Shown here piece after piece: positions 1-64,000 of a DNA stretch of 64,000 nt. Origin of the DNA: Hericium rajendrae (taxonomy: Eukaryota > Basidiomycota > Agaricomycetes > Russulales > Hericiaceae); assembly GCA_033439255.1 (NCBI GenBank), contig CM065889.1:1488001-1552000 (forward strand), written 5' to 3'. The notes under the pieces are model-generated. The model saw only the letters and a program-made list of their open reading frames with translations. It was not told the origin of the DNA and ran no database searches. The translations under genes and the position numbers were made by a program. Numbering within the stretch: the first letter of the stretch is position 1; each line of letters starts with the position of its first letter.

Positions 1-59
1 AAAGCATCGGGGATCGCGGGCCTGTGCGCGAGGCACTGGGCTGCCGCGGGTTCGTGTGC

Positions 60-400
60 AACGCATCAGGCGCTCCCCGTGCCGTTGACGGGCTGCCCAT
101 GTCGTCGACGGGCTGCCCGTGTCGTTGACGGGCTGCCCCTATCATCGACGGGCTGCTCATGCCGTCCGCGGGCTGGCCGCGGCGTCGACGGGCTGCCCGT
201 GCTGTCGCACGTCGTCCGCGGGCTCCCGGGGTTGCGGACAGGCTGCCCACGTCGTCTGCGGGCTGCCCGCGTCGTCGACAGGCTGCCTGTGCTGTCCGCG
301 GGCTGCTCGTGTCGTCGACGCCCATGTCATTCATGGGCTGTGTGTCGTCCGCGGGCTGTGTGTCGTCCGCGGCTGCCCGTATCGTGATCCGGATGGGCGG
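60..400. repeat. GC-rich minisatellite
   Basis: Imperfect tandem copies of an 18-24 bp CpG-rich unit (core GTCGTCGACGGGCTGCC). All three forward frames are open across it, but the predicted peptides simply mirror the repeat, so it is not called as a gene. An inverted copy of the same array lies at 37591-37984. Confidence 0.8.
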
Positions 401-588
401 GTCGCACGCGGGCAGCCGGCGCGGGCAGCGGTCGGGCTGCGGGTGTCGTTGATGGGGTGGTCGGCAGGCGAATGGGCGCGGAGGGTGCGCGAGAGCGAGG
501 CGGCGGAGTGTCGGAGGGGGGAAGGATGATGCTGGAGGGGCGACAGTCGGAGACGAGGGGGATGAGGGCGCGGGAGGGCGAAAGAAGT

Positions 589-618
589 TGAGAGTATCGC
601 TCGTTCGAGTGATACTCT
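589..618 (-). other. Conserved hairpin of the Plavaka-like module
   Basis: A perfect or near-perfect stem (AGAGTATC...GATACTCT with a CTCG/CGAG extension) next to an intron-like acceptor on the minus strand. Related hairpins lie at the same place in copies at about 28013, 32883 and 63935. Confidence 0.6.
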
Positions 619-1063
619 TGATGTTAGCACAAATAAATGGAATAAAAGTCTTTTTTACTCACCTTGGAGGCCCTCTGCATCTGCCTGAGTCCCTCCGGCA
701 TGCAGTTCGATGAGTCAGAAGGACAGGAGGAGGGTGGAGGGAGGAGAGTGGACAGTGGAGATGGTGGAGATAGTGAGAGAGTCAGAGAGACGAACTTCGA
801 CGCACGTCTCGGTGCTTCAGCCACCGAACGAGCGAAGCTACGTTCCTCGACCCACTACAAATCAGGAAAAATCACATAAATTGAGAGAAAAACCTCATAA
901 CTATAAATGGTATATAGAATTCAAATGAATGAGAAATATAAGTATCTACTGTACATGAAGCTCACAGGGAGCCAAGTCCATCTAGTGAAGTCTGGCACCC
1001 AGTCTCGACGCGACGCTCGGCAAGCACCCAGCAGCCGCGAATCCCGGCTTCGCCCGGGATTCC

Positions 1064-1071
1064 TATATAAA
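1064..1071 (+). promoter_or_regulatory. TATA box of the Plavaka-like module
   Basis: TATATAAA is followed by a pyrimidine-rich leader with about four copies of a 22-bp unit (TTTGCTCGCTCGTCGTTGTC, 1150-1250) and then by donor and branch-like signals (CTAAG|GTAAT, TACTAATAC). The same box is kept on the minus strand at 32431-32438 and 27555-27561, which supports function in the element. It points outward, toward the 2051 end. Confidence 0.5.
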
Positions 1072-2051
1072 GCTCGCGCGACGCACGTTGCCTCTTGCTC
1101 TTTAACCCCCACTGTCTCTTGCCACGTCGATGCCTTCGTCGATGTCCTTTGCTCGCTCGTCGTTGTCTTTTGCTCGCTCATCGTTGTCTTTTGCTCGCTC
1201 GTCATTGTCTTCTGCTCACGCGTTGTTATTTCTTGCTCGTTGTTGCTGTCTCTAAGGTAATCTTTTAATTGCTGGTCTCTTATTGCTTATACTAATACTA
1301 CTTTAAGTTAGTTTTTTAGAGTTCGCTTTTTGTTACTTTGGTAAGTTCTTATGTGCTATCTTTATCTTCTAAGACTAATGTTTTCTTATCTTTTCTTACT
1401 GAGTTTCTTAGATTCTCTTATCTTATATTCTCTTATCTTATATTATCTTATCATATCTTCTTGTATAATCATATCTTACTTATCTTATCATATCTTCTTG
1501 TATTATCATATCTTACTTATTTTCTTACTTATATTTTTGCTTTTTAGTTAGTAGTAGTGTTTGTAATACCAATATAATCTTGATGCATTGAAATACTTTA
1601 TACCTGTGTGATTATATGTTATTAATTCTGATTGATTGTAGAAAGGATTTACAGTTCTAATAAATTTTATTGCTTTAATATATATAGCAGGTCTACATAT
1701 TAAATATAAGATATATGAGACACATATTGAATGTAGGATATGTGAGACATATATTATACATAGGTTATGTGAGACACATATTGAATATAGGATATGTAAG
1801 ACACATAAGCCTTATAGCTTTGATAGATACTGATAGCTTTTATAGCTAGTCATACTATCATAGCTACATAGTCAGCCCTCATAGCTATGATAGCACTCCA
1901 TAGTACTCCATAGCATCATCTTTGAGCCTCATAGCACTACATAGCATCACCCTTTGGCTATGTGGGCTATACAATAAAGGGCGATACTATGAAGCTAGGA
2001 GATCTATGTAGACTTTATAGAGCTATGTACCACTGGCAAATTTTTCAGATG

Positions 2052-4627
2052 TTCCCCTTAGATGATCTGTGTACCAACTGGGTGATCTTCTGGATCACTT
2101 GCACTGCCATATTAACCTGTAACAATGGGTGGGGATGGATGGTGATGTTGACATATCAGCATGAGCAATGGATAGTATCTAATGATGCACCTTTACCTGT
2201 ACATCGTCTCACACTGCTGCAGCTTCCAGCGCATTGTCCTCACCCTCAGAATCACTTGAGAAGCCCTGTTGATGTTGCGGGACCACCTTATGACCTCCAT
2301 GCTTGACTTGCTTCGAAGACTTGCCAGGAACCGATGGAGGGACATCCAAATGATCTGTTGCCTTCAATTTTGAGGCTCCGAGGAGCAGCTCACCAGTTTT
2401 CACAAAGACCATGTATTCTCAAAGGTAGCCCGATTAGCATAACATATATAAGTAGAATGACACACAGATTGAGGTGAGAAAATGTTGTATACAGTAAGAG
2501 GGACAAGATAATGAAGGGAGGAAATGTGGCAACAAGTCAAAGCACGAACTGCCTGCACTGGCAGTATGGGCACTCGTTCAAACAGTTCAGGCACTCATTC
2601 AAGTTGAACTGACATTCAAGCACTCAATTTTGAAACAGTAAGACTCACCTTTGACCATTTTCATCAGAAAGGTCTTCGAAGCTGACCTTCTTCAGTTTGG
2701 CCTTGCCTTTCCCCTTTGCTGTCTTCCTAACAAGCTCCTCTGCCTCAGCATCTCTCTCATTTCTGTCATCCCTTCCCTCTCCTTGACCATCCTCACCTTC
2801 CTCGACATCATCTTCACCCTGGGGGTCTTCAACTTTGGGATCTGAGCCACGATCTGGCTCGATCTCGTGTTTCTTCCCAGCTTTCGTCGAATTGTATCAG
2901 CGTTGGGGCTTGCTGGGTGTTAGATCGATGCGATTGAGCTGATCTGAGTTGCGAGAGGGTGCAGGCCCTGATATCCAAGGTAAGTTTAGTGCTCGATCTT
3001 CGACAATGATAAAGGAAACTTACCATTTTGCACTTGCTCGTTCTCGAGCAGTGCATTATCTTCTTTCACTCGAGGGCAGTGTGACGATATTGAGGATGTT
3101 GACCAAGATGTGCTTGATGTTGTGCCCATGGCCGGTTAGCCAGCATGTCACTTCTAACAAGATGGAGTACTCACCCGAGTGCCGGTGCTCACACAACAGA
3201 CTCTTCAATGGCAAAAAAGAAACTGCAAGATTTGCTTTGCGGACAGCTGGAGGTGGTCATCAGCACCTCCACAACTTCAAAAGGCAAGTGCAGATGCACC
3301 GAAGGCCCAGCTGATCCCCAGGATATGGAGAGATCCCGCAACAAAAACCGGAAATGGTGTAAATTGGGAGCAAGTGGTCTTGAGGATCGAGCAGTGGTGC
3401 CCGGAGTAGGGGGAGCAAGAGACCCAAGCAGCAGGAAACAGCGTAAGTCAGCAGAGATGGGGGTGAGATTGGGGGGTGAAGGACAGACTGGAGGGGAAGA
3501 TGATGAAGCCTTGCTCGAGAACAAGCAGGCGCAAGTCAAAGGTGAGTTTTGCTTACTGTTATCGAGGATGAACTGGAACTCACCTCTGATGTCAGAGTCT
3601 GCACCCAAACGGTATAAGTCAGGGCTGAGGTCAGGGCATGGAGGACAGAGGGGAGAGGAATCATGGCATTTCTTCTTTGCAACTGAAGATTCTGCTTCGC
3701 GTGCATTAGGTGAGTTCTCACTATCATGTTAGACAACATTGACTTACCAGCCATGACAGTCTCCATGTCACTTGTGTCCTTGACAGACTCGACAGACTTG
3801 ACAGACTTGTGCGGCCTCTTGCGAGCATGTGAAGCTTTCTCGGCTGCCTTCGCAGCAGCCTTGTCAAGCATCACTTGCTCTGGCATGTGTCGTTTCTTTT
3901 TGGCTGTGCTTTGCATTGCCTTTGAAGAACCTTGGTGAGTGGGTCCTTGATCTTCCTTCGAAGCTGTCAATTGACGAGTACTTGAGGCCATACCTACAGG
4001 GACAGAGAGGAGCAGTGAGGTAAAGGTACACCAGCAAACAGGAAGCGGAGCAGTGCAAGTGACTGACTTGTCCACCACTGCTGTCGCTTAGCCACCACGT
4101 GATCTGCCTCACATCGCACATCTGCCTCCCTTTGCACGTCTTTGCTGGGGCTACTACAAGTCACTCTTGTGCTCACATTGATTTTGATCTCCCTTGTGCC
4201 ACACATCTGCCTCCTTTGCACATCTTTGCCGGCTTGCTTTATCACCTCTGCACCATCTCACCTTCATCACTCTCATCTCTTGGCCCAGTTAGTCTCTGGC
4301 ATCTTGTGACCTTTCATCTAGCCTGTCCCATTACTAGTCTATTGCTGCCTATTGTGTCTATCATATTCTGGTCCTTGGGTGGTTGACTTATATATCTGCA
4401 TGACCTGGGCCTTGGTCACTATGCACAGTACATTGTTCTGATACTGGTCCTTGAATTGACAACCCACATACTTGATATTGCTGCAGTGTGTTCACTCTCA
4501 AATTGGACTTGAATATTGTGACTGTTGGCAACTTGACTTGGTAGCAAGCTTGTATCTTGCCATTATTATCTGCTGTGCCTAAGCCTACTTGCATTGATTA
4601 TATTTTGAGCCCACTATTTTTTGAAAC
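2052..4627. other. Spacer around the unrecognised minus-strand gene
   Basis: Apart from the gene model above, 4090-4260 holds two near-copies of a 30-bp segment (ACATCTGCCTCC...TTTGCAC). 4395-4440 resembles part of the KDZ remnant near 11075 (shared TTGGTCACTATGCACAG-type text). No left Plavaka terminus was found here. Confidence 0.35.
2209..3991 (-). CDS. Unrecognised multi-exon gene or gene fragment
   Basis: I do not recognise this protein. On the minus strand a start at 3991 opens a basic, lysine-rich exon (MASSTRQLTASKEDQG...) that ends at a clear GTAAGT donor near 3753. Further exon-like stretches follow with donors near 3587, 3176 and 2645. The exon at about 2645-2840 is highly acidic (many E/D/G), and the last one ends near 2209 in a Ser/Asp/Glu-rich tail. 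Composition suggests a disordered, nuclear-type protein. It sits between an element end at 2051 and the Plavaka gene, so it may be an accessory or captured transposon gene. The exon joins are uncertain and the model is not complete. Confidence 0.3.
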
Positions 4628-6045
4628 TTGGGCATAGTTGATTGCACATTGATTGTACCAATGGTATCACATTTGAGTCGAAAGTCATATAAATGCTGTA
4701 CATTTTTCTACCCAAATCCTGTGGGTTTCAGTTGTCGGCATGGCTTTATTACTGCTAGGGGCCTAACACAGCATATGGATGCAAAACATCCAGACTTATG
4801 CAGAGATGATATTTCTACAGAGAAGCCTTATTGTTCACCTTCAGCTTCAACTCATGCATCATCAACCAAACAAGGCCAGACAGATATATTTTATGCTGAT
4901 CCACATTATGGTGAACTTGATGATGATGCAGAGAGTTCAAATGCACAGCCTGGCACAAAAAATATGATGCATCCAGATCTAAATGGAATACCTTGTGATG
5001 ATACTGGAAATTATCTTGATGATGATGCAGCTCCTCATCCAAAAGATATTCCTGATTCAAATAACTGGTCCCCATTTCGAAATTGAATTGAGTTTGAGAC
5101 TGCAGATCTTCTATTTCAAGAGATGCCAGTCTCTGAGAAAAAAATTAATCATCTCATGGGACTCTGAGCAAAAACAACTAAGGCATATCCATATGCAAAT
5201 AAAGATGACCTTCATGCAGTGCTTGATTCAATTAAGCATGAAGATGCTGAGTGGTTATGTTTCTCAGTAAAATATAAGGGCAAACTACCTAAAGATCCAC
5301 CTTCATGGATGTCAAAAGGATTTTGAAGTCTGATATTGCAATCCATGTACAGTTCTACATAACCAACTAAAAAATCCTGACTTTGCTGGAGAATTTGATT
5401 ATGCTCCCAGACAAAATTTCAAAGAAAATGATGAACGACAGTGGACAGACTTTATGACCAGAGATTGGTCATGGAAGCAAGCTGATACAATTGTGGCTGA
5501 AGATCCAACAAATAAAGGAGCTATGTTTGTGCCAGTAATCTTAAGCAGTGATAAGACTGTTGCTTCTGTTGCTACAGGACATACTGAATTTTGGCCATTA
5601 TATATATCATCTGGAAATGTGCATAATAATGTTCATCGGGCTCATCGAAATGCTGTGAGCATCTTAGGATTCTTGTCTCTTGGACAAACAGATAGACAAT
5701 ATCAAAATAGTGTAGATTTTCATAGATTCTGTAGGCATTTGATTCAACAATCTTTGCACACAATTCTTGAGCATTTGCGTCCTGGCATGACTACTCCAAA
5801 AATTTGTTCGCTGTCCTGATGGACATCTTTGTCATGCAATTTATGGTCTTGGACCTTATATTGGAGATTATCTAGAACAAGTATTGATATTATGTATTGT
5901 TACAAGCTGGTGTCCAAAGTGCTTGGCTCTACCAAAGGATTTAGATGGTGATGGAGAAACTCGAAGTCATACACACACAGAATCTTTGATAAATAAAAGA
6001 ATCAAAAGAGGAAAACTATGGGATAACTATGACATAGTTCTTAAT

Positions 6046-6290
6046 TACGATTCCTTAGAATCGTTTACTCTAACCCGCTTTTCAACTCAAAAAAGATGAC
6101 ACCCAGCCAATGTAATGCCTTTTATAGTAATAATTTCTCACATCTTAAAGTTACGATTCCTTAGAATTGTTTACTCTAACCCACTTTTTAACTCAAAAAA
6201 GATGACACCCAGCCAATGTAATGCCTTTTATAGTAATAATTTCTCACATCTTAAAGTAAGGTTGTAGGTTCGATTCTGGCAATTGTCATT
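6046..6290 (+). repeat. Tandemly duplicated tRNA-derived SINE
   Basis: Two copies (about 6047-6152 and 6153-6290) start with the palindrome-bearing head TTACGATTCCTTAGAATCG. The second continues into a tRNA-like part with a Pol III B box (GGTTCGATTCT) at about 6267. The same head and a tRNA-like body occur inverted at 31805-31971. The insertion lies within the Plavaka gene. Confidence 0.6.
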
Positions 6291-6962
6291 CTTGTGATTT
6301 TAAATGTTTCTGAGAGATATCAGTCTACTAAATCAAATTCAATTAGTGTTAAACTATATGCATATGTAAATTAATGCTAGTCTTATTAGAACTGAAAGGT
6401 TTTAGTATAAGAAAGTGCAAACTTGTTGAGATAACAGATAAACATATTTTATAGGATATTCTGCACCTTGTCATTGATGTAAGTTAGTGTGGTTTATGAT
6501 AATATGATAAAGGCAGATTTGACCTAGTCAGAACATTTTTTTTTTATGAGAATAGGTTCAAAAATGACTGACATATGAGCAAATCACTTCAAAAGATACC
6601 TTTGAGGAGAAGATCATAGTGATTGCATTGTAGCAGAGCAATGAGTGGTGCTATTTACACGCTAAAGATACCGTTGGAAAGGTCTAATTTGTATCTTTCC
6701 AACGGCATATTATACAAGACGATCGGATAAGTATTGAGAAAACGCGGGTAGCAATTACTGAAGGGTTGATATTAGAGGTAGGAGCAAACTTGTTGAGGCC
6801 ATATCTTTTTATTGACTCATCCAATTGTAGTGTACCTAGCGTCGCTGGAAAGGTATAATAAAGGGCTTTCTGATGCAATCAAGGGACCAATGATATCTCC
6901 AGTACTCAAGGAGGTACACTCGAATTATCACAAAACCTCCTATTTGACTATTTTCAAGGTTT

Positions 6963-7060
6963 TACATAATCCGCAGCACGGGCAAAATGACATACTCCCG
7001 TCCCATGACATCATGAGGGGGACGGGAGTACGTCATTTCGCCCGTGCTGCGGATTACATA
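6963..7060. mobile_element. 98-bp hairpin MITE
   Basis: Two 42-bp arms (6963-7004 and 7019-7060) are inverted repeats with about four mismatches around a 14-bp loop. The arms are GC-rich (CCGCAGCACGGGC) in an AT-rich setting. Confidence 0.65.
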
Positions 7061-7374
7061 AGCGATTTATAAGCAGGAAAAAATCGAAAAAATCATTCAA
7101 GTCTAGGGGCAAATCATCAAATCATCTGAGAATAGGCACATACTGAGTAGTAAAAAAAATCAGTAAAAATCGTGTTAATATGGTCATTGATAGTACTATT
7201 CAGAAACACTTGAGTTTATGTTTATAGCTAGAGAATTGACAGAGATATAGCCAAATTACTAATTCAGACCCTTGGAAGGCAAAAATAAAATCAATCTAGG
7301 CAACATACAACAGTTGACAGACTTTCAAAGGCCACACTTATGTACTTTATAAATGTAAACACAATTTTTGAGAA

Positions 7375-7420
7375 GTCACGTGCAACAGCAAGCCTGACCG
7401 AGCTTGCTGTTGCATGTGAC
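7375..7420. repeat. 46-bp hairpin
   Basis: 19-bp arms GTCACGTGCAACAGCAAGC and GCTTGCTGTTGCATGTGAC surround an 8-bp loop, with one mismatch. Confidence 0.6.
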
Positions 7421-8545
7421 CATTATTTTGTCATTAGTTCAACTCCTACTGGTAACAAAGTTTAAAAATAAGAGATAAGTGTAAAACAATATACTTTGAA
7501 TATGGAGATCTTTGCAGTATTACAATACTAGTATATTCAATTCTCTGTCATATTATTAATTCTGTGAGAATAACACTACAAAGTTAGAACAATTCAAAAG
7601 GAATCGTATTGCCATGCAGAGCATCGGCCCTCTTTCCCCAAGTATTATGGTAAGTTCTGTCAATCAAAAAAAAAAAATTGTTCTAATTTTGAATTGTTTT
7701 AGCTATTCACATATTATTTTCCTTGAGCTGATATTCATGAGCTTATTATATTTGATCTTTTGCACCAAGTGATCAAGGGTGTTTTTAAAGATCATTTAGT
7801 GGCTTGGGTTGAAGATTATTTGATTAAAGAACATGGACCAACTCATGCTACTGCAATTACTATGGCAGATATTGATAGGAGAATTGCTGCTGCTCCTTCA
7901 TTTTCAGAGTTGCGTCAATTCCCTGATGGACGTGGTTTTCAGCAGTGGACTGGTGATGACTCTAAAGCTTTAATGAAAGTGTGGCTGCCTGCAATTCAAG
8001 GACATGTTCCAGATCAGATGGTCAGAGCTTTTGCTGCATTTTTGGAGTTTTGCTATCTTGCACAGAGGTCTACTATTGATGAAACTATACTAAATGCTAT
8101 GGAAGCTGCACTTGAAACATTTTATAAAGAACAAGTCATCTTGAAGGATGTTGAAGTTTGCAAAGGATTTTCTCTGCCAAAACAGCATGCTTTGATGTAT
8201 TATACTGAACTTATTCAGCTGTTTGGTGTGCCAAATGGACTTTGCACATCTATAACTGAGGCCAAACATATTAAAGCTGTAAAAGAGCCATGGCGATGCT
8301 CTAGCCAATTTAATGCACTTGATCAGATGCTGCTCACAAATCAGAGGCTTGATAAATTGGCTGCAGCTAAGAATGACTTTATTGCTCATGGCATGCTTGA
8401 TCTACTCTTAGATCTTGTTGATATCAAATTTGACTTAGACTCAAATAACTTTGAATCTGAATTCTCATCAGACACTGAAGATGAGATTGAATTTGATGAT
8501 AAAGATCAGAATAATGAGAATATTGAGAGAGCTACAAAGCATCAT

Positions 8546-8745
8546 CATCAGGAACCCTTGGAACTTTCTGATTGTCTGATTTTAATCTGATTCAATCTGA
8601 TTCAATCTGATTGAAATCTGATTGATCTGTAATCTTTTTACAGATCAATCAGATTAATGTCAGATCAATCAGATTAATATCAGATTAAATCAGACTGAAA
8701 TCAGATTAAAATCAGACAATCAGAAAGTTCCAAGGGTTCCTGATG
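8546..8745. mobile_element. 200-bp foldback MITE, CATCAGG family
   Basis: The terminal inverted repeats begin CATCAGGAACCCTTGG and stay perfect for roughly 48 bp. The middle is made of TCTGATT repeats. It is flanked by the 2-bp target duplication AT (8544-8545 and 8746-8747) and interrupts the Plavaka transposase coding sequence. Confidence 0.85.
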
Positions 8746-9475
8746 ATATAGATGGAGGATCAGCTCATAATGTACCAGAGTATATGGCAAGTGTCTCTCT
8801 TGCCACAACATGAGCACCCAAATATCCTCGACAACTCTATTTACTTGAGACTGATCTTGGTTATCCTGAGTTGTCTGAGATGATTCAGCAATTTTTATAT
8901 GATCAACTTCATTCTGATCATTCATCTACATATGTAGATGAGTCTAAACTACCTCATGCTCCATACAAAATTGATATATTTCACTCTGCCATTGCTATGT
9001 ATCATTCTCCTAGTGATTTGTCTGGAATTACAAATATGCATCGTCATCACATTCGCTCTACACCTGAGTGGAGACATGTGCCTGTACATCGAGATTGTGT
9101 CTTTGTTGAAAATGATTCAGAACTGCCTGGAATGCAAGGACTTTAGCATGTGGGACGAGTTTTGATGTTCTTTTCATTTGTGCATAATACAAAGACATAT
9201 TCTTGTGCATACATAGAGTGGTTTACTCCTATTGGAGATAAGCCAGATCCAGATACTAAAATGTGGATTGTAGAGCGAGAAGTTGATGAAGATAGCCAGA
9301 ATATTCGTTCAGTAATTCATGTAGATACTATTTTGCGAGGAGCTCATTTGATACCTGTTTTTAGAAAAGACTTTCTTCCTTTTGACTTTGATTATACTTA
9401 TTCTCTAGATGCCTTTTATACATACTATGTTAACAAATTTTCTGATTATCATGCCAATGAAATAGCCTTCTAATT

Positions 9476-10112
9476 TGAATAATTAAACTTTTGAATATGC
9501 TGCATAATGATAGGTAAGTGCTATTTATTATAACTATTTAGTTTGAATGAGTAATTTTTATCAATTTTAGAACTTCTTATATATCTGATTGTATCTGAGC
9601 ACTTTAGATATTTCTTATTGTATCTAAAGAATGTAATACTTCTGACATTTCATGTAAAGTCTAATTGAGTGTGAGATTTCTGATAGCTTTCTAACATATT
9701 TTACAAAAAGTAAAAGTCTGAAAGGTCTGATTTTGTCTGAGAGATAAAGACTTACATGATTTGTCTAATAATTTTAGAATGTCTGATAAGGATTCTTATA
9801 TCCAACAACATGTCAAAATCTGAAAGGTCTGATTTTGTCTGAGAGATAGAGACCTACATGATTTGTCTGAATGTCTGATAAGGATTCTTATATCTGACAA
9901 CATGTCAAAGTCTGAAAAGTCTGATTTTGTCTGAGAGATAGAGACCTACATAATTTGTCTGATGATTTTAGAATGTCTGATAAGGATTCTTATATCTATC
10001 ATAGTCTCTATAGCTCTATATAGCTAAATAAGGCAGCCACATAGCATGCATAGGGCTCTCATAGCATACATAGTCTGCCTTCTGGCTATATAAAATTCCA
10101 ATTTTTCAGATG
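9476..10112 (+). mobile_element. Right terminal region of the Plavaka element
   Basis: After the transposase stop come repeated TCTGATTTTGTCTGAGAGAT units (9700-9980), then TATAGCT-type repeats, and the terminus ATTTTTCAGATG at 10112. This ties the CATCTGAAAAAT inverted-repeat family to a Plavaka transposase. The TCTGA units recur at 61940-62110. Confidence 0.6.
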
Positions 10113-10756
10113 TCTATTCTCAGGCGCTGACTTGATATAGGTCTCGCACTCACTAAGGGACTCTGCAAGGCTGTACCCGAGAGAGACAAGAAGGTCAAGA
10201 TCATCAATGACTGGACTGTCATGCTGTCACCCAACTTTTGTGCATGCTGGAAGAAGATGATGGATGACTATGACAAGAATCACAAGAAACTTAACCCATA
10301 CGAAGAGCCTGCTCCATGTGAGTAATCATAAGATTAATTTTTTTTGCAAGTCTGTGCTGATATATCTGCCCAGTGACTACTCTCTCAGATGTCCAGAAGG
10401 AGCTGAAGAAACAGGAAGCCAACAAGCTTGCACGAAATGACTGCAAGTACCTTCCTTAGTGTAGGTTTGAGCTTGAGGAACAGCAGTACATGCCCATTTT
10501 CTCTACTTGTTCTAACTTTATCTCATGATCAGAAACAGGTACATGCTGAAGATAAATATGAATAGAGGGTCATCCTCCTTCTTGAACAAGCAGAATGCAC
10601 TCTAGCAGCATATCTATAACTGTCACAAGATCCAGGTTCTTTACATGCTGTGTGTCAACTCACTTCTAAATACTGTGGACCCAAACACTGCCAAGGATGA
10701 TGTTGACCACGATCTCACTCTACCACCGAAGTCAATCCTGTTATATCTGCCCTCCT

Positions 10757-10950
10757 CATCAGGAAACTCTTCACTTTCCTGGCTTTACTGTTGTAGGTCT
10801 GATGTTACTGTTTTGGACCTGATATTACTGTTTTCAGACATCTGGATCTGACTTGTGTCTGAAAACAGTCTGAAAACAGTAACATCAGGCCTCAAACAGT
10901 GACATCAGACCTACACCAGTAGAGCCAGGAAAGTGAAGAGTTTCCTGATG
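10757..10950 (+). mobile_element. 194-bp MITE, CATCAGGAAAC family
   Basis: The ends are CATCAGGAAACTCTTCACTT and its inverse. It is the reverse complement of the copy at 13649-13842 over its whole length. No clear target duplication remains. Confidence 0.8.
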
Positions 10951-11493
10951 GCCTCCATTGACTGTCAACTTTGGGAAAATGGATGCACCTTGGGTCTCAT
11001 CTGAAAAGAGGCACAATTGCATTGTGTGCAAGCCAAGGATGCTCTTTATCAAGTTTGACAGTTCCTATGGATGCAGCTTGGCCTGGGTCACTATGCACAG
11101 ATCCATGTTCATGGACCAGGTCAAGGGCTGAATATGTGTGCATGCAACATCCTCTCATGCCTGGGTGACAAGTTGAGATGCCATGTGGTGAGATATAGAG
11201 CCACCTACGTAGCACTTGTCATCCTAGACCTAGACCCAGACGGTGAGTGAAAGGACATGCTCCAGTCACTGTGAGCAGAAGACATCCATCCACTGAGAAA
11301 GGAAGACAATCAAGAAGCAGGTGAGAGCCACTTTAAGGTTAGCTGGATATGGAGGGTGCTCAGGTCAGATGTTCACAATCTGCACATGAAGATGAGTCTT
11401 CGACTCAAGAAGATGTCCACAATGGTAAGTAACATTGCCTTCAGCTTAACTCTGCTAATGCATCTCTTTCTCAGCTGCTAAGGATCAACATCC

Positions 11494-11995
11494 TGTAGTG
11501 ACCGAGTAGGGGCTCAGGCTACACACAAACAACAAAGGCTGACCTGCAAAAGAGGTGATCAATGATGGAGAGAGTTGAGAGCAATTGAGAGAGGGAAGTG
11601 CAAAGTGGAGAGACTTTAAAGGGCACTGACAACTGACAGGAGGTAAATCCTATAGAGTTGCAAAGTGGTTAAGCTGAGGTCTAAGGGACTCAGCTCAACT
11701 GGTTAAATACAGGAGGGTGCACAGCTACAAGTCGTATCTAAGATGATGGTAGTAACTGTGCATTGCACAGCATCATACTGTGCATGATGGGAATGAAACA
11801 TGATGGAGGAGTAGATAGGGTAGCACTGCAATGATCATGATGGAAATGGATAGTGGATCGAGGCAGTGTGATAGTATCCATGCATGCATGTAGATATGGT
11901 TAAATAAAGGGAATGAAGCAACAGGACATCGACCATGGTGGGGATGTCGAAGGGAGTGATGTCAAGTTGAGAAATGAAATGTACAGTTCTTAACA
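11494..11995 (-). mobile_element. Lone LTR-like sequence (retrotransposon fossil)
   Basis: A repeat of about 500 bp bounded by TG...CA on the minus strand, with a TATA-like GTTAAATACAGG inside. It is homologous over its full length to 45393-45894 in the opposite orientation. No coding part is adjacent and no target duplication was seen. It lies within the KDZ remnant, so it is younger than that element. The exact family is unknown; Ty3/Gypsy is likely. Confidence 0.6.
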
Positions 11996-12892
11996 TCAGC
12001 CATACAGATTGACCGGGTAAAGGCACAGGCTTGTGCTGACAGATGGGAGGAAGAAGTTACCCTTCTTAGTCTCAAGATGTATCATGTGGTAGCATTCTTT
12101 GAGTGGCACAAGCAATGGTGGCTGGGCAAGGTGGGCCAGTAGATACTCTCTCATGACAAGGGGTCTAGGTTCGATGCATACTGCTACCAGCAAGCTGCCA
12201 TCATGAAGGCTATTGCTCAGTGCTACATCAGCATCTGGTGCCCAGTTCTTGAAGCCAACAACAATCCCACATGATGGGTGACAATGATTCCTCATCTGCT
12301 TCCTCTGACTCTGAAGACAATTTACCCCCAGATGATGTTGATGACAGTGATCTAGATGAGTAGCTTGCAGTTTTGTATGCCGTAGTAGTAGTGCCATGTT
12401 TTGATATACTCAAATGCCATGTTTTTGTGGCAGTTCCACTTAGTATTTCTGAAAGCACTGTGGGAATGATATTATCAGTCCCAATCTTATCTCAAAGTCT
12501 TATCGTGCTGTGTACAGTGAAGTTGACTAAGTAAAAACTATTGGTAACATCCACAAGTCCATCTTAGATCTTGTTACTGATCTAAGACTATAATAAAAAT
12601 GAAAGACATCACATGATCTTGTGTCACTTATGAACTTATAAAAAAATACTAGTGTGGTCAATGTGGTGAGTAAAGACTCAGACAAGGCCTAGTAATAACA
12701 AGATGTCTCGCTTTGACAGGGCCTAGTAATTACTCAACATTTTGCTTCAAGGTGCTAAAGTTTAGTAATCACTAGACATTTCACTTCTAAAGGTACTACT
12801 AGTAGTGCTAGTAACTACTAGATATTCACTTCCAAAGTACTACAGCATAGTAATAACTAGATATTTCACTTCTAAAGTACTGCAGCATAGTA

Positions 12893-13473
12893 CATCAGGA
12901 AGGTTGACAACTTTCTGATTGACCTGACAATTTCTAACCCTACTGACAGCTTCTGATTGACCTGATCCACCTGAAAGCAATCTTGAGAAGCAAATATCTG
13001 ATCAGACTTTTACATTCAAGAAAAGACATTTATTGTCAGATATATAAGTTTTTAATCTCTAACTAATAGATATACCAAAATCTTTGATATCTGAAATTTT
13101 TGAAAATCTGAGAGTGTCTGATTTCAAATCTGGAGGTCAAATATCAGTCAGATGGATCAGACAGTGTCAGACATCATCAGATGCTCTCAGACAGTTGCAG
13201 ATAATTTTCAGATATTTGACCTCCAGATTTGAAAAAATTTTCAGATCAGACACTCTCAGATTTAGAAAATTTCAGATATCAGAGATTTTGTTATATCTAT
13301 TAGTTAGAGATTACAAACTTATATATCTGACAATAAATGTCTTTACTTAAATGTAGAAGTTTGATCAGATATTTGCCTGTTAAGATTGCTTTCAGGTGGA
13401 TCAGGTCAATCAGGAGCTGTCAGTAGGGTTGAAAATTGTCAGGTCAATCAGAAAGTTGTCAACCTTCCTGATG
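12893..13473. mobile_element. 581-bp foldback element
   Basis: The two halves are inverted repeats of roughly 250 bp each with scattered mismatches. The ends are CATCAGGAAGGTTGACAACT and its inverse, and the target duplication is TA on both sides. The short loop is rich in TCAGA motifs. No coding capacity. Confidence 0.85.
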
Positions 13474-13648
13474 TAATAACTAGATATCTTGGTCCTACAG
13501 GTACTAGGACCTAGTAGCTACTAGACATCTTGCTTATAAAGGTATAAGGCTTAGTTATTACTAGACATTTCACTTCTAAAGTTACTAGAGTCTAGTAAAA
13601 ACAAGCCTGACTTAGTAAACACTAAAAACTTTGGTGCTAGCAGCACTA

Positions 13649-13842
13649 CATCAGGAAACTCTTCACTTTCCTGGCTCTACTGGTGTAGGTCTGATGTCAC
13701 TGTTTGAGGCCTGATGTTACTGTTTTCAGACTGTTTTCAGACACAAGTCAGATCCAGATGTCTGAAAACAGTAATATCAGGTCCAAAACAGTAACATCAG
13801 ACCTACAACAGTAAAGCCAGGAAAGTGAAGAGTTTCCTGATG
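13649..13842 (-). mobile_element. 194-bp MITE, CATCAGGAAAC family
   Basis: Full-length inverted copy of 10757-10950, flanked by TA on both sides (13647-13648 and 13843-13844). Confidence 0.85.
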
Positions 13843-13959
13843 TAGTAGGGTTTTACTAGAAGAATTTAGTAATTATAAACCCTTATGAGTTGCTGCAAAG
13901 ATATGCACTAGAGTTTTGCAGGAGTTGCTGTAGTTTAGTAAACTAAGGTAGTCACTAGA

Positions 13960-14515
13960 GTTGTCACTGCACCACATCACTGTGCCCTACAGGCTGCATC
14001 ACCACTGCCAATGCACCATGCATGCCACATGCCCCAGCGCACTGTGCCAGTGCTGCCAAGATGCACCACATGTCGTGTCTCACATGCCACATCACTGCCA
14101 CCAATGTGCCACACACTACATGCTTCAGCACTGCCCATGTCATGCCACACCAGCACTGCTGTGCCACCAGTGATACTAATGATGCACCATGCACTGCACT
14201 GCCAATGCAACATGCAAGCAGCATCAGCACATATGCTGCACATCACTGCACTAAGTTGTCATGCCCCACATACTGCATTGCCATGTCCCATATGCTGCAT
14301 CACTACCACCAAGTGCTGTGTCCTTCTGTGTCACTGCTGTCAATGATGTCATGCACAATGTGTTGTCACTGCCAACACACTGTGACAGTGCTGCCAATGC
14401 ACTAAACATGCCTGCCAATAATGCACCAATGCACTGAATGTGCTGAACATACTGTGCTTTGTCTGTGTGCTCAATGCCCTGCACTGTCTCTGTGTGGGCT
14501 TCCTGTGTTGCACAC
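13960..14515. repeat. CA/TG-rich low-complexity region
   Basis: Dense TGCCAC, CATGC and CACTGC-type text, almost without CpG. It resembles the core of the element at 28080-29265. Open frames in it are compositional and are not called as genes. Confidence 0.5.
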
Positions 14516-14614
14516 AAGCCTCTTTTATTACTTTGTTTTGACAATGTAGTAGAAATTTTTGTAGATAATCCTATGAATATACAAAATTTGACATATAAAG
14601 TTGAAGAGCTATCT

Positions 14615-15015
14615 CATCAGGAACCTTCAAAACTTTCTGATGGACCCTGCAGAGTCTGATCAACTGCAAGACCTGATCCAGCTGCAGGCTCTAATTAGAG
14701 ATCAATTTCTGATCAGAGCTTTTATATCTTGAAATCAATAACTATTGACAGATATAGTAGTCATCCAACTCTAATCATTAGATGCAACAAAGTTTTCAAT
14801 ATCTAAAATTTGTATAAATCTGATCAGTTCTGATCAGTCTGTGAGCATTCTGCATTGATACTTTTTTGAATCTTGAGGTCAAATATTCTGCAGCTAGCTG
14901 AGAGTAGCTGATGTTGTCTGAGAGTATCTGATGTGTCTGATGCAACTGCTGCAGGTCATGCAGACACTGTCAGATGTCTCGCAGGTCAAACAGAAAGTTT
15001 TGAAGGTTCCTGATG
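14615..15015. mobile_element. 401-bp MITE, CATCAGGAACC family
   Basis: Ends CATCAGGAACCTTCAAAAC and its inverse, with the 2-bp target duplication CT. It is nearly identical in length and sequence to the copies at 17851 and 19827. The interior holds TCTGA and GATCAG motifs. Confidence 0.85.
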
Positions 15016-16048
15016 CTGTTAGCATAGGAGAAAATGCTGCTACTATAGTAGAGATAGAAGGCTTAGAAAGATCAAAAGTTCAAAGATATATGACTCATAT
15101 ATAACTTGTATAGTTTATATAGCTAATATAGCCTACATAAAGAGCCACTAGAATTATATAGCTTGTATAGTCATTTAAGCTAGCTATATAGCACTATATA
15201 TCTGATACCTGATGCTATATAGCCTACTAGCTGTTACTCATGCGATGCATGGTGACTCTAGTTTAAGATCACTTGGAAAAATCTTGTTCACTGTATGTAG
15301 TCATAACAGTCCAAGTGTTTACATTGATGTTGAGTGACATTACATTGTCCTGCTTTACCACCACAGTATACCATGGGTCTCACAAAAAGTCCAAAAATGC
15401 CATTGTTGCTGAGCTTCAGTGCTAAGTTGAGTATGCACTCATGCTCAGGTAGACCGCAGACAATGGCTTCGAGCTCAAGTCGCCCTTGATGTCTGTCTTG
15501 CTGAGGCTCCATAAGCACAGCATCAGCATGCATTTGGTCATCCTACTCTCTCAAGCCCCAGGTACCTGCATGCAAACCATAAGTACTGAGTGGCATATGC
15601 CTGTGATAATTATTTACCTTGACAAACTTGTGACTTGACTCGCAGAAGGCATCAAACTTGACAATGATGCCTGGCATCATCACAGGCAAGACAGAAGCAG
15701 CATCCAAGCATGGTGCACAGATCCAGGCTGCAATCATGAGCGAATACTAATGCCATGATGTCGTGACCTTGAGGTCTCCACACACACTTGTCGATAGACA
15801 GATGATGATGCCGTTCTGAGTGCCGCAGAACCTGACAGCAAGATGTGTCACCATGATAATTGACAATGACCCCCCCATCCTCAGTTCACCACTACATACT
15901 TGACAACGACACCCATGATGGCATAATGATCGAATCATAGGGTGAAATGAATGTTGAAAATGCATGGTCAGGCAGTAAAATGAGGTGAGTGTACTTCCCA
16001 TGTCAAAATGACCACAACTCACCTATCCATATACCATGAAGCACACAC
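15016..16048. other. Unassigned AT-rich region
   Basis: 15080-15240 carries TATAGC-type subterminal repeats. 15240-16048 contains repeated TTGACAA/GATGATG text and weak open frames on the minus strand that I do not recognise. Confidence 0.4.
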
Positions 16049-16620
16049 ACTTGTGATGGACAGTCCATATAAGGAAGGAGCCTCAAGACGCGCCAGCACG
16101 GACCGACCGGGGCGAGATCAGATGACGCGCACGAGTCAGCAGGCTCGGGCTGGGAGGTATCTGAGCAGGATAAGCGAGAGGAGGAAAATGTATATAAGTT
16201 GCACGCTCTCATGTATCTAACTCACTCTTGACTATTACCTCGTTTCTTGCTTTCTCTTTCTCTCTTGCTCTCTCTCTCGTGTGACGTCGACAGCTCGATC
16301 AGTCGAGCGCCCTGCCTTTCTCGCCTTCGGCGATGCAAAGGCACGATTGACGTTCTGCTTAGGTAAGCTCTAGCTTTTGGATTCGACGTGGTGAGTATCG
16401 CTCGCCTCCTCTTTCCTCTCACTCTCTCGATGACCATGTACGAGGAATCCTCACGCGCGGTCCTCTCGAAGGTCAACCACCATTGTTTCTGTCATCGAGA
16501 AATCCTCGACGATGCTCTAGCCTGCGCCCTAGGAGGTCTTCGACACCTCTGCACCATACTCGCCTGCCGACCCTCGATAGTGAACCTCCGGTCGTAGTGT
16601 GACTCCCATCATCCGTTACA
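16049..16620 (+). repeat. Putative 5' LTR of the Gypsy fossil
   Basis: Begins TGTGATGG and ends CCGTTACA, an imperfect inverted terminal pair usual for basidiomycete Gypsy LTRs. It contains TATATAAG (about 16190) followed by a CT-rich start region. No partner copy is in the window, so the borders are provisional. Confidence 0.5.
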
Positions 16621-17850
16621 GAGGTGGATACATCTGGAACTCCACTATCATTCAGCCGACTAGTACGTCCTCGACATGGCATCCACATCGAGGAACGTCA
16701 TGCCCTCGTCGTGCCCTACTTCATCCACTTTATCATCGGGATTCGATGTTCCGCCCAATGCCTCCAGCACTCCTCAGCTTGTTGGCAGCTCTCGATCCAC
16801 AAGTCGACATGAGTGGAACGACAACTCGTGCTCCCTCGATACATCCCCATCACAAAGGATAGCCAGTCTCACTAGGCGATATCGCCAACCTCATGCTGGA
16901 CTGGCCGCTTTGGCTGATCGAATGCGAAGCATCGCCGGTACCATGCTGAGCCCCAACGGCATCATAGACAACGGCATTGAGAGCAGGAGGCCTCATTATC
17001 AACTTCACCCCGATCTCTTAGAAAATGTTTGACTACTCATTCTCGAGATGCAACTCATGGTTAACCGCGCCTTCGAAGTCTTAACGGTCGAAGGCATAGT
17101 CGAGGGACATGAACCTTTCATAATCGATCGCGAAGCCCTGTTCATACAAACCCTGAGGGGTTCACCCAGTCTACATGACATCGCGTGAGCCTGGCGAGTG
17201 TTAGGATCTCGTCTCCTCAATGCAGAGAAGTTCTTCTTCAAATATATTTGCACCTTTCAAGAAAGCGCGTACCCTTCGTCGCCAGTATCTACCGCCCCAG
17301 GACTTCTTTCTGATGCTGGGACGGGTTTAACCTCACAAGAACAAATCTTAGAATACGTAAATACCCCGAGGTTCCATGCCAGCCTAACAGCAAACGAACG
17401 AGAACATCTCGAAGCTGGCGAACCTGTGCATCAAGTGTTTTCCCTTCCTAACGATCTCCTTCAATTCGAAGAAGAAGGGCTGTCGTGCGCTCTCAACATG
17501 TCCCTTCCCCATTACCAGGACCAGAGCTCGCAGGCCGAGGATTCCTCAGCCCAGCACGAGTCCGGGACTGTTAGACAAGACAACTCAAACGTGCAAGCGG
17601 ATGCGTCTGCGTTCACCATCGCGGATCAGTCGCAAAGGCTTTCTCGCCCTGAGAGAAGGTCTCATCAAGTCTACTCTATGACCCCAGGACGGAACCTCAT
17701 CACTGCTACTCCAGGTCCCACCAACGTCTCCTTTACTCCTGCAGCTTATAGGCGAGACACACCTCCGCACATTCGTGCCAATATGCCACGGTCTTCCATG
17801 GCCGGCACAGGTAACAACGTCCTGCATAATCTAACCGATGACCCGTGGTT

Positions 17851-18251
17851 CATCAGGAACCTTCAAAACTTTCTGTTTGACCTGCGAGACATCTGACAGT
17901 GTCTGCATGACCTGCAGCAGTTGCATCAGACACATCAGATACTCTCAGACAACATCAGCTACTCTCAGCTAGCTGCAGAATATTTGACCTCAAGATTCAA
18001 AAAAGTATCAATGCAGAATGCTCACAGACTGATCAGAACTGATCAGATTTATACAAATTTTAGATATTGAAAACTTTGTTGCATCTAATGATTAGAGTTG
18101 GATGACTACTATATCTGTCAATAGTTATTGATTTCAAGATATAAAAGCTCTGATCAGAAATTGATCTCTAATTAGAGCCTGCAGCTGGATCAGGTCTTGC
18201 AGTTGATCAGACTCTGCAGGGTCCATCAGAAAGTTTTGAAGGTTCCTGATG
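17851..18251. mobile_element. 401-bp MITE inserted in the Gypsy gag region
   Basis: CATCAGGAACC-family copy with target duplication TT. It is inverted relative to the copies at 14615 and 19827, and younger than the Gypsy insertion. Confidence 0.85.
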
Positions 18252-19826
18252 TTGACCATGAACGCGTACCCGATGGCCAATACGACCGTCAAAGCGGCCG
18301 CTTCTGTCCCTGCGGATTCCGCGGGACAACTGCCTCCTGAGCTACCACCTGACCAGCTGTGACCAGTTGAGGTACCACCTGTCCAAGATCAGGGGCCCCA
18401 GCCTGCAAGGATGCCTACGCCGATCTTACAAGGCCATGGGTACCCTCACGAGCAAGTCCCACAAAACGAGGGGGGGCAAGCGGCGCCCACGCAAGTGCAG
18501 CCCGCGTTCCAACAATATGCTCCTCCTGTACAGGCTCTGCCGGTGCATCCAGTCGCTCAAGCGGCTGCGGGCCTTCCCCCAGTCGTAGGACAACCCGTAT
18601 TCTACCAGGTCCACATCCCTGCACCCAATCCGGCTCCAACAAATGCACGTCGGTCTTCTAACAATCTGTTCCAACCTCCCAGTCCAGGACAACCGGCACA
18701 AGGCGCGGCACCGGCCGGCGGAATCCGCCAGTCTGCTAACGCGACCGGTCCCCGGATCAAACAGGAAATCAGGCCAGAAAACCTTCCAGGATGAGACAGA
18801 TCCTTCAAGACCACCATCCGCTACTTCATGGATATCCAAGAAGTCGCAAAGTTTGGGGGGGCGGTCCCCATTGAAATGGCCGCATGGCTTTGGATGCGTT
18901 TTAAGGATGGATCCGGCATAAGAGATTGGTGGTCCAATATCTCAGACAAGCTGAAGGTCTACATGAAACAAGACTATACTTGCTGGATCAATGGTATCTG
19001 AGCTTACTGGCTCGGTCAACAATGGATCTTTGACATTGGCATCGAGTTTACGCACCAGCACTTCCGACAAGACGGACATAAACATGAGAAGCCTCTTGAA
19101 TACCTCCTCCGACGCATCATGTATTCACGCATGCTCAACGCTGTACAGCCCAGAGGAATTGAGGAAGTCTGCGTCCTCATGCGTAACACTATGCCCGAAT
19201 GGCAAAATGTCATCTCCATCGGCGAGGTCCATTCTGTCGATGAACTCATCAACCATTTCTGGCTGTATGAACAACAACTACTAGCCACCACGGTCTCGTC
19301 TGCCTGGTTCTCTGAACGAGACATCCAAGCGCTAGTAGAACGTGCAGTTTCCGATAAGCTCAAATCCTATCGCTCCTATCGAAATCTGTGGTATCCGTGG
19401 GTCGAAGCGAATGTCGTCGACAGTATCAAAACTCCCGACCTAATGGGAGACGAAGAGGAGCTCCAGCAACCTGACGCTATACAGGACGACGAGCAGTTGT
19501 ATGACGAACCTGAAATTGTCGAGGCCTACGCCGTCCTCAATAAGAATCGTCGCCAGCGACCGCCTCCCAAGAACAGTTACCCTTTTCCAAAAGCCGACCA
19601 CGTCAAGTCTACCTTCCGTTCCCCTCCGTCTCCTTGCCGTGCATGCGGTAGCGTGCTTCACTGGGATAGAGAGTGTCCCCATTACTCGAAGTATGAAACA
19701 TGTAAGACTGCTAATAGATTGGAATGGCACTCGGATACGGTACGGCCCTTAGACGACGAATGCCTGTATTCTACTGCCTACGAAACTCTCCTTAATAAAT
19801 CCGAGTCTTCTGCTTATGTTGACCAG

Positions 19827-20227
19827 CATCAGGAACCTTCAAAACTTTCTGATGGATCCTGCAGAGTCTGATCAACTGCAAGACCTGATTCAGCTGCAGG
19901 CTCTAATTAGAGGTCAATTTTTGATCAGAGATTTTATATTTTGAAGTCAATAACTATTGGCAGATATAGTAGTCATCCAACTCTAATCATTAGATGCAAC
20001 AAAGTTTTCAATATCTAAAATTTACATAAATCTGAGTAGTTCTGATCAGTCTGTGAGCATTCTGCATTGATACTTTTTTGAATCTTAAGGTCAAATATTC
20101 TGCAGCTAGCTGAGAGTAGCTGATGTTATCTGAGAGTATCTGATGTGTCTGATGTAACTGCTGCAGGTCATGCAGACACTGTCAGATGCCTTGCAGGTCA
20201 AACAGAAAGTTTTGAAGGTTCCTGATG
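19827..20227. mobile_element. 401-bp MITE inserted between gag and protease of the Gypsy fossil
   Basis: CATCAGGAACC-family copy with target duplication AG. Same orientation and length as 14615-15015. Confidence 0.85.
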
Positions 20228-23200
20228 AGGATCTGCTTGAGGAGAAGATCCGGGAAGTACGCCTCACTGCTAAACATGTCTGCACTTCTCGCTGTGTCCC
20301 TGTCCTGGAGGAAGTCGACGATCAAGACAACCTTGCTGCTGCCTCAAAACCTAAGCTCCCTTGGTCATCTAGTGCACTATTAGAGGAAGCGGTATCCGCA
20401 CCTCAACCTCTGATCATCCACTTGTCAAAGAAGCAATCCTTTCTCCCCGGCGAGTCTGCCAAAGGGATCTCTGTCGTAGCCATGACCGGCCACGTACTTC
20501 ACCGCGAAGGTGCCCCGCTGGACTTACGTCTGGATTCAGGCACTGACCTTACCCTGTTATCCGACGAATACTACCAATCCCTTCATCATCCGCCACCACT
20601 GAAGAAAGGCATGAAGCTCGAGCTACTTCAGCTCACAATGAAAGACGCTTCCATTCATGGCTACGTGACCTTGCCCATATTCGTGGAATCCACGAACAGC
20701 GAAATTCTTTGCCTCGAAGCTGAAGCCTATGTAGTACCCTCCATGACAGTGCCTCTCCTCCTTGGTGAAGACTTTCATCTTACTTATGAGATCGATGTCC
20801 TCCGCTCTACACCCGAGGGGACCACAGTCGCCTTTGGTGGTTCACCTCACCGTGTCAAGGCACGCTCAGTCGCACGAACCCAGGACAGTGCCCTAGTGGT
20901 CCGTAAGAAAGGCCTCAAGCTCGCGGTGGACTAGGGAGCCGAGGGCTTCCTGTCCATAGGTTCGGAGGTTGCCGAGGCTTAGTCAGCATCTCCTTAGATA
21001 GAGTCTGCCTCCTGTATGTAGTCGGTATCCTGCTATCACCTTGGGCACAGCTGCAGCCCTTGGCCTCTCCAGCGGGCTTCATCAAGGCTAAATCTCATCA
21101 ATGAGAAAAGGCTCGCCGCCGGGCCCTTCAAGTACAGTCTCTCACCAATGCAGTAAGGGTAGCCACCGACGTACACATCCTGCCTGGTCAAGTGCGCATG
21201 GTTCCCGTCAAACTGCCCAAGGGAAGCGAAGACGCGACTTGGATGATTGAAAGCACCTTCGCCGATCTCTCTAAGAAACGACAACCCGATCTCATGGTGC
21301 CCAATATGCTCCTTAAAGGATCGGCCACTACGGTCCCGGTGTCTAACAGCGGGTCGCACCCTCGATACCTGCGCAAGGGTGACACCCTAGCCCACATGCT
21401 CCCTGCGGACTCTGCGTTGGATAAGCCCCGAGACGAAGACCATCTTCGCAGCCTCCAGGAACACGCAAATCACACTAAAGCACTCATCGAGGCCACCGCG
21501 GCCCCGACCTCACCTTCCTCCGTGGTATCCGCAGAGGACGAGGATTGGGGACCCAAGACAGCGGAAGTTCCCGACCCTACAGTTTATCCTTCTTCGCAAA
21601 TGGAAGAATTATTGGATGTAGGACAGCTTTCTGACCATTTGCGCGACCAAGCATGGGACATGCTTCATGGACGGCAATGCGCATTTGGATTTGACGGACG
21701 ACTGGGTCACCACCCTTCGAAAGTTCACATTCGGATGGTGGATGGCCAGGTCCCTATCTCTGTTCCCATGTATGGAGCTTCCCCCGCCAAGCACGAAGTC
21801 ATCGAGGAGCAACTCCAGTCCTGGTTCGAGCAGGACGTCATTGAACCATCGAAAAGCCCCTGGAGCGTGCCCGTCGTAATTGTTTATCGCAATAACAAGC
21901 CCCGCTTCTGCATCGATTATCGCAAGCTTAACGCTGTCACTATCCCCGACGAGTTTCCCATACCTCGGCAATCCGAGATACTGGGTTCTCTTGCGGGCGC
22001 GCAAGTGTTATCCTCTCTGGATGCTCTGTCGGGCTTCACCCAGCTCGAGATGTCGCCTGATGACATTGAGAAAATGGCTTTTCGAACGCACACCGTCACT
22101 GGCAGTTCAAACGCATGCCGTTCGGGTTGCGCAACGGCCCATCTATTTTCCAACGGGTTATGCAACACATTCTAGCTCCCTACCTTTGGCTATTTTGTCT
22201 AGTATATATTGACGATATTGTCGTATATTCTAAGACTCACGAAGACCACATCGCTCACCTCGACAAGGTGCTCGGCACCGTGGAACAGGCCGGCATCACG
22301 CTCTCACCCTCCAAATGCCATATGTTCTACTCCTCTATTATCCTTCTCGGTCACAAAGTCTCCCATCTTGGCCTGTCCACCCATAAAACGAAAGTCGAGA
22401 AAATCTTAGACATGCCGCATCCGACGTCGGTACCCGAACTCCGTACGTTCCTAGGCATGGCAGTCTACTTTTCTTCTTTTCTTCCCCATTACGCATCTAT
22501 GGCCGCGCCTCTCTTCCATCTTACTCGTAAAGGTGCTCACTGGGCATGGTCCGCCACGGAGGAGGAATCCTTTTCCGCGATCAAGGCCGCCCTCGCATCT
22601 GCTCCTGTTCTGGGGCACCCCGAACAAGGTCGTCCATACCGTCTGTATTAGGCTGCACCCTACAACAGGTCCAACACATCGCTGTTGCCGATCTCAAAGG
22701 CACGAAGCTCTACGACCGCCTTACCCGTGACTTCGCAGCAGGAAAGCCTGTCCCCAAGTTAGTGGCTAAACTCTCCGACCGTATTCGCGATGATCAACAC
22801 GAAGAAACGTGGGGTTCTTCCCTCGACACCTCCTTCGTCTGGATCGAGCGTGTGGTCGCGTATTGGAGTCGTACCTTCAAACCCGCCGAACGCAACTACT
22901 CCGGCACTGAGCGTGAGGCTCTTGGTGCCAAAGAAGGGCTCGTTAAATTCTTACCCTTCATTGAGGGGGAGGAGATTCTTCTTATCACAGATCACGCCAC
23001 CCTGCAATGGGCCTGGACATACGAGAATAGTAACCGTCGCCTCACCGCTTGGGGCACCATCTTTTCTGCCTTCAAACCAGGCCTCGAAATCGTCCATCGA
23101 CCGGGCCGAGTCCATTCTAATGTGGACCCCATCTCGCGCCTCCTCCTGCCCGTTCCGTCATTTCACGCCCCTCCCAACGACGATGCCCCGAGTCTGACCC

Positions 23201-25339
23201 GCAATTGCGACCTCGCGGAATCCGCTGAGGCCGCCGCACAGAAGGCTCCTGCTCCCAAGTTCGCCGCATTCGCCGTCATCGACTGGGCTGACGTCATCGA
23301 GCCATGCAGCGCTTTTCCCATCCTCACGCGCCGTGCAGTTCATCACCTGCTCAATGCCGGCTCTCCAGCAGCAGGCGAGGGGGGGCAACCATCTGCTACT
23401 GTCAAACCGAAGCCACCTCATCTGTCACCATCTCGTCGCCCACGCTCTTCCAAAACAAGATGCCTCCGTCGAGCTAGGGATGGTATCGCTCAGCCCGAGA
23501 ATGAACCGTCGGATAAGTCGATAGAACCTGAGGAATCCTTAGGTCCCTACGACATCCAGGCTAACTGGGAGAGCGCCCATCCTCCTCCAACCATTCTTGT
23601 ACACGCCTCACCCGAATACCGACACCAGCTAATCGATGGCTATAAGAAAGATCCCTCACTGGCCAGGCATTGGACAGCAGCTGAAGAATCACCTGGCTCC
23701 TGGAATCCAGGAGCTAGGTACTTCAAAGACAAAGAAGGACTTCTCTTCTTCAGGGACGCTGATTTCCAGCCTAGGCTTTGCATCCCGGAGTCTCTCCGAA
23801 GCGATATTATGGTACACGCACATGAAAGCACTTACGAGTCAGCCCACGCAGGCCCCGAAAAGCTCTGGGCTATCCTTAGTGGGAAATTCTTCTGGCCCCA
23901 AATGCGCAAAGACGTCAAGGCATTTTGCGCCTCTTGTGACGTCTGCCAGAAAACCAAGAACCCGAATTTCGGACAATACGGCATGCTGATTCCTAATCCG
24001 ATCCCCAAATGCCCTTACGAGTCCATATCCATGGACATGATCACAGGACTTACATGGTCCAATGACTTTAATGCGATCATCGTATTCGTGGACTGCCTTA
24101 GCAAACACGCCCAATTCATTCCTACCACTACGGGCTTGGACGCAGAAGGATTCGCCACGCTATTTGTGAAAAACATTGTCTGCCGGTTCGGTATACCCGA
24201 CAACATCATTACGGATCGCAATCCTAGATGGACGTCCGACTTCTGGAATGCAGTAGCGAAATTCCTAAAGACAAGGATGTCCCTGTCTTCATCTCACCAC
24301 CCTCAACATGACAGGCAAACGGAAATTGTCAATCGTTGCGTCAAAACCATGCTACGTGCATATGTCGCTGAGGATAAATCCACCTGGTCTGACTGGCTAC
24401 CACTGTTGGAACACACCTATAACACGTCCCCTCATGCCTCTACGGGAATGAGTCCATTCAAAGTCCTTTTCGGGTATAAACCTAAAGGAACGCTGGATTT
24501 CTTCTCCGAAGCGGATGAAACGAGCCCGCAAGCTGTGCTCCTCTACGGAAATGCGAGCGAATTCGTCGACGCCTTACATTTCCATAGGGAGAGCACGCGC
24601 ACTGCTATCGCCATGGCTCAAGTCAAACAATCCGAAGCGTACAACCAGAAGTGCAAGCTTCTAGAATTCGACGTCAGAGATCTCGTTCTAGTGAATCCCC
24701 ACTCCCTAGAGTGGTCGGAATCCAAGGGCGAAGGCGCCAAGCTCACCCAATGCGCTATCGGCCCCTTTCCCATTCTAGAACGCGTTAATCCCAAAGTATA
24801 TCGCCTGCAACTTCCAGATAAATTCTCAGGGTCGAATGTGTTCAACCTAGAACATCTGCGGCCGTATATTCATTCGGACAAGCAGCACGGAATCCGTGCT
24901 GTTCTGCCTGACACGCGCCAGCATCAGATGGCTTCCGAAGAATACCAGGTCGACCGTATCGTGGCCCATCGCTTTAACAAATGCTCAGGCCGCACCGAAT
25001 TCCTGGTCCGATGGACAGGATATTCACCACAATACGATTTATGGCTTTCCGCTCGTGATCTACGCAACGCGCCTCGTGTTTTGTTTCCTTACAAAAAGCT
25101 GCATCGATTGTGATGCGCCGAAGAACCATTTTCTATCTATGCACTTATCTACTTATCTATCGATCCTCCTCTTATCTTCGCTTTGGCTAGTTCCGAGCAT
25201 AATTTGAACTCCGCTAAAATATAACCTTGCATCTCGAAAGCGGGCTCTTCATTCTCCTTCTTCCCCTCATCCCACATCGACGAGGCATCCTCGTCGATTC
25301 CGTTTTCCCTTTCATCCTTCTTTCGCTTTTCCTTCCTCT

Positions 25340-26058
25340 ATGTCTTCCAATAATGCGCACCGAGCATCGCATGGGACCGCGGGATCCGCATCCCACTCCT
25401 CCATACCTCCACTCGCCGTGCTATCCGACCGCATCAACGAAGGCACAACTCCTGCTACATGGGACCCTGAGCAGGGACACGCGCTGTTCGTCTCCGCCGA
25501 CCGCCAAATCATTCACGCATGGACTACAGTGGACGGTGCGTGCACCTGGGTTTCCCTCGGTGACTTCGCACCCCAACCACACCACAACCTCGGGCCCTTA
25601 CCCTCGGATATGCGCAGCACCTCCAGTCGCTACCTGCTACCACCATATCTCGTGACACCCGACCACGCGGCATACCCCATATGGTATGACAACACGTTGC
25701 CCTGGATGCCGTACCACCCCGTCTTTGACGAATGACTAAGCGGCCACTGGGCCTGGTTCCAAAACGGTGAACTTAATCTCCTCTGAGGTAATCCTCAGGG
25801 CGAAGGTTACGTCTTGGACCATGGCGCCTGGACCACCATCTGGGACGAGTATTCGCGGCTTCGAAGTGTCGCTCTTTCTATTGCTCACAGGCTCGGCGTC
25901 CGTCACTTTCCTATGGACATGGATGCCCCTTCACCCCGTGCCCGCTCAGCCACAGAGCTACGCCTTTTCTTATTTCGTGCCCGAGGATCATACTTAGAAT
26001 GGTGGGGTTTTCTACGTTGGATACTGGCTCATAGCCTGCCTAATTACTCCGAGCTCCT
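25340..26058 (+). other. Extra reading frame region downstream of Gypsy pol
   Basis: An open region after the chromodomain, with base composition like the rest of the element and aromatic-rich text (WTTIWDEYSRL). It matches no protein I know. It is part of the fossil retroelement, is not whole, and ends at the element junction at 26059. Confidence 0.45.
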
Positions 26059-26552
26059 CATCTGAAAAATTTGCCAGTGGTACATAGCTCTATAAAGTCT
26101 ACATAGATCTCCTAGCTTCATAGTATCGCCCTTTATTGTATAGCCCACATAGCCAAAGGGTGATGCTATGTAGTGCTATGAGGCTCAAAGGTGATGCTAT
26201 GGAGTACTATGGAGTGCTATCATAGCTATGAGGGCTGACTATGTAGCTATGATAGTATGACTAGCTATAAAAGCTATCAGTATCTATCAAAGCTATAAGG
26301 CTTATGTGTCTTACATATCCTATATTCAATATGTGTCTCACATATCCTACATTCAATATGTGTCTCATATATCTTATATTTAATATGTAGACCTGCTATA
26401 TATATTAAAGCAATAAAATTTATTAGAACTGTAAATCCTTTCTACAATCAATCAGAATTAATAACATATAATCACACAGGTATAAAGTATTTCAATGCAT
26501 CAAGATTATATTGGTATTACAAACACTACTACTCACTAAAAAGCAAAAATAC
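26059..26552 (+). mobile_element. Plavaka-type terminal fragment
   Basis: Starts CATCTGAAAAATTTGCC and carries TATAGCT subterminal repeats. It is nearly identical to the reverse complement of 1558-2051. It is cut at 26552, where the 50-bp motif shared with 7598-7650 begins. Confidence 0.7.
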
Positions 26553-26700
26553 TTGGTGGAAGAGGGCCGATGCTTCGCACGGCAATACGATTCCTTTTTC
26601 ATTGTTAGTTATATTTAGAAACAGTGCATAAATGATGTAAAGTCTCACTTGTCAGATTGATTATAAATCTCTATAAAATCTATAGCTACCTCAAGGTCAA
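26553..26700. other. Junction sequence with a recurring 50-bp motif
   Basis: Holds the inverse of the 7598-7650 motif (GGAATCGTATTGCC...), then about 100 bp of AT-rich DNA up to the next element start. Origin unknown. Confidence 0.4.
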
Positions 26701-28012
26701 CATCTGAGAAATATGTTACTGGTATATAACACTATATTAGCTACATAGCTTTTCTAGGTCCATAGCTGTCCTCTTTTATACATAGCAGTCAAGTAAACAA
26801 TGCAAAGCTATCATAGCTTGTCATAGCTGTCATAGCATAGGGCATAAGCTATCATAGCTGTCATAGTTATTCTAGTATAAGATAACTATAGAAGCTATAT
26901 TAACTATATAATATATCTCTATCATTATATTATATCTAGCTAGTAAGATTTCTATCTACTCTATATTACTTCTATCAAATATGCTAAAATAGCATATAAA
27001 ATAAATATATTATAGATTCAATAGTCTGATGTCTTACAGTCACAAACATCGAAAATTGGATAAATTATATTACTCAAACAATTTCATTACAAAACATTAC
27101 TATAGCTACAGAGACTACTACAGAACTATAAAAGGTAACAAACTTACAATGACTACAAAAAGCAAAAGATACAAATAAGAAAAGACATGAGTATTAGAAG
27201 ATAACAAAGATAATATATGAAGACTTACCAGATTAACAAAAAAGTGAAAATCTACAAGACAATTTGAAGACATCAGTATAAGAAACAATCAAGCTTATCT
27301 AGTAGGACTACATGGTAGTGTAATAAGTATGAAGACATTAGTATAAGTTATAAGATAATTAAGAATAACAGCGTACCTTTAACAACGAAGAGAACAATGA
27401 TTAATAAAATGAGCAAATGACAACGACGAGTGAGCAAATGATGATGATGAGTGAGCAAATGACGACAAGTGAGCAAATGATGACAACAAATGTGTTGACG
27501 TGGCAAGGGATGGTGGGGGTTAAAGAGCAAGAGGTAAAGCACATCGTGCCAGCCTTATATAGGAATCCCAGACAGAATCAGAATTTGTGGTTGCTGGGTG
27601 CTTGCCGAGTGTTGTGGCAGAGACTGGATGCCAGACTTTACTACGTTGATGCTGCTGCTCACAGATTCACAGTTCAGTAGATACACAGTGTTCTCATACA
27701 TTCTAATTAAATGTATAATCTATCACTGTCCCTTTTTTCGTTGAATTTATACAAGTTTATTTGATTTGCTGAGGCTCGAGCAACAAAGCTTTGCTCATTC
27801 AGTGGCTGAAGCACCGAGTTTAACATGTCGAGACTTCACTCCTTTTTACCAGTCTCCCTTCCCCTCCTTCGTGTTTCCTCCTCCAGCCTCCTTCCTTCCA
27901 TTTCTTTCATTCTCTATTGGCTTTCAATATGGCTGGGATGGTTTTTTTAGCAGATACTTAGAGGGCCTTAGGTGAGTAAAAAAAAAAGCCTCTTATCATT
28001 TTTTCGTACTAA

Positions 28013-28050
28013 TCAAGAGAGTGTCAATCATTTTTCGAGCGACACTCTCG
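28013..28050 (+). other. Conserved hairpin of the Plavaka-like module
   Basis: GAGAGTGTC pairs with GACACTCTC (9 bp). It lies just past a 46-nt intron-like unit (GTGAGT...CGTACTAATCAAG). Confidence 0.6.
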
Positions 28051-28079
28051 ATATCTTTTATTCTGTTGATCCCACATCC

Positions 28080-29265
28080 TCGCGCTACCATCCTACGATC
28101 CTGTTGCCTTTTTTGCACTCTCATTGCCCCTTCCTTGGCCTGTCTACGCCACATCCACGCCCTGCACACAGCTCGTACACCCCATGCCTGACTCCAACAG
28201 GCTGCGACCCCTGCGCATGCCTCCGACCACCATCTCCTTCCACATGCACCAGCATGCACAAGGCTACAGCATGCGTGCATGTGTGTACCACGTGACGTCA
28301 TCTGCACGACGTCAACAACATGTGCACACAGGCCACATCATCGCCCATGCCCCACGTCCGTGCATGTGCATGCACCATAGTCCCGTTGCCATGGCAATGG
28401 GACTCGGACGTCATTCATGCCTATCGGCCATGACCCCACATGCTCGCCTCAATCCCTGCAAGGCCTCATGCTCACGTTCAACACCGTGCATGCTTGCAAT
28501 GTCCTGTCCATGCACTCAAGCCCCCACACCCACTCACAACACCCTGCACCTGCTCACAACGCCTCGGACATGCATGCCATGCCCGGTTGCATGTATGCTC
28601 CTGCACCTGCTCAACTCAACATGCCCTGCGTGTGTGCACATCAATCTGCACAGGTGCACAACAATCACACATGCGTGACGTGCCATACAGTGCCTCTTTG
28701 TGCATGCAGAATGTTCTGCAGGCCCGCTTCAGGCCTCCTGCACATGCTCGACACCTGCGCGTGCCCGACATCCCCCGCACGTGTCCAGCTCCACCTCCAC
28801 ATGTGCACAGATGCCAGTGCATGGCAGCACTGCAAGACCCCATCCCACAACAATGCATGCACGACACCCAGCATTCACACTCAATGCCACTTGCCTACAA
28901 CGCCCTGCATGCGCATATGCTCCCGCGTGCCCGCTCAACACCCTGCACCCTCCAGATGCTCTGCGTACATGCGCAACATCCTACATGCATGTACACAACC
29001 TGCATGCATGCACGGCAGCCCTGACTCCATTTGTGGGCATGGCCACCCGCATGCAGCTACACATGGTCCAGCTTGCCGTGCATGGACCATGTATGCTGTG
29101 TGCGGCCCACGCCTACCTCTGTGCTCTCTGTGCTGGCATTCGTGCATGCCGCACCACCTTTTGTATGCACATGCTGTCTTTTGTGTGCCCGCGCTGTCTT
29201 TGCACCTGTGCCTGCACCCTCCACAGTGACTTGCATGCCCTCCGCATCCTGTGCCCTATGCAGTA
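28080..29265. repeat. CATGC-rich core of the non-autonomous element
   Basis: About 1.2 kb with very frequent TGCATGC, CACATGC and CCTGCAC words and few CpG. Long open frames occur on both strands, but they are Cys/His/Pro/Ala-rich by composition and are not called as genes. Confidence 0.6.
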
Positions 29266-29601
29266 GCTCGACTAGCTTATATATGTATGGTAGTAGATTT
29301 ATTACAATTTATTATGATAAATTCTGACTTGTAATATCTGGTGCTTATCTGACTTGTGGTAGTAATCATAGGCATCATAGTAGCCATAGCACACCTTGTT
29401 AATCATGATAGCCCTATGTATATCAGACTACAAGCTATGGAGGCTATGATAACCCTATGAATGTCACACTGTCTGCTATGTAGGCTATGATAGCTCTCAT
29501 AGCTCTACATAGCTGGATAAGCAAACTTCATAGCTCTGATAGCTCAATGATAGCACCTATAATGTAACCTGCAGCTATGTCAAATTTAAATTTCTCAGAT
29601 G

Positions 29602-30700
29602 AAGATCTTGAAAGGAAGATCTCAGTTTCGAGTTTTGATTTTTGAGTTCTGGGCAGATTGGGGTCTATGTAGCATGTCTGGAATGTGATTAATCAGTACA
29701 TTCCAGCACATTTTAGAACAATTAAATCGGTGGGGAACTGCCAGACTTACCTTAAGGTCAAGATCTTGGGGGGGAGATCTCAGTTTTGAGTTTTGATTTT
29801 TGAGTTCTGGATGGCATGGAGTCTATGTAGCATATCTGGAAAGCGATTAATCAGTACATTTCAATGCAATTTAGAACAATTAAATCGGTGAAGAACTGCC
29901 AAACTTACCTCAAGGTCAAAATCTTGGGGGAGATCTCAGTTTCGAGTTTTGATTTTCGAGTTCTGGATGGTTTGGGGGCTATGTAGCATGGCTGGAAAGA
30001 GATTAATCAGTAGAGTTGAACGCATTTTAGAACGAGAGAATTGGTGAAGAATTGAAGGACTTACCTCAAGGTCAAGATCTTGAGGGGGTAATCTCAATTT
30101 CGAGTCTTGATTTTCGAGTTCTGGATGGTTTGGGGGCTATGTAGCATGGCTGGAAAGCGATTAATCAGTAGAGTTGAACACATTTTAGAACAAGAGAATT
30201 GGCAGAGAATTGATGGACTTATCTCAAGGTCAAGATCTTGGGGGGGGGTCCTAGTTTCGAGTTTTGATTTTCGAGTTCTGGATGGAATGGGGTGTATGTA
30301 ACATGTATGGAAAGCTATTAATTAGTACATTCCAGCTCAATTTAGAATGAGTGAATCCGTGGAGAACTGAGGGACTTATCTCAAGGTCAAGATCTTGGGG
30401 GGGGAGATCTCAGTTTCGAGTTTTGATTTTCGAGTTCTGGATGGTTTGGAAGCTATGTAGCATGGCTGGAAAGAGATTAATCAGTAGAGTTGAACGCATT
30501 TTAGAACGAGAGAATTGGTGAAGAATTGAAGGACTTACCTCAAGGTCAAGATCTTGAGGGGGTAATCTCAATTTCGAGTCTTGATTTTCGAGTTCTGGAT
30601 GGTTTGGGGGCTATGTAGCATGGCTGGAAAGCGATTAATCAGTAGAGTTGAACACATTTTAGAACAAGAGAATTGGCAGAGAATTAATGGACTTACCTCA
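29602..30700. repeat. Tandem satellite, about 158-bp unit, about 7 copies
   Basis: The phrase AAGGTCAAGATCTTG recurs near 29755, 29912, 30070, 30228, 30382, 30541 and 30699. Each unit also carries GAGTTTTGATTTTCGAG and a GGAAAGCGATTAATCAGTA-like segment. Units are about 85-95% alike by eye. Confidence 0.85.
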
Positions 30701-31800
30701 AGATCATTAGAATAATGATAATTGGTTGATTTTCAACTAGGCAGATAGGCTAGCATAGCTCAGAAGGCCTCATCTGGAAGCAGCTATCAATATCATTTTG
30801 ATAAGCTTCAATATACCTTAGTTGGTATCAGATTTAGAGACCTATAAGTAAATTAGTCTGCCAGCTCAGCAAGTTAGATACATACAAGACGACCAAGGTG
30901 AGCCGCCGGATCAAGTACCTCCTGGTTCCAAACCGTTAACCACTCAGCGGATGACTTGGAGATACCCGTCGAGCTTTGCAGCCAACATGACAAGCATGCA
31001 GGATGTAAAGCTCATGAGAAAGCAAGACTTTACTGCTGGTGCTTCAAAACTGAAATTTTGATTATATAATCAGTCTTCAAAATCATAGATTTCTAGGCAT
31101 TTCTGTACTTATAATATACTATAAGAGTAGACATTGTACTAATGCTAATTGCTCATTGATTATATTATTCTTAGTATTAAAAAATATTAAAAAAGTCTGG
31201 CATGAACTGGAATTGAACTTGCAAACTCAAGAGAACTCACACTTCACCACCGAGTTTTGATTATGTAATCATCACATAATCACCACCATGGTACGGCCGT
31301 ACCATGGTGAAGTGCTCATGTGATCACAACCATGGTACAGCTGTACCATGATGAAGTGCTTCACATTCTATGAGTTCTGCATGGATCAAAATGCAAAAAA
31401 TATGGTTCAAAAGCTATAAATGAGTAGTATTCGATCCACTTGAGAACGAGTGAATTGGTGGAGAATTGATTGAGATAACTAAGAATCAAGCATACTAGGA
31501 GGAAAAATACAGAAGTACTTCGTGTTCTACGAGTTCTGCCAGATCAAAATGCATAAAATATGGCTAGAAAGCAATGAATGAGTAAATTCTGATACATCTA
31601 AGAATGAGTGAATCAGTCAAGAACTGACTGAGCTAGCTGAGGATCAAGCATACTAGGGGAAAAAATACAGGAATGCTTTGCATTCTGCAAGATCTGCATG
31701 GATCAAGATGCATAATATATGGTTAGAAAGCGATAAATGAGTAGATTCTGGTGCATTTGAGAATGTGTGAATTGGTCAAGAACTGACCAAGTTACAGTAA
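30701..31800. repeat. Diverged satellite units and palindromes
   Basis: 31380-31790 has about three degenerate units with the same order of motifs as the 158-bp satellite. At about 31195-31250 lies a B-box-like tRNA-derived scrap (inverse of AGTTCAATTCC). 30701-31190 has no gene I can recognise. Confidence 0.5.
31284..31309. repeat. Perfect 26-bp palindrome
   Basis: CACCATGGTACGG followed by its exact reverse complement. A second, 20-bp palindrome built on CATGGTACAG lies at 31331-31350. Confidence 0.9.
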
Positions 31801-31804
31801 ACAA

Positions 31805-31971
31805 AGTGTAAAAGAAAAAGTCTGGCCAGAGCTGGAATTGAACCTGCAAACTCGTTAGATTGAAGATGTGTGATTATATAAGCCAACTGCCTAATGGGCA
31901 TAGTCATCGTTTTGGTGTCGTTTTCACTATGAAAAGGCGGTATAGAGTAAACGATTCTAAGGAATCGTAAT
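31805..31971 (-). repeat. tRNA-derived SINE
   Basis: On the minus strand: head TTACGATTCCTTAGAATCG, an A-box-like TAGGCAGTTGG (about 31887) and a B box GGTTCAATTCC (about 31837). It replaces the terminal part expected of the neighbouring Plavaka-like copy. Confidence 0.6.
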
Positions 31972-32430
31972 AAGTAAGAAAATAAGTAAGATATGATAAT
32001 ACAAGAAGATATGATAAGATAAGTAAGATATGATTATACAAGAAGATATGATAAGATAATATAAGATAAGAGAATATAAGATAAGAGAATCTAAGAAACT
32101 CAGTAAGAAAAGATAAGAAAACATTAGTCTTAGAAGATAAAGATAGCACATAAGAACTTACCAAAGTAACAAAAAGCGAACTCTAAAAAACTAACTTAAA
32201 GTAGTATTAGTATAAGCAATAAGAGACCAGCAATTAAAAGATTACCTTAGAGACAGCAACAACGAGCAAGAAATAACAATGCGCGAGCAGAAGACAATGA
32301 CGAGTGAGCAAAAGACAACGACGAGCGAGCAAAAGACAACAACGAGCGAGCAAAGGACGTCGACAAAAGCATCAACGTGGCAAGAGACAGTGGGGGTTAA
32401 AGAGCAAGAGGCAACGCGCATCGCGCGAGC

Positions 32431-32438
32431 TTTATATA
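32431..32438 (-). promoter_or_regulatory. TATA box of copy A2
   Basis: TATATAAA on the minus strand, in a region aligned base for base with 1064-1071, followed (leftward) by the repeated GCTCGCTCGTCGTTG leader. Confidence 0.5.
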
Positions 32439-32847
32439 GGAATCCCGGGTGAAGCCGGGATTCGCGGCTGCCGGGCGCTTGCCGAGCGTCGCGTCGAGAC
32501 TGGGCGCCAGACTTCACTAGATGGACTTGGCTCCCTGTGAGCTTCATGTACAGTAGATACTTATATTTCTCATTCATTTGAATTCTATATACAATTTATA
32601 GCTATGAGGTTTTTCTCTCAATTTATGTGATTTTTCCTGATTTGTAGTGGGTCGAGGAACGTAGCTTCGCTCGTTCGGTGGCTGAAGCACCGAGACGTGC
32701 GTCGAAGTTCGTCTCTCTGACTCTCTCGCTATCTCCACCATCTCCACTGTCCACTGTCCTCCCTCCACCCTCCTCCTGTCCTTCTGACTCGTCGAACTGC
32801 ATGCCGGAGGGACTCAGGCAGATGCAGAGGGCCTCCAAGGTGAGTAA

Positions 32848-32912
32848 AAAAGACTTTTATTCCATTTATTCGTGCTAACATCAAGAGTATCACTCGAATG
32901 AGCGATACTCTC
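32848..32912 (+). other. 46-nt intron-like unit and conserved hairpin
   Basis: Donor CTCCAAG|GTGAGT, branch-like GTGCTAAC and acceptor CAAG, followed at once by a hairpin (AGAGTATC...GATACTCT). Same arrangement as 27971-28050. Confidence 0.5.
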
Positions 32913-33894
32913 AACTTCTTTCGCCCTCCCGCGCCCTCATCCCCCTCGTCTCCGACTGTCGCCCCTCCAGCATCATCCTTCCCCCCTCTGACACTCCGCC
33001 GCCTCGCTCTCGCGCACTCTCCGCACCCATTCGCCTGCCGACCACCCCATTGACGACACCCGCAGCCCGACCGCTGCCCGCGCCGGCTGCCCGCGTGCGA
33101 CCTGCCCATCCGGCAGGCGTAAGTGTAGCCATTTAGCTATATGCATCGGTAGGGGCCAGCTGCCACAATGAAAAATGGTCGGCAACCTATCATTGGCGAC
33201 TTGCCACACATTTAGCTAAACGCCATAAGTGCCATTTAGCTAAATGCCTTGCTAGTGTCACAATACTATGCTACATTTGTACACTACATCCACTGCAGAA
33301 TTTGTACACTCATTAGACTATATTTCTATACTATACAACAATACACTTAAAAAATACACTAATGAACTTATTACATACTTACATGACCTCAGCATCCAAA
33401 ATTGCATGACACATTTTCCCGTGCACTGCACCTTGTACTTCCTACACCATCACTCCCCGCTGCGACGACGTGGGCTCTGCCCATCGCTCTCTGCCATGCT
33501 GCACACCCTGCCGTGCTACGCACCTCACTGTCGCTCTCTGCGACGATGAGCATCCTGCCGTCGCTCTCCGCTGCATCCCGCTGTAGCCCTCCGCTGCCAC
33601 ACGCCCCCGCCGCGCCACCTGGACCGCCATGCTCTCGCACCCTTGCTGACACCATCCAGGCACACAACTTCCCGCCGCCCAGCATGCGTGCGCCACCACC
33701 CTTACAATGTGCGCGCCAGTCACCGCTGCTGACACTGCTCCCCCCCCCGCTCAGCACCCATGACACCACACTTGTACACTGCACCAGGGTCCCTGCTGCA
33801 GGCACCATCTCCATCATGCCCTGGGCTAACACCATTCACAGCACCGCAGTGAGAAAAAGGAGTCAGAATGTATCTAATGCAGAAGCAACATGGA

Positions 33895-35085
33895 GAGATC
33901 CCCCGTAGCCACGCTCCACCAACTGCTGGGCCTTGGTGAGACCCAGCTAGAAGGTTTTGCGCAGCTACGGTGGGTGGGGGCAACGCGAATGAAGAAAAAC
34001 CTACCAGCTTGGGGCTGTTGTTTGCTGGCGCCGCGACACGGTCTCACCGCTGGAGTGCACCACAGGTGTGCCTGCGCTGTGGAGCTGAGGCCCATGCTGG
34101 GCTGCGCGCATGGGCTGCGGTCGCTGTTCGTTGTGATAGGGAGGTGCGTGGGTGCACATTGAGGTTTGTGTCGAAGGGGGTAGTGGGTTTCCACCGGTAG
34201 ATGGGAGATGACGGGGATGGGGACGGAGACCGTGCCACGTCGCACCCACTCGATGACAAAACATAGTCAGTAAGAGAATGGTGCTACGCACCTGCTATAC
34301 TGGGGTCATCGTCTCCCACTTCCCTGACTCCCCGCGCGTTGCTCTCCTGTTGGTGTTGACAGGTGCTGATGCGATGGCACGCGGTGCCAAGGCGACGTGA
34401 TGGTGGGCGTGATGTGGCGGTCCCGCAGCTGTCGTGGAGGTCGCGCCGGCTATGGGAGGCACGCCAATGCGCTCTTGAGACCGGGTGGGTGCTGTCAACG
34501 AAGTGAAGTCCTTGCTGAGAGGGGGAGGTGGGGAGAGCAAGGAGAGGGAGGGTCTGTAGCCGAGGGAAGAAAACCACGCATGGACGTGGCACAAGTATAC
34601 AAAAATAGTTAGCCTCGGTCGAAAACGGAAGGAGTATGGGAGGCGACCCCCGTAGCCACATTCAGCCAGCTGCTGGGCCTTGGCGAGACCCAACTGGAAG
34701 GCATTGTGCAGCTGCGGGGGAGTGGGACGACGCGAAGACAGGAATACTCACCGGCTCTGATGTGCTGGCGCGCAGCGTCGACATGCCAGAGCTGCTGAGC
34801 TGGCGGGCGTGCTGGCCCATGTGTACACCAGCTTTGCGACGTGCTGTGCTAACATTATGTGTGGGTGTGTGGGGGTGCTGGTGTCGGATGGGGTATTGTG
34901 CTGATGTGAGCAGGTGGGAGATGGGGGAGATGCGGACAGGTCGTGCAGCATCCTGTGACAAGAGGCTACAGTCAGTAAGAGAAATAGTGCCACGCACCTG
35001 CGATACCGCCGCAATCCCCTACCACTCCCCTCCCCTCCTGCATCTGCTCCGCTGTTGGTGTTGACACGGTGCTGATGCGCTGGCA
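33895..35085 (-). repeat. Direct duplication of an intron-bearing segment inside the hAT-like element
   Basis: 33895-34385 and 34645-35085 are diverged direct copies (shared GCTGGGCCTTGG, GAGACCCA, CTGTTGGTGTTGACA). On the minus strand each has an intron-like unit at the same place: 34997-34953 (45 nt, CAG|GTGCGTGG...TTACTGAC...CACAG) and 34291-34249 (43 nt). This suggests a captured gene fragment that was then duplicated. Product not recognised. Confidence 0.5.
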
Positions 35086-35404
35086 CGGTGCTGATGTGCT
35101 GGCACGCAGCACGACGGGGCGATGAGCTCATGGGCCAGACGTCGCGGCCCCGTGATGTTTGTCGTAAGTCGCATGGGTGGTGTGAAGAGGCTGTTGAGGC
35201 CGGTGGTGATGTGGATGAGACGCGGGGGTCGTCGAGGGGATGCGGGGATAGTCGAGGGGACGAGGCGGCCGCAGAGTGGGAAAAGGGAGCGTAATAGAGG
35301 GAGAAGGGAGCGTAACGAAGGGAGAAGGGAGCATGGAGGGAGAAGGGAGCATGGAGGGAGAAGGGAGCATGGAGGAAGGAAGGAGGCAGGACGGAGGAAG
35401 GAGG

Positions 35405-35474
35405 CGATGTTCGATGAGACGTGGCACCGTTCGGCAAATGCCGAATTTGGTGCGACACCTACGTTCGAACATCG
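35405..35474. repeat. Hairpin-bearing segment in the hAT-like element
   Basis: CGATGTTCGA and TCGAACATCG flank a GC-rich stretch with GTTCGGCAAATGCCGAAT, which is itself partly palindromic. It may be the start of a further nested element; no matching right end was confirmed. Confidence 0.35.
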
Positions 35475-36599
35475 ATTCTGGCGTCCAGAAATTAGATTAA
35501 ATTCTGAGAATAATGGTACAGCATATTCTGCAAATAATACACATGTTGGCCGAGTTTCATGTAGATCGGTGGAGAATAGGTGTGAGTATGCGTGGAACTA
35601 TGGCAATTCGGCGCGCGCTTGTCCTTAGTGCTGGACGTGCGAGCTCGAACGCTCGGTCTCGGGCACGCCGGGCACGAAATTTGATGCTCATTTCCTTCAT
35701 GCGATGTCCTAAATACCGCTATCGCTCTCAGGATTTGTTTTTATGGATGATAATACATGCGCTCCGAAATTTCCGTATTTTTCAGAGCTCCACAACATAC
35801 AAATCTTCGTGATCTTCGCGCTTTTTGGTGTGCTCAGACGTAATTTCCGAGGTATTTGAGCCCTGAAGATCTTAAATAGCTATGGAAAAAATCAAAGCTT
35901 CGTATATATGTGTAAACATTTCGTATACATCGTTTCGCAGAGCTTGAACTGCAAAATTCGGCAAACTCAGGGCTCTAGTATTCGACAATCGAAGAAACCA
36001 GCTCAGTCTCACTGTATCTTGGTCATCCTGGCTCGAATTTCGCATAAAATTTCTCTTAATCTCGCAAGGGGACTGTGTAGTACATAATATATCTATACAA
36101 CTCGAAATTCGACGCTGAAAGTCCCCCCAAAAGTCGCGTAGCACTCCTCCTCCTCGAGCTTCGGGCAGCTCGGGCTTAGCCACCGGCCCCTCGGCATTGT
36201 CCGAATTTCCCTTTCGGGAATGTTCAGTTTCGCCACACATTGGGTGTCGCCTTTCCTCTCCACGTCCTTTCGCCCTCAACGTCTGCTGCACCCGCACCTC
36301 CTTTCTCTCGACCGCACATTTGCACCTCTACCCCGTTGCTCCCACCGTGCCTATCCACCCTGACAATTTTGGGCGTCGATGCCAGCACATCCCTGCACCA
36401 GCACACCCCTGCGCCAGCACACCCACATCCCTCACCTGCAAGTGCGCTAGCAGCAACACGAATCGTGCTCATAAAGCGCCAGTACCCACGCACGACCGCG
36501 CCTCTGCCAGCCCGCGCTCTCAAACGCGCGAGTATAACCACATACTCGAGCGCTTCCCGAGCGCTGCGCACCGTGCAGCAAGTTTGGCTGTGTCCGGGG

Positions 36600-37400
36600 G
36601 TCTGTGGGCAAGCTCGTGGCAATGGGCAATGGTGAGTACGTGGCAGGAAGCAGCAGGCGCATGAGCACGTAGGTGAGTGCATGGCGGCATGTGTGTGGGC
36701 GGGTAACAGCAGGCGGCGCGTAGGCGTAGCGTGCGGCGGCATGCATGTGTGCGAGCGCGCGGCAGCATGCAGCAGCGGGTGGGTGGCAGCAAGTGCGGCG
36801 AGCAGCACCGAGTACGCAGCGGCCAGCGCGCGGCGGCCGGTGAAGGTGAGCACGTGGCGGGATGCAGAGGGGAGCGGGCGGTGGCGCACAGTGGAGAACG
36901 CGCGGCAGCGTGCGAGGACAGGCGTATGGCGGGGGGGGGGGCAGTGAGTACGTGGTGGGGCAGAGAGTGACAGCATGGCTGAGTGTGACGGCGGGCGCGT
37001 GGCACAGCGGCGAGCGCGCGGCGTGGCGGAGACCAGCGGCGGGCGCGTCGTGGTGAAGAGTGGCGGTGGCGCGATGGGCACGGCAATCGCGCGTCACGGC
37101 AGAGAGTGGCGGCGAGCACGTGTCGCGGTGGAGAGCAGCGGCCGGTGCGTCGCGGTGGAGAGCAGCGGCGGGCGCATGCCACGGCGGCAGATGCATCGCG
37201 GTGGCGGTCGCGTGGCATGGCGGAGAGCGGCGGTGGTCGCATGACACGTTAAAGAGCGGCGGCGGCGGGCGTGCGGCATGGCGGAGAGCAACAGCGTGGT
37301 GGAGCACGACGGGCGGGTGCGTGGCACGGTGGGGAGCAGTGAAGCAGGTGCGTGGTGCAGCAAGGGGTGACGGCGGGCGCGTTGCAGGAGCGCGACGGGC
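36600..37400. repeat. CpG-rich minisatellite in the hAT-like element
   Basis: Imperfect repeats of roughly 30 bp (GGCGGAGAGCGGCG / GGCGGGCGCGTGGCA). It is open in several frames on both strands purely through composition. Confidence 0.6.
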
Positions 37401-37590
37401 TGATCAGGCGATTAGATTGTGAGCAAAGTTAATCTGTAGATATATCTTTCGTTCAGTGTACATTTAGCTAAATGCACATTTAGCTAAATTTGTGGTAAGT
37501 TATCAATGGTAGGTTGTCGATGATTTTTCATTGTGGCAGGTGGCAGGTACCATGTATTTAGTTATATGGCTACCCTTAGTGGTGCATCCG

Positions 37591-37990
37591 GATCACGATA
37601 CGGGCAGCCGCGGACGACACACAGCCCACGGACGACACACAGCCCATGAATGACACGGGCATCGATGACACGAGCAGCCCGCGGACGGCACAGGCAGCCT
37701 GTCGACGATGCGGGCAGCCCGCAGACGACGTGGGCAGCCTGTCCGCAACCCCGGGAGCCCGCGGATGACGTGCGACAGCACGGGCAGCCCGTTGACGCCG
37801 CGGCCAGCCCACGGACAGCATGAGCAGCCCGTCGACAACAGGGGCAGCCCGTCGACGACACGGGCAGCCCATCGACGACATGGGCAGCCCGTCGATGGCG
37901 CGGGGAGCGCCTGACGCATTGCGCACGAACCCGCGGCAGCCCAGTGCCTCGCGCACAGGCCCGCGATCCCCGACGCTTTGTGCACGTCCC
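37591..37990. repeat. GC-rich minisatellite (inverse of 1-400)
   Basis: Same 18-24 bp array as at the window start (GGCAGCCCGTCGACGAC), inverted. It is part of copy A2. Confidence 0.8.
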
Positions 37991-38413
37991 TGTCAAGACT
38001 CGGTCGTAGACAGCAGAGAACCACCCAAGTCACCAGCGATGATGGGAGCGAGAGAGCAGAGAGTGACTAGCAGCGCAGTGACCTGTATTGGAGGTACAGT
38101 ACGGTACAGACGAAATGGACAATCTAGGGAAATAGGCGAGCGACAGGGAGCCTATAAGTACTGGGACGACAATGGGAAAAGAACAATGAACACCATAACA
38201 GGTCGAACAATAGAGTGAGAACAATGGTGGCCAAAAGGAGAACAATGGGAGGGAGAACAATAGGATGTCCCAAAGGGGAGCAAGGGCATGGGTGAAGGAT
38301 AGCCCCAGGTCATGTGAGGAAGTGAACATGTGATGGGGCTGCTGGAGCGCATGACCGTCGCGATGCCTTGATGGCAGAGAAGAAGGCGGAGAGAAATGGA
38401 GCGATCCATGACA
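37991..38413 (-). repeat. 3' LTR of the second Gypsy fossil
   Basis: TGTCA...TGACA bounded, 423 bp, paired with 44553-44975. Confidence 0.9.
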
Positions 38414-41400
38414 TCACCCCCTCTCTAAGACGCACTTTCGCCTGGAGTGCGTGATGAGCATGGACAGGGTCAAGGTAGATGAGTCCACGAAGATTGGGAG
38501 CCTTGAGTGCATGCGGATGGCGGGTGTAGAAGTCGGTGATTGCACCATGGGCATTGGAAAGGGAGGTACGTGAAAGCCACTGATTTTCTGAATCGGGGTA
38601 GCCTGCCCATTTGACGAGATATTCAATGCCGCGTTTGTTCCGGATGAGACGAGCATCGAGGACAGACTCAACTTCATATTCTTCCTCACCCTCCACAAGG
38701 TCAGGTGGTGGTGCAGGGAAGTTGGGCCCATGAGCATCGGTTTCCTTGTAAGGGAACAACAGGGATGTGTGGAACACTGGGTGGATACGCCAGGTGGGCG
38801 GCAGCTTCAGTCGATAAGAGACTGGGCCCAGGACGTCAGTGATTTCGAAAGGTCCCAGGCGTCGATCAGCAAGCTTAGCTTTGGGTCGTGTGGTTTTGAT
38901 GTTCTTGCCATCGAGCCAGACCTTGTCGCCAACCTGGAAGTGGATGGTGTCGTGCATATGGTCCTGGTTGTTGCGCTTCATGAGATCAGCAGCTGTTTGA
39001 AGGCTGGCCTGGACCTCAGTGCGAAGCTGTTCGAGATGACGGAAACGGTCCTCGACAGCGGGTGTAGATGACGTGGGGTTGACAGTGGGGATGGCAGTGG
39101 GAATATAGCCAAGGAGCATTTCAAATGGAGCTCGGTTAGTGGCGCTGTGGATACGGTGGTTGTGCGAGAACTCAGCGTAAGGGAGCCATTGGACCCAATC
39201 ATCCTGGCGGTAGTTGCAGAAGGTACGAAGGAACTGCTCGAGTTCTTGATTGACGCGTTCTGACTCGCCGTCGGTCTGTGGATGATAGGCGGTGCTGAGG
39301 GAGGACTTGATACCAAGTTTGTCAAAGATGCCACGCATGACTTTGCCTGCATATTGTGGGCCACGATCAGAGATGAGGCGTTCCCAGAGGCCATAGTTCC
39401 GATAAATCCTGTCAAAAAGGATGTCGACTGTGCCATCACTGGTAATGGTCTCTTTACAAGGAGTGAAGGAGACGTGCTTTGTAAAACGGTCGACGACCAC
39501 ATTGATGGAGTCATAGCCCTGGCATTCTGGGAGTTTGACGATGAAGTCCGAGGTAATGTCTTGGAAGGGACAGGTAGGGATGGCGTTGGGAATTGTTTCA
39601 ACATGAGGGCGGTGATTTTGAACCTTGGTGGCCTGGCAGGTAGCACAGCCATCAACATAATCACGAACAAAGACAGACATACCGGGCCACCAGTAGTTGC
39701 GACTGAGGAGCTCATAGGTCTTGTAGTGTCCTGGGTGACCAGCCATGGGGGTGTCATGATGCAGCTTGACGATGTCCCGACGAAGGTCCTTGTCAGCAGG
39801 GATGTAGACTTTGCCACGAAAGAGGATGAGGCCATCCTCGTAGTTCCATTCTTGGAGGTTCTTGACGAGGGAGCGAGGACCATTGTTCAGGATCACATCA
39901 AGGGCTTGAACAACCTCAATGTCCTTGGTCTTGGCATTGCGAATGCGTTGGCGAAGATCAGCATTGCCAATGGACTTGACAGCAGCTGGACGTGTAGCAC
40001 GGATCTGGAAGTACTTGGGGTCGAGGAGGACACGATCTGAGTTGTCGTCGTCCACCCCCTCTCTATGGTCAGGTCGTCTCGACATGGCATCTGGCCGGTG
40101 ATGAATACCGGGTTTGTGGATCAGGGTGAAGTCGAAACGAGTGAGGAAGAGAGCCCAGCGAGCTTGACGACGACTCAGCTTTTGGGCAGACTTGAAGTAT
40201 TCCAGGTTCTTATGGTCGGTCCAGATCTCCACAGTATGGGGAGAACCTTCCAGGTAGTGGCGCCAGGCTTCGAGGGCACGGATGATGGCCAGGAGTTCCT
40301 TGTCATAGATGTCGTAGTTGCGTTCGGGGGCGGTGAAGGCCTTGGAGATGTAAGCAACAGGGTGCCATTGCTCGTCCTCCCCGCGCTGGGATAGGATACC
40401 TCCTGTGGCATAGTCTGAGGCATCGACCTCAACCAGGTAGGGTTTGGACGGGTCAGGCATGATAAGGACTGGGGACGAGGTGAATGCAGCTTTAAGAGCC
40501 TCAAAGGCATGTTGACATTCAGCAGACCAGGCCCAAGGATGGTCTTTCTTGGTAAGGTCAAACATGGGACGAGCGACTTTGGAGAAGTCCTGGATAAAGC
40601 GTCGATAGAAGTTGCCAAAGCCAACAAAGGACTGGACGTCCTTGACGTTACAAGGGGCAGGCCATTCAGCAATGCCTGCAACCTTGACGGGGTCCATGGC
40701 GAGCGTGTTATGGGAGACGATGAGACCGAGGAACTCAACTGAGGGCTGCTCGAATGAGCACTTCTCTGGTTTGAGGAAGAGGTCATTGTCCTGGAGGCGT
40801 TGGAGGACCTTGCGCACAAGGTCGCGATGTTCTTCGAGGGTTTCGGTGAAAATGAGGATATCGTCCATGTAGATGATGACTTTGCCCGTATCGATGAGAT
40901 CCTTGAAAAGTTCATTCATCATTCCTTGGAACGTGGCAGGGGAGTTGGTAAGACCAAAAAACATCACCAGGGGTTCAAAGAGACCGCGGTTGGTTTTGAA
41001 GGCGGCTTTCCATTCGTCGCCCTCCTTGATGTGAACGTTGTTGTAGCCCCAATGAACGTCCATCTTGGAGAAGACTTTGGCACCCTTGAGCTTGTCCACG
41101 AGTTCAGAGATGAGGGGCAGGGGATATTCATTCTTGATGGTGCCTTTGTTGAGGGTACGATAGTCCTGGACGGGGCGTAGTTTTCCATCTTTTTTCTTGA
41201 TAAAGAAGAAGGGACTCGCCATAGGGGATTTGGAAGGACGGATGTAGCCTTTCTTGACCTGGTCATCAAGGAATAAATCGAGGTCCTCCTGCTCAGTAGG
41301 AGCCATGGGATAGACCTTGCATGAACGGGGTTCAAAACCATCTTTCAGGTCAATGGCGTGATCCCAAGGGCGACGTTCGGGGAGGCGATGGGAGGATTCC

Positions 41401-44400
41401 TCGTCAAAGACAGGTTGGAAATCCTGATACTGAGGGGGAACCATCTCAGCAAAGGACTTCTCTGCAACACGAGTGGCCACACGCTCCGCCAGTTTCTGAG
41501 CATTGGTGAAAGAGCGACGGATACGGATGGTGTGTTGATAGTCAGGGTCGTCGTCTGGTGGGGGTGGTGTGTCCCAGTCAGGGAGAACACCAGCTAGACG
41601 AAGGCCCTCTTCAACTCAGTCATCATCGACATTAGGTCGGGGGTCATCGTCCTCGGTGAATAGACGTGCAGGGACTTTGGACAGGTGGATGCGGCGAAGG
41701 CGAACACCTTGGACTCAGCGAGCGGGGATCACGTATTTGGGAAGTGGAGCAGCGACAAATGGTGGGGGCTGTGGGAGCAATGGAGGGGGGCAAGGTGGGG
41801 GGGAGCAGTACTGCAGCAGCGCTGAGGACTGGTGGACGAGGGGCTGAGTGGCGGCGTTCAGTGCGAGTGGACAGGTTCTTGACCGGGGGTTTATTCAGAG
41901 TGCAAGAGGGAGGGCAGCGAGTCATGTCGACACGACGAGAGACCCAATCAATTTCAGGGTTGTGTTCCTGTAACCAATCGGTCCCAAGGATAATGTCATA
42001 GTCACCAATGTCAACGAGATAGAACTCAGCTGTCTCCTCATGGAAGGACGTCGAGTCCTTGGCGTAAATGCGGATGTTCTGGTTGACTGAATAGTGGACC
42101 CAGCCCATGATGTTTTCAGAGTTGTCCACATTGCGAACGGGAAAGGGTTTAGGGAGTTTCTTGAGGGGGAACTGGTGTTTCTTGGCAAACTCGGGGTGCA
42201 TAATGATGCCTTCTGCACCACTATCGAGAAGTGCCTCAGCGTCGATTTGTTTCTTGATCAGGGCAGTGATAATCTTGGCCTGGAGCGTAATGGACGGTGT
42301 CTGACGGTTGGGTGTGATAGCGGACATGCGCAAAGACGATGGATACGATTGCTCACAGGGGTCAGATAGTACAGAGAAGCGATTCGACGGATCAAAGAAA
42401 TGTTTCTTGCCACCCACGGACGACGTGACCGGGGGGTGCTTTAAAAACCCTCAACCATATCCTTTAATGCAGCCTTTGCCTCTTCCCTCTCTTCCTCGCT
42501 CAAGTCCTTCAACTGCGACGATAAGTCGGCGATGGACCTGTTGATGGCGGGGACAGCGAGGGCGGCGGCTGCATCTTCTGGAGCTACTCCCGGGGCAGAG
42601 CCAGTTTCTAGCGCTCGGACACGAGGGGTTGGGGCACGGGGGTTGGAGTCGGCATTGAGGGGGCAGTCGCGGAAGCCATGGCCCTTCTGGCGGCAGCGGA
42701 AGCAACCGCCCTCACGCCTGAGGCACTCACGGTCAGGCTCCGAGAGTTTGGACAGTGGGGCACCTGTAGCAGCAACTGTGCGGGATCGGCCAGTAGATGT
42801 GGACTGAGGGGAGCGAGTGCTCACCGGGGTGCGCCCAGTTGTAGGGCGGGGACTCTGGAACCGGGTGCGCATGAGGTAGGCAGCATTCCTGTCACGGGCC
42901 CTCGCCTTCCACTCAGCCAGGGTGGTGGGCGTGGGGTAGCTGCGCTGGCAATCATCGCGCAGGGTGCTGTTGAGGCCATGCAGGAACCAGTCGATCAGGG
43001 CCACGTCATTGTAGCCAGTGCGAGGGGCGAAGGACTCAAACTCGGTGATGTAGTTGACTACCGGGCGCGTACCCATCTGGAGGGTCTGGATAGCATGGGA
43101 GGCATCCTTGGAGTCGTCAAGGGGAGAGAAGTCCAAGTTGAAGCGAGTTCGAAGGGCGGTGAGCGAGATCATCATCCTCAAGGATCTCCTCGACGCGCTG
43201 GGTGGCCCACTGGCCGGCGATAGGGCCCTGGCAGAGGTCGAGGAAGAGGGAGATCTGGGCGGTATCATCTTTATACCGGGTAGAGTTGGCGCGAAGGAAT
43301 AAGCGAATACGCAGCTGGAATTCCTTGGACTTGGAACGATCTCCCTCAAAGGGAGCAGGTTTGACGCCGATCTCAGGGTTGGACATGTCGATGGATGGCT
43401 GAACAGGGGGGGCTGTGGTAATGGGGTAGGCGTCGAAACAGGTGGTGGTGGTGGGGCCCGAAGGGTATCGAGGCGGGTAGCTTGTTGCTGAGCGAGATTC
43501 TCTATAACTGCTTGAGAGAGTGCGAGTTCTGCAGTGGTTAAGAAGAGGGTACTGGCCTGCCAAAACCACAGGTCACTTTCTTCTACGAGGCTGGGTCTCC
43601 AACTGACTACAAGCCGATTGGTGTCGGAGCGGTATGCGTAGTAGTTGTTGGTTACCGGGTTGAAGGTAATACCTGGGGGAACAACAAGTGGGGTGGTGCG
43701 AGCAGGGGGAGAATCTGCACTAGGAAGGGCGACGGTGGGAAGCGGCGGGGTAGCAGGGTGTTGGCGACGGTGTTCTGTAGCTGCGACGTCGAAGTCGTTA
43801 AGCTCGAGGTCTGCCTGGTCGTCACGATCGGCGAAGTACCACTGTGCAGGACCGTCCTCGTCCTCGTCCGGAGTGACGAAGTCTATTCGAACGATGCCAG
43901 AAAGGGTGTAGATGAAGTATTCGTCGAGCGAGGTGAAGACACCGAGTGGGTATGGTTCTGTGGTCTGGAAACGGGGGTCGGTGGGATCAATGGTGAGGTC
44001 TAGAAGAAGTCAGCCGCAACTGGGCGACGACCAAGAGCACGAGGGTACAGGGGGTCCGAGTACGGGTTTCTGAGGAATCGGTGGCCGAGGCGTTCTCTGG
44101 CCCACACAGGCTCAGGTGAGGGTTCGGGGGTGAAGAGACCTAGTGTGCAAAAGGGGAACGAGGTCGATGGTAGGATACTTGCAGGGGATCCTCGGTTGGG
44201 TTGGCGACAGTGGTAAGCGATATCCGAGGCACCCAACGTGAATTCTTGCAAGTCGACGTCAAAGGAAACTCGAATTCGAACGTATAAGACAATGGAGATA
44301 GCACCTGCACGTGGTTTCCACGACCTCAATCGAAACCAAACTCCTTCGGCTTCCCAACGCTTCACAGCACAATAGCGGAGGAGGGGGATGAGTGCACTAC

Positions 44401-44552
44401 CCTCGATGGTGTTGGCGATGGGAAAGGGGAGATGAGGTTGATGGAATGGATGTCGGGATTCAGTGAAGATGTCGGCGGTGAAGGGTTCAAAGAAGAAAGG
44501 TATGATGGGCGATAGTAGGGAGGTGAGGCGGGTGTATGAGAGATTGTCCAGG

Positions 44553-44975
44553 TGTCAAGACTCGGTCGTAGACAGCAGAGAACCACCCAAGTCACCAGCG
44601 ATGATGGGAGCGAGAGAGCAGAGAGCGACTAGCAGCACAGTGACCTGTATTGGAGGTACAGTACGGTACAGACGAAATGGACAATCTAGGGAAATAGGCG
44701 AGCGACAGGGAGCCTATAAGTACTGGGACGACAATGGGAAAAGAACAATGGACATCATAACGGGTCGAACAATAGAGTGAGAACAATGGTGGCCAAAAGG
44801 AGAACAATGGGAGGGAGAACAATAGGATGTCCCAAAGGGGAACAAGGGCATGGGTGAAGGATAGCCCCAGGTCATGTGAGGAAGTGAACATGTGATGGGG
44901 CTGCTGGAGCACATGACCGACGCGATGCCTTGATGGCAGAGAAGAAGGCGGAGAGAAATGGAGTGATCCGTGACA
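44553..44975 (-). repeat. 5' LTR of the second Gypsy fossil
   Basis: Same length as the 3' LTR. Most of the differences between the two are transitions at CpG sites. Confidence 0.9.
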
Positions 44976-45184
44976 TCGGCTAACTGGTCAACCAATCAGG
45001 TTGTCTCATTATCTCATAGATCTCACTTACATTTGTCTCTGACATTTGTCTCGAGACAACAGTGTCTACTTATAGTAGAGATATAGACTATATAGTGCTA
45101 TATTGTAAGGTGAGACACATATATAGACCATATACCTTATGTACTTCTAAGTGGTAGCTATACAGATTTAAGTTTTCTCTGATG

Positions 45185-46887
45185 AGATATGTACATACAT
45201 GCATATCATGTGTGGCCATGCACAAGCATGCCGTAGCCTGACACCTTGCACATGGGCCTTATGCCTCATATCTCTCATGTGCAGCCATCATGACTTGAGT
45301 ATGCTCACCTTGCTATGTCTCAAACACATCTGCCCCACCCCACCATGCCTTATACACAAGCCACATCTGATAAATCTGTCAGAGGTATATATTGTTAAGA
45401 ACTGTACATTGCATTTCTTAACTTGACATCACTCTCTTTGACATCCACACCATGGTCAATGTCTTGTTGCTCTACTCTATTTATTTAACCACATCTACAT
45501 ATCTACATGGACTCTGTTGCACTGCCTCAATTTACTATTCATTTTCATCATGATCATTGCAGTGCTCTCCTATCTACTTCCCTATCATGTTTCATCTCCA
45601 TCATGTGTAGTACAATGCTGTGCAATGCACAGTTACTACCATTACTTTAGATACGACTCACAGCTGTGCATCCTCCTGTATTTAACTGATTGAGCTGAGT
45701 CCCTTAGACCTTAGCTTAACCACTTTGCAACTCTATAGGATTTACCTCCTGGCAGTCACCAGTGCCCTCTAAGTCTCTCTGTTTTGCGCTTCTCTCTCTC
45801 GATAGCTCTCGACTCTCTCTAATCGTTGATCACCTCTTGAGCAGGTCAGCCTTTGTTGTTTGTGTGTAGCCTGAGTTCCTACTCAGTCACTATAGGACGT
45901 TGGTCCTTAGCAATGGCCACATGAATGTCTCCTGTCCAAATCTTATCTTTTGTAGGTCTACGTATAACCTGCATATGTGCACATGCTTGAGCAAGCCCCC
46001 ATCAGCCTGTGTCTGCCAGCCCACATCTCTGCCAGTGTCCTTGCACATGGGTCTCAGATGCTGATGCCTCTCTCATGCCTGCTGCATCTCATGCATGAGC
46101 AGGTCAATGAGAGGTCATTAACTCAAGCACACCTGCGATCATGTTATGTCATCTTGTGCACAAGCCAGCACCCAGTGCATGCTCATCGGGCCCTGCTGCA
46201 CCTCATGCATGGCCAATGTGCCTATCTGGTCACACCTCATGTGGCCACACCCTCTCTGCCGCACTTCATACTGCCCATCACATCTCACACCTGCCTGTTG
46301 TGCCTGCTGCACCTCATGCATGGGCTCAGTGCCTTGTGCACACCCATCATGCTCTGCTGCACCTTATGTGCTGTCACCTCTAGTGCTTTGTGCACACCCA
46401 CTGTGCTACACCACACCTTGTATATAGATTTGCTGTAGTTCAATATCAGCACATATGGTCACTGCACCTTCTGCATGCCTGCTACACCTGCCATGCTTTA
46501 CACACAGACTTAGTGTCTTATGTGCATACATATCTTTTATGTCCCACCTTTAAACATGTAGTTTATTTGATTGTATCAGTAGTTGTATTAAATAAATTTG
46601 ATTTTTTTTATATGTTTCAAACCTGGTTGACTTGAGACAGTACTAATAGTAGGAGTCATAGGAACCATAGGAAGCATAAGAAGCAATGAGTTTACATAGC
46701 AACTATAGCTGCTCCTCAGAAACATGTAGCACTGTATAGTGTTTAACTACTACTATAGAAGCTATGATAGACCTTGTAGTCCTATATAGTTGAGAGGAAT
46801 AGCTGCATAGATGGTCATAGACCTCATAGCACTATATAAGACATATGAATGAACACTGTGCTATATAGAATAACAAATTTTCAGATG
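45185..46887 (+). mobile_element. Plavaka-like right-hand fragment with a nested LTR
   Basis: CATGC/TGCATG-rich core text (45190-45390 and 45960-46520), then TATAG-type subterminal repeats and the terminus AAATTTTCAGATG at 46887. It is a relative of 26701-29601. An LTR-like fossil (45393-45894) sits in the core. The left end is absent. Confidence 0.55.
45393..45894 (+). mobile_element. Lone LTR-like sequence (retrotransposon fossil)
   Basis: About 500 bp starting TGTTAAGAACTGTACATT, homologous to the inverse of 11494-11995. Homology runs about 20 bp past the end at 45894, which may be the start of the internal region. No coding part is present. Confidence 0.6.
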
Positions 46888-47083
46888 TATTTTCTTCAAT
46901 TGCAAGCAAAATTTTAAATGTACAAATCTTCTTTCATACTTTTATCTGTATATCATACTCTGATTGATTTAAAAATTGAGACAGATATAGCATATCTTTT
47001 GCTATGTTATAAAAGAAGAAATATCATATAAGCATTCTTTACAAGAGACACATAACTGTACAAGATGCACAAGCAAGAAATTT

Positions 47084-50000
47084 TTACTTGACTTTTCCAT
47101 CTGTTCTCACTTTTGTTTTTGCCTTTGCTTTAGATGCTTTTTTTGACCGATCAGACTCCTCAGACTCATTTCCACCCTTGCGATTAGCTTGCGCTTTCTT
47201 ATCAGCTAAACTGTGTATAAACAAATTATACAGTTGACAGAATGAATATTAATCTCACATTTTGCTGCCTTCTTTTCTAACTCATCCCAATCCTGTCCTA
47301 CAAAAAGTGAAAATCATTTTCCCGATATAGAACAGTGCACCAACCTTCACTCTCATCATCGTCGAAGTTGGTATCACTGTCTTCATCTCGGCTCGCATCA
47401 GATTCATCAAAATCACTACCATCATCTGAGCTCTCATTGCTTTCTGAGTGAAATGATTCAGCTTCAAACTCAGATTCAGATTCAGATTCTTCATCCTGCT
47501 CGCTCTAATTGACATATATCAGTACTGACATCATCGTTGACATAGGACCATACCTGATCTCCAGCGATACCACCCAAAAAGTGCCAACCTCCTGTTTGAA
47601 AGAAATCATACGGACTGTCATTTATGGTCTTCATGATAGGCCCCCAGTTTAAATTGACCGGGCCCTCCGCGAGAGGGATATCGACAGAACTAGTAACAAT
47701 GAATCAATATCCATTTGCTAAGTTTATATTATCAAACACTTACTCTAGCCAATTTTTGACATCATCCAATTGTGAACTCGGGATGGAATTGATATGCAAC
47801 GGTGCCTTCGAAAAATCTCTGAACACGAAAATGAGATCAAACTGCTTGAGACCGAATCTGACACGCTCCAGTGATGCAATCTCGATATCAGCCAAGCTCA
47901 CGACAAGGAATGGTGGGTCTGATAGATGGACAAGACAGTCGGTGGTCGGCTGCAGGCGTACGTTGGTACGGAACGGAACGCCTTCAAAAGACAATTCTCT
48001 GAACGGGATATCTGGTTCGAGTGTATCGCCAGTCTTCATGACAATCAGGAACCGGACACTCTGAAAATCAGTCTATGTACTTACCGATACTGTAGCGGCT
48101 TCCGCTATTTTTTCGGAGAAAGCTTTGAATTCCTTATTCAGCATCTGTCGTCGTTTGCGCTCTTGCTGTTCCATTTCGATCTCATCTTCGTCTCCGTATC
48201 GATACTTCCTTTTTCGGTTCCCAGTTTCATCAAACTGCACATCAGATGCCTCCCGGAAAAATTGGATGTCCTAACAATAGGATCAGCTTCACGCAAAGCA
48301 GCGAAGACAAAAAGGCAGACATGAGCTTTCTTCTTCCCGATCATAATCGGAGCTTTCAGATGAATGTGAATAATCACGAGCAGCTCATGATCACATGGTT
48401 GAAAAAAGAGATGTTTGACGTTGCTGAAAAGGACATCTACCGTGTTGTATAAGTTGAAAGCCCGAAAAAATATGATTTTTGGGAAACTCTTACCAATCTT
48501 TTGTGTCCCCATGGGAGATTGATATCGCAAGCCATTCTGATGGATCTCAACTTCACCGGGGAGACGCTTTCCGTCAAGCGCAGGTCGTACAAAAACTTCC
48601 GGCAATTTGTGTGGTCTGCGGCCCTTGACTTCCACGAGAATGTCTTGCTCGATCACGTCAGCAAGCTCTTTCTTTTGTTGTTCCCTTTTGTTGACCTCTT
48701 TCTTGAGATCTGTTATTTGTTTGCTGATTGCATCGAAGCGATGACCATCGGCAGAGCGATAAGAGATGGACCGCACAAACGTCGCATCTGGGTCCTCGAA
48801 AGGCTATATTGACCTTGTCAGTGGGAAAACGAGCAAAAATGACAGCGAGGAGCATACAGTATCCTCCTTTTTACCGGCCAGCTGACCTGGAGTCTGAAAA
48901 TTGACACGAATATACGTAAAGTCGCCTTCATCGTTCTTGCTGACATTCTTGATCGTGTTGATATGAAATGGGACAGCGAACCCATAAATCGGAAGAACCA
49001 CCGTGTGTGCTTTCCGATCAACATATATCTGAGGCAGTTTTAAATCTCAAGACACAGCATAGATGGGAGAAGTACGAACCCGGAGGCTCTCCGCCTCCCT
49101 TGGCAGACCTGCCTCACCCTTATAGCTTTGAAACCTCTTCCATGACTTGCCCTCTTTACCACCGGTGCCTCCATTCTCCTCTGCATACCTTGCAAGGCCT
49201 TCAGCTTGGAGTTGATCGTGAAGTTCTTGCTGGTGTTCAGCTATCCTAGCAGCGGTAGATTGCGCCACCTCTTCCTGTGCTGCGCTACGAGTTTTGTTGC
49301 GCAGCACCTTGCCGCCGGCGATCTTGCTTTTCATAGGAGAGCCAATACCATTAGCTGCAGCCCTCTTGAGAGGCTTTTCGGCAGCCCTGAGAACCTTAGT
49401 TTCGGGAGAGTTCAGATAAAACATTACGTCCTTCGCAGATTTTACGCCTTCCGTGATAGAGACAGCCTTGTCATACCCAATTTTCACGGTGTCCACAACC
49501 TGCAGAGCATATCTGCAGAAGATGAGGCCTATGAATGAGCACGAAGTAAGAAGCATACTTTTTGTCATCTTGATCTTCAAGATCCTGGAAGCCAAGAGAA
49601 AGATTGAAGACCATGTTGGTCTTGAGCTGTCGTCCGTTCTTCGGAGACAATAAATACACCGCATCGCGGAACTCTAAGCCCATCTGAAAAAAAAATGAGA
49701 TTAAGTATCAAGAGGCGATAAGCCACCAACCCCGAATCCAATATTCTTGACAAAATTCTTCTCAAGCTCCGGCTTGTGTTTCCTTATCTGCGTCAGAGCA
49801 TGCTGATAGATGTCTTTGATAAGTGCACCGTCCTTCATCCTGTTGAGAACCTCTGTCTGTAGAAGTAATAGGAAATTATAAATTGCTTCCTGCTCCTAAA
49901 GAAAGGTCGTAAAAAGGACAGAATCAAATGATCTGGAGGAACGCCACCTTGTCTGGGTCAACAATGAATGTTCTTCCAACGTTGGCACAATATCCTTTGT

Positions 50001-51177
50001 ATCGCATGCCCACGGACACCAGCAGAACACCTTTATGCGACATATGATCCGATGTTGACTCGGCTGTATACTTGAGATCATAACCAGTGCTAGAAGACCG
50101 GGACTGTATGATAGGCGGATAACAGAACTCCGTCGACAGCCAATCAATCTGAAAAATCTGGTATTCAGGTCGACAAACTGTAGCCAATCAATGTACTCAC
50201 ATCAGATAGCCCCCTACCCTTGTTGAAAATCCTCATATCCGGACCTCTTGCATTCGCGTCATCGCCGGAACCGAGACGTGCCTCGATTTGAGCAGCAAAC
50301 TGCTCGTGCGAAATCTTCGTCTCCCTGTCCAGAATAGTCTCAAGTCTGGGGGCGATGTGATGGGTGAGTAATGTCGTGGTCAGATTGGCAGCCGTCCTTA
50401 TTGCTATCTGGGAAAATATGAGATAACGCTTTGATGTATCGAAAGGACCTACCAGTTCGTCGTCGTTTTTAACTGCCATGAAAAACGAGATAGCTGGACC
50501 GATGTCGACAAGCTCTGGCTTCGATTCAGCTGACAATAGAGCCCTAGTCCACTCTTCAGCTAATTTCCCAGAGAAGCTCTCTTTGGTCAATAATCCGACA
50601 CGATGCTGCGACAGAAAAGTCTTCATGATGTCTGATAAACCTTCTGTAACCGAATCCTTCGCCTTTGAGTAGATCAAGATATCCACAGGCACAATAGTGC
50701 CATGTGTTTGGAGTTGTTGCAGAATCTTGGCTAATAAACGCGAACGTTCTTTATTAGAAGAGAGATAACATGCAAGTTGAGTTCTCGGCATACCTTTGTT
50801 GGCGGAGCAAAGCACAGATAATTTGTCCTTCTGAAGAAGCAGCAGAGTGGACGGAAACTCGTACCCCAGCAACCACGTCTAAGAGCGTATATGGGTACGG
50901 GTGTCAATACTGGAAAAAATATAACAACGTATAAAAAAAACGGACCTGGAAAGCGACGCCTTTCCGGATAGGCTCATCCTCTGCAGAAGGATCCCCAGCC
51001 GCCAAGAAAAGGGCATCAACGTCAGCTATCGTGCTCAAGTCATCGTTCTTGTTCGCTTTCTGATGAAGAGTTAGACGAATGAGCACCCGATGAGCATAGT
51101 AGACGGCTTACCGACCACGAGTCAAGTATGGATTTCAATCGCGCATTGAAAAGGTCCTTGTTCAACTCCACATGCAT
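47084..51177 (-). CDS. SPT16: FACT complex subunit Spt16
   Basis: Histone chaperone subunit of FACT, which loosens and rebuilds nucleosomes during transcription and replication in the nucleus. My model has 18 exons: 51177-51112, 51059-50946, 50878-50794, 50730-50453, 50407-50201, 50148-49948, 49895-49731, 49683-49559, 49512-49080, 49028-48858, 48803-48494, 48436-48321, 48270-48085, 48033-47744, 47689-47554, 47504-47345, 47297-47259, 47205-47084. The exons total 3204 nt (1067 aa), normal for the family. An N-terminal lobe and aminopeptidase-like fold ([14 protein letters not shown]) are followed by a linker ([10 protein letters not shown]), middle histone-binding domains ([32 protein letters not shown]), an acidic tail (about 962-1015) and a basic C-terminus. 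All introns are GT-AG and short. The start follows family length ([10 protein letters not shown]). A transposon end lies only 197 bp past the stop. Confidence 0.95.
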
Positions 51178-51576
51178 TCTTCCAACTGACGTAGCCAAGA
51201 TATAAGAAATGAGTTGAAGAACCCTTGAATGATATGCGGCGACGTAGGGGCTCGTGCGAGTTTTTAGTGCCCGACTTTTCGATGCGACTTGTCAACAACA
51301 GCAAAGATGGTCCTCGCACAAGCGCTCTCCGCCTCCGCTCTACTATAGTCTGGGATCCAGCCGTTTCGGAGTGCCAAAATCCCCTGCACGCGTGCGTGCG
51401 GAGACTTTCGTGGAGGGGATTTTGGCACTCCGAAACGGCTGGATCCGAGACTATCCTGACTGCCACGCAGTATTATGTAAGTGCTGGTTTGGAAGTGATC
51501 CGGGACTACACGGTGACCGCCTGACACATCTGGACGCCAACTTTCATCGGTGGTCGAACGTCAGTCAGCAGCCTAC
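51178..51576. promoter_or_regulatory. Divergent SPT16/EDE1 promoter
   Basis: 399 bp between two start codons facing away from each other, so both promoters must lie here or overlap the genes. No clear TATA box was seen. A hairpin MITE occupies 51348-51451. Confidence 0.7.
51348..51451. mobile_element. 104-bp hairpin MITE in the divergent promoter
   Basis: 37-bp inverted repeats (51348-51384 and 51415-51451) with one mismatch, ends GTCTGGGATCC and GGATCCGAGAC, flanked by TA on both sides (51346-51347 and 51452-51453). The TA duplication suggests a Tc1/mariner-type origin. Confidence 0.8.
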
Positions 51577-54500
51577 ATGATGGCCTCCTTCGCTCCTACT
51601 CCTGCAGAGATCTCTCTCGTAAATTCAATTTTCGACAAGAATGATCCTCAGAAATTCAACATCATTACTGGTGACATCGCTGTCGGTGTTTTCGCAGGGG
51701 CGGAATTGTCCTCAACTGTTTTGGGTGAGATCTGGAGTCTTGCGGATGACGAAAACAACGGCTTTCTGACACGGAAGGGTGTCGCTATCGCTGTTCGCCT
51801 TGTGGGATGGGCACAAAATGGCGAGCATGTATCGAAAGAGCTCATACATAAGCGTTAGTTCGCTCTCAAGGACTCGGAAGAGCGAAGCTAATCGTTTCCT
51901 ATCTTCATAGCTGGGCCCCTCGCGGTTCTTAATGGCTATCCTCATTCCAAGCTTCCGGACGCTGTTGTCTCATCACCGAAATTCTCGGCATCTGGACTTC
52001 CTCCACTTACGACGGAAGATAGAGCAAAGTTCAATAGGCTGTTTCAGGGATGTGGCCCCGTAAATGGCTTACTCAGTGGTGCGGAGAATGGCTTTTGTTT
52101 ATCTAATGGATATCTGATATATAGTCTGAAGGCGACAAAGCTAGAGATGTTTTCGTAAAATCGAAACTTCCCGTGGACACTTTATCGCAGATATGGTGCG
52201 CGCATTGCATTTTCTTGATCATTTGCTTTTGAATCATATCTTGTATCTGGACGCTAGGGCATTGTCTGACACTCAGAGTCGAGGGTCACTTGACCTCACA
52301 GACTTTCGGATTGCCATGTATTTGATCCAAGCGTACATATCTGGCAGACTACCTTTCGTTCCCACGACGCTTCCTCCTGGCCTGTATGACATGGCAAGTG
52401 ACAGGATGGAGGAAGCTGATGCAAACGTGACTGGCGCCGGCGGTTCTTCTTCTCAAATTAGCGGTCCACGCTTGCCACATACAAATGACTTCGTAAGGCC
52501 ACAGGTGACTAGCCATACAGCAGAGCCGTCCATTTCCATCCATGTTCCAGCGGTGACCTGTGGGTCTCTTGTACAGTCCCCTTTTCAGGCAAAAGCGAAT
52601 GGGCCAAGTCAGAATCCCGAAATCACGCCCAGTGAGAAGGCTCGCTTCGATTCGTTATTTGAATCACTCGATACGCAGAAGAGATCTTATGTGGAAGGCG
52701 ACGTCGCTGTGCCATTCATGTTGCAGTCTAAATTGCCTGAGGAGGAGCTGGCTCGGATTTGGTAAGCAGGTGCGGTTTTGTGCAGTCAATAAACTGATTC
52801 AATCCTCTATGACGTTTCCACAGGGATTTGGCGGATCTTAATAATGATGGACGACTGACTCGCGATGGTTTTGCTGTAGCTATGTGGCTGATCCAAACTA
52901 GGCTAGGCGGACATGAGATCCCATCTGTCTTGCCGCAGGCACTCAATCCTGGTGCCCTGCATCAGAGAATGTTTGCGTCTCCGCCATTTCAAGGACCTCT
53001 ACAGGATGCGCAGCAAGACCTGCTATGGGATGACTCCCTGCACAATGCCTCACCGCTCCACTCGCAGTCTCAGATCAGACAATCTGAACAGGCAGTACCA
53101 CCTTTACGATCAGAAATTCACGACGCAACCATTTGGCCTACCCAATCTGCAGCTCCGGATCCGCATTTGTCTTCGGGTAATTGGTTCTTTTTGCTCTCCT
53201 ACCGGCATAATCTTATCGACTGTTTCCAGCCTCACATCCTGACCTTTTGGGCGATGACGAGGGTTCTATGAACGCATCACTTCCGGGATTCCGCGTTTCT
53301 ATAGATTCGCAGCAGGCACAGAAGGATCTTACTTCCACAAATCGGATCATTCAGAATGCGAAAGCCGAACAACGTAGCGTGGAAGAGTCTATCGCTGCTA
53401 ACGATACTCAGCTTGTTGCCCTGCAGGCTCAGCTAGACTCCGCAAAGACTTCACTGGAGACTGAAGGGTTGCTTCTGACTTCTCTGAAAGACAGGCATGC
53501 CAGGCAGATGGAGGACATCAAGAGAGCGAGGCAGGAATTAATTCGCGCCGAGAGTGATCTCAGTGCGGTCCGCGTGGAAAAAGCGGAGATCGAACATGCC
53601 CTGTTGCGCGATAAAGAGGAAGTTCGTACCCTGCAGAGAAGATTGACGGAGACTGGGTCGATGATTGAACAGCTCAAAACGGAAATTGAGAAAGCGAGGA
53701 GGTCGGCGCAACAGCAGAAAGGTTTGGTTGCAATCGCAAAGAAACAACTCTTGGCTCGAGACGGGGAGAAGACAAGGGTGGAGAAGGAGCTGCAGGATAT
53801 CGGTCCTCAAATCTCTCGCGCAGTGGAAGACGTTGAATTGGTGGAAGCAAACGCAACAATTCTGATGCCAGCAGCGGATTCACAAGCCAAGCCCAAATTG
53901 GAACCATCTGCAGTGCCAGTCGATGTTAGCGTCTCCACTGCGCATCAGGGACCGTCATCTTCCCCAGACAGTATCGCATTTGCCGCCTCCCAGCCTCTCC
54001 CAGCCACACCCACAATATCTTCATCACCCACCGGTGGCAGCATGACGAGCCAGCGCACGAATCCTTTCACTATGTTAGCAGCATCACGCGGCCAGACGAC
54101 GTTGCAATCACAGTCGCCATTTACATCTTCCCAACTACTGGATTCGATTTCTGATGGTCATGCAGGGATTGCTCAGGCCGTCAGTGCAGAATCAGATCTT
54201 GACGATCCTAGCCGTATCACCTGGGAGCTAGGACGAATAGGACATCCCGGTGAGATATTGCCAAACAGCGAAAACGTTACCCAAATTTCGTCCACACCGC
54301 CGCCTCTGTCTGTGCCTGACCTTACATACATTCAAAGCAGTAGTGGTGTTGAGTTGGAAGCGGATGAAGCTCACAGGCCGTCAGAAATTTTGCCTATTCA
54401 ACGAGTCATACGTCCAGCCATTCCTCAGCTTCCTATTGTTCCACCTGGGCAACCTGACCCTGCGGCGGACAGCGACTTTCAGTGGCATCTCAAAAGGCTT

Positions 54501-55716
54501 GACATTGATGCATCTGATAGCAGCGATGGAGAACCATTCTTAGAGGCAAATAACTCGTCAAAAAAGCCAGAATCATCGTCAGCGTTCGGCATCTCGGTGA
54601 CACAGCAAAGTCCTCCTTCCAGTTTTCCCTTTGATGATTCTTTCTCCATTTCCGTCTCACCAGAGGGACCTTTCCCATCGACCTCTTCACATGCGGTCCC
54701 GAATTTGCATCTGTCCGATGCCATTCCTGTTACACTTTCTACTGTTCAGCCTCCTGCGATATCCCCATCTAAAGGTCTCGTCGACTTCGATGAAGCATTA
54801 GGAAAAATACCTGATGAACCTGCGACCGCTCTCGCCAGTGCGACCTTTGACTCTGTCTTCGAAGATAATTTTGACTTTGGAAATTTTGGCGAAGCAGACG
54901 GTCCTGCTGCACCCAATGGAATGGACGAGTCGATTCATTTTGCTTCTTCTCCATTAGCCATGACACTCAGCGAGACTTCAAATGATGGCAAACGTACGAC
55001 CCTCGGTGACAATGTTGGTGTGCACGCCCCTAGTCCATCCGTTGCTCTTCCATCATCCACACTCACCCTGGTTCTTCCTAATGGTCAGCACGGTCACTCT
55101 CTCTTTCATACTCGTCTTCTCATTTCAAATCCTGCAGATAACCGCCAGGTTGCAGCCCCCCGTAACCCAGCTGCATTGGAAGGGACGGATAGTGATATTG
55201 TCAAACCCCAGCCTGTGCCCTCTAGTGGCCTTTCATCTTCACGACCACAAAGTCCACCCTTTTTGCCTGACCCCTCTTCAACACCCCCTCGAAACAAGTC
55301 ACCTTCCACTCCCTTATCCTCGCCCAAATTGAGATTGTCGACAGGATCAAGCAGGGAGAGCAGTGAAAAAACCAGGGAGCCGCCTCGACACTCAAAGCTC
55401 AGTGTATGACGTTTTCTTCAATGTTGATGTTCTCTATTCCTGCTAACATCTACGTTTTGACTAGATTCGATTGCCATTCGGTAAGAAAAAGAAAACTCAG
55501 GACAGTGTGGTCCATTTGCCCGACCAGCATCCCTCCGTCATCGATGAACCAGTCGCTCCAGCAGTCCGATCGGGTGCTCAGCCTGCCGAAGATGATGTAG
55601 AACCTGTTAAGCAACTGTGTGGGATGGGCTTTACTCGATCTCAGGCTGTTGCAGCCCTTGAGGTCAATGGCTATGATTTTCAGCGGGCTCTCAACCGATT
55701 GCTGGAGTCTTCATAG
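51577..55716 (+). CDS. EDE1: Ede1/Eps15-like EH-domain endocytic scaffold
   Basis: An early clathrin-mediated endocytosis factor that gathers adaptors at the plasma membrane. My exons: 51577-51853, 51911-52078, 52132-52195, 52258-52761, 52824-53176, 53230-55403, 55465-55716, total 3792 nt (1263 aa), close to yeast Ede1. Three EH domains: about residues 10-90, 126-200 and 292-372 (the third with an EF-hand-like DLNNDGRLTRDGF). A coiled coil follows (about 480-670), then a long Ser/Pro-rich linker with one NPF motif (near nt 54060), and a C-terminal UBA domain (about 1226-1263, LCGMGFTRSQAVAAL). The start is the first of two adjacent ATGs. Introns are 53-62 nt. The stop is followed by two more in-frame copies of TCTTCATAG. 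Confidence 0.9.
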
Positions 55717-56689
55717 TCTTCATAGTCTTCATAGTTCTGTTTGAAATACATATTTGATTTTGTGAGTTGATACTTCATTTAGTGTTGTGGGCAGAACATC
55801 ACTGCAACGAGATCGCGAAATTGGTCATGGCAAGGGGCCCCGCCGCAGGCGGGTAGAAAAATTTCCCGCTACCTGGTAGTGGGTTCTTGTAGAGCATGAG
55901 TACACATGCTTTTGGTGAGGATTCGCAAAGCCGTGCACCGGATCAAAAACTTCATTGTTCGAAAAGTCTACGCACCACAAACAGTGAAAACATTTCATTG
56001 TCCGATTTGGATGTTTGCGTGCAGCTCCACATGTGCATAAGGCTGCTTGCAGCCTTTTTAAGTTTCGAAAGCCCAACCAGAAGAAAATATATGATGAATG
56101 AAGATTCTGATTATCATTGTCAGCTGTTACCCTTTGCCTATCAAAACTGCAATGGTGTCTTATGTGGTGCACATTGGTAATCTGTAGAATTCCTTGTACT
56201 ATGATTGTACATTTTTTATAGCAATTTAAAGCAGTTTGCAAAATAAATTTGAGCCCTTCTTGCTTGACACTTCAGCTACTGAATATTATAACTGCTTTGA
56301 ACTATTCTTAATACATCTGAAAAAATGGATAACTTCTTTCAGGATTGCATGTATCATATTAGATATTTTAAAGATAAATTTAAATGCTTTGCTAGTGTTC
56401 AGAATGACATTTTTAACTAATCAAGTTATGCAAATCAGTAGACTCTGAATCCAAACATATCATATAATAAAAATGAGTTGTAAAAGGTTTTCTAATATTA
56501 AGTTTTTTATGTATGATTTTTTAAAATTATTTACTTGTATTTGCTTTTTGTATTGAATACTTTTTATTTTGCTTTTTATATTTAGAGTCTAAATCTAAAT
56601 TTTAGACACTACCTAAGTATATCTATTTGACAATTATCTTATTTATAATACAAATAAGAGCTACAATATAACAAACAGTTTTACAAATG
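55717..56689. other. Region downstream of EDE1
   Basis: No gene supported. 55830-55860 holds a GC-rich palindromic cluster (GGGGCCCCGCCGCAGGCGGG), and the rest is AT-rich. One open frame on the minus strand (55825-56241) has no recognisable similarity and is not called. Confidence 0.5.
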
Positions 56690-57839
56690 CATCTGAAAAA
56701 TGTGTTTTCTAGATAGCTAATACTTACACATTTGCATGCTTTAATAATGTTTATAGAGCTATATAGATGACATATAGTGCTATATAGCTCTATGCACTCT
56801 ATTATAGCTTTTATAGCTGTAGTACTAACTATATAGGCTATATAGCATAGTATCACATCTATGGATGCTATATAATTGCACATAGCTTCTATATAGTTTA
56901 TGTGCAATATGTAGGCTGTATAGCTTCATATTGTATCTATAAGAAGCTATATTGATCTAATCAGCAGTCATAGAACTCATACTCACTATTAGCTCTCAAA
57001 GCTATAAGATAGTATATCATAGTCATAATTCAGTAGATAGTTTGATATGTGTACTTGTCTGCAAAATTATTTACAAAAAAGGATTTGCAATGGTCAAGTA
57101 CATTTTCTCATGTTCATGCTTTATTTGTCCTTTCACCAAACTCTGGAATCAGCTGGCAACTCCTTCTGATATCAGTTATCTCCACAACTGACACATCAGC
57201 AATGTGGCCCTTCAAGGTAGTGACAGGATACATGCAATGATTAGCTTGATTAGCTTCCTTTGCTGCAAAAGGACTATACCACTCAATGTAAGCTAGATGA
57301 CCAGGAGGTGAGACATTTTGAGATCCAAATATTGTATTGTTAAATGCACTCAAAATCTGAAAAATTATATGCATATAACTAACTTGAAGACTTGCAACAA
57401 ATTTAGCTATTTAAAAAAGCACACAAAGAATTAAAATTATACCATCAATGCTAGTATCTTCTGCATCATTGTCATCAACTATGACTAGAACAGTATCAAA
57501 TTGAGCAGACTTTGTTCCTTGTGATGAAATTGCAACCACAGTGTCCATAATAGTAGGTGCATTATCGACCTGCAAGTGCTGGTGTTAAAATTTGACATGA
57601 TCCCACACTGGAACATTATTGAAGAGAATGGTGATAGGCTCCCACTGTCATTGATGAGCTGAGAGCTTGCAGTATCCTGCAAAAAAGTTCTGTAAGGCTT
57701 GCAAGAAATGTTGAGCATGATAATTGGTGAGAAGCCAAGGGAATGTTACTGATTGATGATTCAGCCACTTTGCAACAATATGTTCAAGATGAACCTTGTG
57801 CAGAAGCTGCAGTAGTGGCAACATCTTCTGATGCCAGTG
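56690..57839 (-). pseudogene. Plavaka-like transposase C-terminal remnant with element end
   Basis: The terminus CATCTGAAAAATG at 56690 is followed by TATAGCT repeats (56760-57010). On the minus strand a transposase C-terminus is readable: FDTVLVIVDDNDAEDT (57480 area), an intron-like gap, then HLAYIEWYSPFAAK and TDIRRSCQLIPEFG (57140-57300), the counterpart of CAYIEWFTP at 9210. The rest of the gene is lost at 57840, where another element begins. This again links CATCTGA ends with Plavaka transposases. Confidence 0.65.
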
Positions 57840-58888
57840 CATCAGTACTCTTACAAACTTTCTGCTAGATCTTATTCTGTCTGATCTTGTCTGATCACCT
57901 TATCTACCTGACAGATTGGTCATTTCTGGCTAAAAACAAAATCAGGCAAGTCAGGCAGAGTCAGATTTTATCAGATATGCATTTACACTCAGACCTAGTC
58001 AGATTTGAAATATCTTCTGCTGTCGGACAGCTCAGGCAGAGTATAGTCTCTCAGACACAGTCAGATTTTGAATGTTGTTCAGATTTCAGATATTCTTCAG
58101 ACTTTAGATGTTGATCAGATTTTTTTTTCTTGTCAGGTCAGCTAGGCAGGGTGTAGTCTCCTAGACACAATCAGATTTTAGGTGTCTTTCAAATTTTTTG
58201 CTGTCAGACAGATCAGGCAGGGTGTAGTCTTTCAGACACAGTCAGATTTTTGATGTTCTCCAGATTTTAAATGTTTATCAGATTTGTTTTCTTGTCAGTT
58301 TAGCCAGGCAGGTGTAATCTCTTAGACATAGTCAGATATCAATTTACATTTAGATTTTAGCTCAATATCAAATCAAGCAGAATAATTAAAAATTAACAAG
58401 TGTAGATGGATAGACATGAATATAAGACAGTGCACTAATGTGCATTGAATAAACTTGCAAGTGAAAATGAATGTGAGTTTGAACAGAGGATAGAAATTCA
58501 ATATATCATTGTTACTAGATAAAGGCTATGCTTCTCAGGTAGAATATTAGTGTTGTTATATTGTACACTTTAGTTGTAGACCTGCATCATAGATTACTGT
58601 ACCATTTCGGTTGTAGGCTGTCAATGTTGGCCATGACCAAATTTTTAAAATCCAATAAATCAAAAGAAAATTATTGGCATTGGAAAACCTTAGGCTCGTG
58701 GGCCTCTGTGACCTGTGATCATTGATGCGAGCCTACAACCAAAATGGTACAGTACACTGGCAGATGTTTATAAGTCTAATTAAAAATTTGGTCATGTCCA
58801 ACATTATCGAGCCTATAACCAAAACAGATAGTAGTTTGCAACACATTGTAAAACTGCCTGAAGAGGCCTACAATAGATAATATGAACA

Positions 58889-59026
58889 ACATTGAAACCT
58901 TCAAACTTTCTGTTTGACCTGCAAGGCATGTTAGTGTCTGATGCAACTGCTGCAGATCATGCAGAGATACAATCAGACACTGTCAGATGCCTCATAGGTC
59001 AAACAGAAGTTTTGAAGGTTCCTGAT
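58889..59026. mobile_element. Decayed CATCAGGAACC-family MITE
   Basis: Shares ACCTTCAAACTTTCTGTTTG and AGTTTTGAAGGTTCCTGAT with the 401-bp copies, but the middle is deleted and the left end is eroded. Confidence 0.6.
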
Positions 59027-59199
59027 AAATCAAAATAAACTAAAAGTTGCTCCAATCCATGTACTAGACATTTGCTGATGTAGCAAGTGGTTGACAAAGT
59101 TATTGTAAACTCAAGGTTGTGAGTCATCTTTAGCTGTAAACTGCCTCTAGATCAGTAGACTAAGATTACAGATCACATCCATACAAAATAGTACTACAG

Positions 59200-59600
59200 C
59201 ATGATGCATAAGGGCTTGTTGAGAAGCAATTATATAGGGCTTTCAAATACATCTAAGAATATAATGATCAGACAAAAACTGATTGAGATAGATCAAGATT
59301 TCTTGTTTAAGAGGATCAGAAGCAGAAATGGTCCTGCACAAATGAGTTCTGCAAATATCAGACTGTATAAGGCCTTATTTAAAAGCAATAAATCAGACCT
59401 TTCCAATGCATTCAAGACTGAGAAAAAGTGCCCAAAATTGACTAAGATATCAATCAATCTTCTTCCAAAACAAAAATGCATTGCATTCCACGAGTTCGAA
59501 CATAAAGTGGCGTATAAAGGTTTGTTGAAAAGCGATTGAAAAGACCTTTTCAACACATCTAAGAACGTCGAAATCTGATGCAAATTGAGTGAGCTACAAG
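59200..59600. repeat. Diverged 158-bp satellite-like units
   Basis: About two and a half units with the same motif order as 29602-30700 (GAGTTC..., AAAGCGATTGAAAAG, ACATCTAAGAA, TTGAGTGAG) but strongly diverged. Confidence 0.45.
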
Positions 59601-59729
59601 CACCAGATCATATGTCTTTGTTTAATTGTGGCTATGTGGCTGATTTAAACTCCGATTAAAAGACATATCTGACGAGTTTGCTCCAAAATACCTCTCTCTC
59701 TGCAACCACCACCATCTCTGCTCTTGAAG

Positions 59730-60613
59730 GTAAGTTTGTTATCTTTGTTACCTTTGACTTCATTTCTGCTTTTTTGTAGTTATGTGACTACTACTCCTAA
59801 GGTAAGTATTGTTGACTTTGTTATCTTTCTGATCTTTTTCGCTTTTTTGTAGTGTTACTACACTTCTAAGATAAGCATTTGTGATCTTTGTTATGTTCCT
59901 TACACTAATGTTGTTATCTTTTTTGTACACTTTTGCTTTTTTGTAGTCATTGCTACAACTGTAAGGTAAGGTTTGTTACCTTTTAAGCTGTTATCTTTTC
60001 ACTTTTTGTAGTGTTTGTTACATTGTTAAGGTAAGGTTTGTTATTTTTTTTTTTTCAGATTACAACTGATGTTGTTATCTTTTTTGTACACTTTTGCTTT
60101 TTTGTAGTCATTGCTACAATTGTAAGGTAAGTCTTGTTATCTTTCTTATCTTATTACAACTGATGTTGTTATCTTTTTTTTTTCTACTTCATTTTCGCTT
60201 TTTTGTAATCTTTGTTATACTTCTAAGGTATGATTTGTTATCTTTTTTATCTTGCTTACACTAATGTTGTAATCTTTTCATTATATTTCGCTTTTTTATA
60301 GTCTTTCTTATTATTGTAAGTTCTGTTTTGTTATCTTTTCTTACATTTTCACTTTTTGTAGACTTTGGTCTACTTTTAAGGTAAGCTTTGTTATCTTTGT
60401 TATATTTCTTACATTTATATTGTTATCTTTTTAGTAGATTTTCACTTTTTGTAGTCTTGACTACACTTCTAAGATAAGTTTTGTTATCTTTGTTATCTTG
60501 TTAAGACTAATAAAGTTATAGTTTTTCAGATTCATTTTTGCTTTTTTGCAATCATTATAAGGTAAGGCCCTTGTTATTTTTGTAGTCTGTTTTACTTTTT
60601 TGGTAGTTCTAAG
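59730..60613 (+). repeat. Tandem array of micro-exon/intron-like units
   Basis: Eleven or twelve units of 60-101 bp. Each has an acceptor-like TTTTTTGTAG, a short block that is 19 nt in most units (for example 59947-59965, 60012-60030, 60108-60126, 60362-60380), and a donor-like AAG|GTAAG, then TTGTTATCTTTGTTATC and in several units a branch-like CACTAATG or ACTGATG. Some units have altered donors or acceptors. A pyrimidine-rich leader with donor GAAG|GTAAG precedes it at 59690-59730. Confidence 0.7.
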
Positions 60614-61043
60614 ATAAGTCTTATAATCTTTATTATGTTTTTCAGCCTGATGTTGTTATATTTGTAGCCTTTTTTGCTTTTTTTGTAATTGGGATGATTA
60701 CTTAGGTAGTTGATATGATGTTTGTCTAGCCTATAGATATATTAATTGATTGAAAAGCATAAATTCAGGGTATAATATCAGATTTAAAATTGCTATCAGG
60801 TTTAAAGCTGCTGTCAGCTTTAAATCTGAGGCCAGACATAAAATCTGGAGCCAGACATGAAATCTGGAGCCAGACATAAAATCTGGAGCTAGGCATAAAA
60901 TCTGAGATCAGAAGTAAAATCTAAGGTCAGATATAAATCTGATTGTATCTGTGGTACTATACCCTGCATGATTGCCTGATGTGTCTGAATGTTGCTCCCA
61001 GGTGCAATCAGACATGGCCAAAAAGTTTGTAAGAGTACTGATG

Positions 61044-62422
61044 TAGAAACCTGTCTAATTATGTCTAAATAATAGTGTTTGTCTGACGGAAGCAATGACA
61101 TCTGATAAATGTAAGATATCTGAAGTGTCTAAAGTATACTTGATGATAAAGATCCATCTTTTTATATCTAAAAAGTTGTAATTGTCTGATAAATTTCCTA
61201 TTATCTGACAAGTTTACTTATATCTGACAGATATCAAAAGTCTGAAGTATCTAAAATATACTTGACAATAGAGACCTGTCTAATTGTATCTAAAACATAG
61301 CAATTGTCTGAGGTTTTAGTGAATGTCTGACAAGATTAGCTATGTCTAGTAGATTTTTAAACATCTGACAGGTCTGATATTTGTCTAATTTTACAAAATG
61401 ATCTATACACTATTTTATTCATATGTGAATCAGAGAAATGAACCTATCTAGATATTTCAGATAAGATTTAGACAATCAGACTAGTCAGAAGATTGCCCTT
61501 TTGCTGATGAGGGTTCCTCCCTCTAGGACTACTCCACTGCATACTTGACATCCTGCTGGCACATTTGACACCCTGCCCACACACTCAGCATGCCGCACGT
61601 GCATACAGTACCTCGTATGCATGTACAACAACCCATGCCCATGCTCAACGCCTGGTACCTGTACTTGACATGCCACACGCATGTAGAATGTTACATAGGT
61701 GCACTCTTTGAAGGCTCCACACATGTGCACGATGTTCTACATACTGTGAATATCTTATCTTATTTACTTCAGTTATTATGCCCATAGCCTCAAATATAAT
61801 AAATTTTGACATGATCACTCTGATGTCTAGATGGCTTATTATAGTGATCATAGTGACCAAAGCTGCCTATAGCATTTATAGTGCCCTCTTATAAGTACAT
61901 AGCACTATATATGATGTACTGCCTGCTATGGTAGCTAACAACATGTCAAAATCTGAAAGGTCTGATTTTGTCTGAGAAACAGAGACCTACATGATTTGTT
62001 TGATGATTTTAGAATGTCTGATAAAGATTCTCATATCTAAGAACATGTCAAAGTCTGAGAGGTCTGATTTTGTCTGAGAGATAGAGACCTACATGATTAT
62101 GTTTGATATATTGGATTTTTTCTGAAACAGCCTCTAATTTCTGAAAAAATCATCTACTTCTGTAGATATTTGAAAATCTGATAACTCTGATAACATCTGA
62201 ATTTTTTCTGAAGTCAAAAAAGTATCTACTCATTGTTTTATTCATATTTGGGTATCAGACATTGAAAAATTTTCAGATCAGTCAGACCATCAGACTAGCC
62301 ATTAAATTTGGCTCTTCTTGATGCATGAGGTCTAACCTGAATCTGCATGAGTATCAGCCACTGGGTGATCTGAAGCTGTGGGTCAAGTACTCATGACACC
62401 ACAGGTCACTCACAGGTCAGTT
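61044..62422. repeat. Mixed subterminal repeat fragments
   Basis: TCTGA/TCTGACA-rich text with two similar ends (CAGACTAGTCAG...GCTGATG near 61506 and CAGACTAGCC... near 62320), a CATGC-rich patch (61510-61740), and copies of the TCTGATTTTGTCTGAGAGAT unit (61940-62110) shared with 9700-9980. No gene. Confidence 0.5.
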
Positions 62423-64000
62423 CATCTGAGGAATTTGTTTTATATATAGCTGCAGGTTACATTATAGGTGCTATCATTGAGGTATCAGAGCTATGAGAGC
62501 TTCTATAGCTGGTAGTACTAGCTATGTTGTGTTACCATAGCTTCCATAGCTAGTAGCACTAGCTATGTTGTGTTCCCATAGCTTCCATAGCTAGTAGTAT
62601 GAACTATATAACACTATCATACTTAACAGGGTGAGCTATGACTGCTAGTAACACTATTATTACCATCAAATCAACAAACTATGAAAAATTCTAAGTCAAA
62701 CTTAATTATATTTATTAGTACCACTACTACCAGTGACAGTTCATTGTACTACAGCTATGAAGTAGGCACAGCAAAGCACACATGCACTTAAGGTGCAGCA
62801 TGCGTGTGTGACACAGTGTCTGTGCACGAGGCACGGTGGGTGGTGGGCCCATACACGAGGTGCGCGAGACTGGCATAAGGCATCAGAGGGTAGCGCAGAA
62901 TGTGCAGGTGTGTGTGAGGCTGGCATGTGCAAGGTGTCAGGGTGCCGTGTGCCTGCATGTGATGTAGCAGGCCTGCTGTGAGGTACAATGGCCGTGCACA
63001 GGAGTACGTGTGCTGGCAGGACCTGTGCGCGATAGAGCAGGCCTGCACATGGGATACAAAACATGGGGTCCGTGTGCAAGGCACAATGGACTGTGGGAGC
63101 ATGCGCAGGGCACAGGAGGTTGGCCTGAGATGCAGGGGCATGTCTGAGACATGCAGTGACTGCACAAGGCATTACATCAGTAAACCTGGAAATTTCTGAT
63201 TGATATCTGATTGTATCTGATTTGATCTGATTCAGACCATTCAGACAGTCAGATGAGTCAGGTAGGTCTCTATCGTCCAGTGTCTTTCAGATAAAAGTGT
63301 CTGATTTCAGAACAAAGTCTGAGTATCAGATAGCCATCTGAGTGTCAGATCTTATCTGAGAGTCAGACAGCCATCTAAATATCAGATCTTGTCTGAGAGT
63401 CAGACAGCCATCTGAATATCAAACAATTGTCTGGAATGTCAGATCTTATCTAAGTATCAGAGTTTATCTGAGAGGCAGATGTTCTCTGATATTTATCTTA
63501 GTTGTATCTGAGGTCAGACTTATGATTGGATATCAGATCAAAGTCTGACATAAGATAATGTCTAACAGTCAGATGTCTAGATAAACCTTCAGATTTCAGA
63601 CATTGTGCAAAAGCAGGCTTATTTCTCAGACATATTTGAGTTCACACTCAAAATCAGATAGAAGCCATATAAGGTCAGACATCAGAATCAGTCTAATTAT
63701 ATGATATTCATCTCTAGGACTTGGGTCTAGAGATAAGTACACATAGTCAAGAGGAGATGCATGGGAATGGAGTCATCATGTTGGAGTGCAGGAAGGGGTG
63801 CATCGGAGGTCAGATGAGGTGTAACCAAAGAGAAATGATTTAGTACAAAAAAATGAGAAAAGAATACCATACTCACCTGCGAAGGACCTACTGTGCTGTC
63901 ACGAGACTACAGGGCATCGAGAGTCTAAGTACAAAGAAAGAAGGCATCACTCGATAACGAGCAATGCTCTCTTTGTTAGTACATGAGAACAACCAAGATT
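62423..64000 (+). mobile_element. Left end of a Plavaka-like element with a nested CACTA-like start
   Basis: CATCTGAGGAATTTG at 62423 and the following 60 bp match the inverse of the 29601 end. A CATGC/GTGCA-rich core lies at 62750-63170. At 63175 a second element starts (CATCAGTAAACCTGG, preceded by TA) with TCTGA-rich subterminal text to about 63700. The minus strand from 64000 to 63880 has a branch-like GTACTAAC, the conserved hairpin (about 63935-63972) and a donor CAG|GTGAGT (63882). It runs off the window. Confidence 0.5.

Follow-up and report, generated by a model that had tools for sequence, protein, structure and literature searches.

Tandem micro-exon-like units in a non-autonomous PlavakaB-type transposon of Hericium rajendrae, a candidate for an expanded non-coding leader

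Three reports provide close points of reference for the locus described here. In Cryptococcus, introns raise RNA levels cumulatively (PMC3744415), and poorly spliced transposon RNAs feed RNAi (PMC5851062). PlavakaB transposons have been defined by the termini CATCA..TGATG together with 2- or 3-bp duplications (PMC12730594). Within a 64-kb stretch of the Hericium rajendrae genome, hereafter the window, we characterized a tandem array of micro-exon-like units carried by a transposon. The elements and the splice words involved are known ones; their arrangement is unusual, and no prior description of such arrays was found among the titles, abstract openings and passages covered by our literature search.

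Tandem Repeats Finder and self-comparison place approximately 11 degenerate tandem units at about 59727–60690 of the plus strand, close to the ten or so units proposed in an earlier sequence-only reading of this DNA; counted from the end of its leader, the array with its T-rich spacers occupies positions 59730–60690 (+). Each unit consists of a T-run followed by GTAG, a short block, the donor-like word AAG/GTAAG (the slash marking the putative splice position) and a T-rich spacer. The word TTTTTTGTAG has four exact occurrences in the 64-kb window, every one of them within the array, against 0.13 expected, and an 80-nt stretch is repeated inside the array at 94% identity. Directly upstream lies the CT-rich leader recognized in the same reading (59691–59729, +), a putative first exon that closes with the initial AAG/GTAAG donor, which is GT in all ten aligned copies of the element. 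With borders set by hand-placed anchors between the acceptor-like and donor-like words, the plus-strand blocks of U1–U10 measure 22 nt (U1, 59780–59801), 18 nt (U2, 59853–59870), 19 nt (U3, 59947–59965; U4, 60012–60030; U5, 60108–60126; U6, 60209–60227), 14 nt (U7, 60302–60315), 19 nt (U8, 60362–60380; U9, 60455–60473) and 10 nt (U10, 60552–60561), and a shorter last unit, U11, follows at 60607–60613 (+). The claimed predominance of 19-nt blocks is thus borne out in 6 of the 10 units, as are the AAG/GTAAG donors and the absence of an open frame, the longest ORF overlapping 59600–60750 of the unspliced sequence being 56 aa long.

The ‘complete splicing grammar’ attributed to the array does not hold for every unit: in the window copy, 3 of the 12 listed donors read ATAAG (U2, U9 and U11), and the U6 and U10 acceptors have AA as their last two bases; the donor word of U7 is ATT/GTAAG. 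Spacers, measured from a listed donor to the next listed acceptor, span 46–82 nt; the sequence-only reading had given 45–70 nt for the real introns of this genome, and three introns joined by eye in the host gene SPT16 of the window measure 63, 54 and 54 nt. This gene, encoding a FACT subunit according to Pfam, is located at 48138–50872 (−). The statement that a branch-like word often accompanies the units is too strong, because CTAAT shows no enrichment across the array (3 occurrences versus 1.42 in shuffles) and CACTAATG is found just twice.

As had also been suggested, the array resides in a non-autonomous transposon, denoted F1 (57840–61043, +; 3204 nt), with the inverted ends CATCAGTACTCTTACAAAC; the left terminal inverted repeat, CATCAGTACTCTTACAAACTTT, covers 57840–57861 (+), the right one 61022–61043 (−), and the window copy has the termini CATCAG..CTGATG. 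A search of the 46.8-Mb genome (19 contigs) uncovered approximately 18 loci with full or partial copies of the array element. Of the 18 F1-type loci retrieved, 12 showed both ends, among them L013 with a changed first and last base, and ten uninterrupted arrays contain 9–12 units each. The F1 end word is present at 49 places in the genome at no more than one mismatch (control, 0), and its ends are common to two larger elements, L034 (8.4 kb) and L035 (9.2 kb), which span matches to the Plavaka transposase profile PF18759 (132 matches in the genome): one end is shared over ~430 bp at 86% identity, and the other over ~245–265 bp at 74–78%. The array is present in neither of these two transposase-bearing elements, indicating that the F1 interior came from elsewhere. 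A 2-bp target duplication accompanies 7 of the 12 F1 copies, two of which derive from one duplicated segment; it is not found around the window copy. Compared with PlavakaB as defined in print (PMC12730594), F1 is similar in its CATCA..TGATG termini, in sharing its ends with PF18759-spanning elements and, for 7 of 12 copies, in a 2-bp duplication, and differs in having no transposase and an array-bearing interior that is missing from both transposase-bearing elements compared. A Helitron, which would insert between A and T without duplication, was considered and dropped in view of the published PlavakaB termini and of the 2-bp duplications of a second family, F2, described below.

Transposons cluster near fungal centromeres. 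The F1 end words are likewise clustered, in one stretch per contig (C3, 1.33–1.68 Mb; C4, 1.63–1.78 Mb; C12, 1.46–1.79 Mb; and others), and the window falls inside such a stretch. L013 and L018 each hold, nested in the array or located at its end, an element of smaller size whose inverted ends are of the CATCAGG type. The F1 copies L011 and L012, ~29 kb apart at ~1.71 and 1.74 Mb of C12, match almost perfectly and have identical flanks, and hence represent a segmental duplication. Elsewhere in the window, a PF18759 match with internal stop codons is found at 5313–6045, a tandem array of seven copies of a 158-nt unit at 29602–30706, and a pair of direct repeats (37991–38415 and 44553–44977; 425 bp, 97.6% identity) flanking long minus-strand ORFs (38310–43569) that, by eye, resemble a retrotransposon of the Gypsy type whose end is chromodomain-like. 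A segment at ~31840–31930 (−) looks tRNA-derived by eye, and ARAGORN, run with the bacterial code, reported no tRNA there.

Related leaders are carried by other elements. Weak matches of the genome search with the array led to the F2 elements (L027–L033; 2.73–2.80 kb), which have the ends CATCTGA..TCAGATG and 2-bp duplications in 7 of 7 cases, and carry CTATATAAGGCATGCGCGACGC, an F1-like CT-rich leader and units such as TTTCGCTTTTTTGTAG/TCATAGTAGGACTTTTAG/GTAAG. A promoter word of the TATA type, TATATAARGC..GCGCGAYGC, is present at 400 places in the genome at two mismatches or fewer (reversed control, 0); F1 does not have it at its own leader. We read 13 promoter-bearing loci, namely L036–L041 (6 of the 100 promoter places listed, out of 400) and the F2 loci, and in 13 of 13 the promoter is followed by a CT leader and then by a donor-type word, the first donor place of L039 being degraded; the leaders read contain one or a few related units. 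An alternative assignment of this promoter module to an LTR was rejected, given that the F2 elements have inverted ends.

Modules of this kind are also found in the window. An F3 element contributes a promoter, leader and spliced-leader-like module that extends to the element's 3′ end (1060–2051, +) and an interrupted opposite copy (31970–32440, −). A third module of this kind, whose promoter matches less well, is situated at about 27050–27565 (−) and includes, at 27143–27152, the unit TTTTTGTAG/TCATTGTAAG; the sequence-only reading had pointed to a related unit at precisely this position, and one is confirmed: it lies on the minus strand, where a predicted intron ends. The two F3 copies, in opposite orientation, occupy 1–2051 (+) and 37979–26059 (−), the second being split by nested insertions, and align at 94–98% identity (1–395 with 37979–37585, 389–1532 with 33113–31970, and 1532–2051 with 26551–26059). 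In the leaders of F3 and L041, for instance at ~1122–1145 of the window, the first exon contains ACGTCGACGCCTTCGTCGACGT, an almost perfect palindrome, with tandem repeats of 21 nt after it.

A micro-exon word, TTTTCGCTTTTTNNTN{3,14}GGTAAG, occurs at 83 places distributed over all 19 contigs (control, 0), and a GATAAG version with a slightly different gap at a further 16. In 35 of the 83 places, AGA stands exactly before the word; the implied acceptor would border a ~22–25-nt exon on its 5′ side. L042 and L043, picked from the 83, each display two tandem micro-exons separated by clear introns. The strict F1 unit pattern, by comparison, is found at 97 places (control, 0), which by position comprise six in F2-type matches, with the rest in F1 copies. 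For the most part, the micro-exon of the related leaders seems to start ahead of the T-run, AG/ATTTTCGCTTTTT..., so that the 19-nt block of F1 is one possible, and perhaps derived, exon. In a comparison that covered 78 of the 132 Plavaka rows and 50 of the 400 promoters, none of the 83 micro-exon sites had a Plavaka row on the same strand in the next 8 kb downstream; 2 of 50 promoter sites did, in both cases past the 3′ end of the element. Among the sites compared, then, no Plavaka row follows within an element, and the array is missing from L034 and L035, so we rejected the idea that the module is the leader of Plavaka transposase genes.

Indirect support for splicing comes from a scan of ten leader regions for introns of 40–100 nt, in which a donor, CTRAY and YAG were required and 200 dinucleotide shuffles served as the reference. 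Fifteen intron-like chains of 54–95 nt were recovered, against 2.38 ± 1.48 in the shuffles, none of the 200 reaching 15, and the reverse strand of the same regions yielded three. Taken singly, five of the ten regions were equalled by at most 6 of 200 shuffles and the other five by 34–67. The branch-point-like word present in the 15 predicted introns is one that the scan itself required. In F1, the scan returned three predicted introns, a number equalled by 1 of 200 shuffles; the start of one of the three is a word that is no unit donor. As a family, the module looks like a spliced leader, of which the F1 array would be a partly worn representative.

This wear is best appreciated by comparing the ten aligned F1 copies, which are not independent of each other, since six of them (L017–L022) are close relatives. 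Of 96 donors identified by regular expression, 70 are GT, as a U2-type spliced leader would have, and 26 are AT. All ten copies have GT donors at E0, U3, U6, U7, U8 and U10 and AT donors at U9 and U11; mixed are U1 (GT in the window copy, AT in 7/10), U2 (AT in the window copy, GT in 6/10), U4 (GT in 9/10) and, where present, U5, which could be aligned in 3/10 copies. Acceptors are AG in most units and copies, including those of U6 (8/10) and U10 (9/10); at U8, six of the ten copies have AC. The U9 block, for all that its donor is AT throughout, has no variable site.

These patterns bear directly on a doubtful but still sizeable alternative, namely that a once-spliced leader has left in F1 a neutral tandem expansion within a mobile element, with no present function. 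Consistent with such a relic, two single positions of the words vary freely: donor position +1 is variable in 3 of 11 cases, against 2.75 expected from the background, and acceptor position −1 in 4 of 10 units. The fixation of AT at U9 and U11, the differing numbers of units between copies and the equal diversity of the array and the 3′ part of F1 (0.050 and 0.050) point in the same direction. By contrast, the words as a whole vary less than base-matched sites, with 6 of 85 variable sites in donor words (−3 to +5) against 16.0 ± 2.9 and 7 of 100 in acceptor words against 14.6 ± 3.2; the array shows lower diversity than its immediate upstream flank (0.113); and block lengths are constant across the aligned copies. 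Gap patterns number 2 in the acceptor-to-donor segments (294 of ~960 nt) and 12 elsewhere, a difference unlikely to be significant. Set against the sequence-only reading's own test, free drift of the splice-like words, the outcome is mixed: entire words drift less than base-matched sites, but donor +1 changes at the background rate and acceptor −1 varies in 4 of the 10 units.

Something other than splicing could also be what is kept, with short hairpins and TTATCTT words as the two candidates. The array contains 7 perfect short hairpins versus 1.06 in shuffles (0 of 100 reaching 7) and 20 versus 10.7 when G–U pairs are allowed, and its fold z-scores, each from 20 shuffles, are −4.1 (plus strand) and −3.1 (minus strand), although tandem repetition inflates all such scores. 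In principle, then, the units could be maintained as short RNA or DNA hairpins (TGTAG..CTACA and AAGRTAA..TTAYCTT), with the splice-like words as a by-product, and it fits this notion that a donor +1 of either G or A pairs with U in the second hairpin. We nevertheless deem it very unlikely: the U8 palindrome is perfect in the window copy alone among the ten aligned, the donor hairpin of U2 in L016 has an A–C mismatch, and no such regular pairing was seen in the related leaders. A known structured RNA was rejected as well, with no Rfam matches at gathering scores in the 64-kb window.

GATA factors bind TTATCTT-type words. TTATCTT occurs 15 times in the array versus 0.79 in shuffles and AAGATAA 3 times versus 0.03; TTATCTT-type words are variable at 7 of 101 sites, compared with 102 of 548 sites elsewhere in the array, and the related leaders bear CTTATCTTATC runs. 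All of this is compatible with a group of GATA-factor sites acting at the DNA level to drive transcription, a proposal to which we assign an equally slim chance, considering that the same words amount to plain pyrimidine-rich intron sequence and that L042 and L043 have few of them.

Taken together, the promoter word, CT leader and related units of its relatives make a non-coding spliced leader grown by duplication the best reading of the array, as the sequence-only reading had put it; the transposon context, the lack of an ORF longer than 56 aa, the CT leader and the duplication all stood up, and splicing receives indirect support. More specifically, we consider it about an even prospect that the array is an expanded and partly decayed non-coding 5′ leader module of PlavakaB-type non-autonomous DNA transposons. 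Whereas the array, the transposon ends, the order of promoter, leader and units in the relatives and the varying unit number are there to be read in the DNA, the homology of units across element families is what we infer from them. In such a scheme, the ancestral arrangement would be that of the relatives, with a TATA-type promoter word, a CT-rich stretch and then, between short introns, a single tiny T-rich exon or a few of them. F1 would descend from a one- or two-unit leader by duplication of the unit to about ten; growth by duplication is supported by the one- and two-unit relatives, the 9–12 units in ten arrays and the internal repeat. The acceptor may have shifted to within what had been the T-rich exon, the T-run turning into the pyrimidine tract and GTAG into the acceptor, leaving blocks of mostly 18–22 nt. 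The leader would presumably be transcribed and spliced, with AT-donor units skipped or read through. By analogy with basidiomycete genes, whose RNA accumulation is raised by introns, the likeliest effect here would be that introns near the RNA start increase the amount of this RNA, and a transposon promoter joined to a multi-intron non-coding leader would most plausibly serve the accumulation of RNA.

A bolder version of this proposal, which we regard as unlikely, holds that the promoter and spliced leader form a cassette swapped between families with different ends and that the F1 array is a splicing device. It might mark the RNA as intron-containing, allowing it to accumulate or to escape surveillance; alternatively, dead donors and hairpin-covered sites might stall spliceosomes and steer RNA-based silencing.

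If the units are spliced, the array amounts to a natural experiment in the making of micro-exons by duplication, with 9–12 units, close copies and donors that differ by single bases. It would also raise the question of why a promoter and a multi-intron leader are present in elements that encode no protein, and would link the spread of mushroom transposons to the intron dependence of basidiomycete RNA. For genome annotation, the repeated promoter and leader are a caution in themselves, because spurious or chimeric gene starts can arise from them.

Among known systems, the module resembles non-coding multi-intron fungal leaders and the intron-dependent expression of basidiomycetes (PMC3744415), with which it shares a position on the promoter side, short introns and a leader devoid of coding capacity; it differs from them in its tandem blocks of 10–22 nt and in belonging to transposons for which no coding part is known. 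The runs of very short exons recall the Schistosoma micro-exon genes (PMC10526429), but those genes encode secreted proteins, whereas the array, with mostly 19-nt blocks and a longest overlapping ORF, in unspliced sequence, of 56 aa, does not qualify as a coding micro-exon gene. Finally, the poorly spliced transposon RNAs of Cryptococcus (PMC5851062) offer a parallel in that the introns of a transposon RNA matter for its fate, and the F1 array may, hypothetically, be linked to such a process.
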